From Serratia silvae (GTDB lineage: Bacteria; Pseudomonadota; Gammaproteobacteria; Enterobacterales; Enterobacteriaceae), in NCBI RefSeq assembly GCF_023282985.1, contig NZ_JAGQDC010000006.1:1-64000 (forward strand): a DNA stretch of 64,000 nt, written 5' to 3'. Position 1 is the stretch's first letter; every line of letters begins with the position of its first letter. The notes beneath the pieces are model-generated. The model ran no database searches, was not told the DNA's origin, and saw only the letters and a program-made list of their open reading frames with translations. Below, in pieces: positions 1-64,000 of the stretch. The position numbers and the translations under genes were made by a program.

Positions 1-49
1 ACCCTACGGGTTCGAGCTTAGTACGCCCCTCCGGGGCGCCAAAGCAATG

Positions 50-75
50 CCGCCTTCTATGAAGGCGGATTTTTA
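50..75 (+). terminator. hairpin with T-run downstream of accC
   Basis: An 8-bp perfect stem (50-57 with 61-68, loop of three bases) is followed by a short T-run on the plus strand. The T-run faces the plus direction, so it would stop transcription entering from the left of the window. It may also work as a weak stop for the convergent accBC transcript. A second GC-rich hairpin (24-29 with 33-38) lies just to its left. Confidence 0.5.
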
Positions 76-100
76 CTAACCCAATATCGTTAACCGATGA

Positions 101-1450
<1,350 letters not shown>

Positions 1451-1461
1451 GGTGCGCCTCG

Positions 1462-1926
1462 TTATTCGATGACGACCAGTGGCTCGTCAAATTCAACCGG
1501 TTGGCCGTTTTCTACCATGATCGCTTTAACCACACCGGATTTGTCCGCTTCAATCTGGTTCATCATTTTCATGGCTTCAACAATGCACAGAGTATCACCG
1601 GCGTTCACTTTCTGGCCCACTTCCACGAAGGCTTTCGCGTCTGGGCTTGGGGTGCGGTAGAAGGTCCCTACCATTGGTGAACGAACGATATGGCCACTCA
1701 TGGCCGCTGGTGCTGCTGGGGTTTCTGCGGCAGCAGGGGCAACGGCGTTGGCCAGAGCAGGTTGCTGCTGCTGGGCTGGCATTGCGTACTGTTGCATCAT
1801 TGGGTAAGCCTGCACCGGTGCGGCACGGCTGATGCGAACCGACTCTTCGCCTTCAGAGATTTCCAGTTCAGAAATGCCTGATTCTTCAACCAGTTCGATC
1901 AGTTTCTTGATTTTACGAATATCCAT
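1462..1926 (-). CDS. accB: acetyl-CoA carboxylase biotin carboxyl carrier protein
   Basis: AccB (BCCP) carries the biotin that shuttles CO2 from AccC to the AccA/AccD carboxyltransferase. The 154-residue protein has an N-terminal helix region ([17 protein letters not shown]), an Ala/Pro/Gln-rich linker at about residues 35-80, and a C-terminal biotinyl domain. That domain contains [12 protein letters not shown], where the lysine between the two methionines is biotinylated. It lies between aroQ (32 bp upstream) and accC (11 bp downstream), so the three are probably co-transcribed. In E. coli accB autoregulates its own promoter; no operator was identified here. Confidence 0.98.
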
Positions 1927-1958
1927 GAGTGTGATTCCGTACTCTTTTTGTGTAGCAA

Positions 1959-2411
1959 TTAGTGGGTTTTTGACAAACGGCGAACCGCTGCCTGTAAAGC
2001 AAATGTGTAGCCATCCGCGCCGAGGCCACAGATCACGCCTACCGCGATATCAGACAGGTAGGAGTGATGACGGAAAGGCTCACGAGCGTACACGTTGGAC
2101 AGGTGGATCTCGATAAACGGGATCTGTACTGCCAATAGTGCATCGCGCAACGCCACGCTGGTGTGCGTGAACGCGGCAGCGTTAATCAGGATAAAATCCG
2201 TATTGCCGCGTGCCTGATGAATGCGATCGATGAGCGCATGCTCGGCGTTGGACTGCAGATGGCTCAGGGTGATATCTAGCGCGAGCGCCTGGTTTTCCAA
2301 TCCGTTAACAATCTCTTCCAGCGTAGCGCTGCCGTACTTCTCCGGCTCACGCGTCCCCAGCAGATTCAGATTGGGGCCGTTCAGAAGCAAAATGTGAAAC
2401 TTATCCGCCAT
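1959..2411 (-). CDS. aroQ: type II 3-dehydroquinate dehydratase
   Basis: This 150-residue enzyme converts 3-dehydroquinate to 3-dehydroshikimate in the shikimate pathway. Family signatures are visible: [19 protein letters not shown] at the N-terminus with the catalytic tyrosine in EKYG, the substrate-binding segment [17 protein letters not shown], and [18 protein letters not shown] with the catalytic histidine. E. coli uses the unrelated type I enzyme AroD, but type II aroQ directly upstream of accBC is a common gammaproteobacterial arrangement. It is probably the first gene of the aroQ-accB-accC operon. Confidence 0.96.
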
Positions 2412-2687
2412 TGTGCTGGTATCTCCGGCAATAAAACCATCATCGTAGAAAATAACCCGATGTCAGCGATTTGTCACCTGTTACGCGCAGATTTTGCTGC
2501 CGCGACAGGTTCAAGGTCGGGCATTATAACGATATCGTGGCAATTCGCAGCTAAATACTGGTCTTATCAGCGAAGATATTCAACCCTAAATCGGCAAACA
2601 CCAAGTGCCGCTATTGGATTATGAGGGGTAGAACACAGAAAAGTTCCGTGCCCCGCCAGGGGATTTTTACCGTCAATCTTGCCGGTT
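2412..2687. promoter_or_regulatory. aroQ-accBC upstream region with candidate -10
   Basis: This 276-bp gene-free stretch separates aroQ from the 3' end of msrQ, both on the minus strand. Read on the minus strand it contains TATAAT (plus-strand 2523-2528), about 110 bp upstream of aroQ. No good -35 is seen at 16-18 bp, so the promoter is tentative. No gene or repeat was recognised. Confidence 0.35.
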
Positions 2688-3296
2688 TTAGCGCGGTTTA
2701 CGCCACCACGAGCGGAATTTCTTGTAACGCAGAGCTAACAACAGCAGCGCCAGTGACGCGTAAATAAAAGGCTGCGGTGACAACGTTTTTACCGACCAAA
2801 GGTAGTGGATCGGTGCCAGGATCGCCACCAGATAGACGAAGTTATGCAGCTTCTGCCAGTTGGCCCCCAATTTACGCTGTGCCCATAGCGTTGAGGTGGC
2901 CGCCAGAGCCAGCAAGATCAACCAGCAGAGGATACCTAGCGTCAGATAGGGGCGAGTTACCAGCTCGCGCCCCAGCAGGCCTATGTTGCTCAGCCCCAGT
3001 TCCAGCGTCGAGTAGCTTACCAGATGCAGGGTTCCCCAAGCAAAACACCACAAACCCAGCAGGCGTCGGCAACGGATCAGCAATGGCTGGCGCGCGTAGC
3101 GGGCCAATGGAGTGACGAGCAGGGTGGCCAGCAGCAATTTCAACGTCATCCTGCCGGTAAAATGCTGGATATCCTTGGCCGGATCGGCACTGAACCAGCC
3201 CTGATCGACGGACAACACCAGCCACAGAAAGGGCAGGAATGCCGCCAGGTAGATGGCTACTTTTAGCCAGGTGATCTGCTTGGGGGTTAAGCGCAC
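2688..3296 (-). CDS. msrQ: MsrPQ system heme-binding membrane subunit MsrQ
   Basis: MsrQ (YedZ) is an inner-membrane heme b protein that passes quinone-derived electrons to periplasmic MsrP for repair of oxidised methionines. The 202 residues contain about six hydrophobic helices. Histidines typical of the ferric-reductase-like domain are seen, for example in [10 protein letters not shown] and KLHNFVYLV. It follows msrP directly: MsrP stops at 3297 and MsrQ starts at 3296, so translation is probably coupled. The length is close to the 211 residues of E. coli MsrQ. Confidence 0.95.
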
Positions 3297-4298
3297 TCAG
3301 AAGTTCTCCCGTAAATCGAGGCCGCGATACAGCGAAGCTACCTGCTCGGCATAACCGTTGAACAGCAGCGTCGGCTGACGTTTCACATCCAAAATGCCAC
3401 CTGAACCGATGAAACGTTCGGTAGCCTGCGACCAGCGCGGATGATCGACATGGGGGTTCACGTTGGCGTAAAAACCATATTCGTTGGGAGCAGACAGATT
3501 CCAGGTGGTTGGCGGTTGTTCGCGGGTCAGGGTGATCTGCACGATGGACTTGATGCCTTTGAAGCCATACTTCCATGGGGTGATCAGGCGTACCGGAGCA
3601 CCGTTTTGCGGTGGCAGCATCTTGCCATACACGCCCACGGTTAACAGAGCCAGTGGATGCATGGCTTCATCAAGGCGCAAACCTTCGACATAGGGATACT
3701 TGAGGCCACCGCCGATAAAGCGATCTTTCTGGCCAGGCATCTGTTCTGGATCGTACAGCGTTTGGAAAGCCACGTAGCGCGCGTTGCTGTTGGGTTCGGC
3801 CAGCTTAAGCAGTTTGCCCAGCTCAAAGCCGATCCACGGCACCACCATCGACCAGGCTTCGACGCAGCGCATGCGATAAATGCGTTGCTCCAGCGGGAAA
3901 CGCTTGAGTAAATCGTCGATATCCAGCGTCATTGGCTTGCCGACTTCGCCGTCGATTTTCACCTTCCAGTCCGCTGTTTTCAGGGAGCCGGCGTTGGCGG
4001 CGGGATCGGCCTTATCCAGACCAAACTCGTAGAAATTATTGTAACCCGAGACTTTCTCTTCTGGCGTCAGTGGCAGATTGGCTTGCCAGATTTCGGGTTT
4101 GCTGAAATCCAGCGCTTTGCCCGGAGGAGCCGCAGGCCGATCGTTACCTTTGAACCATGACAGCAAGCCGGCCTGTGCCTGGATGGGCAAAGCCAGCGAG
4201 GTTGCCGTGATCCCTAGCGCTTGGAGTACCTTGCGCCGTTGATAGAACACGCTTTCCGGTGTGACATCGGCTTCGGTCAGTTTTTGCTGTTGTTTCAT
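3297..4298 (-). CDS. msrP: periplasmic methionine sulfoxide reductase catalytic subunit MsrP
   Basis: MsrP (YedY) is a molybdopterin enzyme that reduces both stereoisomers of methionine sulfoxide in periplasmic proteins. A longer frame is open upstream, but the start at 4298 is chosen because a GGAG Shine-Dalgarno lies just before it and the 333-residue product has the family length. The N-terminus carries a twin-arginine signal ([11 protein letters not shown] followed by a hydrophobic stretch). The conserved molybdenum-ligand cysteine is in [12 protein letters not shown]. It is the first gene of the msrPQ pair. Confidence 0.95.
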
Positions 4299-4459
4299 TT
4301 TTTTCTCCGCAAGTGATGGTGTAAGCATGGCGTGAAAGCCAACTTTCTGCGAGAGGGTGGATGCAAATAGAGGTAAATGAGAGGTGATTTCTTGTGAGGA
4401 ATAAGCAGGCACCGCATGCAGCGCCTGCGCCCCTACATGTTATGAATGGAGTTGAATCA

Positions 4460-5437
4460 TTAACGGATCTTCACCAGGGTGCGGCCAGTGATCTGATTGT
4501 TCATCAGCGCGGTGGCTGCAGCGGGCGCGTCTTCCAACGGAATTTCCTGCGTGGCTTGCTCATAGAAGCTTTCTGGCAGGATCCCGGCCAGACGTTCCCA
4601 AGCGGTTTGACGACGATGCAGTGGCGTTAGCACCGAATCAACGCCTTGCAGACGCACGTTACGCAAAATAAACGGCATCACGGTAGTCGGTAACTGGTAG
4701 CCTCCCGCCAAGCCGCAGGCGGCGACGGTGCCGTTGTAATTCATCTGTGCCAGCACGCGAGCCAGTAATTTGTCGCCGACGGTGTCGATGGCGCCGGCCC
4801 ACAGCTGTTTCTCCAGCGGGCGCGGTGTTTCAATATACTCGCTACGGGGCAGCACAGTTTTGGCTCCCAGGGATTGTAGATAGTCGGTATTGCTGTCGCG
4901 CCCGCTGATGGCGGTGACGCTATAGCCCAGAGCGGACAGCAGGGCGACCGCTGTGCTCCCCACGCCGCCGCTGGCTCCGGTGACCAGAACGTCGCCGTCC
5001 TCCGGTTTCACTCCGCCTTCTTCCAGTGCCATCACGCATAGCATGGCAGTAAAACCGGCGGTGCCTAGGATCATCGCTTTGCGTTCACATAGCCCTTTTG
5101 GCAGCGGTACCAGCCATTCACCGCTAACGCGGGCCTGCTCGCCCAACCCGCCCCAGTGATTTTCACCAACGCCCCAGCCAGTGAGCACTACGCTTTGGCC
5201 TGGTTTAAAACGCGGATCTTTGCTGCTGTGTACCTGTCCGGCAAAATCGATACCAGGAACCATTGGGAAGTGACGAATGATCTTGCCCGTGCCGGTGATC
5301 GCCAGAGCATCCTTATAGTTGAGGCTGGACCAGTTGACGTCGACCGTCACGTCACCTTCTGGAAGCCGATCATTGTCAATATCCTTGACTTGTGCCAGGG
5401 TTTTATCGCCAACTTGTTCCAACAATAATACACGCAT
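4460..5437 (-). CDS. acuI: acrylyl-CoA reductase (NADPH), quinone-oxidoreductase family
   Basis: AcuI (YhdH) reduces toxic acryloyl-CoA to propionyl-CoA with NADPH in the cytoplasm. The protein is a zinc-independent medium-chain dehydrogenase/reductase. It has an N-terminal GroES-like domain and a Rossmann fold with VTGASGGVGSTAVALL near residue 150. The start at 5437 (MRVLLLEQ) is preferred over an upstream in-frame ATG because GGGGA lies at suitable spacing and it gives 325 residues, like E. coli YhdH. It is transcribed divergently from csrD, as in enteric genomes. Confidence 0.93.
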   Translation of the reverse strand: MRVLLLEQVGDKTLAQVKDIDNDRLPEGDVTVDVNWSSLNYKDALAITGTGKIIRHFPMVPGIDFAGQVHSSKDPRFKPGQSVVLTGWGVGENHWGGLGEQARVSGEWLVPLPKGLCERKAMILGTAGFTAMLCVMALEEGGVKPEDGDVLVTGASGGVGSTAVALLSALGYSVTAISGRDSNTDYLQSLGAKTVLPRSEYIETPRPLEKQLWAGAIDTVGDKLLARVLAQMNYNGTVAACGLAGGYQLPTTVMPFILRNVRLQGVDSVLTPLHRRQTAWERLAGILPESFYEQATQEIPLEDAPAAATALMNNQITGRTLVKIR

Positions 5438-5733
5438 GTCATTGTTCCCCGCTTTTTTCATATATTATATGAATGTATGGTTCAGTATTGTCTGACTATA
5501 TGCATAATAAAAAAGCCTGTCCTGATAAAGGACAAAAAAATAGTGCTTAATGGTTTTCTTCGCCGGCCAGGCTTGATAGCTTTGTAAAGCTAACCTGATG
5601 CTTGGCAAAGAAATTGAAGTCGCTTCATGATTTTTAATATCAGGGTATTGCGTTGTTTTTATTCGAGCAGGAACGGGGCCTTGTCACATCAAAAGGTGAC
5701 TCTTCATTTTATCATCGCGCAGAAGGCACAGGG
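5438..5733. promoter_or_regulatory. acuI/csrD divergent intergenic region
   Basis: This 296-bp region separates two divergent genes and must hold both promoters. Visible structures are a short hairpin (5519-5523 with 5529-5533) beside A/T runs, and a palindrome with 7-bp arms, TAGCTTT-N2-AAAGCTA (5577-5592). A frame in phase with csrD is open from 5653, but the upstream segment is not family-like. No promoter could be assigned with confidence. Confidence 0.4.
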
Positions 5734-7665
5734 ATGAGATTTACAACCAAACTCTCTGCTCTAATCACCCTGCTCGTCGCATTGGCTATGTTTTTGATGC
5801 TGATGGGGTGTTCATACAGTTTCTTTTACGTGACCCAGGAGCGCCTCGAGCGCCGTTTTGAAGCCTTGGCAACCTCCATCGATCAGGCAATGCTGTTCCA
5901 ACCTCTGCAGGCTCAGGATAACTGGTTGCCCTTGGTGATGCGGCCGCTAGGCATCGTTGCGATTCATGTAGATACCGAAACCAGCAACCTTTTCTCCTAC
6001 AGCCTGCCGAGCATCAAAGCCCCTTGGGCATCGTTGGCCGGCTACCGGCAAACCTCGCTAACCATGATGCATCACCCCGGCACTCGGGTTAATGTCACCT
6101 ACCTCGATCCGTTCGCCAGCGACGTGCGCTCATTGCAGTCCACGGCGGCGGTAACGCTGTCGATAGTCATCATGGTGGTGATCCTGCTGCTCAGCTTACG
6201 CTGGCTGCGCGAACAGGCGGTAGGTGAAGATCGCCTGGAGCGCCGAGCGCGGCGCATTCTCAACGGCGAGCGTGAACAGGTGCTGAAGGGTGACGTTCGC
6301 GAATGGCCCGCTAGCGTCAGCGGTGCGTTGGATCGCCTGCTGGCCGATCTGGCCGAAGCGCGTGAGGAGCGCAGCCGGGTGGATACCTTGATCCGTGCTT
6401 TTGCCGCTCAGGATGCGAAAACTGGCCTCAATAACCGCCTGTTCTTTGATAACCAGCTCACTACTCAGCTGGAAGATGTCGGGTCACACGGTATCGTCAT
6501 GATGGTGCGCCTGCCGGATTTCGATACCCTGCGTGAAATTCACGGCAATGCGGCGGTGCAGGAGCTGATGTATTCGTTGGTCAACCTGCTGTCCACCTTT
6601 GTCATGCGTTACCCAGCCGCCTTACTGGCCCGTTATTTCCACAGTGACTTTACCGTTCTGTTGCCACACCGCACGCTGAAAGAAGCGGACGGCATCGCGG
6701 CGCAGTTGGTCAACGCGATCGACTCTTTACCCTCAACGGCGCTGATCGACCGTGAGGCGTTCTTGCATATCGGTATTGTTGCCTACCGCAGCGGGCAGAC
6801 CACGGAAGAGATCATCGATTACGCCGAACAGGCGACCCGTCATGCCGTGCTGCAAGGTGAAAACGGCTGGTACGTCTATGATAGCGATGTGCCAGAGAAA
6901 GGGCGCGGCAGCGTTAAATGGCGTACGCTGCTTGAACAGGTGCTGGCACGTGGCGGCCCTCGTTTATATCAAAAACCGGCGGTGACGGTGGATGGAGATG
7001 TGCATCACCGTGAAATCATGAGCCGGATTTATGATGGCGCACAGGAACTGTTGCCTGCCGAGTATATGCCGCTGGTCAATCAGCTTGGTTTAGCTGAAAG
7101 CTATGACCGCCAGCAGATGAATCGGATTATTCCTTTATTGGCGCTGTGGCCGGAAGAGACTCTGGCGTTTCCGCTATGCGTTGATTCATTATTGCAGCGC
7201 AGTTTCCAGCGTTGGCTGCGCGATACCCTGTTACAGTGTGAAAAAAGTCACCGTCGACGAATTCTGATTGAACTTGCAGAGGCAGATGTGTGTCAACATA
7301 TCGACCGTTTGCGTCCGGTGTTGCGATTGCTGACCGGAGTGGGCTGTCGTCTGGCGGTTTCTCAGGCCGGATTGACGGTGGTGAGTACCTCTTATATCAA
7401 GTCGTTACCGGTGGAGATCGTCAAGCTTCACCCAGGATTGGTGCGGAGTATTGACCGTCGGGATGAGAATCAGCTGTTTGTTCAGAGCCTGACCGGTGCC
7501 TGTGAGGGCACTCAAGCGAAGGTTTTTGCCGCCAGCGTGCGTACGCGCAACGAATGGCAGACGCTGAAAGAGCGCGGGATCCTCGGTGGGCAGGGGGACT
7601 TTTTCGCCTCGCCAGAGCCGATCGACATAGCTCGCAAAAAATATTCGCGTCGATATCGTGTTTAA
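5734..7665 (+). CDS. csrD: RNase E specificity factor CsrD (degenerate GGDEF-EAL protein)
   Basis: CsrD targets the CsrB/CsrC sponge RNAs for RNase E decay and so controls free CsrA. The start at 5734 (MRFTTKLSA) gives 643 residues, against 646 in E. coli. The order is an N-terminal membrane helix (about 8-32), a periplasmic segment, a second helix (about 130-152), a HAMP-like linker, a GGDEF-like domain with the degenerate signature HSDFTV, and a C-terminal EAL-like domain lacking the EAL motif. The degenerate motifs fit the known absence of cyclic-di-GMP turnover activity. It lies directly upstream of mreB, as in E. coli. Confidence 0.94.
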   Translation: MRFTTKLSALITLLVALAMFLMLMGCSYSFFYVTQERLERRFEALATSIDQAMLFQPLQAQDNWLPLVMRPLGIVAIHVDTETSNLFSYSLPSIKAPWASLAGYRQTSLTMMHHPGTRVNVTYLDPFASDVRSLQSTAAVTLSIVIMVVILLLSLRWLREQAVGEDRLERRARRILNGEREQVLKGDVREWPASVSGALDRLLADLAEAREERSRVDTLIRAFAAQDAKTGLNNRLFFDNQLTTQLEDVGSHGIVMMVRLPDFDTLREIHGNAAVQELMYSLVNLLSTFVMRYPAALLARYFHSDFTVLLPHRTLKEADGIAAQLVNAIDSLPSTALIDREAFLHIGIVAYRSGQTTEEIIDYAEQATRHAVLQGENGWYVYDSDVPEKGRGSVKWRTLLEQVLARGGPRLYQKPAVTVDGDVHHREIMSRIYDGAQELLPAEYMPLVNQLGLAESYDRQQMNRIIPLLALWPEETLAFPLCVDSLLQRSFQRWLRDTLLQCEKSHRRRILIELAEADVCQHIDRLRPVLRLLTGVGCRLAVSQAGLTVVSTSYIKSLPVEIVKLHPGLVRSIDRRDENQLFVQSLTGACEGTQAKVFAASVRTRNEWQTLKERGILGGQGDFFASPEPIDIARKKYSRRYRV

Positions 7666-9030
<1,365 letters not shown>

Positions 9031-9126
9031 TGAGCAGCCCCAGAATGGAGGGATCGTAGCGGATGACGGCATTTATCGGGCATCTGGTGCGTTCCCCTTT
9101 CTGTTGTCGAGGAACGTGCATAATTT

Positions 9127-10116
9127 ATGAAGCCGATTTTTAGCAGGGGGCCTTCCCTGCAACTACGACTTTTCCTGGCAGTGATCGTGGCGATTGCGCT
9201 GATCGTTGCCGACAGCCGGCTCGGTACGTTCGTTAAAATACGAAACTACATGGATACCGCCGTCAGCCCTTTTTACTTCTTGGCTAATGGGCCGCGTAAA
9301 GTTTTGGACAGCGTATCGGAAACGCTGGCTACCCGCCAACAGCTAGAGCTGGAAAACCGTGCTCTGCGGCAGGAACTGTTACTCAAAAACAGCGATATTC
9401 TTCTTCTTGGCCAATTCAAACAGGAAAATGCCCGTTTGCGTGAGCTGCTAGGCTCGCCGTTGCGCCAGGACGAACATAAAATGGTCACCCAGGTGATCTC
9501 CACCGGTTCTGACCCTTATAGCGATCAGGTAGTGATTGATAAAGGCTCGGACAACGGGGTGTATGAAGGGCAGCCGGTTATCAGTGATAAAGGCGTGGTC
9601 GGGCAGGTGGTGGCGGTGGCTAAAATGACCAGCCGCGTCCTGCTGATCTGTGATGCTTCCCATGCGTTGCCAATCCAGGTCTTGCGCAATGATATCCGGG
9701 TGATTGCCGCAGGCAGTGGCTGCACCGATGACCTACAGTTGGAACACCTGCCGGGCAATACCGATATCCGCGTCGGGGATGTGCTGGTCACCTCTGGTTT
9801 GGGCGGGCGGTTCCCGGAAGGTTATCCGGTGGCTGTGGTGTCTTCGGTAAAGGTGGATAACCAACGAGCTTATACCGTGATCCAGGCGCGGCCAACCGCT
9901 GGCCTGCAACGCCTGCGCTATCTGTTGTTATTGTGGGGCGCCGATCGCAACGGCACCATGCCGCTGCCGCCAGAGGAAGTTCACCGCGTAGCCAATGAAC
10001 GCCTGATGCAGATGATGCCGCAGGTATTGCCACCGGCCGATGCCATGGGCCCACCGGCTCCGCTACCAGCACCCGCTACTGGTACCGTTCAGCCTCCGGC
10101 GGGGGCAATCCGATGA
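9127..10116 (+). CDS. mreC: rod shape-determining protein MreC
   Basis: MreC is a bitopic inner-membrane protein that links MreB filaments to MreD, RodA and PBP2 in the periplasm. The 329-residue product has a short cytoplasmic tail, one membrane helix (about 11-28), a coiled coil (about 70-105, with [12 protein letters not shown]), and the beta-rich MreC domain. A Pro/Ala-rich C-terminal tail follows. It lies 96 bp after mreB, and its stop overlaps the mreD start by 4 bp. Confidence 0.97.
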
Positions 10117-10601
10117 ATCGCTATCGCAGCAACGGGCGCTGGATTATCTGGCTGTCATTCTTGGTGGCATTAGTGCTGCAAATCATGCCGTGGCCGGAGC
10201 AGATCTACATGTTCCGGCCATCCTGGCTGCTGCTGATCCTCACTTATTGGGTAATGGCGTTGCCACATCGGGTTAACGTCGGCACCGGGTTTATCCTCGG
10301 GCTGATCATGGATCTGATCCTGGGTTCCACGCTCGGTGTACGTGCGCTGGCCATGGGCATTATTGCTTATCTCGTCGCGTTCAAATTCCAATTATTCCGC
10401 AATATGGCATTGTGGCAGCAAGCGCTAATCGTCGTGCTGCTGTCATTGGCTATGGACGTGGTGGTGTTCTGGGCTGAGTTTTTAGTGATCAACGTCTCTT
10501 TCCGCCCCGAGGTGTTCTGGAGTAGTGTGGTCAACGGCGTACTTTGGCCGTGGTTATTCCTGCTGATGCGCAAGATCCGCCGTCAGTTTGCCGTACAATG
10601 A
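10113..10601 (+). CDS. mreD: rod shape-determining membrane protein MreD
   Basis: MreD is an integral membrane component of the elongasome and partner of MreC. The 162 residues contain about five or six hydrophobic helices with the typical N-terminus ([21 protein letters not shown]). The ATGA overlap with mreC suggests translational coupling. The family usually has about 162 residues, so the gene looks complete. Confidence 0.96.
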
Positions 10602-10611
10602 GGTTATAACG

Positions 10612-11196
10612 ATGTTTTCGCTCTATCTTGCTTCTGGTTCTCCCCGTCGTCATGAACTGCTGACTTTGCTCGGCGTACCGTTCGAAGTCATTTTGACGCA
10701 TACTGAAGAGCAGCGGCAGGAAGGGGAAGCGGCGGAAAATTACGTTCGCCGTCTGGCGCAGGATAAGGCCAGGGCGGGTGTATCCCTGGCGCAACATGGT
10801 TGGCCCGTGCTGGGTGCAGATACTATCGTGGTGTTGAACGGCCAGGTGTTGGAAAAACCGCGGGATGAAGAGCATGCGGCACAGATGCTGACAGCTTTGT
10901 CCGGGAAACAGCATCAGGTGATGACCGCCGTGGCGATCGCCGATAAACAGGGCGTTTTATGCCAGCTGGTGGTCACCGACGTGACGTTCCGCAATCTGTC
11001 ACCACAGGATATCTGCGACTATATCGCCACGGGCGAACCGATGGATAAAGCGGGTGCTTACGGAATTCAAGGCAAGGGTGGTTGTTTCGTCAGAACGATA
11101 ACCGGCAGTTATCACGCGGTGATGGGATTGCCGTTGGTCGAAACACATGAGCTGCTCAGTCATTTTGTCGCATTACGAGAGGTAAGAACCGATTGA
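10612..11196 (+). CDS. maf: Maf-family nucleotide pyrophosphatase (YhdE type)
   Basis: Maf proteins hydrolyse non-canonical or modified nucleoside triphosphates. The YhdE subgroup prefers dTTP/UTP and related nucleotides. The 194-residue product shows the family signatures [10 protein letters not shown] at the N-terminus, [11 protein letters not shown] with the catalytic aspartate, KPRDEEHA, and [13 protein letters not shown]. The start at 10612 ([13 protein letters not shown]) is supported by homology. It lies 10 bp after mreD, matching the E. coli mreBCD-yhdE-rng order. Confidence 0.94.
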
Positions 11197-11281
11197 TGTC
11201 ACCACTAGATTTCCCGTCGCCGCCATAGCGTGAGCGCAGGAAAGATAAGGGGCAGGCGCTAACCGGCTCTGAGGAGAAAGC

Positions 11282-12751
11282 ATGACAGCTGAGCTACTGG
11301 TAAATATTACGCCGTCGGAAACGCGGGTTGCCTATATTGATGGCGGCATTCTGCAAGAGATCCATATTGAGCGCGAAGCCAAACGTGGCATCGTGGGCAA
11401 TATCTACAAAGGGCGTGTTAGCCGCGTGTTACCCGGCATGCAGGCGGCCTTTGTCGATATTGGCCTGGATAAAGCGGCCTTTCTGCACGCCTCCGATATC
11501 ATGCCGCACACCGAGTGTGTTGCCGGTGATGAACAAAAGAATTTCTCCGTGCGTGATATCGCCGAACTGGTGCGCCAGGGGCAGGATCTGATGGTTCAGG
11601 TGGTGAAAGACCCGCTTGGCACCAAGGGGGCACGCCTCACTACCGATATCACTCTACCTTCGCGTTACCTGGTCTTTATGCCGGGCGCTGCGCATGTGGG
11701 GGTTTCCCAACGTATTGAAAGCGAAGCCGAACGCGAGCGTCTTAAGCGTGCGGTGGCGGGATATTGCGACGATCTGGGCGGCTTTATCATCCGCACCGCG
11801 GCGGAAGGGATCGGCGAAGAAGAGCTGGCGCAGGATGCGGCCTTCCTCAAGCGCTTGTGGACCAAGGTCATGGAGCGCAAAAAGCGTAACCAGACCAAGT
11901 ACAAACTGTATGGCGAACTGGCCTTGGCGCACCGTATCCTGCGTGATTTTGCCGGGGCGGCGCTGGATCGTATCCGCGTCGATTCACGCCTGACGCACGA
12001 CCAACTGGTGGAATTTACCGGCGAGTACATCCCGGATATCACCAATAAGCTGGAGCTGTATACCGGCAGCCAGCCGATCTTCGATCTGTACGACGTTGAG
12101 AACGAGATCCAGCGAGCGCTCGAGCGCAAGGTCGAGTTGAAGTCCGGCGGTTATCTGATTATCGATCAAACCGAAGCCATGACCACCGTGGATATCAACA
12201 CCGGTGCCTTTGTCGGCCACCGCAATCTTGATGAAACCATCTTCAATACCAACATCGAAGCGACGCAGGCCATTGCCCGCCAGCTGCGGTTGCGCAATCT
12301 GGGTGGCATCATCATCATTGATTTCATCGATATGAACAATGATGAACACCGCCGCCGGGTATTGCACTCGTTGGAGCTGGCGCTGAGTAAAGATCGGGTA
12401 AAAACCACGATCAACGGTTTCTCTCAGCTAGGATTAGTGGAGATGACGCGTAAACGCACGCGTGAAAGTATTGAGCATGTGCTGTGTAACGACTGCCCGA
12501 CCTGCCAGGGCCGTGGCACGGTGAAAACGGTGGAAACCGTCTGCTATGAGATTATGCGTGAGGTCGTGCGCGTGCATCATGCTTACGATTCAGATCGTTT
12601 CCTGGTCTATGCCTCTGCGGCTGTAGGTGAGGCGCTGAAAAGTGAAGAGTCACACGCGCTGGCGGAAGTGGAAATCTTCGTTGGCAAACAGGTTAAGGTG
12701 CAGATCGAACCGTTATACAGCCAGGAACAGTTTGACGTTGTGATGATGTAA
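11282..12751 (+). CDS. rng: ribonuclease G
   Basis: RNase G is an endoribonuclease of the RNase E/G family that matures the 16S rRNA 5' end and degrades some mRNAs. The 489-residue protein has an N-terminal S1-like RNA-binding domain (about 35-120), a 5' sensor region, and the DNase I-like catalytic domain with the acidic metal-binding residues in MTTVDINTGAFVG and IIIIDFIDM. The Zn-link cysteines are in CNDCPTCQGRG. It lacks the RNase E C-terminal scaffold. The gene sits 85 bp after maf, with the Shine-Dalgarno GAGGAG before the ATG. Confidence 0.97.
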   Translation: MTAELLVNITPSETRVAYIDGGILQEIHIEREAKRGIVGNIYKGRVSRVLPGMQAAFVDIGLDKAAFLHASDIMPHTECVAGDEQKNFSVRDIAELVRQGQDLMVQVVKDPLGTKGARLTTDITLPSRYLVFMPGAAHVGVSQRIESEAERERLKRAVAGYCDDLGGFIIRTAAEGIGEEELAQDAAFLKRLWTKVMERKKRNQTKYKLYGELALAHRILRDFAGAALDRIRVDSRLTHDQLVEFTGEYIPDITNKLELYTGSQPIFDLYDVENEIQRALERKVELKSGGYLIIDQTEAMTTVDINTGAFVGHRNLDETIFNTNIEATQAIARQLRLRNLGGIIIIDFIDMNNDEHRRRVLHSLELALSKDRVKTTINGFSQLGLVEMTRKRTRESIEHVLCNDCPTCQGRGTVKTVETVCYEIMREVVRVHHAYDSDRFLVYASAAVGEALKSEESHALAEVEIFVGKQVKVQIEPLYSQEQFDVVMM

Positions 12752-12800
12752 TCCGGGGCACAAGCGTTAGGTTATATATTTGGTCATTAAGGAGAAATGC

Positions 12801-15800
12801 GTGAGGCGACTGCCCGGGATCCTGTTAGCCACAGGCGCCAGTTTGATTGTTGTTGTGGCGTTGCTGATCAGCGGGTTGCGTTTGGTGCTGCCCGAGCTTA
12901 ACCACTATCGCCCGTTATTGCTGGAGAAGGTGCAGGCCATCGCCGGGGTGCCTGTCGAAGCCGACTTTGTCCAGGGCAGTTGGGAAACCTTTGGCCCAAC
13001 GCTGGAAGCCCGCAACATCCGTTTGGCCTTGCCAACAAGCAAGATCCAGATCGAACGGGTTACGCTGGCGCTGGACGTGTGGCAATCCCTGCTGCATTGG
13101 CGCTGGCAGTTCCGCGATCTCACCTTCTATCAACTGCAGCTCGATCTTGACGCGACGCTCGGGGGAGAAGGCAGCAATGGCAATGGCCTTACCCCGAACG
13201 GAGTCAGCGATCTGTTCCTGTATCAGCTGGATCACTTTGATCTGCGCAACAGCCGCCTCTCGTTCCTTACCCCATCAGGCTCCCGTGCTGAATTCCATAT
13301 CCCGCAAATGACCTGGCTTAACAGCCATAATCGCCATCGCGCGGAAGGCCAAATCAGCCTGACCAGCCTGAATGGCCAGCACGGGGCGGTACAGCTACGC
13401 CTGGATCTGCGGGATGAACAGGGGTTGCTCAACACCGGCACCATCTATATGCAGGCCGATGCGATTGATATGAAGCCCTGGTTCAGCCGCTGGCTGCAAA
13501 CCAATACCGGTCTCGAAAGCGCCGACTTCAGCCTGGCAGCCTGGCTCAATATCAAAAATGGCGACATCTACAGTGGTAATGCCCTGCTTAATAAAGGCAC
13601 TGCCAGCTGGTCGGTGGGCAGCGACCAACACCGGCTGGACGTCGATAATCTGGCGTTGGCAATGAGCCGCGAGGGTAGCGGCTGGCAGGTACATGTGCCT
13701 GCCCTGAACCTGAAAACCGATGGTCAAGTCTGGGCACCAGGAACCCTTACTGCGCTGTGGCTGCCGGAAAATACCCAATTTATCGGGCCAAACCAGAGTG
13801 AAGAACTCCGTATCCGTGCCACCGGCATCCAGCTGGAACGGTTGGAAGCATTGCTGCCTACCTTCTCGTTCCTCAGCCCGGACGTGCTAGAGCACTGGAA
13901 AGACTTACAACCTCGCGGCATGCTCAGGGCGCTGGCGCTGGATATTCCGTTGCAGCAGCCGGAAAAAACCCGTTTTCAGGCATGGTGGCAGGATCTGAGC
14001 TGGCAACACTGGAAACTGTTGCCGGGCGTCGATCACTTTTCCGGTGCGTTAACCGGGGGGGTAGAAAACGGCCGTCTGACGCTGGGGCTGAACAACAGCA
14101 CGCTGCCTTATGGCGATATGTTCCGAGCACCGTTGGAAATCAGCAGTGCCAGCGGGGCGCTGACCTGGCAAAACAACGATCAAGGCTGGCAATTGGCCAG
14201 TAAAAACCTGGATGTGCAAGCCAAATCCCTGTGGATTAACGGTGATTTCCGCTATCAGCAACCGGCCAACGGCGAGCCTTGGCTGGATATTCTGGCAGGC
14301 ATCCGTTTGTATGACGGCGCTGATGCCTGGCGTTATTTCCCTGAACCGCTGATGGGTAAACATTTGGTGGATTATCTCAGCGGGGCGATCCAGGGCGGGC
14401 AGGTTGATAATGCTTCCCTGATTTATGCGGGCGATCCGCAGCACTTCCCGTATGAGAAGAACGAAGGGCAGTTTCAGGTGTTTGTCCCACTACGCCACGC
14501 TACCTTCCAGTTTCAGCCGGAATGGCCAGCGCTGAACGATCTGGCGATCGACCTCGACTTTGCCAACAATGGCCTGTGGATGAATGCGCCGCAAACCAAA
14601 CTGGGCAACGCGACGGGCAGAAATATTAGCGCCGTCATTCCGGACTATAGCAAACAACGCCTGTTGATTGATGCCGACGTTGCGGGTACCGGGCAAGCTA
14701 TCCACGACTATTTCATGCAGACCCCACTGGATGACTCTGTCGGGGCGGCATTAGATGAGCTGCAGGTGGGTGGCAATGTAAGTGGGCGCTTACATCTGAA
14801 TATTCCGTTGGACGGTGAGCTGGTTAACGCCAGCGGTGAAGTGACGCTGAATAACAACTCGCTGTTGGTCAAGCCGCTGGAGAGCCAGCTAGAGAGAGTG
14901 AGCGGCAAGTTCCGTTTCGACAACGGCAACCTGCAGAGCGATACCCTGACGGCCAACTGGTTTGGGCAGCCGCTGACGGTCAACTTCGATACGCTGGAAG
15001 GCAAACAGGATTATAAGGTTAACGTTGGGCTGAAAGGCGATTGGCAACCGGCTAAGGTTGAAGGCCTGCCGCCAGAGTTTGCCAAAATGTTGGCAGGCAG
15101 CGCCGCCTGGCAAGGTAAAGTGGCGATCAACCTGCCGCATAAAGGCCAGCCGAGCTATGAGATTGGCGTGAATGCCGATCTGAAAAAAGTAAGCAGTCAC
15201 TTACCTTCTCCCCTGAATAAAGCCGCAGGGGAAGCGTTACCGGTCAGCGTAAAAGTGAATGGCGGCCTGCAAGGATTTATGCTCAATGGCAGTGCTGGCA
15301 AGCAAAACCACTTCAACAGCGAATGGCTGCTGGCCAAACAGCAGGTGACGCTGGCACGTGCCGCCTGGCAAACCGGCGGTTTCTCGACCCCAACGTTACC
15401 CAAAGATAAATCCCTGGTGCTTAATCTGCCCGAGCTGGATGGCGAGCAATGGCTGGGGCTATTGGCACCGGCGATGAAGCAAAGCAGCGGTGCAGGCAAG
15501 GTGGGCAACTTTGTGTTCCCAACCAGCGTAACGCTCGAAACCCCACAGCTGACGCTGGGCGGACAGGCGTGGCATAACCTTCAGCTGGCGGTCGTGCAGC
15601 AGTTGGCGGGAACGACCGTCACCGCCAAGGGTAAAGAGATTGATGGTAGCCTGTCGATGCCGGATAAGGGCGTGTGGCGCGCGGATCTTGGCTATCTTTA
15701 CTACAACCCGCAGTTTGCCAGCGGCGACGGCAGTGCTGGCGGAACCAACCCGCTGGACTCGGCGGAGCGGATCTCGTTACAGGATTGGCCTTCGTTGATG

Positions 15801-16613
15801 TTGCGTTGTAAATCCTGCTGGATGATGGGGCAGAATCTTGGCACGGTGGAGGCCGATCTCAAACGTGACGGTGACTCGCTAGTGCTAAGCCATGGGCTGG
15901 TGGATACCGGCTATGGTCGCGTGAGCGCCACCGGCCTGTGGAAACAGAACGCTCAGGAAGAGCGTAGTGCGTTAAAGGGCAAGCTGCTGGGCAGCAAAAT
16001 CGATCGTACCGCCAGTTTCTTCGGCGTGATCATTCCATTAAAAGACGCACCCTACGATATCGATTTTGATCTGCACTGGCATGGGCAGCCATGGAAACCG
16101 CAGATCAACACGCTCAATGGCACCATGAAGGTCGATCTGGGGAAAGGCGAGATTGACAACGTCGGCGGTGGCCGGGCTGGGCAGTTGTTACGCCTGGTCA
16201 GCTTTGATGCCCTGCTGCGCAAATTACAGTTCGACTTCCGTGATACCTTCGGTAATGGATTTTACTTTGACTCCATACGCGGCACTATCTGGGCGAAAGA
16301 TGGCATAATGCATACAGATAACTTTTTGGTGGATGGGCTGGCGGCGGATATTGCCATGAGCGGCCAGATCGACCTGGTGAAACGCCAGATTGATATGCAG
16401 GCCGTGATAGCGCCAGAGATCTCGGCGACGGTTGGTGTGGCGACCGCGTTTGTGATCAACCCGATTGTGGGGGCGGCGGTGTTTGCGGCCTCGAAAGTGC
16501 TGGGGCCGTTGTGGAGCAAGATCTCGTTTATCCGCTATGACATTACCGGTAGCCTGGACCACCCAAGTATTCATGAGGTGTTGCGTAAGCCAAAAGAGGA
16601 TAAATCGCCATGA
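12801..16613 (+). CDS. yhdP: AsmA-like phospholipid transport protein YhdP
   Basis: YhdP is one of the large AsmA-like proteins, with TamB and YdbH, that bridge the periplasm and move phospholipids to the outer membrane. The GTG at 12801 is preferred because GGAG lies 6 bp upstream, giving 1270 residues; a TTG seven codons earlier is less likely. One N-terminal membrane helix (about 8-26) is followed by a long beta-rich DUF3971/AsmA body. The C-terminal segment has the typical hydrophobic stretch VGVATAFVINPIVGAAVFAA. It overlaps the downstream nitrilase gene by 4 bp. Confidence 0.95.
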   Translation: MRRLPGILLATGASLIVVVALLISGLRLVLPELNHYRPLLLEKVQAIAGVPVEADFVQGSWETFGPTLEARNIRLALPTSKIQIERVTLALDVWQSLLHWRWQFRDLTFYQLQLDLDATLGGEGSNGNGLTPNGVSDLFLYQLDHFDLRNSRLSFLTPSGSRAEFHIPQMTWLNSHNRHRAEGQISLTSLNGQHGAVQLRLDLRDEQGLLNTGTIYMQADAIDMKPWFSRWLQTNTGLESADFSLAAWLNIKNGDIYSGNALLNKGTASWSVGSDQHRLDVDNLALAMSREGSGWQVHVPALNLKTDGQVWAPGTLTALWLPENTQFIGPNQSEELRIRATGIQLERLEALLPTFSFLSPDVLEHWKDLQPRGMLRALALDIPLQQPEKTRFQAWWQDLSWQHWKLLPGVDHFSGALTGGVENGRLTLGLNNSTLPYGDMFRAPLEISSASGALTWQNNDQGWQLASKNLDVQAKSLWINGDFRYQQPANGEPWLDILAGIRLYDGADAWRYFPEPLMGKHLVDYLSGAIQGGQVDNASLIYAGDPQHFPYEKNEGQFQVFVPLRHATFQFQPEWPALNDLAIDLDFANNGLWMNAPQTKLGNATGRNISAVIPDYSKQRLLIDADVAGTGQAIHDYFMQTPLDDSVGAALDELQVGGNVSGRLHLNIPLDGELVNASGEVTLNNNSLLVKPLESQLERVSGKFRFDNGNLQSDTLTANWFGQPLTVNFDTLEGKQDYKVNVGLKGDWQPAKVEGLPPEFAKMLAGSAAWQGKVAINLPHKGQPSYEIGVNADLKKVSSHLPSPLNKAAGEALPVSVKVNGGLQGFMLNGSAGKQNHFNSEWLLAKQQVTLARAAWQTGGFSTPTLPKDKSLVLNLPELDGEQWLGLLAPAMKQSSGAGKVGNFVFPTSVTLETPQLTLGGQAWHNLQLAVVQQLAGTTVTAKGKEIDGSLSMPDKGVWRADLGYLYYNPQFASGDGSAGGTNPLDSAERISLQDWPSLMLRCKSCWMMGQNLGTVEADLKRDGDSLVLSHGLVDTGYGRVSATGLWKQNAQEERSALKGKLLGSKIDRTASFFGVIIPLKDAPYDIDFDLHWHGQPWKPQINTLNGTMKVDLGKGEIDNVGGGRAGQLLRLVSFDALLRKLQFDFRDTFGNGFYFDSIRGTIWAKDGIMHTDNFLVDGLAADIAMSGQIDLVKRQIDMQAVIAPEISATVGVATAFVINPIVGAAVFAASKVLGPLWSKISFIRYDITGSLDHPSIHEVLRKPKEDKSP

Positions 16614-17467
16614 AAAATGCTAACGTTGCGTTATTACAGCTGTGTAGCGGTGAGCAGATACGGGACAACCTGGCCCAGATTGAGCAGCAGATCAAGCAGC
16701 TTAATCCCGGGATAAAACTGGTGATGACTCCGGAGAACGCCTTACTGTTTGCCAACTCGGCCGCCTACCGTGAACATGCGGAAACGGAAGGTCACGGGCC
16801 GTTGCAGCAAGCGGTGCGTGATATGGCTCGCCGTTATGGAGTATGGTTACTGGTTGGCTCTATGCCATTGATCAGCCGCGAAGATCCGACACGCATCACC
16901 ACCAGCAGCCTGCTGTTTGACGATCAGGGCGAAATCCGTGGCCGTTACGACAAACTGCACATGTTCGACGTGGATATCAATGATATCCATGCCCATTATC
17001 GCGAGTCGGATACCTATCAGCATGGCCAACAATTAACGGTGGTTGATACGCCGGTTGGCCGCTTGGGCATGACGATATGCTACGACCTGCGCTTCCCTGG
17101 CCTGTATCAGGCGCTGCGTGCGCAAGGTGCGGAACTGATCTCGGTGCCCGCCGCATTTACCCGCGTGACCGGTGAGGCACACTGGGAGATTTTGCTGCGC
17201 GCCCGCGCTATCGAGAACCAGTGTGTGATCCTGGCTCCCGCGCAGGTGGGCCGCCACGGAGCTACCCGCCGCACCTGGGGCCATTCCATGGTGGTAGACA
17301 GCTGGGGCAATGTGTTGGCAGAAAACCCCGACGCGGTTTCCGCGCTGAAAGTGCGCGTGGATACCGGCAAGTTGCATACGGTGCGCAAGCAAATGCCGGT
17401 GATGCAGCACAACCGATTCCAGCCGACGCTGATTGCGCCGGTTGAAAACTCCTCCAATAAAGAGTGA
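16610..17467 (+). CDS. carbon-nitrogen hydrolase (Nit1-like, deaminated glutathione amidase type)
   Basis: This 285-residue protein belongs to the nitrilase superfamily. The catalytic triad is visible: Glu in MTPENALLF, Lys in [11 protein letters not shown], and Cys in [14 protein letters not shown]. The closest functional guess is hydrolysis of deaminated glutathione, a metabolite-repair reaction of Nit1/NitB proteins, but this is inferred from family resemblance. It overlaps yhdP by 4 bp and precedes tldD by 7 bp, so the three are probably one transcript. In E. coli yhdP and tldD are adjacent without it. Confidence 0.85.
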
Positions 17468-17474
17468 AAAAATT

Positions 17475-18920
17475 ATGAGCCTGTCGTTTGTCAGTGAGCA
17501 GTTACTCGCTGTGAATAAGCTGAGTCATCAAGACCTGTTCTCCGTATTGGGTCAACTGGCCGAACGCCGCCTCGATTACGCCGACCTCTATTTTCAGTCC
17601 AGCTACCACGAAGCCTGGGTGATTGAGGATGGCATCATCAAAGATGGCTCGTACAATATCGACCAGGGCGTTGGCGTACGCGCGGTCAGCGGTGAAAAAA
17701 CCGGCTTTGCCTATGCGGACCAAATCACCCTGAACGCCCTGAACCAAAGCGCTCAGGCCGCTCGCAGCATCGTGCGTGACAGCGGTAATGGCAAAGTCCA
17801 TACGCTGGGCGAAATCGGCTATCAGGCGCTGTATCCTTTGCTCGATCCGCTGCAAAGCCTGCCGAGGGAAGAAAAGATCGCGCTGTTGCACCGGGTAGAC
17901 AAGGTCGCGCGTGCTGCAGACAAGCGCGTGCAGGAAGTGACGGCCAGCATCACCGGCGTATACGAACAGATACTGGTTGCGGCAACGGATGGTACCCTGG
18001 CGGCGGACGTTCGCCCGCTGGTGCGTTTCTCCGTCAGCGTGCTGGTGGAAGAAGACGGCAAGCGTGAGCGCGGAGCCAGCGGTGGCGGTGGTCGTTTTGG
18101 CTATGACTACTTCCTGGAAGTGGTGGATGGCGAAGTGCGTGCCGATGCTTTTGCTAAAGAAGCGGTGCGTATGGCGCTGGTTAACCTCTCTGCTGTGGCG
18201 GCCCCGGCGGGCACCATGCCTGTTGTACTGGGCGCGGGCTGGCCGGGCGTGTTGCTGCATGAAGCGGTCGGTCACGGACTGGAAGGTGACTTCAACCGCC
18301 GTGGCACTTCAGTATTCAGCGGCCAGATGGGTCAACTGGTGGCTTCTGAGCTGTGCACCGTGGTGGATGATGGCACCTTGCAAGGCCGCCGTGGTTCACT
18401 GGCGATCGATGACGAAGGCGTGCCGGGTCAATACAACGTGCTGATCGAGAACGGCATCCTGAAAGGCTATATGCAGGATAAACTCAACGCACGGCTGATG
18501 GGCGTGGCGCCTACCGGTAACGGCCGCCGCGAGTCTTATGCTCATCTGCCAATGCCGCGCATGACCAACACCTACATGCTGGCGGGCAAGTCGACGCCAG
18601 AAGATATTATCGCCAGCGTAGAATATGGCCTGTATGCGCCGAACTTTGGCGGTGGTCAGGTCGATATCACCTCCGGGAAATTTGTCTTCTCTACCTCTGA
18701 AGCCTATCTGATCGAAAATGGCCGCGTCACCAAACCGGTGAAGGGGGCCACGCTGATTGGTTCCGGCATTGAGGCGATGCAGCAGATTTCGATGGTGGGC
18801 AACGATCTGGCGCTGGATAAGGGCGTGGGCGTGTGCGGTAAAGAAGGGCAGAGCCTACCGGTAGGGGTTGGGCAACCAACGCTGAAGCTGGATTCACTCA
18901 CCGTGGGCGGTACGGCGTAA
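17475..18920 (+). CDS. tldD: metalloprotease subunit TldD
   Basis: TldD and TldE (PmbA) form a zinc protease that degrades unfolded peptides. It also matures microcin B17 and processes the CcdA antitoxin in E. coli. The 481-residue product (start 17475, MSLSFVSEQ) has exactly the E. coli length and carries the metal-binding motif [11 protein letters not shown] near residue 262. Its partner pmbA is also in this window at 36.4-37.8 kb. The gene marks the left edge of the accessory region. Confidence 0.97.
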
Positions 18921-18940
18921 TAAGCGCGGTTTAATGTATC

Positions 18941-18971
18941 TTGGCCCTAACTCATGGTAGGTTAGGGCCAA
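18941..18971 (+). terminator. 11-bp-stem hairpin after tldD
   Basis: A perfect 11-bp inverted repeat (TTGGCCCTAAC at 18941-18951, GTTAGGGCCAA at 18961-18971, 9-nt loop) starts 20 bp after the tldD stop. There is no T-run, so it may be a weak terminator or an mRNA 3'-end protecting hairpin. It also marks the last core sequence before the AT-rich accessory genes. Confidence 0.6.
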
Positions 18972-19076
18972 AGCTAATAGCGTCAACTAAGAGCGAGGAG
19001 CGGACGTTACGCTTCCAGCAGGAATGGCATAGAAGTGTCTAGATTAGACGTGGCAATTCATTGGTCATTCCTTGGC

Positions 19077-19169
19077 TCATAACACTACGCTCACTGGAAA
19101 ATCTGTAACGCTACGTAGAATTTCACGAATCAGCGCTTTGTTATGTCCCAAGAAACCATACTCAGACAT
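19077..19169 (-). CDS. possible 30-residue peptide or truncated gene, unknown
   Basis: An ATG-initiated frame of 30 codons begins 8 bp inside the 3' end of the upstream unknown gene (ATG at 19169, that gene's stop at 19162-19164). The peptide begins MSEYGFLGHNKALIREI. The overlap resembles translationally coupled genes, so this may be the truncated start of a former downstream gene cut at the tldD-side boundary of the accessory region. No family was recognised, and a chance frame cannot be excluded. Confidence 0.3.
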   Translation of the reverse strand: MSEYGFLGHNKALIREILRSVTDFPVSVVL

Positions 19170-19869
19170 GCAACTCTTTTTCTTTGATTTTAGTATATAG
19201 TTGAAAAATTCGATTAATAGATGCCTCATCTCCGAGTTCTACTCTCCAGCCAATTTTTTTAATTTCAGTCAAAAATGACTCGGGAGCACAATGACTTTCT
19301 CTAAGAAAAAGCATCATGTCATAGGATGTGACTCCATTGCTAAAACTATCTAGCACAAGTAACTCACCCTTGTGAACCATTTGAGCATATTCGTTGTATA
19401 TATAGCTTCCCACGAACGATAAGCGGGATTCCAAACTAGAATAACCATTCTTTGTCTTTATGGCTCTCTCTGCCCAAAATTCAGCATACCTAGATGAATG
19501 ATCTATAAGAAGTAAACCGCTTGCAGATATTTTAAGCCGCTCTGACCAATTAAGCTTGCCAACGACCAAGTCTCTACTGCTTGATAATCTAGGGTGCTGT
19601 CTTCGCAATAGGGCTATGGTACATTTATATAAAACTATCCATCCGCGCACTACTTTAATTAATTCGGCTTCAGGTACTTTCCTCAACCCCCCTTTTTCTT
19701 GACGACCTAATCTCCCTAAGAATACTTGATGAATATCCATAAAACGGCCAGCTAACTCTTGATCTGATATGTCGGCCTCAATATTTAAAACCCAATAAGC
19801 CGCAGTTAAATCGTTAAATAAAAATATAAACTTATCGTTCTCGACTGAATAGATGGCGTTATTAGTCAA
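19162..19869 (-). CDS. hypothetical protein, AT-rich accessory gene
   Basis: The function is not recognised. The 235-residue frame is clearly coding-like and markedly AT-richer than its neighbours, with many AAA, ATA and TTA codons, which suggests transfer. The only start near the frame opening is TTG at 19869, since an in-frame stop lies six codons upstream; AAGG is seen about 10 bp before it. The next ATG would remove 43 residues. The protein looks soluble, with no signal peptide or membrane helix, and mixed charged helices. It lies in the same orientation as the gene at 20030-20500. Confidence 0.6.
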   Translation of the reverse strand: MTNNAIYSVENDKFIFLFNDLTAAYWVLNIEADISDQELAGRFMDIHQVFLGRLGRQEKGGLRKVPEAELIKVVRGWIVLYKCTIALLRRQHPRLSSSRDLVVGKLNWSERLKISASGLLLIDHSSRYAEFWAERAIKTKNGYSSLESRLSFVGSYIYNEYAQMVHKGELLVLDSFSNGVTSYDMMLFLRESHCAPESFLTEIKKIGWRVELGDEASINRIFQLYTKIKEKELHV

Positions 19870-19917
19870 AGCGGTTCCAACCTTTAGTCTCTAAGGGTCT
19901 AATTCTCCGCTGCTTGC

Positions 19918-19930
19918 GACTTTGTTGAAT
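19918..19930. repeat. possible insertion-sequence end fragment
   Basis: The 13 bases GACTTTGTTGAAT resemble the terminal inverted repeat of IS903/IS5-family elements as I recall it (GGCTTTGTTGAAT). No second end or transposase is present nearby, so at best it is a scar. It lies between the two unknown accessory genes. Confidence 0.25.
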
Positions 19931-19995
19931 CACAGTGTCTGTAGCGCACTGTAAAACGATGACTTGCCGCGAGCATACAAGGCAGAGTTCCGTTA

Positions 19996-20030
19996 CTACT
20001 CCGCCCCTCGGTGAGTAGGTTTTTTATTTT
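19996..20030 (+). terminator. rho-independent terminator facing plus
   Basis: A 6-bp stem (CTACTC 19996-20001, GAGTAG 20013-20018) is followed by GTTTTTTATTTT on the plus strand. No plus-strand gene lies to its left within 1 kb, so it may be left over from a lost gene. It ends at the stop of the minus-strand gene 20030-20500 and does not face that gene's direction. Confidence 0.5.
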
Positions 20031-20500
20031 CACCAACCTTTCCACCCCCAATCACGAGCAAGTGAAACTTTTTCCTCATCAATATCAAGTTCTGCAATAA
20101 CGTCGACTGGTAACCCGGAAGTGGTTTTAGGAACAACAGAAAGAGTTTGTCGCATGGCTGAGAAAAGACCAATTAGTTCTCCGGCGACGTTTAACTGGTC
20201 CTGTCTTTTCAATGAAAACACTGGCACTGTTATTACTGTATTGCTGCCTTTATTAACATTGAAAGCCTGAATGGGGTCAGTTGCGGACAAGATATGCACT
20301 GTTGCAGTAGCCGTGGCCGTGCGTCCTGTCTTAGGTCCGCTAGCTTCGTTGATTCCGAATGAAATGCTATTTCCTTGAATAATTACATCCAGACTTCCTT
20401 CTTGATTGTCCGATTCAAAATCGTATAGCACACCAATCAAGTAAATATTTCTTATTCTAAATATTGAAACATGCTGTACGCTTGCTTCTATTTTTTTCAT
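20030..20500 (-). CDS. hypothetical protein, accessory gene
   Basis: The function is not recognised. The ATG at 20500 (MKKIEASVQ) is preferred to an upstream in-frame start because AAGGCAG lies about 7 bp before it, giving 156 residues. The sequence alternates short beta-like and polar segments, such as LIGVLYDFES and TATATATVHILSATDP, and ends WGWKGW. There is no signal peptide or membrane helix. The lower GC than flanking core genes and the position between tldD and a nucleoside hydrolase fragment suggest acquisition by transfer. Confidence 0.6.
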   Translation of the reverse strand: MKKIEASVQHVSIFRIRNIYLIGVLYDFESDNQEGSLDVIIQGNSISFGINEASGPKTGRTATATATVHILSATDPIQAFNVNKGSNTVITVPVFSLKRQDQLNVAGELIGLFSAMRQTLSVVPKTTSGLPVDVIAELDIDEEKVSLARDWGWKGW

Positions 20501-20717
20501 TGTAATCTGCCTTTTTGTTTGAAGTGTTAGCAATTAAGGAAAAGCCATCATCTTCTGTGGCCGTATGGGATGCGCTAACCATTCATGAACTTTGAATCCA
20601 TTGAGCCGAGCGCTTGAAAGCGACTATTAGCAATGGAATAAAAGCGACAAACCCGTATCAAGCGTAGTAAGCAATCAGCCAAGTGTCCACCCGTGGTCAT
20701 GGTTTAGATGCTCCCTC

Positions 20718-20850
20718 TCAAACCTCAACTTCCCCAATCCGTTCCAACGCATCCACAATCAGATCCCAGAAAGCAGTCTGATAGGGTTTAACCACCACCT
20801 GAGCCTGCTCATACCTATGGCCGGAAAAACTCGAGCAGTTCGACCACAAA
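20718..20850 (-). pseudogene. fragment of a second nucleoside hydrolase gene
   Basis: This stretch is a diverged, internally deleted copy of parts of the intact nucleoside hydrolase at 29221-30165, in the same orientation. From 20718 it matches the last 90 bp or so of that gene including the stop codon, encoding YQTAFWDLIVDALERIGEVE. It then jumps over about 170 bp to match the segment around 29478-29530. A one-base insertion near 20822 also shifts the frame. It is a dead remnant that, with the intact gene, brackets the 8.4-kb lipid cluster. Confidence 0.85.
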
Positions 20851-20860
20851 TCATGCGGAG

Positions 20861-21820
20861 TTAATTAACCATCAGCCGCAAAGCCAAATTCTGCGGATAG
20901 GGGTCAAAGTATTTTTGCGTCAGCAGGTAGCGGTCTGGGTATTCGCCCAGGTAATGCTTAAGCAGCGTCAGCGGCGCGAGTATTGGCAGCAGCCCCTCGC
21001 GATAGTGGAGGATCACGTCGCGCAGCTCGCCGCGCTGACGCGCGTTCAGCTGGTTACGAAAATACCCCTGAATGTGCATCAGCACGTTGGTGTGGTTCTT
21101 GCGCGAGGCGGGTTCTCTCAGGATCGTCATCAGTTTTTCGCGATAAGCCACGAAGAATGCGTCCAGGTCTTCCCACTCGTGCAGCGAGGCGACAAACTGT
21201 CCAATTTCTCGGTAGCCCGCTTGATGGTGCGCCAGCAGCTGGAGTTTGTACCGGCTGTGGAAGTCCAGCAGCGCATGGCGGCTCAGACCGTTCGCCTTCA
21301 GGGTGTTCAACTCGTGCAGGGCGAAGATGCGCTCGACAAAGTTTTCCCGCAGCACCGGATCGTGCAGGCGTCCATCTTCTTCGACCGGTAACCACGAGTA
21401 TTTCTCCAGCAGCGCCCTGGTAAAGACGCCCACCCCCTCTTTACGCCCGCGATTGCCCTTTTCATCATACAACCGTACGCGTTCCATACCGCAGCTCGGC
21501 GATTTGGCGCAGACGATAAAGCCCGACAGTTCGCCAAGACGTGAGAGATAGGAATCCGTGAATTCGGCCATTTTCTCCGTCATATCGTCGTGTGGTGCTT
21601 GGCTGAAGTGCAGCCGGAAATCCCCTTCGGTGGTCTGAACCAGGCGCAGGGCCGGACGGGGCGAGGGCAGACCGATAGCCATCTCCGGGCAGATGGGTTT
21701 GAAGGTCACCCACTGCGCCAGCCCGTCCATGACAAAGCTCATGCGTTTATGTCCGCCGTCAAACCGAACAGTCGAGCCGGTTAAACATCCGCTGATCCCA
21801 ATGACGGGTTGCTTATTCAT
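20861..21820 (-). CDS. DUF523 (TudS-like) / DUF1722 (YbgA-like) fusion protein
   Basis: The 319-residue protein joins two domains. Residues 1-150 are DUF523, the family of the thiouracil desulfidase TudS. Cysteines at about 12 (GCLTGSTVRFDGG), 44 (ICPEMAIGLPSPR) and 110 (KSPSCGMERV) are placed to hold the iron-sulfur cluster described for TudS. Residues 165-319 are DUF1722, equivalent to E. coli YbgA, whose gene neighbours the photolyase gene phrB. The substrate here is unknown. It is the last gene of the nine-gene operon, 12 bp after the DUF3833 lipoprotein gene. Confidence 0.85.
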   Translation of the reverse strand: MNKQPVIGISGCLTGSTVRFDGGHKRMSFVMDGLAQWVTFKPICPEMAIGLPSPRPALRLVQTTEGDFRLHFSQAPHDDMTEKMAEFTDSYLSRLGELSGFIVCAKSPSCGMERVRLYDEKGNRGRKEGVGVFTRALLEKYSWLPVEEDGRLHDPVLRENFVERIFALHELNTLKANGLSRHALLDFHSRYKLQLLAHHQAGYREIGQFVASLHEWEDLDAFFVAYREKLMTILREPASRKNHTNVLMHIQGYFRNQLNARQRGELRDVILHYREGLLPILAPLTLLKHYLGEYPDRYLLTQKYFDPYPQNLALRLMVN

Positions 21821-21832
21821 GTCGCGATCCTC

Positions 21833-22363
21833 TTACTGTTCTTTTCGGGTGAAGAAAAGCGTTACCTGACCGACGGTGATGCCGAATTTCTTCATCTCTG
21901 TTTTATTAAACAGATGCGTGTCATCTTGCAGGTACATCCAGTCATCAAAGTGAAGCAGCCAGGTACTGCCATTGGCTTTCACGTTCATGCTGTAACGCCA
22001 GTTAAAGGCATTGCCTTCCGCTACGCCAGTGGCCACACCTTCAATATCGCCTGCGGTGCCTTCGTAGCGATTGGCGCCGACGCGCCGGATATGCCACACC
22101 CGTTGCTGCTTCTCGCCATCGTCATAAACAAAGTGTTCATTTAGCGTCAGCGTGTCGCCGATGACCTTGCCACTGATTTCCACATGGAAGCGGCGCAGCT
22201 GTTTTCCGCTGCGGTCTTGTACCATGCCCCATGCCTCGGTTTTCCCCTGGAAGTAGCGGAAGATATCGAGCGGCGGTTGTTGATGCCGGTAGTCGCTGAT
22301 GTCTGTGCTACAACCCACCAGAAGCATCATCAGCGCCAGGCCAATTATCAGAATGCGTTTCAT
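21833..22363 (-). CDS. DUF3833-family lipoprotein
   Basis: The 176-residue product begins with a lipoprotein signal (MKRILIIGLALMMLLVGCS), so Cys18 should be lipidated. The mature part is beta-rich and tryptophan-rich, fitting DUF3833, a family of unknown function often encoded with Cfa-type methyltransferases. It overlaps the preceding gene by 4 bp (ATGA). A role handling the modified lipid in the envelope is plausible but unproven. Confidence 0.8.
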   Translation of the reverse strand: MKRILIIGLALMMLLVGCSTDISDYRHQQPPLDIFRYFQGKTEAWGMVQDRSGKQLRRFHVEISGKVIGDTLTLNEHFVYDDGEKQQRVWHIRRVGANRYEGTAGDIEGVATGVAEGNAFNWRYSMNVKANGSTWLLHFDDWMYLQDDTHLFNKTEMKKFGITVGQVTLFFTRKEQ

Positions 22364-22887
22364 TTTTCACCTCCGATCAACTGCTGACGTAGTTCGGGAT
22401 ATTGCGTGCGTGGATCGAGCCAGATGGCTAGAAAGTTGGTACTGAAGGTTGCAGACTGGCTGGGGCCGAGCGGGGTAAAGCTTTTTTCTGCCGCCGAGGA
22501 GCGATACCAGAACTGCCCCTGCTTACCGTTAAGAACAAAGACCAGTTGCGTGCCCGGCGTGGCGTCCGGCCAGAGTGACTGCAGCATGCGCAGCCAGGCT
22601 TCGCTCTGTGGTTCGCGCTCCAGGATACCCTGCGCCTGCCACTGGTCACGAGTGGCGTCGACCAACTGATCGCGGGCGATGTCGCGTTTGTAGGTAATAA
22701 TCAGCGCCTGATCCTGCTCCGGCCCGTGATACCGACCATCCGGCGTGCTCAGTTGGGAGGTATAAACGGTAAACGGCCCCCATGTGAGGGTTGCATCACC
22801 CACTTTGCGCCAGCTTAACCAGTCGGCGGCATGGGCGACGGGCGTGATGGCCGCCAACCACAGCAACATCAGTAAAGAGGTTCTCAT
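22360..22887 (-). CDS. secreted chalcone-isomerase-like protein
   Basis: The 175-residue product has a cleavable signal peptide (MRTSLLMLLWLAAITPVAHA). Its body begins WLSWRKVGDATLTWGPFTVYTS, typical of the chalcone isomerase-like (Chalcone_3) fold found beside Cfa/DUF1365 genes. In bacteria this fold is thought to bind fatty acids rather than flavonoids, so a periplasmic lipid-binding role is inferred. The start at 22887 overlaps the DUF2878 stop by 4 bp; a longer upstream reading frame is only the shadow of DUF2878. Confidence 0.75.
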   Translation of the reverse strand: MRTSLLMLLWLAAITPVAHAADWLSWRKVGDATLTWGPFTVYTSQLSTPDGRYHGPEQDQALIITYKRDIARDQLVDATRDQWQAQGILEREPQSEAWLRMLQSLWPDATPGTQLVFVLNGKQGQFWYRSSAAEKSFTPLGPSQSATFSTNFLAIWLDPRTQYPELRQQLIGGEK

Positions 22888-23369
22888 TGTCGTCTCCCCA
22901 TCAGAATATGGAACAACAGCATCAGAACCAGCCAGCCCGGCGCCATCCAACTGACGACGATAAAGGTCGGCTCCCGGAAGATAATGGCGCCCAGACGTTC
23001 GCCAATCACATACGCTACGGGGCCGCCAGCGGTTGCCAGCAGAGCCAGCATCCACCCCGGCAGCGTGGTCGTGAGGGTCAAGTGGGTCCAGACGGTGGCG
23101 AACATCAGCCACAGCGCCATCATCCACAACGGCAACAGCGCGTCGCTGTTAAAGCCGATCAGCCCCGTCAGCACCCAGAAGGCATCCAGACCGCTGCCTG
23201 CCGCGGCCAGTAGCAGGGCGTAAACACGGTGTGCAGGCGACAGCATCAGACAGGCCAGGATCGCCAGGGCGAGCCACAGAAACAGGCCACGCTCGCGAAA
23301 CAACACTACCAGCGTCCAGTAGAGATCGAACGCGAGAGCCATCAGCACGACCTGCACAGAGCGGTTCAT
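22884..23369 (-). CDS. DUF2878 integral membrane protein
   Basis: This 161-residue protein is almost entirely hydrophobic, with about five membrane helices and repeated Trp/Leu-rich segments such as ALAFDLYWTLVVLF. It fits DUF2878, an uncharacterised inner-membrane family seen in the same cluster in other proteobacteria. It overlaps both neighbours by 4 bp (ATGA). No enzymatic motif was recognised. Confidence 0.75.
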   Translation of the reverse strand: MNRSVQVVLMALAFDLYWTLVVLFRERGLFLWLALAILACLMLSPAHRVYALLLAAAGSGLDAFWVLTGLIGFNSDALLPLWMMALWLMFATVWTHLTLTTTLPGWMLALLATAGGPVAYVIGERLGAIIFREPTFIVVSWMAPGWLVLMLLFHILMGRRQ

Positions 23370-24586
23370 ACGCGCTCTGCGGTCAGTTGCACCACGCTGA
23401 TGGTGCGTGCGTTAAAACCGGCTTCGCAGTAGCCAAAGTAGTAGAGCCACATACGGCGGAACCTTTCATCGAAACCGAGCTTTTCAATGTCCTGCCAGGC
23501 GTGCAGAAAACGCTGCCGCCAGTGCGTCAGCGTGCGGGCATAGTCTGGCCCCATATCGAACAGATTACGGACGACAAAATCGGTGTGACGCGTCATCAGT
23601 TCACTCATTGCCGTGATGCTCGGAAGGAACCCGCCGGGGAAGATGTAACGCTGGATAAAATCGACGCTTTTGCTGTAGTCGCGGTAGCGCTGATCCTGAA
23701 TGGTGATGGCCTGAATTGCCATTTTGCCGCCCGGGCGCAGACGCGCCTGACAGGTGCGGAAGAAGTCCGGCAGGTAGCGTTTACCCACGGCTTCAATCAT
23801 TTCAACCGATACCAGTTTGTCGAATTCTCCGGTCAGGTCGCGGTAGTCGCACAACAGAACCTGTACTCTGTCCTGCAATCCCGCGCGGGCAATCCGCTCT
23901 GTAGCCCAGATGTGCTGCTCCCGCGACAGCGTTGTGGTAGTGACGCGGCAGCCATAGTGACGGGCGGCGTATTCAGCCATTGCCCCCCAGCCGGTGCCGA
24001 TTTCCAGCAGGTGATCGCTTGCGGTCAGCGCTAGTTGTTCGCACAGGCGCGCCATTTTTGCCTGCTGGGCTTGGGAGAGAGCCTGGTCGTCGGCGGTGAA
24101 CAGTGCGCTGGAGTAGAGCAGCTCTTCATCGAGAAAGTGCGCATAGAGTTCGTTACCCAGATCGTAATGGGCGGCGATGTTTTCCCGCGCCTGTTTGCGG
24201 TAATTACGCCGCGTCCAGTGGCGAAGCCGCTCCATGGGATTGCCCAGCAGGCGAAAGCCACTTTCCAGCCTTCCCAGCACCTTGCCGTTGAGGGCCAGGA
24301 TCTGCAAAAGCGGGGTTAACTGATGCGTTTCCCATTCACCCTCCATCCAGGATTCGGCCGCAGCGAGGCTGCCGCCGGTGAGCAGACGCCAGTAAACACC
24401 CGGCGCGAGGATCTGCACTTCAGCACGCAGCGCGGAAGACTCATCGCCAAAATGGAGGGTCTGCTGTCCTTCACGCACGGTGAGCGAGCCCTCGCGGATA
24501 CCGCTCAGCAAACGAAAGAGTAGCCAGCGCGCGATACGGGCGTTACGAGGGATATCGGATTCAAGCGCAAAGGCAGGATCGGTCAT
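23366..24586 (-). CDS. Cfa-family S-adenosylmethionine methyltransferase
   Basis: The 406-residue protein is a cyclopropane-fatty-acyl-phospholipid synthase homologue that methylates unsaturated acyl chains in membrane phospholipids. The lipid-binding segment AHYDLGNELYAHFLDEE is at about 138-154, the SAM-binding loop LLEIGTGWGAMAEYA at about 193, and YIFPGGFLPS at about 307. The operon context, with DUF1365 and an FAD oxidoreductase, matches clusters linked to furan or other methylated fatty acids and to singlet-oxygen responses in alphaproteobacteria. It is therefore unlikely to be the housekeeping cfa gene. The exact lipid product is unknown. Confidence 0.88.
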   Translation of the reverse strand: MTDPAFALESDIPRNARIARWLLFRLLSGIREGSLTVREGQQTLHFGDESSALRAEVQILAPGVYWRLLTGGSLAAAESWMEGEWETHQLTPLLQILALNGKVLGRLESGFRLLGNPMERLRHWTRRNYRKQARENIAAHYDLGNELYAHFLDEELLYSSALFTADDQALSQAQQAKMARLCEQLALTASDHLLEIGTGWGAMAEYAARHYGCRVTTTTLSREQHIWATERIARAGLQDRVQVLLCDYRDLTGEFDKLVSVEMIEAVGKRYLPDFFRTCQARLRPGGKMAIQAITIQDQRYRDYSKSVDFIQRYIFPGGFLPSITAMSELMTRHTDFVVRNLFDMGPDYARTLTHWRQRFLHAWQDIEKLGFDERFRRMWLYYFGYCEAGFNARTISVVQLTAERV

Positions 24587-24591
24587 GAGCG

Positions 24592-25305
24592 CTAACTCCT
24601 TCTAACGGGATGGTTGTACAACGGCACGCGTTTAAGCCACAGCCGTAACGCTTGCCAGTAAATCGCCAGGACGGTTTTCAGGGTCATCAGCGGTATGCGC
24701 AGCAATATCGATCTCAGGGTCGCGCACGTAAGGTGCTCACGGTGAAGCGCGAGCGTGGCGTCGAACACCTTCGACTCCTGATGATTTTCGATATGCATAT
24801 GCAGTGTTTTGCCGGGGGCGTTGAAGCGCCAGTGATAGACCATATCCATCGGATTAAACGGGGAGACATGGAAGGCTTTCGGCTGCGGGCGAGCCGCTTG
24901 GCCATCCACCGCGTAGTAATGGCGCTCGTTCCACGGGGTGTTGCGCACTTCTGCCAGCACCCAGCGCAGGATGCCCGTACTGTCATAGCAGTAGTAGAGA
25001 TTGATCGGATTAAAATGGAAGCCGAAATAACGAAGCTGTGTCAGGAGCATGACGCGGCCATCAGGACGTTGCCCGGTCAGGGTTTGCAGCCGGTTGAGGG
25101 CGTTCTCTTTAAGCGGTGTGCCGAGTGGATAATCCGCATCATGGAAGGCGGCCGCGGCAAATCGATTACGGCGGATCCCCGCCGACGGCAGCACGTCCAG
25201 TTCGTCCAGATCGAGCCAGGCCATAAACACGTTGTAGCGAAAATGGTGTGATTTCGGCTGGAAGCGACGATGGCGTAACACACCATGGTAAAGGCAGCTG
25301 TTCAT
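24592..25305 (-). CDS. DUF1365 family protein
   Basis: The 237-residue product begins MNSCLYHGVLRHRRFQPKSH, the conserved start of DUF1365, and contains RYFGFHFNPINLYYCYD and KAFHVSPFNPMDMVYHW, both typical of the family. DUF1365 genes nearly always sit between an FAD-dependent amine-oxidase-like gene and a Cfa-type gene, as here. Its biochemical role is not established. Spacing is 1 bp from the oxidoreductase gene and 5 bp to the Cfa gene. Confidence 0.88.
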   Translation of the reverse strand: MNSCLYHGVLRHRRFQPKSHHFRYNVFMAWLDLDELDVLPSAGIRRNRFAAAAFHDADYPLGTPLKENALNRLQTLTGQRPDGRVMLLTQLRYFGFHFNPINLYYCYDSTGILRWVLAEVRNTPWNERHYYAVDGQAARPQPKAFHVSPFNPMDMVYHWRFNAPGKTLHMHIENHQESKVFDATLALHREHLTCATLRSILLRIPLMTLKTVLAIYWQALRLWLKRVPLYNHPVRRS

Positions 25306-25306
25306 G

Positions 25307-26566
25307 TTACAGGTCCTCCCCAGCAGCGATCCCCTTCACCACGTCCAGCGCGCTGCGTACCCCATCTTCGTGAAAACCGTTGTACCAGTAAGCTCCACAG
25401 AACCAGCTCCGTTGGTACCCGTTAATCTCGCCGCGGCGCGACTGGGCGCGCCAGCTTTTCGGATTAAACATCGGGTGCTCGTAGACAAAGCGTTTCCAGA
25501 CGTAGCGTTCATCCACCGGCGTTTCCGGGTTTAGGGTGACGCAGAACAGGGGGCTACCCTCAGGTAACCCTTGTAAGATATTCATGTTGTAGGTGACGCA
25601 GGCGCTGACCTGGTCCCGTTCGCTCAGGCGATAGTTCCAGCTTGCCCAGGCACGCTCGCGCACCGGCAGCCAGCGTGGATCGCTGTGCAAAACCACCTCG
25701 TTATGCTGCCAGCCAATATCGCCCAGAACCTCGCTTTCTGCAGGAGTAGGATGAGCAAGCATCGCCAGCGCCTGTGAGGAGTGGCAGGCGAAGATCACCT
25801 GGTCGAACGTGTGGCTCGACTGCGCAAGCTGGATTTCAACGCCTTTGTTATGGCGGATGACCTGTTGCACCGGTGCGTTGAGGTGCAGGGTCAGGCGGTC
25901 ACCTAACTGGGTCAAAATGGCGCGTACGTATTCGCGAGAACCGCCGGGCACCACATACCACTGCGGACGTTGGGTAACGTCCAGCAGGCCGTGATGCTCA
26001 AAGAAGCGCAAAAACAGCGGAAGCGGGAAGCGGCGCATCTCTTGCAGCGACGAGGACCAGATGGCAGCCCCCATCGGCAGGATATAATGACGCGCGAAAA
26101 ACGCGCTGAAGCCGTGTTGTTCGAGAAAAGTCTCCAGCGTGGCGTTTTCGTTAACGTCGCCCGCCAACGCCTCTTTTGCCAGACGGTTGAAGCGCACGAT
26201 ATCTCTCAGCAGCCCCCAGAATGCCGGATTAACCAGGTTACGACGCTGTGCAAACAGCGAGGTAAGGGTGTGGCCGTTATACTCAAGCCCGCTTTGCGGA
26301 TTATGTACGGAGAAGCTCATCTGCGTTTTTTGCCCGCTGATGCCCAACTCGCTGAGCAGGCCCATAAAGCGCGGATAGGTACGGTCGTTGTAGACGATAA
26401 ACCCAGTATCGATGGCATACGTGCCCTGCGGCGTGCTGACATCTACCGTGGCGGTATGTCCACCCACCGTGGGTTCCGCTTCAAAAAGCGTGACCTGATG
26501 ATGTCCGGCCAGCCGCCAGGCACAGGTGAGCCCTGCGATACCGCTGCCGATAATAGCGATGTTCAT
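25307..26566 (-). CDS. FAD-dependent amine-oxidase-like oxidoreductase
   Basis: The 419-residue flavoprotein starts with a Rossmann dinucleotide-binding motif (MNIAIIGSGIAGLTCAWRLA) followed by FEAEPTVGGHTATVD, typical of the amine oxidase/phytoene desaturase fold. A C-terminal FAD-binding segment CGAYWYNGFHEDGVRSAL is present. In related clusters this enzyme is thought to desaturate or oxidise the acyl chain together with the Cfa-type methyltransferase. It overlaps the SDR gene by 4 bp. Substrate assignment is inferred from context only. Confidence 0.86.
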   Translation of the reverse strand: MNIAIIGSGIAGLTCAWRLAGHHQVTLFEAEPTVGGHTATVDVSTPQGTYAIDTGFIVYNDRTYPRFMGLLSELGISGQKTQMSFSVHNPQSGLEYNGHTLTSLFAQRRNLVNPAFWGLLRDIVRFNRLAKEALAGDVNENATLETFLEQHGFSAFFARHYILPMGAAIWSSSLQEMRRFPLPLFLRFFEHHGLLDVTQRPQWYVVPGGSREYVRAILTQLGDRLTLHLNAPVQQVIRHNKGVEIQLAQSSHTFDQVIFACHSSQALAMLAHPTPAESEVLGDIGWQHNEVVLHSDPRWLPVRERAWASWNYRLSERDQVSACVTYNMNILQGLPEGSPLFCVTLNPETPVDERYVWKRFVYEHPMFNPKSWRAQSRRGEINGYQRSWFCGAYWYNGFHEDGVRSALDVVKGIAAGEDL

Positions 26567-27282
26567 GAGCGAACCATCCTGCGCAACAGCCTGCGCTGAA
26601 GGAAATTCGGCAGCCCTGAAAGCAGCCTCATGACCAGGCTGAATCCGGTGGGAAAGGCGATGTGCTTTTTCCCTTTCGCCAGACCGCGTCGGATCGCCTT
26701 CACGGCATCGTCGACGCTCACCTGGCCGGGCATGGCAAAATCATTTTTACGGGTAAGCGGCGTATCCACAAAGCCCGGTGAGACAACCGTGACGGCAATG
26801 CCTTTGGGTTCCCAGTCAAGGCGCAGGCTATTGGCAAACCAGGTGAGGGCGGCTTTTGACGCGCCATACGCCTCTGCTCGTGGGAACGGCAGCCAGTGCG
26901 CCATCGAACTGACCAGCGCCACGCGGCTTCCTGGAAGGAGCTGGGTCTGAAGTGCGGCCAGACAGTTCACTGGCCCCAGGAAGTTGGTACTCATCACACG
27001 TTCCACCAGAGCGGCATCCACCACACCTTGCTCCAGGTATTCGCAGGTTCCCGCACAAAGAACGATCAGATCGGCACTGCAATCTGCAAGTGCCAGACGG
27101 CAGGCCTCCTTGTCCGTCATATCGAACAGGCGTACCGTGATATTCGGGTTGTACTGTTGCAGTGCTTCCAGCCTGACCCGGTCTCGCCCGCAGGCAATGA
27201 CGTGGCAGCCGTCATCGGCCCAGGACTTCGCTAGCCCGGCACCAATGCCGGAGCTTGCGCCGGTGATGAGGACAGTCATCAT
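26563..27282 (-). CDS. short-chain dehydrogenase/reductase
   Basis: This is a classical SDR with the NAD(P)-binding TGASSGIGAGLAKSWA at the N-terminus, LCAG near residue 77, and the catalytic triad Ser in ALVSSMAHW and Tyr/Lys in AYGASKAALTWF. The start at 27282 (MMTVLITG) overlaps the stop of the NTF2-like gene; a longer upstream frame is not SDR-like. The product has about 239 residues. As second gene of the lipid operon it may act on an acyl or aldehyde intermediate. Confidence 0.86.
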   Translation of the reverse strand: MMTVLITGASSGIGAGLAKSWADDGCHVIACGRDRVRLEALQQYNPNITVRLFDMTDKEACRLALADCSADLIVLCAGTCEYLEQGVVDAALVERVMSTNFLGPVNCLAALQTQLLPGSRVALVSSMAHWLPFPRAEAYGASKAALTWFANSLRLDWEPKGIAVTVVSPGFVDTPLTRKNDFAMPGQVSVDDAVKAIRRGLAKGKKHIAFPTGFSLVMRLLSGLPNFLQRRLLRRMVRS

Positions 27283-27713
27283 GAGCGCATTCTCCTTTTT
27301 ACACTTCGCACCGCCCAGCCAAGCAGGGGAAGATGTTCGTAGATCATCTCCCCGGCATCGTAGTAATCGCGCTGACGAATAATCAGGTCGTCTTGCACAT
27401 CTACAATTGAGCATCCTGCGAGGACGAGTGTTTCTCCCCCTGAAATCCGCGGGTGAGACCAATGCATTGCCCAAGTTACGGCAAAACGATGGCCTTCGCA
27501 GAGGGGGGTATCGATGGTAAAGCTGCAATGCTTTACGTTGGCCAATAGATGAGTGAAGTAACGCTGGATCGCCAAAAGACCCTGATGCTCACCAAACGGA
27601 TCGCTCAGCCTGGCATCAGTATGATAGATCTCCGCCAACGCAGATGGCGGCTGGTTATCCAGCTTGCTGTAGTAATCAACAAACTGGTTGATGATGGAGG
27701 GCATAGAGCTCAT
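27279..27713 (-). CDS. NTF2-like (SnoaL) fold protein, first gene of lipid operon
   Basis: The 144-residue product fits the nuclear transport factor 2 / SnoaL-like cone fold, a scaffold for small-molecule isomerases and binding proteins, with FVDYYSKLDNQPPSALAEIY and DARLSDPFGEHQGL near the N-terminus. The ATG at 27713 is preferred to a GTG three codons upstream because AGGTGAG lies at ideal spacing. It begins the nine-gene operon, and the candidate MlrA-like operator lies 45 bp upstream. Similar genes open equivalent Cfa/DUF1365 clusters elsewhere. Confidence 0.8.
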   Translation of the reverse strand: MSSMPSIINQFVDYYSKLDNQPPSALAEIYHTDARLSDPFGEHQGLLAIQRYFTHLLANVKHCSFTIDTPLCEGHRFAVTWAMHWSHPRISGGETLVLAGCSIVDVQDDLIIRQRDYYDAGEMIYEHLPLLGWAVRSVKRRMRS

Positions 27714-27757
27714 GAGTCTCACCTGGAAGTGAACAACGTAGCGTTATTGCATAGTTA

Positions 27758-27791
27758 AAACTTACACAATTATTTCTATTTGTCCAACTTT
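27758..27791 (-). promoter_or_regulatory. candidate MlrA-type operator of the lipid operon
   Basis: Read on the minus strand, AAAGTTGGACA (27791-27781) and TGTGTAAGTTT (27768-27758) are separated by exactly 12 bp. E. coli MlrA is reported to bind AAAATTGTACA-N12-TGTACAATTTT. The half-sites here match that consensus at 9 and 8 of 11 positions with identical spacing. The site ends 45 bp before the first operon gene. The MlrA-like regulator encoded at 28390-29118 is the obvious candidate to bind it. Confidence 0.65.
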
Positions 27792-27837
27792 GGAAAGGTG
27801 ATAATTATTTTCTCAGTAGCTTCAACGTATTAAGTTT

Positions 27838-27874
27838 GCATGCTCATGCTGTTAACTGCGCAACATGAGCATGC
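27838..27874. repeat. perfect 11-bp inverted repeat between hiuH and the lipid operon
   Basis: GCATGCTCATG (27838-27848) and CATGAGCATGC (27864-27874) form a perfect inverted repeat around a 15-base loop, 8 bp after the hiuH stop. There is no T-run on the minus strand, so it may be a weak terminator, an RNA-stabilising hairpin or a protein-binding site. Confidence 0.6.
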
Positions 27875-27881
27875 TTTAACT

Positions 27882-28295
27882 TTAACTTCCTTTGTAGGTA
27901 GAGTATCCATACTGACTTAACAGCAGTGGGATGTGCAGTTTTTCATTGGTCTTGGTGACGGTGAACTGAACTGGGATCTCAGGGAAGAACGACGTTTGCT
28001 GCTGTTGGTGGAAATAGTCACCGGTTTTGAAGGTCACTTTGTAAATTCCCGGCAGCATATCCTGGTCCTGTGGATAGAGAGATTTGATACGCCCGTCTTC
28101 GTCCGTTTTACCGCTAGCCAGCGTGACCCAGCTGTTTTGCTGCTCTTTTTCGAGCGTAACGGTAACGTTCGGCGAGGGAATACCTGTCTGTTGGTTTAGA
28201 ATATGGACGCTCAGCGTGCCAGCAGGGGCACTGAATGCGGCAGGAACCATTGCCAGAGAGGTTAACAGAATAAGGCCGGTAGCTTTTTTCATCAT
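27882..28295 (-). CDS. hiuH: periplasmic 5-hydroxyisourate hydrolase
   Basis: Hydroxyisourate hydrolase converts 5-hydroxyisourate, the product of urate oxidation, to OHCU. The 137-residue product has a signal peptide (about residues 1-22, ending AAFSA), then the transthyretin-like fold starting [19 protein letters not shown] and ending with the family C-terminus YGYSTYKGS. The start at 28295 has AGGA at 5-bp spacing. It sits between the MlrA-like regulator and the lipid operon. No other urate-pathway gene is in the window. Confidence 0.92.
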
Positions 28296-28389
28296 GATTT
28301 CCTGTAGGGGTTAAACAAACAGGAAAAAGGTAGCATCTTGGTGAAAAATAAATATTCAACCTTTTGTGATAATTAAGGGCGGAACAACG

Positions 28390-29118
28390 TCAAAGTGTGA
28401 TGACCTCAAGAGACATCACCTGTTGCTGCCACAGTTCAATCTGTTGTTTGCGGACGGGGGTGAGTTTACCTGTCATGACAAGTAGCCATTTTCGTTCAGG
28501 AAACAGCTCCGGAGCCAGACTGGCAGGCGGAACGGGAAGGACATCGATGTGCTGCCCTCGACCAGTACGCCTGAGCGCTTCCAGCCAGATTTCACACGGG
28601 TCTGACAGGTACCAGCCGGTGATCAGATAGTTATCCCCTGCCGTTTTTTTGTCCCTTTCGAGGCAAAATGAGGTATAGGATATGATAATGCCATCCAGGA
28701 TCTCGCGCAGGGTCATCATCGCTGGAATATTGGCAGAGACTTTACTGCGCAGCGGGCGCAGCACTTCCGTGACCAACTCCGGGCGAGGATATTCGCGGCC
28801 AGAGTCGTAAATCTGCTGGCGCAGCGATTCGATTTTTCCCTCTTTAAGCAACTGCAGCATTCTCTCTTGCAGGATGAGCCAGTTGTTTGTCTGACCTTCT
28901 GCCGGGCGAGCCAGCAGGGGTTTAACCTGACTGATGGGCACCCCTTTTTTTACCCAGTCGAGAATTTTGAGCGCCTGCTGGATATCATCATCGCTATACT
29001 GGCGATGTCCACCATCGGTGCGCATCGGTTTAAGCAGGCCGTAACGACGCTGCCAGGCGCGTAATGTGGTTGCGTTTATTCCGCAAAGCCGGGCAAATTC
29101 GCCGATAGAGTAAGCCAT
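28390..29118 (-). CDS. MlrA-like MerR-family transcriptional regulator
   Basis: The 242-residue protein has an N-terminal MerR winged helix-turn-helix (AYSIGEFARLCGINATTLRA, then WQRRYGLLKPMRTDGGHRQY) nearly identical in pattern to E. coli MlrA, the activator of csgD. The C-terminal 150 residues also resemble MlrA (IPLR-like segment, ILDGIIISYTSFCLER, DVLPVPPASLAPELF). It is probably a paralogue, because the neighbours are not curli genes. The start at 29118 is preferred by homology; an ATG at 29127 is also possible. It probably activates the downstream lipid operon through the site at 27758-27791. Confidence 0.88.
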   Translation of the reverse strand: MAYSIGEFARLCGINATTLRAWQRRYGLLKPMRTDGGHRQYSDDDIQQALKILDWVKKGVPISQVKPLLARPAEGQTNNWLILQERMLQLLKEGKIESLRQQIYDSGREYPRPELVTEVLRPLRSKVSANIPAMMTLREILDGIIISYTSFCLERDKKTAGDNYLITGWYLSDPCEIWLEALRRTGRGQHIDVLPVPPASLAPELFPERKWLLVMTGKLTPVRKQQIELWQQQVMSLEVITL

Positions 29119-29148
29119 GAGAGACATCCGATAACAAAGAACACTTTC

Positions 29149-29204
29149 AATATACTACGCATAATGCCGGCTTGAATGAAGTGTCGGACGTTTGCACGAC
29201 ACTT
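29149..29204 (-). promoter_or_regulatory. promoter and 8-bp inverted repeat upstream of MlrA-like gene
   Basis: On the minus strand a plausible -10, TATATT (29154-29149), follows the weak -35 TTCAAG (29176-29171) at 16 bp. Just upstream a perfect inverted repeat AAGTGTCG-N10-CGACACTT (29179-29204) could be an operator, for example for autoregulation. It lies between the rih stop and the regulator gene. Confidence 0.45.
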
Positions 29205-29220
29205 TACTCCTAACCGTGCC

Positions 29221-30165
29221 TCAAACCTCAACTTCACCAATTCTTTCCAACGCATCCACAATCAGATCCCAGAAAGCGGTCTGGTTGAGCTTCACAGCCA
29301 CTTGAGTATGGCAATCTGCCGGGGCCGGGAAGCGGAAGTCCGCGACCGTCATCCCCAGCGTCAAGGTACCGGTCAGCTCAATATCGATGGGCACCTTACG
29401 CACCGTCATCACGTTGGGGTTGATCACATAGGCGACCGCGCAGGGATCGTGTACCGGTGGCGAAGTGAAACCCTGCGCCTGCTTATACATATGGCCGAAG
29501 AACTCGAGCAGTTCGACGACAAATTTCGCAGGACCGGTGCCAATGGCGGCGATGCGCGCGCTAACTTCTGGCGTGGCCAGCGCCTGATGCGTCAGATCCA
29601 GCCCAACCATGGTTAACGGCCAGGGTTCGTTGAACACGATATGCGCGGCTTCGGGATCGATTTTGATATTGAATTCAGCCACTGCGCTCCAGTTACCCAC
29701 GTGGTAACCACCGCCCATCAGCACCACTTCCTTCACGCGTGTGGCAATGCGGGGTTCCTTGCGCACCGCCATGGCGATGTTGGTCAGGCCTGCGGTGGGC
29801 ACCAGTGTTACGGTGCCTGGCGGGTGGGCCATGATTGTTTCGATGATCAGATCGACGGCATGGATATCGGCCAGTTGCAGAGTGGGTTCCGGTAAGACTG
29901 GGCCATCGAGTCCCGATTCGCCGTGGATGTCGGGTGCGACTTCAATTTGCCGTACCAGCGGCCGCGAGCAACCAGCGGCAAAGGGTACGCCGGTGATGTT
30001 GGCAATGCGCGCCACGGCCAGCGCATTACGCGTGACCTTCTCCAACGTTTGGTTGCCGACGACGGTGGTGACGGCCAGCAGCTCAATGTCTGGGTTGCCC
30101 CACGCCAGTAGCATCGCGATAGCATCGTCATGCCCCGGGTCGCAGTCCAGTATGATTTTCTTCAT
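29221..30165 (-). CDS. inosine-uridine preferring nucleoside hydrolase
   Basis: This 314-residue enzyme cleaves the N-glycosidic bond of ribonucleosides, giving ribose and free base. The calcium-binding signature DCDPGHDDA is at residues 7-15, the active-site loop NITGVPFAAGCSRPL near 57, EFNIKIDPEAA near 164, and the catalytic histidine in PPVHDPCAVAYVI near 240. It resembles RihA/RihB-type pyrimidine-preferring enzymes, but the subtype cannot be fixed by eye. A broken partial copy of the same gene lies 8.4 kb away at 20718-20850. Confidence 0.92.
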   Translation of the reverse strand: MKKIILDCDPGHDDAIAMLLAWGNPDIELLAVTTVVGNQTLEKVTRNALAVARIANITGVPFAAGCSRPLVRQIEVAPDIHGESGLDGPVLPEPTLQLADIHAVDLIIETIMAHPPGTVTLVPTAGLTNIAMAVRKEPRIATRVKEVVLMGGGYHVGNWSAVAEFNIKIDPEAAHIVFNEPWPLTMVGLDLTHQALATPEVSARIAAIGTGPAKFVVELLEFFGHMYKQAQGFTSPPVHDPCAVAYVINPNVMTVRKVPIDIELTGTLTLGMTVADFRFPAPADCHTQVAVKLNQTAFWDLIVDALERIGEVEV

Positions 30166-30312
30166 GATTTTTCCTGATGCAGGGGGATTTTTTCGAGCAT
30201 AACCTAGCGGCGGGGGGAGGGGTATGAGTAGTGGGTCGTTTTGTTAACGTCATCAAAGGATTGAATAAATCTGCAGTTTAATAGTATTAAACGCTATATA
30301 TGAGAGCCATTC

Positions 30313-30334
30313 CCCTGGAGAGCATCCCCCAGGG
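30313..30334. terminator. hairpin after aaeR
   Basis: A 6-bp stem (CCCTGG 30313-30318 with CCAGGG 30329-30334) follows the aaeR stop by about 10 bp on the minus strand. It lacks a clear T-run and is only a weak terminator candidate. Confidence 0.35.
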
Positions 30335-30344
30335 ATAAAGGGGG

Positions 30345-31256
30345 TCAACGATAGCCCTGATACACTTCTGCCACACGTTTAAAGTATTCCGTCAGGTAAT
30401 TGATACATACCTGCACCTTGAGCGGCAGCTTGTCCTTTTCGGTGTACAGTGCGTAAACCGGGCGGGGTTCTGAGTGGTAACGCTTGAACAGGATCTCAAT
30501 CTCGCCGCGTTTGATCTCTTCAATCACCCACATCAGCGGTGCATAGGCAATCCCGGCCCCGGCCTTGAGCCAGCGGATCATGGTTTGCGAATCGTTGGTC
30601 ACGAAGCGCCCCTGTGGGGAAATACGCGTGCTGATGCCTTCTGGGGCCATCAGTTCAAACTCACTGTCGGGCCGCACGCTGTATTCCAACCAGGAAAAAT
30701 TCACCATATCCGCCGGTTTTTGCGGTGTGCCGTGTTGTGCGAGGTAGCTTTTGGCGGCGCAGACCACCATCGGCATTGAGCCTAGGCGTTTGGAAAACAG
30801 GCTGGAGTCCTGCAGTTCGCCAGTGCGGATCACCACGTCGAGGCCATCGGCAATCAGATCCGGGGCCGGAATGCCGGTGACCAGGTTGACCGTCAAGCCA
30901 GGATACTCTTGCAGCATGTCGGCGGTCATGGTCGCCAGGACGTTTTGCGCCATGGTGGAGGAGCTGCCGATACGCAGCGTGCCGATAGGCGTATTGTTCA
31001 GCGCATAAAGCTGCTCATGGACCTCGGTGGCTTCCTGCAACATGCGGCGGCAGCCCTGATAGTAGATTTTACCGGCCTCGGTCAGGCCGATACTGCGTGT
31101 GCTGCGGTTAAGCAGCTTCACTTGTAGCTCATTTTCCAGTTTGGACACTGTCTGGCTGATGGATGAAACGCTCATGTCGAGCTGGCGTGCCGCCGCGGTA
31201 AATGACCCACATTCAACGACTTTGGCAAACACGGACATCCGTTTTAGTCTTTCCAT
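30345..31256 (-). CDS. aaeR: LysR-type regulator of the aaeXAB efflux operon
   Basis: AaeR activates aaeXAB in response to aromatic carboxylic acids such as p-hydroxybenzoate. The 303-residue protein begins MERLKRMSVFAKVVECGSFT and follows E. coli AaeR closely throughout. It has an N-terminal winged HTH (AARQLDMSVSSISQTVSKLE) and a C-terminal effector domain with IPAPDLIADGLDVVIRTG. It is divergent from aaeXAB, as in E. coli. In E. coli it follows tldD directly; here 11 kb of extra genes intervene. Confidence 0.95.
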   Translation of the reverse strand: MERLKRMSVFAKVVECGSFTAAARQLDMSVSSISQTVSKLENELQVKLLNRSTRSIGLTEAGKIYYQGCRRMLQEATEVHEQLYALNNTPIGTLRIGSSSTMAQNVLATMTADMLQEYPGLTVNLVTGIPAPDLIADGLDVVIRTGELQDSSLFSKRLGSMPMVVCAAKSYLAQHGTPQKPADMVNFSWLEYSVRPDSEFELMAPEGISTRISPQGRFVTNDSQTMIRWLKAGAGIAYAPLMWVIEEIKRGEIEILFKRYHSEPRPVYALYTEKDKLPLKVQVCINYLTEYFKRVAEVYQGYR

Positions 31257-31582
31257 TGTTCACTCTGGCTTAAAAGTGATTTAGATCACAGATTATAGAT
31301 GAGTTGATAGTAAGCAGGCTAATATAACGTGTCGGGTGTAAAGATCTTCTGAACGCTTGAGCGTGGTCAGCTATGCCGCGGTATACTGCCGTGGCCGCGC
31401 GATCCCTCCGGTCATCCATACATTCCCTCTCGTGGAAGCCTGCTCTTAGCTTAACCCTTTTTCAGGTTTGTGACCTGGTCAACTGCCAGATCATGACGTT
31501 TGGCGTCCGTGCGCTAGAATGTAAATGGAATGTGAAATCAGCAGGGAAACCCCCGGTGCAGTAAACAATTAAGGATAAAGTG
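31257..31582. promoter_or_regulatory. aaeR/aaeX divergent control region
   Basis: This 326-bp region must hold the divergent promoters. A CRP-like site, GTGA-N6-TCAC (31276-31289), lies about 20 bp before the aaeR start. A symmetric TGACC-T-GGTCA (31471-31481) lies about 100 bp before aaeX and could be part of an AaeR site. AAGGA at 31571 is the aaeX ribosome binding site. No gene was recognised. Confidence 0.5.
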
Positions 31583-31786
31583 ATGAGTTTGCTTCCGGTT
31601 ATGGTCATTTTTGGACTGTCGTTCCCGCCGGTATTTTTTGAGCTGTTAGCGTCGTTGGCCCTGTTCTTCGTCATACGTCGCCTGTTGCAGCCGACCGGGA
31701 TTTACGATTTTGTCTGGCATCCGGCGCTGTTCAATACCGCGCTGTATTGCTGTTTGTTTTATCTGATTTCGTGTCTTTTCGTTTGA
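31583..31786 (+). CDS. aaeX: small membrane protein AaeX
   Basis: This 67-residue, two-helix membrane protein is the first gene of aaeXAB. It matches E. coli AaeX almost end to end, for example in [13 protein letters not shown] and [20 protein letters not shown]. The ATG at 31583 is preferred over a GTG one codon earlier, with AAGGA upstream. Its exact role is unknown; it is dispensable for efflux by AaeAB in E. coli. Confidence 0.95.
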
Positions 31787-31793
31787 GGCTGCT

Positions 31794-32729
31794 GTGAAAA
31801 CTCTGTCATTAAAAATAATCCGCGTAGCGATCACCCTGTTGCTAGTTCTGCTGGCAACCATCGCCGTGTTCAAGGCCTGGGCGTTTTACACCGAATCTCC
31901 GTGGACGCGTGATGCCAAATTCACCGCCGACGTGGTGGCGATTGCTCCGGACGTCAGCGGTTTGCTGACCGACGTGCCGATCATCGACAACCAACTGGTG
32001 CAACAGGGCCAGATCCTGATGGTGATCGACCAGCCACGCTACCAACAGGCGCTGGCCGAAGCCAACGCCGATGTGGCCTATTACCAGACGCTAGCGGCTG
32101 AGAAGAAGCGTGAGGCGGGCCGCCGTGTGCGCCTGGGGATCCAGGCGATGTCACAAGAAGAGATCGACCAATCCAATAACGTACTGCAAACCGTACAGCA
32201 TCAGTTGGCCAAGGCGATCGCCGTGCGCGATCTGGCACAGCTGGATCTGGAACGGACCACGGTGCGTGCGCCAGCAGATGGGTGGGTCACTAACCTTAAC
32301 GTCCACGCGGGGGAATTTATCACCCGTGGTTCTACGGCGGTGGCGTTGGTGAAGAAGAATAGCTTCTATGTCATTGCTTATATGGAAGAAACCAAGCTTG
32401 CTGGGCTGAGTAAAGGCGATCGTGCCGAGATCACCCCGCTGGGCAGCAACCGTATTATGCACGGTACTGTCGATAGCCTGGCTGCGGCGGTGAATAACAG
32501 CAGCAGCACCCCAAACAGCAAGGGGCTGGCATCGATCGACAGTAATCTGGAGTGGGTGCGTCTGGCACAGCGCGTGCCGGTGAAAATCATGCTGGATGAG
32601 AAAGATCAGCAACACTCTTACCCGGCGGGCACCACCGCGACCGTGGTCATTACCGGTAAGAACGATCGTAGCGTCGACAGCGGTTCGCCGTTTATCCGGC
32701 TGATGCATCGGTTGCGTGAGTTCGGCTAA
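31794..32729 (+). CDS. aaeA: p-hydroxybenzoic acid efflux membrane fusion protein AaeA
   Basis: AaeA is the periplasmic adaptor of the AaeAB aromatic acid efflux pump. The 311-residue product starts with GTG, has one N-terminal membrane anchor (about 9-30), then the HlyD-like order of barrel, lipoyl half-motif ([26 protein letters not shown], shown here only in outline), a helical hairpin (about 80-150) and [18 protein letters not shown]. It follows aaeX by 7 bp and overlaps aaeB by one base (TAATG). Confidence 0.95.
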
Positions 32730-34696
32730 TGAACAGCCCAACTTTTCTGCGGCTGCGGTTTGCCTGCAAGCTCAGCTTTGCGATCGTCTTCGCCCTGTTT
32801 GTCGGTTTTCACCTCAATCTGGAAACCCCGCGCTGGTCGGTGCTGACGGCGGCCATTGTGGCTGCTGGCCCGGCTTTTGCCGCCGGGGGTGAACCTTTCT
32901 CTGGTGCCATTCGCTATCGTGGCTGGCTGCGTATTATCGGCACCTTTATCGGCTGTTTTGTCGGTTTGCTGATTATTGTGACCTGCGCCCGTGCACCGGT
33001 AGTGATGTTGATGCTTTGCTGTGTCTGGCTGGGGGTCTGTACCTGGATTTCCTCGTTGGTGAAGGTCGAGAACTCCTACGCTTGGGGGCTGGCGGGCTAC
33101 ACGGCGCTGATTATCATCGTCACCTCCGCAACCACCACAACTTCACTGTTGGACGCGCCACAGTTCGCCGTAGAGCGCTGTAGCGAGATCGTTCTCGGTA
33201 TTCTCAGTGCGATATTGGCCGACTTGCTGTTTTCCCCGCGTTCGATCAAACAAGATATCGATCGCGCGGTAGATCAACTGCTGGTGGGGCAGTACAAGCT
33301 GATGCAGATGTGTATCAGCGATGCAGGGAAAGAGGATATCGATCGTGCCTGGAGCGATCTGGTAAAAAGCACCACCGCCATCAACGGGATGCGTAGCAAT
33401 CTGATGTTGGAGTCGTCACGCTGGCAGCGGGTTAACAGCCGTTTGCATGCGCTGCATACACTCTCGCTGACGTTGATCACCCAGGCCTGTGAAACCTACC
33501 TGATTTTGCTCAACTATCCGGATGCGGTGAAGGAAAATATCCGCGAGCTGCTGATGGTCCCGGCGGAAACCGCGCAGGAAGTCCATAAGCGTCTGAAGTT
33601 GGTGCGCCAGGTGCTGGCAACCAACCGTAGCGATGAACATCTGCAAACGGTCACCGGTTGGGTGGGCGCGGCGACGCGTTATCTGCTGGTGGCAAAAGGC
33701 GTGCATACCAATAGTGGCATCAATGCGGTAGAAAACGAGATACTGGCCGGAGAGGTGGTGGTGAAAAGGCCATCGGCAGAAGGCCACCATGCGATGATTA
33801 ACGGGCTGCGGGCCTGGGCGGCGACCTCAATAGGCTGCCTGTTCTGGTTGTGGACGGGCTGGACGTCCGGCAGCGGCTGTATGGTAATGATCGCCGTCGT
33901 AACCGCATTGGCGATGCGCACGCCAAATCCAAAAATGATGGCGCTCGACTTCCTGCTGGGCGTGCTGGTGGCGTTGCCGCTCGGTGCGCTGTTTTATATG
34001 TTTATCCTGCCGGAGACACAGCAGAGCATGTTTTTGCTGTGCCTGAGCCTGGGTATCATGTCCTTTGTCATCGGTATCGAAGTGCAGAAACGCCGTTTGG
34101 GATCGCTAGGCACCCTGGCAAGTACCCTTAATATCATCGTGTTAAGCAACCCGATGAGTTTCCATGTCTCGTCATTTATCGACAGCGCCATCGGCCAGAT
34201 TATCGGCTGCTTCGTGGCGATGATCGTGCTGTTCCTGATCCGTGATACCTCACGTGAACGCACTGGCCGCACGCTGATGAATCAGTTGGTCAGCAGCGCC
34301 GTTTCTGCGTTGACCACCAAGGCGGCGCGCCGTAAGGAAAACCATCTGCCCGCGCTCTATCAGCGCCTGAACCAACTGCTGATGATGTTCCCGAACGACA
34401 TTGCCAAATATCGGCTGGCGCTCAACCTGATTATTGCCCACCAGCGGATGCAGATGACCGAGATCCCGGAACGGGAAGAGCTTTCGGTGTTCCACAAGCA
34501 GATCCGCAGCACCGCCGACCATGTGGTCGCCGCCAAGAATGATGTGAAGCGGGCTTACTACTACGATCGTTTACTCAAAGAGATGAATGAATATCAACAA
34601 AAGCTGGTGGATAACCTCGCTCCGCTTAGCGTCACCGGGCCGGTAAAACGCCTGGCCGATATGCTGCATCGCTACCGCCACGCGCTGATTGATTGA
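32729..34696 (+). CDS. aaeB: p-hydroxybenzoic acid efflux pump AaeB
   Basis: AaeB is the inner-membrane transporter of the pump that relieves stress from aromatic carboxylic acids. The 655-residue protein has the FUSC-family layout: two blocks of about five membrane helices (about 10-165 and 365-500), each followed by a cytoplasmic region. Its length equals that of E. coli AaeB. The start overlaps the aaeA stop, implying coupled translation. A GC hairpin (34740-34745 with 34750-34755) lies 44 bp downstream. Confidence 0.95.
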
Positions 34697-34780
34697 TATC
34701 TTCACTTTCCCGCCAAAGGCTATACTGCATGGTTTACGTCCCCCGACTACGGGGGCTAAAATGTATGTAGGAAGGCCTCA

Positions 34781-34870
34781 CTAACCATAATAATTCCGTA
34801 TCAATTGCGGCATTTGCTCGGGCGTCAGGCCTTTGGGCAGTGAAATGGTTATATCTTGGTCATCTTTGAT
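34781..34870 (-). pseudogene. possible C-terminal coding remnant, unknown family
   Basis: Between aaeB and the RNase gene the minus strand has a 29-codon open stretch ending in TAG with a protein-like composition (ITISLPKGLTPEQMPQLI, then RNYYG). A stop lies directly upstream and there is no start codon. It looks like the tail of a deleted gene, but the family was not recognised and chance cannot be excluded. Confidence 0.3.
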
Positions 34871-34902
34871 TCATTAATTTTTGCTATATATGCAGGGACG
34901 GT

Positions 34903-35352
34903 ATGAATAAACGTACGCTTATTGCGATGTTGATTGCTTTGCTGGTGGCGGGTTTCAGTGCGCTGCAGGGGGATGGCGATCGGGCACTGACCAATGATTC
35001 GACCCCGGCGGCAGAGAGCATTGAACAACTGACGCAGCAGCAGCGGGTGGTCAGCTATGTGCAACAGCACCAGCGCCTGCCTGATTACTACATCACCAAA
35101 AAACAGGCACGTGAACAGGGTTGGGATGCGCGTGACGGTAATCTGTGCAAGGTATTGCCGGGCAAGGCCATTGGCGGTGATCGTTTTTCCAACCGTGAAG
35201 GGCAGTTGCCTACCGCCAACAACCGGGTATGGCGCGAAGCGGATATCAACTACCAATGCGGCCGACGCGGTGCCGATCGGCTGTTGTATTCCAGTGACGG
35301 TCTGATTTATGTCACGCGCGACCATTATAAGAACTTCATGCGGATGGAGTGA
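34903..35352 (+). CDS. secreted barnase-type guanyl-specific ribonuclease
   Basis: The 149-residue protein has an N-terminal signal or anchor (about residues 4-20) and a C-terminal microbial RNase N1/barnase domain. The segment WREADINY at 110-117, DRLLYSSDGLIYVTRDHY at 125-142, and the fold-start YITKKQAREQGW match barnase closely. This places the catalytic Glu at 112, Arg at 126 and His at 141. Two cysteines (82 and 119) may form a disulfide after export. Its inhibitor gene follows by 4 bp. It may act as an exported toxin or a nutrient RNase. Confidence 0.9.
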   Translation: MNKRTLIAMLIALLVAGFSALQGDGDRALTNDSTPAAESIEQLTQQQRVVSYVQQHQRLPDYYITKKQAREQGWDARDGNLCKVLPGKAIGGDRFSNREGQLPTANNRVWREADINYQCGRRGADRLLYSSDGLIYVTRDHYKNFMRME

Positions 35353-35356
35353 GCCG

Positions 35357-35656
35357 ATGGGAAAAATAGAGTTCGATTTTAACCAGATAGCGGACTTACC
35401 AGCGTTCTATCGCCACTTTGCCGAGCGGTTTGCACTGGGTGAAGGATTTGGCGCCAACCTGGACGCGCTGTGGGATGTGGTGACCGGCGACATCAGCCTG
35501 CCGGTCGAGATTGAATTTCTCAATCTCAACGCCCGCAGCAAACGCCGCTTTGGCGCCATTATTCTGTTGTTTGAAGAAGCGGAGGAAGAGCTGGAGGGCA
35601 ACCTGCGGTTCAATATCCGTGAAACGAGCAGCACAGCGGTGCATCAGCGGGGATGA
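35357..35656 (+). CDS. barstar-family ribonuclease inhibitor
   Basis: The 99-residue protein is a barstar homologue that should bind and block the RNase encoded just upstream. The inhibitory loop/helix GANLDALWDVVTG contains the aspartates equivalent to barstar Asp35 and Asp39 (here 36 and 40). The start at 35357 (MGKIEFDF) is chosen by homology; an earlier in-frame start would overlap the RNase gene. E. coli keeps an orphan barstar, YhcO, at the same place beside aaeB, so this pair may show the ancestral arrangement. Confidence 0.92.
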   Translation: MGKIEFDFNQIADLPAFYRHFAERFALGEGFGANLDALWDVVTGDISLPVEIEFLNLNARSKRRFGAIILLFEEAEEELEGNLRFNIRETSSTAVHQRG

Positions 35657-35689
35657 ACGGGGTCCATCCCGCAGCGATGCCGCTGACGA

Positions 35690-36238
35690 TCACTGTTGTG
35701 CCTCGGCCAGCTCTCGTAAGTACTGGAAGATTTGGCGGAATGATTTTGGCGGCTTGTTAGCGGCCTGCTCTTTCTGCGCGTTACGTATCAGGGCGCGCAA
35801 CTGCTGGCGATCGGCCTCTGGATACAGATCCAGCACGGACGGGATCGCATCATCACCTTCTGCCACCAAACGATCGCGCAACGCTTCCAGCTTGTGGAAC
35901 AGCGAAACCTGTTGGTTATGGCGGTTCTTCAGCTTGTCGAGCGCGGTTTGGATCGGTTCGACATCGCGGGCACGCAGCATCTTGCCGATCAGTTGGATCT
36001 GGCGGCGGCGGCCCTCTTTCTTGATCTTCTGCGCCAGTTCGATGGCAGCACGCAGATCTTCATCCAGCGGGATACGCTCCAACGCGTTTTTACCCAGTTC
36101 AACCAGTTCGGTTCCCAGGTCTTTCAGCGCTTCGGCATCACGTTTAATTTCACTTTTACTGACCCAGATAATCTCGTCATCGTCCTCGTTTTCGTTCTCC
36201 GGGACATCGTCGAGCCAGTCTTCAGGCTGTTTGTTCAT
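35690..36238 (-). CDS. darP: ribosome biogenesis factor DarP (YjgA)
   Basis: DarP binds late 50S assembly intermediates. The 182-residue protein is highly charged and helical, beginning [16 protein letters not shown] and containing [20 protein letters not shown] and the Arg/Lys-rich [17 protein letters not shown]. The length matches E. coli YjgA (183). It is divergent from pmbA, as in E. coli. Confidence 0.95.
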
Positions 36239-36439
36239 GGTAGGCTCCGTTAAAAAGAGGCTAATCCTAACAGGTTGCCGGCTTTATGCGAAATTCCACG
36301 CGGTTCCTGTTAGACTCAAAAGTACATTGGGCTGTGGCCAGCGGGTGCAGCCTGAAATTATTTTGGCGCGTTATTGCGTGCAAAACCATGCCGACACGGC
36401 ACTTTTCTCAACGATTTTCTGATTAAGTATGGCCGATTG

Positions 36440-37780
36440 ATGAAAGTAGTCACCCAAGTTGCAGAACAGCGCAAAGCGCTGGAACACGCCGTTTCACAGG
36501 CACTGGAGCTGGCACGCGCCGGTTCCGATGCGGCAGAAGTTGCCGTGAGCAAAACCACCGGTATCAGCGTCAGTACCCGCTTCGGCGAAGTGGAGAACGT
36601 CGAATTCAACAGCGACGGCGCGTTAGGTATTACCGTCTATTATCAAAACCGTAAAGGCAGTGCCTCCTCCACCGATCTCAATCCGGATGCCATTGCCCGT
36701 ACTGTGCAGGCGGCGCTGGATATCGCTCGTTACACTTCACCAGATCCCCATGCTGGCCCGGCGGAAAAAGATCTGCTGGCGTTTGACGCGCCGGATCTGG
36801 ACCTGTTCCACCCCACCGAGCTGGATGCCGAACGCGGTATCGAGCTGGCAGCCCGGGCCGAGCAGGCTTCGCTGGCCGCCGACAAGCGGATTACCAATAC
36901 CGAAGGCGGCAGCTTCAACAGCCATTACGGTATCAAAGTCTTCGGCAACAGCCACGGCATGCTGCAAAGTTATTGCTCCAGCCGTCACTCGCTCTCCAGC
37001 TGTGTGATCGCCGAGCATGATGGTGATATGGAACGGGATTACGCCTACACCATTGGCCGGGCGATGAATGATATGGCCAGCCCCGAGTGGGTTGGCCAGG
37101 AATGTGCCCGCCGCACGCTGGCGCGTCTTTCCCCACGTAAGCTATCAACCATGAAAGCGCCGGTGCTGTTCGCCTCAGAAGTGGCTACCGGTCTGTTTGG
37201 CCACCTGGTTGGGGCTATCAGCGGCAGCAGCGTTTATCGCAAATCCACCTTCCTGCTGGATTCGTTGGGTAAACAGATCCTGCCGGAGTGGATGACCATT
37301 GAAGAACATCCGCACTTGCTGAAAGGGCTGGCCTCTACGCCGTTCGATAGCGAAGGTGTACGCACCCAGCGCCGCGACATCGTCAAAGACGGCGTGCTGG
37401 AAACCTGGCTGCTGACCAGCTACGCCGCGCGTAAACTGGGGCTGCACAGCACCGGCCACGCGGGCGGGATCCATAACTGGCGCATTGCCGGGCAGGGCGA
37501 TGACTTTGCTGGCATGCTCAAACAGTTGGGCACCGGTCTGGTGGTCACCGAGCTGATGGGGCAGGGTGTCAGCGGGATTACCGGCGATTATTCACGCGGG
37601 GCTTCTGGCTTCTGGGTCGAAAACGGTGAGATCCAGTATCCGGTCAGCGAGATCACCATTGCCGGTAACCTGAAAGATATGCTGCGCAATATCGTCAGCA
37701 TCGGCAGCGATATCGAACTGCGCAGTAATATCCAGTGCGGTTCGGTGCTGCTGCCGGAAATGAAGATCGCCGGGCAGTAA
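36440..37780 (+). CDS. pmbA: metalloprotease subunit PmbA/TldE
   Basis: PmbA (TldE) is the non-catalytic partner of TldD in the heterodimeric protease that matures microcin B17 and degrades CcdA. The 446-residue product (start [12 protein letters not shown]) aligns throughout with E. coli PmbA and lacks the TldD HExxxH motif, as expected. The Shine-Dalgarno is weak; E. coli begins four residues earlier. TldD is encoded 18 kb upstream on the same strand. Confidence 0.95.
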
Positions 37781-37782
37781 TT

Positions 37783-37828
37783 CCCTCACCCTAACCCTCT
37801 CCCACAGGGATAGGGTTAGGGTAGGGGT
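37783..37828. repeat. palindromic CCCTAACCCT-type repeat after pmbA
   Basis: CCCTCACCCTAACCC begins a 21-base arm that pairs imperfectly with an arm at about 37808-37828 (GGGTTAGGGTAGGGG at its end), with a very short loop. It starts 2 bp after the pmbA stop. It is probably a REP-like intergenic repeat acting as a transcript-end hairpin. Confidence 0.7.
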
Positions 37829-37945
37829 ATCTCGGCTCCTCCCAACTCCCCGCTTCAACCTTCCTTACAAATATCCGGTATCGGTATTATCGTTCTATGC
37901 CTATGTTAATAACGGGGTAAATAAAACAATAACGGGAAGGTGAGC

Positions 37946-38332
37946 ATGAAGAAGACATTGAAAGTGTTGGCAGCACTGACGCTGCTGGGAGCCAGTTCAT
38001 GGGCGATGGCTGCCGATCTGGCCGATGATATGGATACGCTGGCCGCCAATTACAAAATCGTATTGAAAACCGACTCTACCGATACCTTCAAGCAGAGCCT
38101 GCAGAATATGCGCGCTGCTGCCACGGATGCCCAGAAAGGCACACCGCCGAAGTTGGAAAGCAAAGCGCCAGACAGCCCGGAGATGAAGGAATTTCGTCAA
38201 GGGCTGGCGACGTTGGTCGGGCAGATCGATCAGTCAATGGCGTTGGCGAATCAGGGCAAGCTGGAGGATGCACGTAAAGTGGCACAGGGCTTCAAGCAAA
38301 CCCGCGATGCCAATCACAAGAAATTCCGCTAA
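37946..38332 (+). CDS. cybC: soluble periplasmic cytochrome b562
   Basis: CybC is a four-helix-bundle heme b protein of the periplasm with an unclear electron-transfer role. The start at 37946 (MKKTLKVLAALTLLG) has GGGAAGG upstream and gives 128 residues. A signal peptide ends near residue 22 (WAMA), and the mature protein starts ADLADDMDTL. The heme ligands are Met7 of the mature protein and the His near the C-terminus (DANHKKFR). The gene is intact; it is often disrupted in E. coli strains. Confidence 0.95.
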   Translation: MKKTLKVLAALTLLGASSWAMAADLADDMDTLAANYKIVLKTDSTDTFKQSLQNMRAAATDAQKGTPPKLESKAPDSPEMKEFRQGLATLVGQIDQSMALANQGKLEDARKVAQGFKQTRDANHKKFR

Positions 38333-38350
38333 ACGTCAGAACATCCTTGG

Positions 38351-38369
38351 TGACCGCCGATGGCGGTCA
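38351..38369 (+). terminator. hairpin after cybC
   Basis: TGACCGCC (38351-38358) and GGCGGTCA (38362-38369) form a perfect 8-bp stem with a three-base loop 18 bp after the cybC stop. The T content downstream is modest. Confidence 0.6.
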
Positions 38370-38375
38370 TCACCA

Positions 38376-38546
38376 TTACCCCAGATAAGAAGACGGTGCT
38401 AACCCTAACACCCTACGGAACATCGCCGAAAAGGCCGCGCTACTCTCATAGCCCAACTCTATTGTCACCTGGGTAACGCTGTTGCCCGCCGCCAGGCGTG
38501 CCAGCGCTAATACCACACAGGCTCGTTGACGCCACTGCGGAAATGA
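38376..38546 (-). pseudogene. C-terminal remnant of an AraC-family regulator
   Basis: The minus strand encodes about 56 residues of an AraC-type second helix-turn-helix (WRQRACVVLALARLAAGNSV, then TQVTIELGYESSAAFSAMFR), ending GLAPSSYLG and a stop at 38376. There is no N-terminal effector domain, start codon or first HTH upstream, so the gene is a 3' fragment. It lies back to back with a truncated permease start. Confidence 0.8.
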
Positions 38547-38573
38547 CCAACGACATTGAGGCGTTGTAGGGTA

Positions 38574-38684
38574 ATGGCTGATATTTTACCTGTGCTGTTT
38601 ACCGGCTTTTTGACCGGCATGACCACCATTTTGTTTGGTTTTGGTGGCGGCTTTGTGGTGGTGCTGATCGCGATTTGCCTGTAA
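38574..38684 (+). pseudogene. N-terminal remnant of a TauE/SafE-family permease
   Basis: A 36-codon frame begins with ATG at 38574 and encodes a typical TauE/SafE sulfite-exporter N-terminus (MADILPVLFTGFLTGMTTIL, then FGFGGGFVVV). It stops after the first helix and a half, while family members have about 250 residues. With the AraC fragment it suggests a decayed regulator/permease pair. Confidence 0.7.
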
Positions 38685-38726
38685 AGGCGCAAACAGGGCG
38701 GCTGAATGGCCGCCCGGAAACCTGGC

Positions 38727-39137
38727 TTAGCGGTGATACTCGCCCGCAGCTTCAGGTTGATAGAGCAATTCCAGCACTTCAATGCGGGCTTCTTCGCCGT
38801 TTGGCAACTGCCAATTGATCTGTTTACCCACGTGCATTCCCAGCAGTGCAGCACCTAGTGGTGCCATCACCGACAGCTGTTCAGCGCTGTCTTTGAGCGA
38901 GGCAGGGTAAACCAGCGTGCGCACATGTTCTTCTGAAGTATGCAGATCGCGAAAGCGTACGCGGCTGTTCATGGTGACGACGTGTGCAGGGATCTGCGAT
39001 GCCGGCACAATGTCAGCACGATCCAGTTCGGCGTTCAGCGCGGCGGCGACGTCAGTATTGGCAAAGGCTGGCTGTGCCAGTAGCGCATCCAGACGTTCCG
39101 CATCCAGCTCATTAATGGTAATGGTTGGTTTGGTCAT
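38727..39137 (-). CDS. rnk: regulator of nucleoside diphosphate kinase
   Basis: Rnk is a GreA-like protein that binds RNA polymerase without cleavage-stimulating activity and affects nucleotide pools. The 136-residue product ([19 protein letters not shown]) has the E. coli length: an N-terminal short coiled coil and a C-terminal FKBP-like GreA/GreB domain ([20 protein letters not shown]). The start at 39137 follows GGAGAG. No partner gene is next to it. Confidence 0.95.
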
Positions 39138-39204
39138 TCCACTCTCCAGTCCAATCAAAGGGCGCCCTTTCTGCGCCATAAATTCGGAAAACAACACAAA
39201 AGCA

Positions 39205-39234
39205 ACACCCCCGCACCTTTGGGAGCGGGGGTGT
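39205..39234 (-). terminator. strong hairpin with T-rich tail in the rnk leader
   Basis: ACACCCCCGC (39205-39214) and GCGGGGGTGT (39225-39234) form a perfect 10-bp stem with a 10-base loop. On the minus strand it is followed by TGCTTTTGTGTTGTTTT, a terminator-like tail, about 70 bp before the rnk start. It may end transcripts entering rnk from upstream or act as an attenuator in the rnk leader. Confidence 0.6.
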
Positions 39235-39340
39235 GAAAAATGTCGGTTTGTCCTACTGATAGTAGGCTGTTAGGGCAGGAAAAGAAAGAGATCTCGATCA
39301 CGAAGTTTTTTGCGCCCCGACGCCAACTGGCAACTCTGCG

Positions 39341-39359
39341 TTGCAAACTCTTTTTGCAA
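39341..39359. promoter_or_regulatory. TTGCAAA-N5-TTTGCAA inverted repeat
   Basis: Perfect 7-bp arms (39341-39347 and 39353-39359) flank a 5-base spacer in the gap between rnk and the SFCGS operon. It has the size of a regulator binding site. The protein that would bind it is unknown. Confidence 0.4.
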
Positions 39360-39420
39360 TCTCATTTACTTAGCGTAAAAACCCCCGGTTTTGCGAAATG
39401 GATCCCCTGGCGTCACTTAA

Positions 39421-39440
39421 TTTCCAGTTCGAACTGGAAA
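39421..39440. promoter_or_regulatory. perfect 20-bp palindrome, candidate operator of the SFCGS operon
   Basis: TTTCCAGTTC immediately followed by its reverse complement GAACTGGAAA forms an uninterrupted 20-bp palindrome. It is 118 bp upstream of the first gene of the 39.6-45.2 kb operon. It is the strongest DNA-binding-site candidate in the 421-bp gap and may be the target of the PRD activator encoded at 46518-48434. The rest of the gap holds no recognisable gene. Confidence 0.6.
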
Positions 39441-39493
39441 AAAACGCGCTACACAAGCAATGCCCCAAAGGTTAGGGTAAAGACATCAAAGAA

Positions 39494-39522
39494 AGCGGGT
39501 AAAGGAAAAGCGCTTTACCGCT
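39494..39522 (+). promoter_or_regulatory. leader hairpin of the SFCGS operon
   Basis: GGTAAAG (39498-39504) pairs with CTTTACC (39513-39519), extended on both sides with one bulge, 37 bp before the first operon start. It may be an mRNA leader structure or a second operator. Confidence 0.4.
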
Positions 39523-39558
39523 AACGGATAAATAGCTGGATCCAGAGGTGACTGCAAA

Positions 39559-39906
39559 GTGAATGACGGAACTGCTTCGGTAAGTAACAGGGAACAGACT
39601 GATATCAGTGAGGCCGCAGCGATTACCACTCAACTGCTGGCCGATATTACTGCCATGTTGGGTGAAGAAAATATTTATACCAATGCGGTGCAACAACAAA
39701 TGTTGGAGTCTCATATCCGCGCGATGGTGTTGCGCTCAATAACGGGTGAACCCTTGCCGGAAGTTGATAAATCACTGTTTGATGAAATTTCTGCCGGTTC
39801 GATGCGGCTGGCAGAGCGAGTGGTAAATAAGTTTTCCACGTTACCGATTGAAGAGGCGTATCTGCTTTCGGTTCATTTTGAAGTGGCTAAAGATAACGAC
39901 CAATAG
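39559..39906 (+). CDS. stand-alone PRD-domain protein
   Basis: The 115-residue protein consists of one PTS regulation domain (PRD) without DNA-, RNA- or PTS-enzyme domains. The PRD-like helices include QQMLESHIRAMVLRSITG, with a central histidine, and IEEAYLLSVHFEVAK. It starts with GTG after AGAGG. PRDs are normally phosphorylated on histidine by PTS proteins, so this may sense or relay the state of the putative transporter encoded next. It opens the operon, 37 bp before the SFCGS gene. Confidence 0.75.
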   Translation: MNDGTASVSNREQTDISEAAAITTQLLADITAMLGEENIYTNAVQQQMLESHIRAMVLRSITGEPLPEVDKSLFDEISAGSMRLAERVVNKFSTLPIEEAYLLSVHFEVAKDNDQ

Positions 39907-39943
39907 CATTTAATCCATTAAAATTATTCAGGAGAAGAACCCC

Positions 39944-40309
39944 ATGGGACAAATTACCGTAGTGATCGGCGATCGGCTGGGTAAAGGCCAGAAAGTGGGC
40001 CAGGGCGTTGAGAATGCAGGTGCCAAGGCGATTGTGATCCCTGGCATGGCGGCGGATATGAAGCTGGGCGATGTGATGAAAGCAGAGAATGCGCAATTGG
40101 GCATTTCCTTCTGTGGCAGCGGCGGTGCCGGGGCAATTACGGCACAAACCAAATATGGTTATAAATCCAGATATGGTATGCGTTCTATCGAAGAAGGCGT
40201 GACGGCAATTAACGAAGGCTGCAATGTATTAGGCTTTGGCTTTATGGATAAAGAAGAATTAGGCCAGCGGCTAGTAGAAGCGTATGTCAAAAAATACGGC
40301 AATCCTTAA
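39944..40309 (+). CDS. glycine-rich SFCGS-family protein
   Basis: The 121-residue soluble protein contains the name-giving segment GISFCGSGGAGAITAQ near residue 53 and a nucleotide-binding-like N-terminus (ITVVIGDRLGKGQKVGQ). The cysteine in the glycine-rich loop is placed much like the phosphorylated cysteine of PTS EIIB proteins; that comparison is an inference, not an established function. A strong Shine-Dalgarno AGGAGAAG precedes the ATG. Its stop overlaps the DUF4312 start by one base. The family occurs only with DUF4310-4312 genes as far as I recall. Confidence 0.8.
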   Translation: MGQITVVIGDRLGKGQKVGQGVENAGAKAIVIPGMAADMKLGDVMKAENAQLGISFCGSGGAGAITAQTKYGYKSRYGMRSIEEGVTAINEGCNVLGFGFMDKEELGQRLVEAYVKKYGNP

Positions 40310-40605
40310 TGAAAGAAACTTATACCACCTCGGTTAACGTAGAGGGCAAAGGCGATAGTAAAGCTAAAGCCTTTGCCGGTGCATTAGCGAATGTACAGGG
40401 CGTGATTTTAAAATCCACCAATAATGTTCTGCTGCGTATCGAACCGCAGGACGTCAAAATATTAAAGGCGGAAGAGAAAACTACCAAAGAAAAATTTCTT
40501 TTCTTCTTCCTGGCACGCGAAAGAAAAAGCTATGCCGTTTCATTAGAAATAACCGTGAACGTGACGATCATCAATACCGAAAAGGTGGTCTTCACCCAGA
40601 AATAA
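40309..40605 (+). CDS. DUF4312 family protein
   Basis: The 98-residue protein is soluble, begins with KETYTTSVNVEGKGDSKAKA, and has a C-terminal beta-strand region (SYAVSLEITVNVTIINTEKV). It matches DUF4312, a family of unknown function encoded between the SFCGS and DUF4311 genes. Translation is coupled to the upstream gene (TAATG). A cytoplasmic subunit of the transport complex is the most likely role. Confidence 0.78.
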   Translation: MKETYTTSVNVEGKGDSKAKAFAGALANVQGVILKSTNNVLLRIEPQDVKILKAEEKTTKEKFLFFFLARERKSYAVSLEITVNVTIINTEKVVFTQK

Positions 40606-40610
40606 AAACG

Positions 40611-40650
40611 TTATATCCGTCGTGTTTCAAGCTACAGCAGCTATGGCTGC
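40611..40650. repeat. possible ERIC end fragment
   Basis: TATATCCGTCGTGTTTCAAG and the following CTACAGC resemble the left end of the ERIC elements at 54100 and 62521, but the central and right parts are missing. It lies in the 86-bp gap between the DUF4312 and DUF4311 genes. Confidence 0.4.
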
Positions 40651-40691
40651 GTCTTGGGATCCACTGGGCATGACATAAGAAGGATATTCTG

Positions 40692-41468
40692 ATGTTTTTA
40701 ATCATCTTATTTAAGTCGATTATTATCGGCGGGCTGGTTGGCGTCGGTGTAGGGGCTGGTGCCGCACGTATGTTCCACGCACCGACGACGCAGGGTATGG
40801 GGGCGTTCCGTACCTTGGGTGAGCTGAACTCCTGCGAAGGCGATCCGGCTTCTCATTTCTCATTTGGTCTGGGCTTCTTCTTCAACGCCTGGGCGTCTTC
40901 TGTGGCGGCGGGGGCCTTCACGCAGGACGTTGACCATCGCATCATTCCTAACTGGGGCGCAGCAGCCCTGATGATCAAAAACCGCAACGTTGCGGAAACC
41001 ATGCACGATCCAAAAAAGATGGCCATCGCGTGCGGCATCATCGGCATTCTGGTCGTGGCCTTCCTTAATACCACCGCTTCGGCAGTGCCTGCGGCCTTGC
41101 AGGTTACGGCCATCAAAGTGCTGGTTCCGGCGGCCAACCTGCTGGTGAACACCGTCATGCCGGTGATCTTTTGGCTGGCGGCGATTGAAGCGGGCAAACG
41201 TTCTGGCTTCTGGGGCACCATCTTCGGTGGTCTGGCACAGCTGATCATGGGGAACGCCGTACCGGGTCTGGTGCTGGGTATCCTGATTGGTAAGGGCGTT
41301 GAAGAGAGCGGCTGGAATAAAGTCACCAAGATCATGATGGTGGCGATTGTGCTGCTGTTCGTGCTGAGCGGCTTCTTCCGCGGCTTTGATATGAAAGTTC
41401 TCGAGTCCTTCAGCCTGGGCGTGCCTGGCTGGCTGGATGCCATTCATAACACCCTGAGCGGAAAATAA
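40692..41468 (+). CDS. DUF4311 membrane protein, putative transporter subunit
   Basis: The 258-residue protein has about seven hydrophobic helices with glycine-rich loops (IIGGLVGVGVGAGAARMFHA, then LGELNSCEGDPASHFSFGLG) and the conserved polar segment AFTQDVDHRIIPNWGAA. It fits DUF4311, an uncharacterised family always paired with DUF4310. The pair probably forms the membrane channel of the system. It is 8 bp upstream of DUF4310. Confidence 0.8.
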   Translation: MFLIILFKSIIIGGLVGVGVGAGAARMFHAPTTQGMGAFRTLGELNSCEGDPASHFSFGLGFFFNAWASSVAAGAFTQDVDHRIIPNWGAAALMIKNRNVAETMHDPKKMAIACGIIGILVVAFLNTTASAVPAALQVTAIKVLVPAANLLVNTVMPVIFWLAAIEAGKRSGFWGTIFGGLAQLIMGNAVPGLVLGILIGKGVEESGWNKVTKIMMVAIVLLFVLSGFFRGFDMKVLESFSLGVPGWLDAIHNTLSGK

Positions 41469-41476
41469 GGAGCTGA

Positions 41477-42130
41477 ATGATGGAAGCACAAGCAGACAAA
41501 GGCTTCTGGTATGCCGACTGGTCGTTCCCGATTTTTGTTGGCCTGCTCTCGTCCGGCGTGTTCGCCGGGACACACATGTATTACCTGTATGGCATAGGCG
41601 CGTTTAACGAAGTGGCTTTCGTTTCCATGCTGCGTGCCGGGATGGATACCGGAGTTTACGGTGCGGTGGCGGCGTTCGGTGCCAGCTTCCTGTTTGCCCG
41701 CATTATCGAAGGTTCTCTGGTAGGGATCCTGGATATTGGCGGGGCGATCCAGACCGGGGTTGGCCTGGGTGTTCCTGCGCTGTTGCTGGGCGCGGGGATT
41801 GTTTTCCCGGTAGCCAACTTTGCCGCCTCGCTGGTTACTGGCCTGGTCATTGGCCTGGCGATTGGTTACCTGATTATCCTGGCGCGTAAATTTACCATCA
41901 ATCAGAGCAACTCCACCTACGGGGCGGACGTGATGATGGGGGCAGGTAACTCTTCCGGGCGTTTCCTTGGGCCGTTGATCATCCTGTCTGCCATGGCCGC
42001 TTCGATCCCGATTGGTCTGGGTTCCCTGCTGGGTGCGCTGCTGTTCTACATCTGGGGCAAGCCGATCACCGGCGGCGCGATCCTGGGGGCCATGATCTTG
42101 GGGGCATTCTTCCCGGTAGCCATTTCTTAA
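41477..42130 (+). CDS. DUF4310 membrane protein, putative transporter subunit
   Basis: The 217-residue protein has about six helices and belongs to DUF4310. Conserved-looking polar sites are MYYLYGIGAFNEVAFVSMLR and STYGADVMMGAGNSSGRFLG. AAGGAG precedes two adjacent ATG codons (41477 and 41480), and either could be the start. It is the last transport gene; a 14-bp-stem hairpin follows at 42136-42170. Confidence 0.8.
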   Translation: MMEAQADKGFWYADWSFPIFVGLLSSGVFAGTHMYYLYGIGAFNEVAFVSMLRAGMDTGVYGAVAAFGASFLFARIIEGSLVGILDIGGAIQTGVGLGVPALLLGAGIVFPVANFAASLVTGLVIGLAIGYLIILARKFTINQSNSTYGADVMMGAGNSSGRFLGPLIILSAMAASIPIGLGSLLGALLFYIWGKPITGGAILGAMILGAFFPVAIS

Positions 42131-42135
42131 TCAAG

Positions 42136-42170
42136 TGCCAACCCCTGGGTCAACCGCCCAGGGGTTGGCA
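42136..42170 (+). promoter_or_regulatory. 14-bp-stem hairpin between transport and catabolic genes
   Basis: TGCCAACCCCTGGG (42136-42149) and its exact reverse complement (42157-42170) enclose a 7-base loop. There is no T-run. The ribosome binding site AGGAG of the next gene starts one base after the stem. The hairpin could stabilise the upstream mRNA, cause partial termination, or modulate translation of the deacetylase gene. Confidence 0.7.
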
Positions 42171-42184
42171 AGGAGTAGCGAAGC

Positions 42185-43324
42185 ATGTATGACCTAATCA
42201 TCTGGCGCGCCAGGTTGGTGGACGACACCCTGGCCGATGTGGCTATTGAGGCCGGTAAGATTGCCGTAGTCGGGCAATTGGCGGCAGATGCCAGCGCCCA
42301 CAAACAACTGGATCTGGCGGGGAACTACCGCCTGAGCGCTGGCTGGATCGACTCCCACGTACACTGTTATCCCTCTTCACCGATTTATCATGACGACCCG
42401 GACCTGGTGGGCGTGAGCAGCGGTGTCACCTCGGTGGTCGACGCAGGCAGCACCGGCACAGACGATATCGATGAATTCTATGCTCTGACGCGCAGCGCCA
42501 AAACCAACGTCTTTGCCTTTCTCAATATCTCGCGCATCGGCCTGTTAAGGCAGAATGAACTGGCCGATCTGGCGGATATCAACAAGCAGCGAGTCAAACA
42601 GGCCATCGCCGGTAAGCCGGGATTTGTCATTGGTATCAAGGCGCGTATGAGCAGCAGCGTCGTGGGCCAGAACGGCACCAAACCGTTGGTATTGGCCAAA
42701 GAGATCCAAGGGGAAAATCAGCAACTGCCGCTGATGGTACACATTGGTAACAACCCGCCGGATCTGGACGAGATTGCCGATCTACTGACTCAGGGCGACA
42801 TCATCACTCATTGCTACAACGGCAAACCGAACCGCATTCTGACCCCGGCTGGTACGCTGCGTGAGTCGATCCAACGTGCGTTAAAACGTGGCGTGCTGCT
42901 CGACGTGGGCCACGGCTCGGCCAGCTTCAGCTTTGAGGTGGCCCGCCAGGCCATCGCGCTAGGGATCTTCCCACACACCATCAGTTCCGATATCTACTGC
43001 CGCAACCGTCTGGCTGGCCCAGTGCACAGCCTGGCGACGGTGATGTCCAAATTCTTTACCGTTGGGCTTTCTCTGGCGCAGGTCATTGGCTGCGTAACGG
43101 AAAATGCCGCTGCGGCGTTGCGCCTGACCACCAAGGGGCAGTTGAAACCTGGCTTTGATGCCGACCTGACCATTTTTGATCTCCGCCAGGGGCCGCAGGT
43201 GTTTGCCGACTCCGAAGGGGAGTCCGTGAATGGCGAACAGCTGTTGGTGCCGCTGGCTGCCGTGGTGGCCGGGGAAGTCCTATTAACCGATCAAGGGAAA
43301 GCCGCTCATGTCTTCAATCTATGA
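42185..43324 (+). CDS. amidohydrolase/deacetylase-family metallohydrolase
   Basis: The 379-residue enzyme has the amidohydrolase-superfamily fold: the metal-binding HxH in GWIDSHVHCYPSS near residue 59, a bridging lysine in VIGIKARMSSS near 153, histidines in LMVHIGNNPPD and LLDVGHGSASF, and the catalytic aspartate in HTISSDIYCRN. In this cluster it probably removes an N-acyl group from an amino sugar acid, possibly phosphorylated. The substrate is inferred. Its 3' end overlaps the DgaE-like gene by 17 bp. Confidence 0.85.
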   Translation: MYDLIIWRARLVDDTLADVAIEAGKIAVVGQLAADASAHKQLDLAGNYRLSAGWIDSHVHCYPSSPIYHDDPDLVGVSSGVTSVVDAGSTGTDDIDEFYALTRSAKTNVFAFLNISRIGLLRQNELADLADINKQRVKQAIAGKPGFVIGIKARMSSSVVGQNGTKPLVLAKEIQGENQQLPLMVHIGNNPPDLDEIADLLTQGDIITHCYNGKPNRILTPAGTLRESIQRALKRGVLLDVGHGSASFSFEVARQAIALGIFPHTISSDIYCRNRLAGPVHSLATVMSKFFTVGLSLAQVIGCVTENAAAALRLTTKGQLKPGFDADLTIFDLRQGPQVFADSEGESVNGEQLLVPLAAVVAGEVLLTDQGKAAHVFNL

Positions 43325-44426
43325 AAAATATAACTTAAAGCAGGTGATCAACACTTCCGGCCGCATGACCATTCTCGGTGTTTCGACGCCACGCCAGGAG
43401 GTGATTGACGCCGTGGATTATGGCCTGAATCATTACTTTGAAATCAAGGATCTGGTCAACAAGACCGGCGCCTATATTGCCGGTCTGTTGAATGTGGAAG
43501 ACGCAGTGGTTGTTTCCTGCGCCTCTGCCGGTATTGCCCAGTCGGTGGCGGCGGTGATCGTCAAGGACAACGCCAACCTGTTGGTCAACCTGCATTCGGC
43601 CACGGTGAACGAACCACGCGAGATCGTGTTGCCGCGTGGCCATAACGTCAACTTCGGTGCTCCGGTGGATACCATGGTCGCTCTAGGCGGCGGCAAGGTG
43701 GTGGAAGCGGGCTATGCCAACGAATGTTCCCCAGAGCAGATTGAAGCCTGCATCAACCCGCAGACCGCGGCCATTCTCTACATCAAATCTCACCACTGCG
43801 TGCAGAAAAGCATTCTCTCAATCGAGCAGGCGGCCGTGGTGGCGCGTAAACATAACCTGCCGTTGATCGTTGATGCCGCAGCCGAAGAAGACCTGATGTG
43901 TTACTACCAGATGGGGGCCGATCTGGTGATCTACAGCGGTGCCAAGGCCATCGAAGGGCCAACCAGCGGGCTGGTGATCGGCAAGAAGCAATACGTGGCG
44001 TGGGTGAAGCTGCAGTCTGGCGGTATTGGCCGGGCGATGAAGGTGGGCAAAGAGGGCATCCTCGGCCTGACGCAAGCGATCGAAAGCTACCTGACGTCGG
44101 AGAAAACCACCGGTGCGCAAATGGTAGAGCGCATGACGCCGTTTATCAGCCAACTGAATACCCTGAATGGCATCAGCGCCAAAACCGTCTGGGACAGCGC
44201 AGGGCGCGATATTGCCCGCGTGGAAATCACCTTTGATGAAGCGGTGCTGGGGATATCGACCGTCGACATCGTCCAGCGGCTGAAAACCGGGGATATCGCC
44301 ATCTATTTCCGTGGCTACAAGGCCAACGAAGGCAAGGTTGAGGTGGATGTCCGTAGCGTGAACGAGCAGCAACTGATGACCGTCTTTACCTGTATCAAAA
44401 ATCTTTTTACGGAGACCCAAGCATGA
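43308..44426 (+). CDS. DgaE-family PLP-dependent ammonia-lyase
   Basis: This 372-residue protein is related to SelA-like PLP enzymes and to Salmonella DgaE. DgaE dehydrates/deaminates D-glucosaminate-6-phosphate to 2-keto-3-deoxygluconate-6-phosphate (KDGP) and ammonia. The PLP-binding lysine is probably in DLVIYSGAKAIEGPTSGLV near residue 212, preceded by the PLP aspartate in LPLIVDAAAEEDL. It overlaps both neighbours, so the three enzyme genes are tightly coupled. The exact amino sugar acid may differ from glucosaminate. Confidence 0.85.
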   Translation: MSSIYEKYNLKQVINTSGRMTILGVSTPRQEVIDAVDYGLNHYFEIKDLVNKTGAYIAGLLNVEDAVVVSCASAGIAQSVAAVIVKDNANLLVNLHSATVNEPREIVLPRGHNVNFGAPVDTMVALGGGKVVEAGYANECSPEQIEACINPQTAAILYIKSHHCVQKSILSIEQAAVVARKHNLPLIVDAAAEEDLMCYYQMGADLVIYSGAKAIEGPTSGLVIGKKQYVAWVKLQSGGIGRAMKVGKEGILGLTQAIESYLTSEKTTGAQMVERMTPFISQLNTLNGISAKTVWDSAGRDIARVEITFDEAVLGISTVDIVQRLKTGDIAIYFRGYKANEGKVEVDVRSVNEQQLMTVFTCIKNLFTETQA

Positions 44427-45163
44427 AGCTGAAGCCTAATTACTATAAAGACCGAGTTTGCCTTAACGTACTGGCTGGCTCAAAAGCCAACGCGCAGGAC
44501 ATCTATAATGCGGCGCAGGGGCATGTGCTGGTGGGCGTTCTTTCCAAAAATTATCCTGACGTTGAGAGCGCGGTGGCGGATATGTCGCGTTATGCCAGCC
44601 TGATCGAGAACGCGCTTTCCGTGGGCCTGGGGGCTGGCGATCCCAAGCAGTCGAATATGGTCAGCCTGATCTCCGAGCACGTCCAACCCCAGCATGTGAA
44701 TCAGGTATTCACCGGTGTCGGTGCCAGTCGTGCACTGCTGGGGCAAAACGAAACCGTGGTGAATGGTTTGGTCTCCCCGACTGGCCGCGTGGGCTGGGTG
44801 AAGATTTCCACCGGGCCGCTGAGTGCTCAGGCGCCGGATGGCATTGTGCCGGTAGAGACCGCGATTGCGTTGTTGAAAGATATGGGCGGCAGCTCGATTA
44901 AGTATTTCCCGATGGGCGGTCTGAAGCATCAGGACGAATATGAGTACGTGGCGAAAGCCTGTGCCGAGCATGACTTTATGCTGGAGCCGACCGGCGGCAT
45001 CGATCTGGAAAACTTCGAACCGATCCTGGAGATTGCGTTGAAAGCCGGTGTGAAGCAGGTGATCCCACATATCTATAGTTCCATCATTGATTCCGCCAGT
45101 GGCGATACTCGTCCGCAAGATGTCAAAACTCTGCTGGAGATCACCAAGCGGCTGGTGGGGTAA
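44423..45163 (+). CDS. DgaF-like KDGP aldolase
   Basis: The 246-residue protein resembles Salmonella DgaF, which splits 2-keto-3-deoxy-6-phosphogluconate into pyruvate and glyceraldehyde-3-phosphate. A lysine in SSIKYFPMGGLKH near residue 158 corresponds to the Schiff-base region of KDPG-type aldolases, and the C-terminal VIPHIYSSIIDSASG is conserved-looking. It ends the catabolic part of the operon, 4 bp overlapped with the DgaE-like gene. Confidence 0.85.
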   Translation: MKLKPNYYKDRVCLNVLAGSKANAQDIYNAAQGHVLVGVLSKNYPDVESAVADMSRYASLIENALSVGLGAGDPKQSNMVSLISEHVQPQHVNQVFTGVGASRALLGQNETVVNGLVSPTGRVGWVKISTGPLSAQAPDGIVPVETAIALLKDMGGSSIKYFPMGGLKHQDEYEYVAKACAEHDFMLEPTGGIDLENFEPILEIALKAGVKQVIPHIYSSIIDSASGDTRPQDVKTLLEITKRLVG

Positions 45164-45193
45164 ACCCTGTACTCCTGAGCCGCATGCTCCCTT

Positions 45194-45211
45194 GGGGCAT
45201 TTTGTTGCCCC
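45194..45211 (+). terminator. weak hairpin after the aldolase gene
   Basis: GGGGCA (45194-45199) and TGCCCC (45206-45211) enclose a T-rich loop 30 bp after the aldolase stop and 25 bp before the lactonase start. There is no T-run after the stem, so read-through into the lactonase gene is likely. Confidence 0.4.
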
Positions 45212-45235
45212 TATCTATCGGTTAAAAGGATAACT

Positions 45236-46465
45236 ATGCGAAACTGGCAGGCTTCGAATTTACGAATTGCTCCGCTGTGGAACGCGCTGTCCCTGGCGTT
45301 GTTGGCTATCGCCAGCCCGGCGTTACATGCTGAGGATGCAATGAAATCCACGTCGTCTCATTTTGCCTATATTGGTACCTATAACCCGAACGGTGAGGGG
45401 GTTTACCGTATGCAGGTGGATGCGAAAACCGGGGCGCTGAGTGCCAAGACGCTGGTCAGCAGCCTGCCTAATCCGGCCCAGCTGGTCGCCGATGCCAAAG
45501 GGCAGACGCTATACGTTGCCAGCGAGGTGGCAGATTTTAATGGCACCGAGCACGGGGGCATTGTCGCCTATCGCATCAACCCACAGGACGGCACCCTGAC
45601 GCCGCTTAATCAGGTGGATTCACAGGGGGCGGGGCCGGTTTACCTTTCTCTGACGCCGGATGGCCGTCATCTGCTGGTGGCTAACTACGTCAGCGGCAGC
45701 GTTGCGGCGTTCCCGGTAGACAGCGAAGGCAAGTTAGGAGCCGCCAGTTCCGTGCAACAAGATGCAGGCCCGGCGGGAGCGGCCAAACCCGCCGCCGCAG
45801 TGGAAGGCAGCTTCGCCATCAGCGATCACAATGGCCCACATGCGCATATGATCGCCAGCGATCCGAGCGGCAGGTTTGTGTTCTCTACCGATCTGGGGCT
45901 GGATCGGATCTACCAGTGGCGTTTTGATGCCGCCAGCGGCAAGCTGACTCCGAACGATCCTCCGTGGATTGCTGCTTCTTCCGCAGGAGCCGGCCCGCGC
46001 CACTTCATATTTCACCCAAATGGTAAAATTGTCCTACTAATCAACGAGGAAGCATCTACACTAACCAGCTACCACTTTGATAGCCAAAAGGGGACGCTGA
46101 CACAGTTGCATGCTGTTTCAACCTTGCCAGCCGATTATAAGGGCACCAGCTTTGCCGCTGGCATGGCTTTGGCAGCAGATGGTAAAAATTTGTATGTCGC
46201 CAACCGCCTGCACAACAGCATTGCGCAGTTCAGCGTAAGCGGCGAAGGTGAACTGAAACCGGTGGCGGAGACCTGGACGCGAGGCGATTACCCGCGCACC
46301 ATCACCCTGGATCCGAGTGGCCGCTATCTGTATGCCATGAACCAGCGTAGCGATAACGTTACGCGCTTTAGCGTAGACCAGCTCAGCGGCAAGCTCAGTT
46401 TCGTGGAAGGCTACACTCCGGTGGGAAGCCCTTCACAAATGGTGTTCTTGCCAGCTGCGAAGTAA
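45236..46465 (+). CDS. secreted lactonase, seven-bladed beta-propeller family
   Basis: The 409-residue protein belongs to the 6-phosphogluconolactonase (Pgl/YkgB) beta-propeller family. It differs from cytoplasmic E. coli Pgl in having a signal peptide (about residues 1-32, ending SPALHA). Repeated propeller strands occur, for example YIGTYNPNGEGVYRMQVDAK, VYLSLTPDGRHLLVANY and ITLDPSGRYLYAMNQRSDN. Outside the cytoplasm it could open a sugar lactone before uptake as the aldonate. It sits between the catabolic operon and its presumed regulator. Confidence 0.83.
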   Translation: MRNWQASNLRIAPLWNALSLALLAIASPALHAEDAMKSTSSHFAYIGTYNPNGEGVYRMQVDAKTGALSAKTLVSSLPNPAQLVADAKGQTLYVASEVADFNGTEHGGIVAYRINPQDGTLTPLNQVDSQGAGPVYLSLTPDGRHLLVANYVSGSVAAFPVDSEGKLGAASSVQQDAGPAGAAKPAAAVEGSFAISDHNGPHAHMIASDPSGRFVFSTDLGLDRIYQWRFDAASGKLTPNDPPWIAASSAGAGPRHFIFHPNGKIVLLINEEASTLTSYHFDSQKGTLTQLHAVSTLPADYKGTSFAAGMALAADGKNLYVANRLHNSIAQFSVSGEGELKPVAETWTRGDYPRTITLDPSGRYLYAMNQRSDNVTRFSVDQLSGKLSFVEGYTPVGSPSQMVFLPAAK

Positions 46466-46517
46466 TCAGTTGCCTGCCTGGGTACCCTCGGGTGGGCACG
46501 TTAATAACGGAAAGAGA

Positions 46518-48434
46518 ATGGTGAGATTTCCCTACCCACGTTTGGCATCGCTGTTCGATGCTTTGCAGTCCGAAACGTTGCCACAGGACGAACTGGCAAA
46601 GCGTTTTGCCGTGTCTACCCGTACAGTACGTGCCGATATCACCGCGCTGAACGATATTCTGGAGAGTTATGGTGCGCAGTTTGTCCATAGCCGCGGGGCC
46701 GGATACCGCTTGCAGGTTGATGATGAGGCCCGGTTTAGTGCGCTCCAGCATCGGGAACGTAAACAGCACGCCACGCCGCGCAGCGCGCAGGAACGGGTGC
46801 ATTATCTGTTGATTCGCTTTTTGACCTCAGCCTTCTCAATGAAGCTGGAAGATCTGGCCGATGAATGGTTTGTCAGCCGGGGTACGCTGCAAAACGACAT
46901 GGCTGAGGTGAGGGAGCGTCTGGCGCATTACCAGTTAACCATCGAAACCAAGCCGCGCTACGGTATGAAGCTGTTTGGTGCGGAAATGGCAATCCGCGCC
47001 TGCCTGACTGATCTGTTGTTTCAACTGCATCTGGCGGATGCGGAAAACCCATTGCTGAACAATGATATCCTCCACCAGCCGCAGGTACGGACTTTTGCCG
47101 GGCTGCTGCACCCGCTGCTGTCACAATATGCCATTCGTCTGACCGATGAGGGTGAGCAATATCTGATCTTCTACTGTGCTGTGGCGCTGCGGCGCATCAC
47201 AGACGGCTATCCGCTTCAGGATTTTGACGTGGAAGACGGTGATGATGCGGTGCGTAAAGCGTCCACCTGGCTGGCGGGTGAACTGAGTAAGGCCACGGGC
47301 AAAGAGATTGCGGCGGCGGAAGAGGCTTATTTGCGGGTCAACATCGCTGCCAGAAGGGTGCAAGAAGTGCAGCCGACCAAAATCAACGCCGATGATGAAG
47401 AGGCGCTGGTGGATTACATCCTGTCCTATATCAACTCGCACTATAACTACAACCTGCAGAGCGACAAGCAGCTACGGGCCGATCTGCTCACCCATATCAA
47501 AACCATGATCACCAGGGTGAAATACCAGATCAATATCCCTAACCCGCTGTTGGCCAACATCAAACAGCATTATCCGATGGCCTATGATGTGACGTTGGCG
47601 GCAGTCTCAAGCTGGGGAAAACACACGCCTTATACCCTGAGCGAGAATGAAATCGGCTATCTGGTGCTGCATATTGGCGTGGGCCTGGAGCGGCACTACA
47701 ACATTGGCTATGAGCGCCACCCGCACGTGATGCTGGTGTGCGATACCGGTAACTCCACGGTGAGGATGATCCAGGCACAGATTGCGCGCAAGTACCCGCA
47801 GCTGGTGGTGACGCGCATCGTTTCGCTGCGTGATTACGAAATGCTTGGCAGTATCGACGAAGATTTTATCATTTCCAATGCGCGCATCAGTGAGAAGAAC
47901 AAGCCGATCGTGGTGATGTCGCCGTTTCCAACGGAGTATCAGCTAGAGCAGTTGGGCAAGCTGGTGCTGGTCGACCGCACCAAGCCGTATATGTTGGAAA
48001 AATTTTTTGATGCCAGCCACTTCATGATCGTCAACGAGCCGTTAACGCAGGAGCAGCTGTTTAGCAAAGTTTGCGCTCAGTTGGAGCAGGAAGGTTATGT
48101 GGGCAGTGATTTTTACCCTTCGGTCGTTGAGCGGGAGGCCATTGTTTCTACCTTGCTGGGGGAGGGGATTGCTCTGCCGCACTCCCTGGGGCTGTTGGCG
48201 AAAAAGACCGTGGTGGTCACGCTGCTGGCACCGCAGGGTATTCCGTGGGGAGAAGGTGAGGTGGCACACGTCATTTTCTTGCTGGCGATCAGCAAAAGCG
48301 ATTATGAGGAAGCGATGGCGATCTACGAGCTGTTCGTTACCTTTGTGCGCGAACGTTCGATGACCCGCTTGCTGGGTAGTGACAATTTCGACAGCTTCAA
48401 AGCGGTGGCGTTGGACTGCCTGAGCCGTATTTAA
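46518..48434 (+). CDS. PRD-containing transcriptional activator with EIIB and EIIA domains (BglG/MtlR type)
   Basis: The 638-residue regulator has an N-terminal HTH (LPQDELAKRFAVSTRTVRAD), a second HTH (MKLEDLADEWFVSRGTLQND), two PRDs (about 170-390), an EIIB-like domain with its cysteine in MLVCDTGNSTVRM, and a C-terminal EIIA domain of fructose/mannitol type with its histidine in EGIALPHSLG. This is the MtlR/LicR-type DNA-binding architecture; no RNA-binding CAT domain is seen. The start at 46518 follows GGAAAGA. It presumably controls the upstream SFCGS operon according to PTS phosphorylation. Confidence 0.88.
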   Translation: MVRFPYPRLASLFDALQSETLPQDELAKRFAVSTRTVRADITALNDILESYGAQFVHSRGAGYRLQVDDEARFSALQHRERKQHATPRSAQERVHYLLIRFLTSAFSMKLEDLADEWFVSRGTLQNDMAEVRERLAHYQLTIETKPRYGMKLFGAEMAIRACLTDLLFQLHLADAENPLLNNDILHQPQVRTFAGLLHPLLSQYAIRLTDEGEQYLIFYCAVALRRITDGYPLQDFDVEDGDDAVRKASTWLAGELSKATGKEIAAAEEAYLRVNIAARRVQEVQPTKINADDEEALVDYILSYINSHYNYNLQSDKQLRADLLTHIKTMITRVKYQINIPNPLLANIKQHYPMAYDVTLAAVSSWGKHTPYTLSENEIGYLVLHIGVGLERHYNIGYERHPHVMLVCDTGNSTVRMIQAQIARKYPQLVVTRIVSLRDYEMLGSIDEDFIISNARISEKNKPIVVMSPFPTEYQLEQLGKLVLVDRTKPYMLEKFFDASHFMIVNEPLTQEQLFSKVCAQLEQEGYVGSDFYPSVVEREAIVSTLLGEGIALPHSLGLLAKKTVVVTLLAPQGIPWGEGEVAHVIFLLAISKSDYEEAMAIYELFVTFVRERSMTRLLGSDNFDSFKAVALDCLSRI

Positions 48435-48441
48435 CGGTTTT

Positions 48442-48461
48442 CCCCTCTGGATGCAGAGGGG
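48442..48461. terminator. hairpin after the PRD regulator
   Basis: CCCCTCT (48442-48448) and AGAGGGG (48455-48461) form a 7-bp stem 8 bp after the regulator stop and 11 bp from the stop of the convergent small gene. It has no T-run but may end both transcripts. Confidence 0.45.
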
Positions 48462-48471
48462 GATCACCGCA

Positions 48472-48564
48472 TTACTCGTCTTTCTTCTTGCCGAATATCT
48501 TCATCAGCGCACCGACGATCAGCCCCAGGGCGATGCCGCCTAAAATCCAGTCAACCAAACTCAT
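48472..48564 (-). CDS. 30-residue single-helix membrane peptide
   Basis: A 30-codon gene starts MSLVDWILGGIALGLIVGAL and ends with a lysine-rich tail and Asp-Glu, predicting one membrane helix with a basic cytoplasmic C-terminus. The Shine-Dalgarno GGGGGGAA lies 5-6 bp before the ATG at 48564. The frame fits a real small membrane protein better than chance. Its function is unknown. It is convergent with the PRD regulator and 39 bp downstream of the alcohol dehydrogenase start-to-stop frame on the same strand. Confidence 0.65.
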   Translation of the reverse strand: MSLVDWILGGIALGLIVGALMKIFGKKKDE

Positions 48565-48603
48565 TGTTGTTCCCCCCGCAATCCTATTGTTCTGATTATA
48601 TTA

Positions 48604-49731
48604 TCATTCAATCAAGAACGCCCCATCGATCATTAATCTCCGCTGCTCGGGGGTGTAGCTGAGCCAGGAATTCTTGCTGTTGGACTTCTCCAGTACGATG
48701 GCCAGTTCCGCTTTGCTAAGGGATAGCTCGTCTTGCCAGAACGGGGCGATGGCGTGGCGGGTGATAAAGTCGATCAAAAAGCGCGCCGGGCTGTCCTGCT
48801 CTTCAGGGAATAGCCGCAGGGCCAGTTCGGCCATTAACGTACGTTGCTGTGGCTGCTCGCTTTTCCCCAGCAATTCAAGGAACGGTAGCAGCAGGCGGCC
48901 GCAGATCTGACCGTGGTGGTAATCACGCAATGCACCTATCTCTCCCGCAATGCCGTGGATCACGCCCAGCCCCGCCATACTCAACGTAAGACCGCCCAGG
49001 TAGGAAGCCTGCATAATCGCTTCGCGGGCCTCATCGCTCTGTTTCAGCACCGGCCAGGCGCAGAGGAAGTGATGGATGCCGCTCAACGACATCTCGCGCG
49101 ACAGGCCGCTGGCCGTCTTGGAAAGGTAGGCTTCAAACAGATGGGTGAAGGCATCGATAGCGCAATAGGCCAGTACATGATCTGGCGCTCCCTTCAGCAG
49201 ATCAGGATCGAGGATCGCTATCTGCGGCACAAAGTTATTATGCCGCAATGAGGCTTTCACCTTGGTGACCTGAGTATCGGTGATCACCGCGTTTTGGGTT
49301 ACCTCGCTGCCGGTGCCTGCGGTGGTGGGGATGGCGATCAACGGCAGCGTTGCGCCACTGATTTTGCTGTCACCCACTTTTTCCATGTAGCGCAGGGTTG
49401 GCAGCGGGTGTTCGATCAGGGCAGCGAACGCCTTGGCGGCATCCAGCACGCTACCTCCGCCGATGGCTACCACTCTTTGCACCTGACCTCGCCAGTGCGC
49501 TACCCATCGGTCTATTTCTTGCGGTGAGGCTTCATGGGTGACAATTTCTCTGCCTGCTAGCAACGGCGTCAGCGCCGGAGCCAGTTCAGCATAGAGGGTT
49601 CCGTTAAGAAATGATCGGCAGGTGAACAGCAGTGTGCTCTGCGGCTCGGCCTGGAGCAGTGGGATCAGTTGCTGGATGCTGCCCTTGCCAAACCAGGCCT
49701 GCCGGTTGGCGATCATCAGACTAGTGGTCAT
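48604..49731 (-). CDS. iron-containing alcohol dehydrogenase
   Basis: The 375-residue protein is a group III (iron-dependent) alcohol dehydrogenase/dehydroquinate-synthase-like enzyme. It has the NAD-binding VAIGGGSVLDAAKAFA near residue 85, the family segment IAIPTTAGTGSEVTQNAVIT near 128, and metal-ligand histidines in YCAIDAFTHLFEAYLS and GVIHGIAGEIGALRDYHHGQ. The ATG at 49731 (MTTSLMIANRQ) has AGGAG upstream. It is divergent from the LuxR-type gene and probably belongs with the amine-catabolism cluster, perhaps reducing an aldehyde. The substrate is unknown. Confidence 0.88.
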   Translation of the reverse strand: MTTSLMIANRQAWFGKGSIQQLIPLLQAEPQSTLLFTCRSFLNGTLYAELAPALTPLLAGREIVTHEASPQEIDRWVAHWRGQVQRVVAIGGGSVLDAAKAFAALIEHPLPTLRYMEKVGDSKISGATLPLIAIPTTAGTGSEVTQNAVITDTQVTKVKASLRHNNFVPQIAILDPDLLKGAPDHVLAYCAIDAFTHLFEAYLSKTASGLSREMSLSGIHHFLCAWPVLKQSDEAREAIMQASYLGGLTLSMAGLGVIHGIAGEIGALRDYHHGQICGRLLLPFLELLGKSEQPQQRTLMAELALRLFPEEQDSPARFLIDFITRHAIAPFWQDELSLSKAELAIVLEKSNSKNSWLSYTPEQRRLMIDGAFLIE

Positions 49732-50017
49732 GCTCTCTCCTTGACGCATTTGGGCATTGAAGCCACAGCATAGTTCAGCCTGGGTGGGCGAACCAACGCT
49801 TTTACGTCACTTAACTCGAAATTGTTAAGATATTAACCAGCTCGGATTGTGTGGATAATCGTTGCAAGGGCCTAACTTGTGATTTGATTAACATGTAAAC
49901 AATGACGCCCTTGCATTCTGGCCAATTGAATGCTTTTTATAGTCTGTTGGCCCAATATCGGTCGTGGATAAGTTGGGAAACGTTAATTGTTAATTTGTTA
50001 ATGATTGCGGGGGCGAA
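49732..50017. promoter_or_regulatory. divergent control region with spaced inverted repeat
   Basis: The 286-bp gap between the alcohol dehydrogenase and LuxR-type genes holds a perfect 9-bp inverted repeat, TGCAAGGGC (49863-49871) and GCCCTTGCA (49907-49915), 35 bp apart. This spacing suits two dimer half-sites or looping. A/T-rich TTAAT repeats lie just before the LuxR-type start. No gene was recognised. Confidence 0.5.
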
Positions 50018-50785
50018 ATGAATATTCAGGTCGAAAGATTATCAGCGGTGATCGACGCAGTGGCGACCCGCCAATTCTATGCCAGCCTGCTGGGCTATCT
50101 GGAGGGCTTCTTCGCCTTTGATAATGCCATCGTCTATGCCTTCGAATATGGTCAGGCTCCGCGCTGTCTGATGAAAACCGAGAAAGAAAACAGCGATGCG
50201 GTAAACCAGATCTACCAGCAGGGCGCCTATCTTGAAGATCCCTTTTATCAGGCACTGAACGGTGGCGGCCATGGCGATGTGTTTACGCTGCGGCAACTGG
50301 CTCCTTGTGGTTTTTACCAGACGGATTATTACCGTAACTTTTACCGTAAAACCGGCTGGCACGACGAGGCTGGCGTACTGCTGCAACTGACGCCGGAACG
50401 CGGGCTAGGCATATTTTTCGGTTCGGCCCGGCAAACGGTCGGCGTGCGTTATCCCCAGCTAGCTGATCTGCGTGGCGCATTGACGCTGGTAAAAAGCGTG
50501 GCGCGGTTGCATGGGGAAGTGGTGGTCGCGGCTAATGTGCCTACTCCCTCCGCCCCGCTGGTAGATAGCGCAGCCCAGGCGCGCTATGCGTTAAGCTCGC
50601 GCGAACGTGAGGTCGTCGATCTGATACTGAGTGGCAACGGCTCGCAGCAGATCGCCGAACGGCTGTTTATCAGTCTGGGTACGGTAAAAAATCATCGTAA
50701 GAATATTTACGGCAAGCTGAATATTGGTTCTCAGGCCGAGTTGTTCAGCCTGTTCTTGAGTACCCCCCTGCGCCGTACGGCATAA
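50018..50785 (+). CDS. LuxR-family transcriptional regulator
   Basis: The 255-residue protein has a C-terminal LuxR-type HTH (ALSSREREVVDLILSGNGSQ, then QIAERLFISLGTVKNHRKNI) and an N-terminal ligand-sensing region of about 170 residues that does not look like an acyl-homoserine-lactone domain. It precedes the PuuB-like oxidase by 99 bp, so it is probably the local activator of the amine-catabolism genes. The inducer is unknown. Confidence 0.85.
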   Translation: MNIQVERLSAVIDAVATRQFYASLLGYLEGFFAFDNAIVYAFEYGQAPRCLMKTEKENSDAVNQIYQQGAYLEDPFYQALNGGGHGDVFTLRQLAPCGFYQTDYYRNFYRKTGWHDEAGVLLQLTPERGLGIFFGSARQTVGVRYPQLADLRGALTLVKSVARLHGEVVVAANVPTPSAPLVDSAAQARYALSSREREVVDLILSGNGSQQIAERLFISLGTVKNHRKNIYGKLNIGSQAELFSLFLSTPLRRTA

Positions 50786-50884
50786 TGTTAAAAAAGTGTT
50801 GCTAATATCCCTAAAGGGACATAGCCGCCCGCTCAAGCTCTGCTGATAATCCAGGCTAAGGCAATGGGTAAAGGGAGTGCAGCA

Positions 50885-52186
50885 ATGAATAATGAAATCG
50901 AATCGTTAACCTACTACGCGGCGACCAAGAAATACGATCTGCGCTTCCCCACGCTGGAAGAGGATCTGGATGTTGACGTGGTGATCATCGGCGGTGGTTT
51001 CTCCGGCATTAACACGGCGCTGGAACTGGCGGAAAAAGGCATCACCAATATCGCTATTCTGGAGGGCCGCTACCTGGGTTACGGCGGGACGGGCCGCAAC
51101 GGTGGCCAAGTGATGGCCGGGATCGGCCACGATCTGGAGAAGATCAAACGCCACGTTGGCCCGGCAGGGTTAGAAACCATCTTCAAGATCAGCAACCTTG
51201 GTGCCGGGATTATCCGCGAGCGCATTAAAAAGTACGCCATTGACGCCGATTTCTGCTTTGGCTATGGCTACCTCGGCAGCAACGCCAGGCAGGAAAAGAC
51301 CCTGCGTTCCTGGCTTAAAGAGTTCAAAGCGGTCTCACCGAATGAAGAGATCGAGCTCTATACCGGTTCCGAAGTGAAGCAGGTGGTGGGATCTGATGCT
51401 TATACCTGTGCGTTGAAACACATGGGCGGTGGCCACGTTCATTCGCTCAATCTACTGTTGGGAGAGGCGCAGGCGCTGAGCGGTTACGGGGTGAAGATCT
51501 TCGAAAATAGCAACGTGCTGAATGTGGAATACGGCCCGCGCATTACCGTGCGCACCGCCATGGGATCGGTACGCGCCAACAAGATGCTTTGGGCATGTAA
51601 TGGCTTCCTCAACGGCATGGATCCCTTTATCTATAAAAAGACCATCAATACCTACGCCTTCCAGTTGGCGACAGAGCCGCTGTCTGACGAGCTGATCCGC
51701 CAGATCAGCCCGATCCGCGGGGCTTACAGCGACATTCGGCCGGTGATCGACTATTACCGCGTCACCAACGAGAACCGTCTGCTGTTCGGCAGCGCTACCC
51801 GACTGGTCGAATATATTCCTTCAGATCTGAAGGCCTGGAACCGCAACCTGATGCTGAAAGTTTTCCCCTATCTGAAGGACGTGAAGATCGACCTGGCTTG
51901 GGGTGGGCCGCTGTGTTGCAGCGCCAACCTGTTCCCGCAGATTGGCACCCTACCGCAGCACGATAACGTGTTTTACGTGCAGGGCTATTCCGGCTTTGGG
52001 GTAACGCCGAGCCATATCGTTTGCAAGGTGTTGGCGGAAGGAATGAGTGAGGGCTCTGATCGTTATGACCTGATGAGTTCGATCCCGCACGTGGATATTT
52101 TTGGTAAAGACAAGCTACGCCGTGTGATGACCACTGCGGGTAAGGTCTGGCACCAGACCTCCGGCTACTGGAAGGGTCGTCGTTAA
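50885..52186 (+). CDS. PuuB-like FAD-dependent amine oxidoreductase
   Basis: The 433-residue flavoprotein is of the DAO/DadA type and follows E. coli gamma-glutamylputrescine oxidase PuuB in pattern: VVIIGGGFSGINTALELAEKG near residue 32 (FAD-binding), GYGGTGRNGGQVMAGIG, GGHVHSLNLLLGEAQAL, and the C-terminal YVQGYSGFGVTPSHI. It should oxidise an amine to an aldehyde with release of ammonia and hydrogen peroxide. The start at 50885 has GGGAG upstream. It is followed by cupin and aldehyde dehydrogenase genes. Confidence 0.86.
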   Translation: MNNEIESLTYYAATKKYDLRFPTLEEDLDVDVVIIGGGFSGINTALELAEKGITNIAILEGRYLGYGGTGRNGGQVMAGIGHDLEKIKRHVGPAGLETIFKISNLGAGIIRERIKKYAIDADFCFGYGYLGSNARQEKTLRSWLKEFKAVSPNEEIELYTGSEVKQVVGSDAYTCALKHMGGGHVHSLNLLLGEAQALSGYGVKIFENSNVLNVEYGPRITVRTAMGSVRANKMLWACNGFLNGMDPFIYKKTINTYAFQLATEPLSDELIRQISPIRGAYSDIRPVIDYYRVTNENRLLFGSATRLVEYIPSDLKAWNRNLMLKVFPYLKDVKIDLAWGGPLCCSANLFPQIGTLPQHDNVFYVQGYSGFGVTPSHIVCKVLAEGMSEGSDRYDLMSSIPHVDIFGKDKLRRVMTTAGKVWHQTSGYWKGRR

Positions 52187-52215
52187 TTCTGACCACTAAT
52201 CTAAAAGGAAAAACC

Positions 52216-52581
52216 ATGAAACCATTACTGCTTAAGCAAGCGCTACCAGAACTGCAACAGATTGGCAGCGTCAGCAACCTGGGGGCCACGGTGGTTGCCG
52301 GTGAACCCAACGTCGGTGTGGCGATGATTTTTGGCGCGCCAACGGACAACCTGAACTGCGGTGTCTTCAGCTGCACCCGTGGCACCTTCCTGATGGAATA
52401 CCCGTTTGCGGAACATGCCACGGTGTGGGAAGGTTCGGCGACGCTGACCAATGAGAACACCGGTGAGTCGGTAAAGTATCAGGCCGGGGATTCCTGGTTT
52501 GTTGAGAAGGGCACCCCGGTGCGCTGGGAAATCACCTCGGATCGTTTTGTGAAGCATTATCTGGCGATTGTCGAAGGCTAA
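52216..52581 (+). CDS. cupin-domain protein (EutQ-like, DUF861)
   Basis: This 121-residue single-domain cupin has the typical motif region VFSCTRGTFLMEYPFAEHAT and GDSWFVEKGTPVRWEI. Small cupins of this type are common in amine and polyamine degradation clusters, where their role is unclear. It lies between the oxidase (29 bp) and the dehydrogenase (20 bp) and is probably co-transcribed. Confidence 0.82.
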   Translation: MKPLLLKQALPELQQIGSVSNLGATVVAGEPNVGVAMIFGAPTDNLNCGVFSCTRGTFLMEYPFAEHATVWEGSATLTNENTGESVKYQAGDSWFVEKGTPVRWEITSDRFVKHYLAIVEG

Positions 52582-52601
52582 CCCACAAGGAGGGCGATGC
52601 G

Positions 52602-54095
52602 ATGACGGATATTACACTGTTGCCACAGGTAACGGCCTTTCTGGACCGCCAGCAGGGCCACTACATTCACGGCCAACCCGTGGCCGGGGCTGGCGTAGAA
52701 AGGTTTGCAGTGGTTAACCCGGCTACCGGGCTGACCATTGCGCAGGTGAATGAAGGCGGCCAGGTTGAAGTCGATGCGGCGATGCAGGCAGCCTTTGGCG
52801 CTTTCCACGGTAGCTGGGCACAGGTTTCGCCATTGGAGCGTGGCAACTGCCTGACGCGCCTGGCCGATCTGCTGCAAACCCATCGTGAGGAACTGGCGCA
52901 GCTGGAAAGCCTGTGTTCTGGAAAGACCATTCAGCTGTCTCGTGGGCTGGAAATTGATATGGCCTCGCAGTTCCTGCGCTACTTTGCCGGCTGGTCGAGC
53001 AAAATCAGCGGGGAAACGCTGAACGTTTCGTTGCCTTCCTTCCAGGGTGAACAATACACCGCATTCACCCGGCGCGAGCCGTTGGGCGTAGTAGTCGGCA
53101 TCATTCCGTGGAACTTCTCGATCATGATCGCCATCTGGAAGTTGGCTGCTGCGCTCACCTGCGGCTGTACCGTGGTGCTCAAACCGAGTGAATACACGCC
53201 GCTAACCATGCTGCGGGTAGCCGAGTTGGCAACGCAAGCGGGCATCCCGGCTGGTGCACTCAACGTGATCAACGGTTCAGGCGCACGTCTTGGCCCTATG
53301 CTTATCGCTCATCCACGCTGTGCCAAAGTGACCTTCACCGGCTCGGTGCCTACCGGGATCGCGGTAGGCAAAGCGGCAATGGAGCAAGGGATTGTACGTA
53401 CTACGCTGGAGCTGGGGGGGAAGAATGCCGCCGCGTTTCTGGCCGATGTCTCGGTCGACAAGATGGTCGACGGCATTATCGAGGCGGGCTACCTGAACCA
53501 GGGCCAGATCTGTGCCGCAGCGGAACGTTTTTACTTGCCTGCCAGCCATATCGATGAGGTACTGGCAAAGCTGACGCAGCGCTTGGAAGCCATGAAGGTG
53601 GGGTCACCGCTGGATGAGACCACGGAAGTGGGGCCGCTGGCCAACGAGGCACATTACCGCAAGGTACTGGCGTTGTTTGACAAGGCACGGGCTGATGGCA
53701 GCCAGATCGTCTGCGGCGGTCAGGCGTTGGCAGGCCCTGGCTTCTTTGTTGCGCCGACGGCAATCCGCGCTAATGGGCCACATGACGCGTTAATGCGTGA
53801 GGAGACCTTTGGCCCGGTAGGCACTTTCCTGGCCTATGAGGATGAAGAGCAGATGATCGCCATGATCAACGATTCGCCTTATGGCCTGGCCGCCAGCCTG
53901 TGGACTAACGATCTCAGCAAAGCAATGCGCATGATCCCGCGGATTGAAGTGGGCACCTTGTGGATCAACATGCACACCTTCCTCGATCCGGCGTTGCCGT
54001 TCGGTGGGGTGAAATCGTCAGGGATGGGCAGAGAGTTCGGCAGCGCGTTTATCGAGCACTATACCGAGTTGAAGTCGGTGATGGTTCGGTATTAA
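52602..54095 (+). CDS. PuuC-like aldehyde dehydrogenase
   Basis: The 497-residue NAD(P)-dependent enzyme has the ALDH hallmarks: IIPWNFSIMIAIWKLAAALT near residue 165, the catalytic glutamate in TLELGGKNAAAF near 267, and the catalytic cysteine in LNQGQICAAAERFY near 301. It probably oxidises the aldehyde made by the PuuB-like oxidase. A very strong Shine-Dalgarno (AAGGAGGGCGATG) precedes it. An ERIC element begins 4 bp after its stop. Confidence 0.92.
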   Translation: MTDITLLPQVTAFLDRQQGHYIHGQPVAGAGVERFAVVNPATGLTIAQVNEGGQVEVDAAMQAAFGAFHGSWAQVSPLERGNCLTRLADLLQTHREELAQLESLCSGKTIQLSRGLEIDMASQFLRYFAGWSSKISGETLNVSLPSFQGEQYTAFTRREPLGVVVGIIPWNFSIMIAIWKLAAALTCGCTVVLKPSEYTPLTMLRVAELATQAGIPAGALNVINGSGARLGPMLIAHPRCAKVTFTGSVPTGIAVGKAAMEQGIVRTTLELGGKNAAAFLADVSVDKMVDGIIEAGYLNQGQICAAAERFYLPASHIDEVLAKLTQRLEAMKVGSPLDETTEVGPLANEAHYRKVLALFDKARADGSQIVCGGQALAGPGFFVAPTAIRANGPHDALMREETFGPVGTFLAYEDEEQMIAMINDSPYGLAASLWTNDLSKAMRMIPRIEVGTLWINMHTFLDPALPFGGVKSSGMGREFGSAFIEHYTELKSVMVRY

Positions 54096-54099
54096 TCTA

Positions 54100-54226
54100 T
54101 ATCCCCGTCGCCTTTCGAGCCGTAGCGTTGTTGACTGCGTGCGTGAACCCCAGTCACTTACCTAAGTAAGCTCCTGGGGATTAACGCCCTTGTCGCCTAG
54201 CTACGACTCGAAATTCATAGGGGATA
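54100..54226. repeat. ERIC element (127 bp)
   Basis: The element has complementary ends (TATCCCC and GGGGATA) and the conserved ERIC core CCCCAGTCACTTAC/GTAAGCTCCTGGGG. Its length of 127 bp equals the consensus. It lies between the aldehyde dehydrogenase and npr genes, which converge, and could form a long RNA hairpin in either transcript. Confidence 0.9.
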
Positions 54227-54276
54227 GACTTGGAGCAATCTGGATTACAGCTTGAGGGATAACGGCAATATATTAA

Positions 54277-54549
54277 CTAATCCTCGTCGAAGCCTGAATT
54301 AAACAGCTCAATCACCGCTGCCAGCGCCTGCACTTCCTGCGGCCCGGTAGCTTCAATTTCGATCTGGCGGCCCTGGGCGGAATCCAGCATCAGCAGCGCG
54401 ATCACGCTGCTGGCTTCCGCTTCGGTGCCGCTGTCATTACGCAGCAGCACTTCGGCGTCAAAACTCTGCACCAGCTCAAACAGCTTCATCGCCGGGCGTG
54501 CATGCATACCCAGCTTGTTCTTGATTTCAACCGTCTGCTTGACCGTCAT
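54277..54549 (-). CDS. npr: nitrogen-PTS phosphocarrier protein NPr
   Basis: NPr is the HPr-like carrier of the nitrogen-related PTS, passing phosphate from EI-Ntr (PtsP) to EIIA-Ntr (PtsN). The 90-residue protein has the phosphorylatable histidine in [19 protein letters not shown] at residue 16. It overlaps rapZ by 4 bp and ends the rpoN-hpf-ptsN-rapZ-npr operon, as in E. coli. Confidence 0.96.
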
Positions 54550-55403
54550 TGTTGTTTACGCTTTTCCAGTGTGCGGTGACGTGATTGCACGTTCTTGCCG
54601 CGTGAACGGAAATAATCCGCCAACTGTTCAGCCACGTATACCGAACGGTGCTTACCGCCGGTACAGCCAATGGCGACGGTCAGATAGCTGCGGTTGTTGG
54701 TCTCCAACATCGGCAACCACTGTTCCAGGTAGCTACGGGTCTGGTAGATGAAGTTGTGCACTTCGGTGTGGCGATCGAGGAACGAGGCCACGGGCTTATC
54801 CAGGCCGGTCATCGGGCGCAGTTTAGGGTCCCAGTGCGGGTTGGGCAGGAAACGTACGTCGAACACGTAATCGGCATCAATAGGAATGCCGTGCTTGAAG
54901 CCGAAGGATTCGAACACCATCGTCAGCTCGCGCTCGCGTTTACCCAACAGGCGGGTACGCAGCATTTCCGCCAACTCGTGCACCGACATTTCCGAGGTAT
55001 CGATGATCAGATCGGCACGGGAACGCAGTGGCTCCAGCAGATCGCTTTCTTCATCAATCGCGCTTTCCAGCGACAGGTTCTTGGCAGACAGAGGATGCAG
55101 GCGACGGGTGTCGCTATAACGGCGGATCAGGGTGTTGCGATCGGCATCAAGGAACAGCAGCTGTGGCGTGAAGCTCTCCGGTAGCTGGGTCATTGCATAT
55201 TCAAACACTTCCGGCGATTCCGGCATGTTACGGACGTCGATGCTTACCGCAGCGGAGCTATTACGTTCGGCCAGCGTCTGGGCCAGCTGCGGCAACAACA
55301 CCACGGGCAGGTTATCAACGCAGTAAAAACCCATGTCTTCCAGCGCCCGCAAGGCGACGGATTTCCCCGAACCGGAACGGCCGCTGACAATCATCAGCAC
55401 CAT
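54546..55403 (-). CDS. rapZ: RNase adapter protein RapZ
   Basis: RapZ senses glucosamine-6-phosphate and hands the sRNA GlmZ to RNase E, controlling glmS. The 285-residue protein (start [10 protein letters not shown] region, ATG at 55403) has a Walker A loop GRSGSGKS, and the C-terminal RNA-binding domain with [20 protein letters not shown] and a basic tail. It lies between ptsN and npr. Confidence 0.96.
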
Positions 55404-55532
55404 GTGGTAACTCCCCTGGCATCTCAATGGCTCTCATCGCCACCGTTAGGATCTATTATCCGGGCCACGGCCCGGATATATCGTAAGTAAAACAGTAGCG
55501 TTTTCATGGCGGAAAGTCACGCCAGCCGCTGG

Positions 55533-55994
55533 TTACTCGGTGATGATCTGATACAGCTCTTCGTCGCTCAGCGCTGCGCGCAGGCGGCGGCACACGGTTT
55601 TGTCGGCCAGCCGTTTGGCAACCAGCGACAGCGTATGCAAGTGAGTTTTACATTGATCGGCCGGTACCAGCAAGGCGAACAGCAGATCGACCGGTTGATT
55701 ATCAATGGCGTCAAAGGCGATAGGTTGCTCAAGGCGGATAAACACGCCAACGGCCCGCAAAGTGTCCTCTTCCAGTTTGCCGTGTGGGATCGCGATACCG
55801 TTGCCGATACCGGTACTGCCCATACGTTCCCGGGTGAGTACTGCGTCAAACACCACCTGCGAAGGTAGGTTAAGCTGCTTGGCCGCCAGCTCGCTGATAA
55901 TTTCCAAAGCCCGTTTCTTGCTGGTGCAGTGTACCGAGCTTCTGGTGCACTCGATGTTTAACACCGAGCTTAATTGCATTATTTCGTTGTTCAT
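55533..55994 (-). CDS. ptsN: nitrogen-PTS EIIA component PtsN
   Basis: EIIA-Ntr is the output protein of the nitrogen PTS and regulates potassium uptake and other targets by its phosphorylation state. The 153-residue protein has the phospho-histidine in GIGNGIAIPHGKLEEDTLRA near residue 72. It is about ten residues shorter than E. coli PtsN at the C-terminus, ending at the IITE segment. It sits between hpf and rapZ; 129 bp separate it from rapZ. Confidence 0.95.
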   Translation of the reverse strand: MNNEIMQLSSVLNIECTRSSVHCTSKKRALEIISELAAKQLNLPSQVVFDAVLTRERMGSTGIGNGIAIPHGKLEEDTLRAVGVFIRLEQPIAFDAIDNQPVDLLFALLVPADQCKTHLHTLSLVAKRLADKTVCRRLRAALSDEELYQIITE

Positions 55995-56212
55995 CTCATC
56001 TTCACTTAAAACCGCGTCCTGTCGCTTTATTGCAAGCCTGCTTTACCATTGGAAAGCAGGCTTACGCTGATAACCTTCATGAAACGGTTTTTCGCCTGTT
56101 TAACCCTGATGGCTTATCAGCGCATACCTATACAGGTGATGCGCCGAGGGTTGCCGTGTAGCCAATTCGACTACGATGTGGGCCATTACGCATCGCATAA
56201 CGGCCCAGAATG
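55995..56212. other. hpf-ptsN intergenic region
   Basis: This 218-bp gap inside the rpoN operon holds an inverted repeat TGGGCC (56179-56184) / GGCCCA (56202-56207), which could be a 3' hairpin for the hpf message. No gene or repeat element was recognised. Confidence 0.4.
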
Positions 56213-56500
56213 TCAGTGTTGCTTTAGTTTGTCTTTATGTTTGTTCAATTGACGCGCCAGTTTGTCGATCAGGCAGTCAATTGCGGCATACATATCTTCT
56301 TTTTCCGAGGTGGCGTGCAACTCGCCGCCATTCACATGCAACGTTGCTTCCGCAATCTGCTGCACTTTTTCCACACTGAGTACGACATAAACCTGATTAA
56401 TGCGGTCGAAATACTGCTCGAGTTTGGCAAACTTGGTGTTGACGAACTCACGCATTGGTTCGGTGATCTCGATGTGGTGTCCGGTAATGTTGAGCTGCAT
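56213..56500 (-). CDS. hpf: ribosome hibernation-promoting factor HPF (short form)
   Basis: HPF binds the 30S subunit and, with RMF, drives 100S ribosome dimer formation in stationary phase. The start at 56500 (MQLNITGHHIEITEPMREF) gives 95 residues, identical in length to E. coli HPF, with the conserved KFAKLEQYFDRINQVYVVLS and AAIDCLIDKLARQLNKHKDK. It follows rpoN by 23 bp. Confidence 0.96.
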   Translation of the reverse strand: MQLNITGHHIEITEPMREFVNTKFAKLEQYFDRINQVYVVLSVEKVQQIAEATLHVNGGELHATSEKEDMYAAIDCLIDKLARQLNKHKDKLKQH

Positions 56501-56523
56501 AATGTCTTCCTTCTCTATAGAGG

Positions 56524-57960
56524 TCAAACCAACTGTTTACGCTGGTTGGACGGCGGGATGGACAAAGACTCTCGGTACTTGGCGACGGTGCGCCGCGCCA
56601 CCATGATCCCCTGATCGGAAAGCATCGTGGTCAGCTTGCTGTCGCTAAGCGGTTTGGCAGGGTTTTCCGCCGCGATCAATTTCTTCACTAACGCCCTGAT
56701 CGCCGTAGAGGAGGCTTCGCCACCGCTGTCGGTATTCACATGGCTGGAGAAGAAATACTTCAATTCGAAAATACCACGCGGGCTGTGCAGGAACTTCTGC
56801 GTCGTCACGCGCGAGATTGTCGACTCATGCATTTCCACGGCCTGGGCGATATCCGCCAGCACCATGGGCTTCATAAATTCTGCACCCTGTTCAAAGAACG
56901 CTTCCTGCTGTTCGACAATACAGCGGGTCACCTTGAGCAGCGTGTCGTTCCGGCTTTCCAGGCTCTTGATCAGCCACTTCGCTTCCTGCAAATTGCTGCG
57001 GATATACTGGCCGTCGGCATTGTTGCGCACCGTGTTGCCCAGTGCCGCATATTGCTGGTTGATTTTCAGCCTTGGGATGCTGTCTGCATTAAGCTCCACC
57101 ACCCACTTATCCTGCACCTTACGTACCAGCACATCCGGGATCACATACTCGGATTCGCCGGTATTGATCGACTGCCCAGGGCGCGGATCGAGCGAATGGA
57201 TCAACACCATCGCTTCTTTCAGTGTATCTTCTTTTAAGCGAGTTGTTCGCATCAGGCTGCGAAAGTCGTGGTTGGCCAGCAAATCCAAATGTTCGCTGAC
57301 GATCAGGCGGGCTTCAGCCAGATAGGGCGTGTCTTTGGCGTACTGGGAAAGCTGGATCAACAGGCAGTCACGCAGATCGCGCGCCGCGACGCCGACCGGG
57401 TCAAAACGCTGCACGCGCTTCAATACCGCTTCGATCTCGTCCATCGTCACATTATTGTCACCCATACTCTCCAGAATGTCTTCTAGCGGTACGGTGAGAT
57501 AGCCGGTGTCATCGACGGCGTCGACGATCGAGGTGGCGATGGCGGCATCGGTGTCAGAGAACGGCGTCAGATCCACTTGCCACATCAGGTAGTCCTGCAG
57601 CGTTTGCGTGGTTTCGCCCTGATAGACCGGAAGCTCGTCATCGCCATAGTCGGTACCGGTGCCGGAAGGGGTACCCGCGGTATAGATCTCATCCCAGGTG
57701 GCATCCAAAGGCAGCTCTTCGGGCATGTCCTTCTGTTCCAGCGCTTCGCGGGTGTCTAGCCCTTCGGTCTCGACGTTTTCTTTGGTGTCGATCTCTTCGT
57801 GCTGGTCTTCGGTCTGTTCAAGCAGCGGGTTGCTCTCTAGCGCCAGTTGGATCTCCTGCTGGAGCTCAAGCGTGGACAGCTGCAACAGGCGGATCGCCTG
57901 CTGAAGTTGGGGGGTCATGGCCAGTTGCTGGCTGAGCCTGAGTTGCAAACCTTGCTTCAT
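56524..57960 (-). CDS. rpoN: RNA polymerase sigma-54 factor
   Basis: Sigma-54 directs polymerase to -24/-12 promoters that need enhancer-binding activators. The 478-residue protein has the glutamine-rich N-terminal activator region ([20 protein letters not shown]), an acidic linker (about 50-110), the core-binding domain, and the C-terminal RpoN box [10 protein letters not shown]. The length matches E. coli (477). It lies between lptB and hpf. Confidence 0.98.
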
Positions 57961-58010
57961 AATCTTCTGCTACTTCCGTTAACGGTGGCCTGTAGGCCTG
58001 CCGCTGGAAC

Positions 58011-58736
58011 CTATAGGCGGAACTCTTCGCCCAAATAAACGCGTTTCACCTGCTCATCGGCCAGAATGGCGTCCGGTGTGCCGTGGGCAATCAGCTTACC
58101 CTGGCTGACGATGTAGGCGCGTTCACACACGTCCAGCGTCTCGCGCACATTATGATCGGTGATCAGCACGCCAAGGCCACTGTCACGCAGGTGCTCGATG
58201 ATTTTCTTGATATCGATAACAGAAATCGGGTCAACCCCGGCGAAAGGCTCATCCAGTAGGATAAATTTCGGGTTGGCGGCCAGCGCACGGGCAATCTCCA
58301 CGCGGCGGCGTTCACCCCCGGAAAGCGATTGGCCCAGATTGTCACGCAGGTGGGAGATATGAAACTCTTCCATCAGCTCGATAGCCCGATCGTTGCGTTG
58401 CTCACTGGTGAGATCGTTACGGATCTCCAGCACCGCCATCAGGTTGTCGTAAACACTCAGGCGGCGGAAGATCGAGGCTTCCTGCGGCAGGTAGCCGATA
58501 CCGCGGCGTGCGCGGGCATGCAGCGGCAGGATACTGATATCTTCGTCATCAATCACGATGCGCCCGGCATCGCGCTGAACGATGCCGACGACCATGTAGA
58601 AAGTGGTGGTTTTGCCGGCACCGTTTGGCCCCAGCAGGCCGACGATCTCGCCAGATTTCACTTTCAGGCTCACGTCTTCAACAACTTTGCGGCCTTTGTA
58701 GGCTTTCGCCAGGTTTTCTGCGATGAGTGTTGCCAT
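58011..58736 (-). CDS. lptB: LPS export ABC transporter ATPase LptB
   Basis: LptB powers LPS extraction from the inner membrane by LptFGC. The 241-residue ATPase has Walker A ([16 protein letters not shown]), the ABC signature [16 protein letters not shown], Walker B ([13 protein letters not shown]) and the switch histidine in [11 protein letters not shown]. It lies 6 bp after lptA and 50 bp before rpoN. Confidence 0.97.
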
Positions 58737-58742
58737 AAGTAA

Positions 58743-59282
58743 TTAGTTACTCTTCTTTTGACCGTTTTTGTCTTGCAACTGTGATGGCACCAGAACCGTG
58801 GTCACGCGTTTGCCTTTATCGCTGAACGCCTGCATCTGCTGCTGCGGCACCAGATAGGTAATACGGTCGCCTTTCACGTTGCTGTCGAGCTGTTCCAGAT
58901 AGGCGTTGCCGGTGAGGGTGATCAGCTGTGGCGCGACGTCGTAACGGACTTTCTGCGCATGGCCTTTCACCGGCTTGCCATTGTCCTGCATCTGGTAGAA
59001 GGTTACCGGATTGCCGAACGCTTCAATATAGGTTTTGTTCTGATCGCCATCCGGGCGCGTGACCACGACCTTGTCGGCCTTGATCTCAATAGTGCCCTGT
59101 TTGATCACCACGTTGTCGGTAAAGGTGCTGACGTTGCTCTGCATATCCAGCGACTGTTTCAGCGAGTCGATACTTACCGGTTGGTCAGAGTCGGATTTCA
59201 ACGCCAATGCGGGGGAGCTGGCGGTCAAAACGAGGCTGACGATCAACAGATTACGGAGTTGTCTTTTGGTTCTGAATTTCAT
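58743..59282 (-). CDS. lptA: LPS transport periplasmic protein LptA
   Basis: LptA forms the periplasmic bridge carrying LPS from LptC to LptD. The start at 59282 (MKFRTKRQLRNLL) is chosen because it gives a cleavable signal peptide (to about residue 27, SPALA) and matches family length; the product has 179 residues. The beta-jellyroll OstA domain includes GTIEIKADKVVVTRPDGDQ and FYQMQDNGKPVKGHAQKVRY. It overlaps the 3' end of lptC by 32 bp, as in E. coli. Confidence 0.95.
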   Translation of the reverse strand: MKFRTKRQLRNLLIVSLVLTASSPALALKSDSDQPVSIDSLKQSLDMQSNVSTFTDNVVIKQGTIEIKADKVVVTRPDGDQNKTYIEAFGNPVTFYQMQDNGKPVKGHAQKVRYDVAPQLITLTGNAYLEQLDSNVKGDRITYLVPQQQMQAFSDKGKRVTTVLVPSQLQDKNGQKKSN

Positions 59283-59829
59283 AGTTGGTCTTGACCTTAT
59301 CAATCAGCTCAGCGGTTTTGTTCCGCAGATTGCCACGCATTTTCATGCCGTTAGAGGTGAAATTCGTGCCGAACAGGGTCACTTCATCATCGGAAGAGAC
59401 GTCCTGTGTGACCAGATTAATCTGGGCATTATCGGTTTTAATTTTTTCCAGCTGTGAGGTGGTTGTCAAACTGTTCACCTCCACGTGACCGTACAGATAC
59501 AGCATGCGGTTTTTGGTCAGCTTGGCGCGATCGGCGCGTATCGACCAGGTGGCCACGGCATGCTCATCAAACAGCGTCATCACCGGCTGGGTGAACCAGC
59601 TTAACTCATCAGCGGTGTAATATTTAACCTCTTCTGCCACCAGCTTATAGCTTAGTTGCCCGGCCGGATTGTACACCACGGTTACGGTATGCTGGCTCTG
59701 ATAGGTCGGGTCTTGGTTGTTGACCGGCACCGTGCTGCCGTCATCGCTGAAATCGGCCATGTTCCAACCAATCAGCGCCAGCGCGATCGCGGTCAGCAAA
59801 ATGGTGGCCCAAAGTTTGGTTTTATTCAT
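59251..59829 (-). CDS. lptC: LPS export complex protein LptC
   Basis: LptC is a bitopic inner-membrane protein that receives LPS from LptBFG and passes it to LptA. The start at 59829 (MNKTKLWATILLTAIALA) gives 192 residues, with one N-terminal helix and a periplasmic OstA-like domain (WFTQPVMTLFDEHAVATWSI). It overlaps kdsC by 4 bp and lptA by 32 bp. Confidence 0.95.
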   Translation of the reverse strand: MNKTKLWATILLTAIALALIGWNMADFSDDGSTVPVNNQDPTYQSQHTVTVVYNPAGQLSYKLVAEEVKYYTADELSWFTQPVMTLFDEHAVATWSIRADRAKLTKNRMLYLYGHVEVNSLTTTSQLEKIKTDNAQINLVTQDVSSDDEVTLFGTNFTSNGMKMRGNLRNKTAELIDKVKTNYEIQNQKTTP

Positions 59830-60380
59830 ATTGACAGCCCTTTGGCGTCCTCCAGCTTGTTTTGCGCCAGCAGGATCAGGTCGCACAGCTCGCGTACCGC
59901 ACCACGGCCACCGTTGATGCGGGTCACATAGTGGGCGCGAGGTAACAAAATTGGATGCGCATCAGCCACCGCGACGGCCAGACCGACTTCGGCCATGACC
60001 GGCCAGTCGATCAGATCGTCGCCGATGTAGGCGATTTCATCTGGCATCAGGGACAGTTTATCCAACAGTTCACGGAAGGCCAAAAGCTTATCGGACTGAC
60101 CCTGATACAGATGGGTGATATCCAATGTTTTTGCCCGGTCTTCCAGCAACTTGGCCGAACGCCCGGTGATAATGGCCACCTCGATACCCGAGGTTTTCAG
60201 GCAGCGGATGCCGTAGCCGTCACGGACGTTGAAGGCTTTCAGCTCTTCACCGTTATTGCCCATGTAGATCAGGCCGTCTGACAGCACGCCGTCGACATCA
60301 CAAATCAACAGGCGGATTTTCCCGGCGCGGGCCATGACTTCTTCAGCTACCGGCCCGTAACAGGTTTCAACCAGACTCAT
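59826..60380 (-). CDS. kdsC: 3-deoxy-D-manno-octulosonate-8-phosphate phosphatase
   Basis: KdsC removes phosphate from KDO-8-phosphate, giving KDO for the LPS inner core. The 184-residue HAD phosphatase has the motif I aspartates in LLICDVDGVLSDGLIYMGNN, IITGRSAKLLEDR (motif II) and YIGDDLIDWPVM (motif IV). The start at 60380 has AAGGAA at good spacing. It lies between kdsD and lptC. Confidence 0.96.
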   Translation of the reverse strand: MSLVETCYGPVAEEVMARAGKIRLLICDVDGVLSDGLIYMGNNGEELKAFNVRDGYGIRCLKTSGIEVAIITGRSAKLLEDRAKTLDITHLYQGQSDKLLAFRELLDKLSLMPDEIAYIGDDLIDWPVMAEVGLAVAVADAHPILLPRAHYVTRINGGRGAVRELCDLILLAQNKLEDAKGLSI

Positions 60381-60397
60381 GCAGTTCGTTCCTTTCA

Positions 60398-61384
60398 TTA
60401 AACGACGCCAGCGCGCAGCATGTCATGCATATGTACCACACCCAGCAATTGGTCGCCATCGGCAACCAGCACGGCGGTGATATGGCGTTGCTGCATCAGA
60501 TTGAGCGCATCGACTGCCAGCAGGTTCGGGCGCACACGGATGCCGCCCAGCGTCATGACGTCGGTGATTTTGGCATTATTCAGATCGATGCCCATATCGA
60601 ACACCCGGCGTAAGTCACCGTCGGTAAAAATACCGGCAATCTTCATCAGATCGTCGCAGATCACCACCATGCCCAGATTCTTGCGAGTGATCTCCAGCAG
60701 CGCGTCACGCAGTGAGGCTTCGGCGCTGACATGCGGAATTTCGTCGCCGTTGTGCATGATATCGCTAACACGCAGCAACAGACGGCGGCCCAATGCCCCA
60801 CCAGGATGAGACAGGGCAAAATCTTCTGGGGTAAAGCCCCGGGCCTTCAGCAGCGCTACGGCTAACGCATCGCCCATGACCAAGGTGGCGGTGGTGCTGG
60901 TGGTAGGGGCCAGACCGAGTGGGCAAGCCTCCTGCGGTACCTTGATGCACAGATGTACGTCTGCCGCCTTGCCCATTGAGCTTTCCGGGTTGTTGGTCAT
61001 GCAAATCAGTGGGATCTGCTGGCGTTTCAACACTGGGATCAGCGCCAGAATTTCGTTCGACTCACCGGAATTGGAGATCGCCAGCACGATGTCCTGTGCT
61101 GAAACCATGCCCAGATCGCCGTGGCTAGCCTCCGCCGGATGCACGAAGAACGCCGGGGTTCCGGTACTGGCCAGCGTGGCGGCAATTTTGCAGCCGATAT
61201 GGCCGGATTTACCCATGCCCATGACCACGACTTTACCGCAACATCCGGCGATCGCCTCACAGGCCCGGGTAAAATCCGCATTGATGTACTGATCGAGCTG
61301 GGCCAGGCCATCACGCTCAATCTGAAGCACTTCTTTGCCGGCCTGCTGAAAGTCAAAGCCCGGTTGCAACTGGTTAGATGACAT
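60398..61384 (-). CDS. kdsD: arabinose-5-phosphate isomerase KdsD
   Basis: KdsD converts ribulose-5-phosphate to arabinose-5-phosphate, the first step of KDO synthesis. The start at 61384 (MSSNQLQPGFDFQQAGKEVL) follows GGGA with 7-bp spacing and gives 328 residues, as in E. coli. The sugar isomerase (SIS) domain includes VVVMGMGKSGHIGCKIAATL and HGDLGMVSAQD, and the C-terminal half has two CBS domains. Confidence 0.96.
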   Translation of the reverse strand: MSSNQLQPGFDFQQAGKEVLQIERDGLAQLDQYINADFTRACEAIAGCCGKVVVMGMGKSGHIGCKIAATLASTGTPAFFVHPAEASHGDLGMVSAQDIVLAISNSGESNEILALIPVLKRQQIPLICMTNNPESSMGKAADVHLCIKVPQEACPLGLAPTTSTTATLVMGDALAVALLKARGFTPEDFALSHPGGALGRRLLLRVSDIMHNGDEIPHVSAEASLRDALLEITRKNLGMVVICDDLMKIAGIFTDGDLRRVFDMGIDLNNAKITDVMTLGGIRVRPNLLAVDALNLMQQRHITAVLVADGDQLLGVVHMHDMLRAGVV

Positions 61385-61401
61385 ACTCATTCCCAACGGT
61401 T

Positions 61402-61524
61402 TACCCGTCATCCTTCAAGATACAGGGGTGTTGACTGCCTTCAATTACCCTGGTCACTTAGTGGACTAAGCTCCCAGGGATGCTTTCAGTTGCCGCCTAC
61501 CTGTATCTCGAATGCTATAGGGTA
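61402..61524. repeat. ERIC element, diverged (123 bp)
   Basis: The element has ERIC-type ends (TACCC and GGGTA) and the internal CTGGTCACTTAG/CTAAGCTCCCAG core, but more differences than the other two copies. It lies between kdsD and yrbG, overlaps the last 10 bp of yrbG, and supplies its stop codon. Confidence 0.8.
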
Positions 61525-62501
61525 AAGCTAAAGAGCTGAAAAGGGTTAAAGAACAGCACTGCAAGATACGCAATAAAGCCACATAATAACAGAGCTCCCG
61601 CCAGATGACCGATACGATGTTTGCGGCCAATACACAGCGCGGCAAGCAGGACACTGGCCGCCAGCATCACCCAGTAATCGCGCTGGAAGGCGGCGGGATC
61701 GATACTGCCTGGTGACAGCAGAGCAGGGACGCCCAGTACGATCACCGTGTTAAAAATTGTCGAGCCGATGATATTCCCTACCGCCATATCATCTTCGCCT
61801 TTTAGTGCTCCGGCGATTGAGGTGGCCAATTCGGGCAGGCTGGTGCCGATGGCGATAATCGTCAGGCCAACCACCAGTTCGCTCAGGCCAAAGTAGTGGG
61901 CAATCACCGATGCGTTATCGATGATCATCCTTGATGACAGCGGCAGAATAATGAAGGCCAACACCAGCCAGAGAATGGCTACGGTGTTGCTGCTGTCCTG
62001 CGGCAGTTCGGCGAGCTGCTCCACCGTCAGGCTGTCGTTGCCTTCACGTTGCGCCAGCCTGGCGATTTTCAGCATCAGCAGAATAAAACCGGTAGCGGCC
62101 AACAGCAGCAGCACGCCATCGAAGCGGCTCAGGGTGTTATCCATCAGCACGTAGCCGCATAACAGGATAACCCCCAGCATCAGCGGCAATTCACGCCGCA
62201 ACACTTCGGAGCGAACCGACAGTGGATGGATCAGGGCCGCCATCCCCAGGATCAGTAAAATATTGGTGATGTTGGAGCCAATCACGTTGCCCACCGCCAG
62301 GTTGGTCTGCCCATTGAGGGCGGCGGTGACCGACACAATCAATTCTGGCAACGAAGTGCCGATACCGACTATCGTCATGCCGATAATCAACGGGGGAACC
62401 CCCAGCGAGCGGCTAATCACCGCCGCACCATAAACCAATCTATCTGCCCCATACACCAGTAAAAATAAACCAACGATCAACAGTACTATTGCGAGAAACA
62501 T
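61515..62501 (-). CDS. yrbG: calcium/sodium:proton antiporter family protein YrbG
   Basis: YrbG belongs to the CaCA cation/calcium exchanger family. The 328-residue membrane protein has about ten helices and the two inverted alpha-repeat motifs, PPLIIGMTIVGIGTSLPELI and VVGLTIIAIGTSLPELATSI. The last two codons and the TAG stop lie inside the adjacent ERIC element, so the C-terminus may differ slightly from relatives. Its physiological role is unproven. It is divergent from the mla operon. Confidence 0.94.
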   Translation of the reverse strand: MFLAIVLLIVGLFLLVYGADRLVYGAAVISRSLGVPPLIIGMTIVGIGTSLPELIVSVTAALNGQTNLAVGNVIGSNITNILLILGMAALIHPLSVRSEVLRRELPLMLGVILLCGYVLMDNTLSRFDGVLLLLAATGFILLMLKIARLAQREGNDSLTVEQLAELPQDSSNTVAILWLVLAFIILPLSSRMIIDNASVIAHYFGLSELVVGLTIIAIGTSLPELATSIAGALKGEDDMAVGNIIGSTIFNTVIVLGVPALLSPGSIDPAAFQRDYWVMLAASVLLAALCIGRKHRIGHLAGALLLCGFIAYLAVLFFNPFQLFSFTL

Positions 62502-62520
62502 TCAGGGTCCTATATTGGGT

Positions 62521-62645
62521 ATACCCGTCGTCTTTCAAGCTGCAGCGTTGTTATCTGCACTCGCCCACCCCAGTCACTTACAAAAGTAAGCTCCTGGTGA
62601 TGAACGAGCTTGTCGCCTAGCCGCAGCTTGAAATCTATAGGGTAT
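62521..62645. repeat. ERIC element (about 125 bp)
   Basis: Complementary ends (ATACCC and GGGTAT) and the core CCCCAGTCACTTAC and GTAAGCTCCTGGTG identify an ERIC element. It lies in the yrbG/mlaF divergent region, 20 bp upstream of the yrbG start, where it may separate the two promoters. Confidence 0.9.
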
Positions 62646-62907
62646 GATAATCCCGTTTCGTTGGTTAAACGCCGTCACCGGCCTCCACGTTGTGCAAAAC
62701 AACGAATTTTCCCGGTTGAAATTCGAACAATTTTATTTTTTTGCGTTATTTCCTAATTTTGACCGTCTGGAGCCTAAAAGTAAAACCTATGGCATCATTG
62801 ATAGCGAATTGGCAGTAAGCTTTGGTAAAAATAGGACGTATCGCCCCTATTTGCTTTACCATCAGGGATGATTTGGCAAAAAAACAGCCTGTACAGGATC
62901 AATAAAC
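62646..62907 (+). promoter_or_regulatory. mlaF upstream region
   Basis: This 262-bp stretch, with the ERIC element, makes up the 406-bp gap between yrbG and mlaF. It is A/T-rich at 62700-62780 and contains GTTGT-N5-ACAAC near 62690. The mla promoter is expected here but could not be pinned down. A short open frame inside looks non-coding. Confidence 0.4.
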
Positions 62908-63723
62908 ATGCACCAGAAGGCAGATAATCTGGTCGAAGTGCGCGGCATGAGCTTCTCTCGCGGCGATCGGCTGATATTCGAAGACATCAACCTGACGGTT
63001 CCCCGTGGCAAAGTGACGGCCATCATGGGGCCGTCCGGCATTGGTAAAACCACGCTGTTACGCCTGATTGGTGGCCAGTTGACCCCGGACTGCGGTGAGA
63101 TCTGGTTTGATGGGGACAACATCCCGGCGCTGTCGCGCCATCAGCTGTATGAGTCACGCAAGAAGATGAGCATGCTGTTTCAGTCGGGAGCGCTGTTCAC
63201 CGATCTGACGGTATTTGAGAACGTGGCTTACCCGCTGCGTGAGCACAGCCGCCTGCCGGAGCCGATCCTGCGCAGCACGGTGTTGATGAAGCTGGAAGCC
63301 GTAGGGCTACGTGGCGCGGCAGATCTGATGCCGAACGAACTTTCTGGCGGTATGGCCCGGCGAGTTGCCCTGGCGCGTGCTATCGCGCTTGATCCGACAT
63401 TGATCATGTTCGACGAACCCTTCGTTGGTCAGGATCCGATCACCATGGGCGTGCTGGTCAAGTTGATCGATGAGCTGAATCACGCGCTCGGGATCACCTG
63501 CATCGTGGTATCCCATGATGTGCCAGAAGTATTGAGTATTGCGGATTACGCCTATATTGTGGCGGATCACCATGTGATTGCCGAAGGCTCGGCAGCGCAA
63601 TTACAGAACAATCCTGATGCGCGAGTGCGTCAGTTTCTGGATGGTATTGCCGATGGGCCGGTACCATTCCGTTACCCTGCCGGTGATTATCAGACTGAGC
63701 TTTTAGGGGAAGGGAGTAAATAA
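62908..63723 (+). CDS. mlaF: phospholipid ABC transporter ATPase MlaF
   Basis: MlaF powers the MlaFEDB complex that maintains outer-membrane lipid asymmetry. The 271-residue ATPase has Walker A ([18 protein letters not shown]), the Q-loop MLFQSGALF, the signature [16 protein letters not shown], Walker B ([12 protein letters not shown]) and the C-terminal tail [15 protein letters not shown] that binds MlaB in E. coli. mlaE follows 4 bp later. Confidence 0.97.
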
Positions 63724-63727
63724 CCTC

Positions 63728-64000
63728 ATGTTTTTAAAGGCGTTAGCGTCGTTAGGGCGCCGTGGTATCAACACCAGCGCAGCCTTTGGACGCGCCGGGC
63801 TGATGCTGTTCCACGCGCTGATCGGGCGCCCGGAGCCGCGCAAACAATGGCCGCTGCTGCTCAAACAGCTACACAGCGTTGGCGTTCAGTCGCTGTTGAT
63901 CATCATGGTTTCCGGCTTGTTTATCGGCATGGTGTTGGGGCTGCAAGGTTACATCGTCCTCACCACCTACAGTGCCGAGGCGAGCCTGGGCATGATGGTG
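63728..64000 (+). CDS. mlaE: phospholipid ABC transporter permease MlaE (partial)
   Basis: MlaE is the membrane subunit of MlaFEDB. Only the first 91 codons are present, beginning [17 protein letters not shown], with the first helices ([20 protein letters not shown]). The gene runs off the window end; full-length MlaE has about 260 residues. Confidence 0.96.

What the first reader, a model, noticed from the sequence alone, without database searches (positions are those of the whole stretch)
39341..48434. Putative undescribed transport and catabolic system built on SFCGS/DUF4310/DUF4311/DUF4312 proteins
Five small or membrane proteins of unknown function (stand-alone PRD, SFCGS, DUF4312, DUF4311, DUF4310) are followed by a deacetylase, a DgaE-like ammonia-lyase and a DgaF-like aldolase, then a secreted lactonase and a PRD/EIIB/EIIA activator. 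Salmonella dga genes use a mannose-type PTS (EIIABCD) in this position. Here the unknown proteins take that place, so they may form a new type of phosphorylating or PTS-regulated permease. The gene set and order are seen directly; the function is inferred.
Basis: partly seen in the sequence, partly recalled or inferred. Interest (0 to 1): 0.88.

Follow-up and report, generated by a model that had tools for sequence, protein, structure and literature searches.

The report
Undescribed PTS-linked amino-sugar-acid uptake operon
A ten-gene bacterial operon pairs three enzymes that would break down an acetylated amino-sugar acid with a five-protein module of unknown function that sits where related operons carry a phosphotransferase sugar importer, so it may be a new way of importing and perhaps phosphorylating such acids.

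Summary
Gene set and order are confirmed (operon 39559-48434; 39341 lies in the leader). Curators already know the cluster: eight of the ten genes pass an NCBIfam cut-off, seven under names EF_08xx. No paper found assigns the module a function.

In 73 loci with full surroundings PRD-SFCGS-DUF4312-DUF4311-DUF4310 nearly always stay together. Two sister DgaE-DgaF operons have mannose-type PTS genes in that place, which suggests uptake. PTS linkage: two Bartonella operons are followed by an HPr-EI gene, and the stand-alone PRD keeps two histidines in 77 of 77. Phosphorylation is only inferred: a PfkB kinase lies near DgaF in 1 of 54 loci without MupG, yet the lyase keeps the arginines docked to phosphate.

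Against a classical EII: SFCGS has an RpiB/LacAB fold, DUF4312 is perhaps dodecin-like, and DUF4310/4311 show no sequence relation to mannose EIIC/EIID; their fold is unresolved. A palindrome at 39421-39440 is the likely operator. Likely substrate: N-acetylglucosaminate or an epimer. No link to chitin LPMOs was found.

The parts
39421..39440 (.). Likely operator: perfect 20-bp palindrome TTTCCAGTTCGAACTGGAAA in the leader
   Evidence: TTTCC-N10-GGAAA or TTGCAC-N8-GTGCAA in 55 of 83 upstream regions (28 lack it); shuffles mean 0.04, max 1; random windows of the same loci mean 1.66, max 5. Only match to a 20-base consensus in the 64-kb window at up to 2 mismatches; chance 0.01.
39559..39906 (+). 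Stand-alone PRD protein, 115 aa, candidate phosphorylation sites His52 and His106
   Evidence: TIGR03582 2.8e-38; both His in 77 of 77 aligned relatives (positions)
39944..40309 (+). SFCGS protein, 121 aa, RpiB/LacAB fold predicted, invariant Cys57 in the CGSGGAGA loop
40309..40605 (+). DUF4312 protein, 98 aa, beta-alpha-beta-beta fold predicted, perhaps dodecin-like
40692..41468 (+). DUF4311 integral membrane protein, 258 aa
   Evidence: PF14188; several hydrophobic stretches by hydropathy
41477..42130 (+). DUF4310 integral membrane protein, 217 aa
   Evidence: PF14187; several hydrophobic stretches by hydropathy
42185..43324 (+). Amidohydrolase-superfamily deacetylase, EF_0837 family
   Evidence: TIGR03583 8.4e-160; solved relatives 8wzy, 2ics, 2ogj
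43308..44426 (+). DgaE-family PLP ammonia-lyase
   Evidence: TIGR01437 4.1e-178; below the DgaE equivalog cut-off (375 vs 600 bits); Arg301/332/346 equivalents conserved
44423..45163 (+). DgaF-family KDGP aldolase
   Evidence: PF07071 2.9e-108; NF047796 392 bits, cut-off 300
45236..46465 (+). Lactonase with a hydrophobic N-terminus (likely secreted)
   Evidence: PF10282 1.7e-102; hydrophobic stretch at residues 9-32; labelled in 2 of 73 loci with full surroundings
46518..48434 (+). PTS-regulated activator: HTH_11, Mga, PRD, EIIB-like CDTG motif, EIIA_2
   Evidence: Pfam; CDTG and PHS motifs

Best explanation
The operon is a PTS-linked uptake and catabolic system for an N-acetylated 2-amino-aldonic acid, most likely N-acetyl-D-glucosaminate or an epimer. 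DUF4311 and DUF4310 form the inner-membrane translocator; SFCGS, DUF4312 and the stand-alone PRD are its cytoplasmic partners, and the PRD couples it to HPr by histidine phosphorylation. The acid reaches the cytoplasm as (or is soon turned into) its 6-phosphate, is deacetylated, deaminated by the DgaE-family lyase and cleaved by the KDGP aldolase to pyruvate and glyceraldehyde-3-phosphate. The lactonase, likely secreted, opens the lactone form outside. The terminal PRD/EIIA activator probably drives the operon from the palindrome at 39421-39440. Shown here: gene content, conservation, PTS genes in the same place in two sister operons, an HPr-EI gene after two Bartonella operons, conserved residues, palindrome. 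Inferred: transport, complex formation, phosphorylation, substrate, order of steps, activator binding.
For: Replacement: L163 (G166, same family as the window) reads sigma-54/PRD regulator-EIIA-EIIB-EIIC-EIID-DgaE-DgaF (Pfam) and Vagococcus L173 the same by order and size, its EIIC and EIID confirmed by family; neither has the deacetylase. G166 also has the module operon (L174). Cohesion: in 73 loci with full surroundings DUF4311 and DUF4310 are labelled in 73, SFCGS 72, PRD 71, DUF4312 70; PRD is adjacent to SFCGS in 71 of 71 (loci were chosen by having DUF4310). The PRD stays in 5 Companilactobacillus loci with no activator in the locus (one PRD ORF is short); 2 of the 5 were scanned and have a GntR/UTRA gene in front, so the PRD seems part of the module and not only of the regulator. 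PTS: HPr-EI fusion after the activator on a Bartonella plasmid (domains in HY406; same gene in HY761) with GLHARP and GGATSH motifs. Phosphorylated intermediate: PfkB near DgaF in 15 of 18 MupG+ loci but 1 of 54 MupG- loci; the equivalents of Arg301/332/346, docked by hand to phosphate in Salmonella DGL (PMC9529869), in 22 of 22 chosen lyases and in every residue present in 78 aligned lyases of module loci.
Against: No EIIA/EIIB-like domain was found in the module; SFCGS is RpiB-like. The DUF4310/4311 model is poor (pLDDT 67.8, pTM 0.49) and matched no fold, so transport rests on context and hydropathy. G423 (L083) has the module but no detectable EI or HPr, though its activator frame is broken and runs into the contig end. 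The EI search model also matches nitrogen-PTS EI, so its 39 of 40 is weak evidence. The PRD is fused to the activator in L028, which favours a regulatory role. L044 lacks PRD, SFCGS and DUF4312 and L017 lacks a full DUF4310. Arg conservation could reflect descent. Only a PfkB model was used to look for kinases. The loci are related, so counts are not independent.
Confidence: 0.55

Rival explanations
1. The module is a non-phosphorylating transporter and the PTS acts only through the PRDs as a regulator. A kinase elsewhere in the genome, such as a KDG kinase, supplies the phosphate, as in the ong pathway.
For: The ong pathway deacetylates and deaminates GlcNAc1A before KdgK phosphorylates KDG (PMC9537276, passages). 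The PRD is fused to the activator in L028. The small proteins are not EIIA/EIIB-like. One module genome lacks detectable EI and HPr.
Against: PfkB near DgaF is rare without MupG (1 of 54) and common with it (15 of 18); the phosphate arginines of the lyase are kept; the stand-alone PRD persists in loci without the activator. Kinases elsewhere in these genomes were not searched.
Confidence: 0.3
2. The module is not a transporter but a membrane-bound enzyme or sensor complex built on an RpiB-type isomerase fold; another importer brings the substrate in.
For: SFCGS has an RpiB/LacAB fold with a conserved cysteine loop. In L016-type operons a separate PTS EIIC is present as well. Module and activator stand apart from the enzymes in L027, L028 and L030.
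Against: In the maps the module-only operons show no further transporter-like gene between the labelled genes (unlabelled ORFs were only read in part); the module sits where PTS genes sit in the two sister operons.
Confidence: 0.12
3. It is a disguised mannose-family PTS: DUF4310/4311 are EIIC/EIID and the small proteins EIIA/EIIB.
For: Same genomic position and a similar number of parts.
Against: Profile comparison with 59 EIIC and 75 EIID sequences gives at most 2 percent probability; SFCGS is RpiB-like.
Confidence: 0.03

Closest known systems
Salmonella D-glucosaminate dga operon (DgaABCD, DgaE, DgaF)
   Same: DgaE- and DgaF-family enzymes, adjacent and in the same order in the sister operon L163
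   Different: Uptake there is by a PTS made of DgaABCD that gives glucosaminate-6-phosphate (PMC9529869, part 1 of 3 read); here a five-gene module, a deacetylase and a different activator. The sister operon L163 has a sigma-54/PRD regulator.
ong pathway for N-acetylglucosaminate (GlcNAc1A), Pseudoalteromonas (PMC9537276, passages)
   Same: Deacetylation, deamination and KDG-6-phosphate as intermediate
   Different: Sodium-solute symporter OngIT, OngB, OngC and KdgK; no PTS part is mentioned in the passages seen
Conserved cluster of NCBIfam models EF_0829-EF_0833, EF_0837, EF_0839 (AHA_3910-3914, 3917)
   Same: Seven genes pass these models' cut-offs
   Different: The models are of type hypoth_equivalog and give no function for the module
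RpiB/LacAB isomerases (SFCGS) and dodecin (DUF4312)
   Same: Predicted fold (clear for SFCGS, weak for DUF4312)
   Different: Sequences far apart; isomerase activity or flavin binding untested

Membership tests
EF_08xx/AHA_39xx conserved cluster (NCBIfam) | Core genes above the curated cut-offs | tested here: met
   TIGR03582, 03577, 03578, 03580, 03579, 03583 and 03581 all above cut-off
Mannose-family PTS permease | EIIC and EIID sequence families | tested here: not met
   No Pfam match at E up to 1; hhalign at most 2 percent with EIIC (59) and EIID (75)
Mannose-family PTS permease | EIIA and EIIB domains in the module | tested here: not met
   No Pfam match in the five proteins at E up to 1; SFCGS model matches RpiB
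Mannose-family PTS permease | Membrane fold | tested here: inconclusive
   Model pLDDT 67.8; no clear match
PTS-dependent system | EI and HPr available in the genome | tested here: inconclusive
   EI model in 39 of 40 genomes or records searched, of 41 asked (also matches nitrogen-PTS EI); HPr in 7 of 8; G423 has neither. The window's own genome was not searched for EI or HPr; it has mannose EIIC and EIID.
PTS-dependent system | Phosphoryl transfer to the substrate | not testable with these tools
   Needs biochemistry
dga pathway | DgaE-type lyase | tested here: inconclusive
   Subfamily TIGR01437 met (592 bits, cut-off 385); equivalog NF047797 375 bits, under its cut-off of 600
dga pathway | DgaF-type aldolase | tested here: met
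   NF047796 392 bits, cut-off 300
dga pathway | DgaABCD permease beside the enzymes | tested here: not met
   No EIIA/B/C/D gene in the window operon
RpiB/LacAB fold (SFCGS) | Fold | tested here: met
RpiB/LacAB fold (SFCGS) | Isomerase activity | not testable with these tools
   The CGSG cysteine is kept; other catalytic residues not mapped
Dodecin (DUF4312) | Dodecin fold | tested here: inconclusive
ong pathway | OngB, OngC, OngIT, KdgK | not tested
   Known here only from passages of PMC9537276; sequences not compared

The most novel reading that the evidence does not exclude
A phosphotransferase-type group translocation system assembled from parts unrelated to any known EII: phosphate passes from HPr to the histidines of a stand-alone PRD, on to the invariant cysteine of an RpiB-fold protein (SFCGS), and to the sugar acid as DUF4311/DUF4310 bring it across the membrane, with a dodecin-like protein as scaffold.
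Probability: 0.18. Interest if true: 0.92.

Novelty: new variant of a known kind. Interest (0 to 1): 0.66.

Why it matters
If the module imports (and perhaps phosphorylates) sugar acids, it is a transport family to which the family libraries searched here assign no function, found in Enterococcus, lactobacilli, Bacillus, Klebsiella, Providencia, Chromobacterium and others. A PTS built from a PRD and an RpiB-fold protein would widen the accepted list of PTS parts. It would also be a candidate PTS-linked route for N-acetylglucosaminate beside the ong pathway; a proteomic study of Aeromonas could not confirm the ong-type route there (PMC11653859, passages), and an Aeromonas record holds most of this cluster (L017).

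Tried and rejected
LPMO link: if the substrate came from the host's own LPMO-oxidised chitin, AA10 genes should co-occur. In one order sample (197 genomes in each), 7 of 21 genomes with DgaF over the cut-off have AA10 and 41 of 176 others do (Fisher p 0.30); the window's own genome has none. Not supported.

Weak DUF4311 hits in Bacillota (3 of 10 below the cut-off): 2 were read and look like an MFS-type protein by eye; dropped. The E. coli control in that call rang below the cut-off and was not followed. No relative in viral contigs or, by blastn with DNA, in the E. coli collection.

CRP site: best matches to a recalled consensus reach 9 of 10 bases in 7 of 34 upstream regions but 7 of 10 in the window; no chance control was run. 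A crp mark on STM4441-2 stands in a table of PMC11000858 (passage). That STM444x are the Salmonella orthologues is recalled and inferred from locus position, not tested.

My pattern was one base too long and found nothing; corrected. The palindrome patterns counted were chosen after seeing palindromes in 34 regions, so that count is not blind.

Rows dropped before counts: one search left out the window itself, short loci L002-L013, duplicates L001, L011 and L018, L017 (no DUF4310 label), loci without the module (L163, L169-L173), and loci with under 5 kb upstream or 6 kb downstream of DUF4310. One search used ORFs above a length limit, identical ones once. One search used 83 loci, 72 with DgaF; a PfkB counted only within 1.5 kb of DgaF (L078 has one further off; L055 has a ribokinase-like ORF 2 kb off, by eye).
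Full report
Observation. The ten genes are present in the order given and match curated families. The operon runs from 39559 to 48434 with gaps of -17 to 86 nt. The leader before it holds a perfect palindrome at 39421-39440. The genome has one copy of DUF4310.

Distribution. DUF4310 is over the cut-off in 12 of 398 sampled Pseudomonadota genomes and DUF4311 in 7 of 398 Bacillota genomes. In the plasmid collection 6 records match DUF4310, 5 of them over most of its length, two being Bartonella plasmids.

Cohesion. In 73 loci with full surroundings, chosen by having DUF4310, DUF4311 is labelled in 73, SFCGS in 72, PRD in 71, DUF4312 in 70, deacetylase and lyase in 70, activator and aldolase in 68. 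The PRD lies next to SFCGS in 71 of 71 loci that have both as separate genes. Exceptions: L028 has the PRD fused to the activator; L044 lacks PRD, SFCGS and DUF4312 even at a loose limit; L017 (Aeromonas) has only a fragment of DUF4310. The counts include close relatives and are not independent.

The PRD belongs to the module. Five Companilactobacillus loci have no activator in reach, yet keep the PRD (four full-length, one short ORF); the two scanned have a GntR/UTRA regulator in front. This is the best argument that the PRD is more than an extra domain of the activator. The L028 fusion argues the other way. Activators elsewhere in these genomes were not searched.

Replacement of the PTS permease. 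G166, in the window's family, has the module operon (L174) and a second operon with a sigma-54/PRD regulator, EIIA-man, EIIB-sorbose, EII-Sor, EIID, DgaE and DgaF, without the deacetylase (L163). Vagococcus L173 looks the same; its EIIC and EIID are confirmed by family, EIIA and EIIB by size and position only. A third type, EIIC-small protein-MupG-deacetylase-DgaE-DgaF-PfkB, stands alone in L170-L172, from the three genomes (L027, L028, L030) in which module and activator stand apart from the enzymes. In L016-type operons the two are joined.

PTS link. In Bartonella HY406 and HY761 the operon is followed by a gene for a PEP-protein phosphotransferase; in HY406 it is an HPr-EI fusion with GLHARP and GGATSH motifs. 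The EI N-domain model matches 39 of 40 operon-bearing genomes or records (41 asked, one not held), but it also matches nitrogen-PTS EI. The exception, G423, also lacks HPr; there the activator's frame is interrupted and the contig ends inside it. The PRD has two histidines in 77 of 77 and SFCGS one cysteine in 91 of 91. An EI beside the operon could serve the activator alone, so it does not prove phosphorylating transport.

A phosphorylated intermediate. A PfkB gene lies within 1.5 kb of the aldolase in 15 of 18 loci with MupG and 1 of 54 without (Fisher 1e-11, not corrected for relatedness). One of the three MupG loci without it is cut by the contig end. Where a phospho-glycosidase would release an unphosphorylated acid there is usually a kinase; in module-only operons almost never. 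Other kinase families and kinases elsewhere in the genome were not searched. The equivalents of Arg301, Arg332 and Arg346 are kept in 22 of 22 chosen lyases and in all residues present in 78 aligned lyases; in Salmonella DGL the phosphate was docked there by hand (PMC9529869, part 1 of 3). Of the two histidines called strictly conserved in that paper, the first is Ala in 2 of 78, the second kept in 78. These points are indirect.

Operator. TTTCC-N10-GGAAA (Proteobacteria) or TTGCAC-N8-GTGCAA (Firmicutes) occurs in 55 of 83 upstream regions, against a shuffle mean of 0.04 and 1.66 in random windows of the same loci; 54 of 63 hits in 1.59 Mb lie in these regions. The patterns were chosen after seeing palindromes in 34 regions, so the count is not blind. 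L163 and L170-L173 have none. That the activator binds there is inferred.

Substrate. Deacetylase, DgaE-family lyase and KDGP aldolase fit N-acetylglucosaminate or an epimer; the lactonase fits a sugar lactone outside the cell, but is labelled in only 2 of 73 loci. The known ong pathway for GlcNAc1A uses different proteins (PMC9537276, passages). A link to AA10 LPMOs was not found.

Print. A search for DUF4310, DUF4311, DUF4312 and SFCGS listed 7 papers, all on other subjects by title and abstract start. Searches gave nothing that assigns the module a function, as far as listings and the passages opened show. Gene-level mentions exist: EF0839 and EF2975 as divergent eda-like enzymes that may contribute to fitness (PMC7701990, passages), an ef_0839/ef_2975 promoter in a urine screen (PMC2912369, passages), and STM4441-2, STM4442 and STM4446 in Salmonella lists (PMC11000858 and PMC3420936, passages; orthology recalled). 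The library is limited to open licences; Miller et al. 2013 is not held.

Verdict. A real, conserved, PTS-linked operon with an unassigned module in the transporter position. Uptake is likely, phosphorylation plausible and unproven, classical EII membership not supported.

Noticed in passing
L015:8047-10062, L018:15405-17420: PEP-protein phosphotransferase gene (HPr-EI fusion in HY406) directly after the operon on two Bartonella plasmids, beside type VI secretion genes.
   Followed up: partly
40622-40638 and 62530-62546: A short element between DUF4312 and DUF4311 has a second copy with 2 mismatches in the window (chance 0.18).
   Followed up: no
L170, L171, L172: Separate EIIC-small protein-MupG-deacetylase-DgaE-DgaF-PfkB operons, without the operator palindrome; the one regulator scanned (L170) is GntR/UTRA.
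   Followed up: partly
L169:7597-10776: Remnant of the operon with short pieces of SFCGS, deacetylase, aldolase and activator around a full-length lyase.
   Followed up: no
L164, L168: In two genomes the operon lies next to an HPr-like ORF (90-138 aa) beside a gene that looks like RapZ (name recalled).
   Followed up: no
14483-14901, - strand: Rfam match to Rev11, a soft-rot Enterobacteriaceae antisense RNA, just over its gathering score (91.8 vs 91.3).
   Followed up: no
L083:14929-15608: Activator frame interrupted at a repetitive tract in a genome without detectable EI and HPr.
   Followed up: partly
L017: Aeromonas caviae record with PRD, SFCGS, DUF4312, DUF4311 and activator but only a 41-residue match to DUF4310.
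   Followed up: no
L015:4081-5193: The Bartonella lyase has Ala in place of the first of the two active-site histidines (2 of 78 lyases).
   Followed up: no
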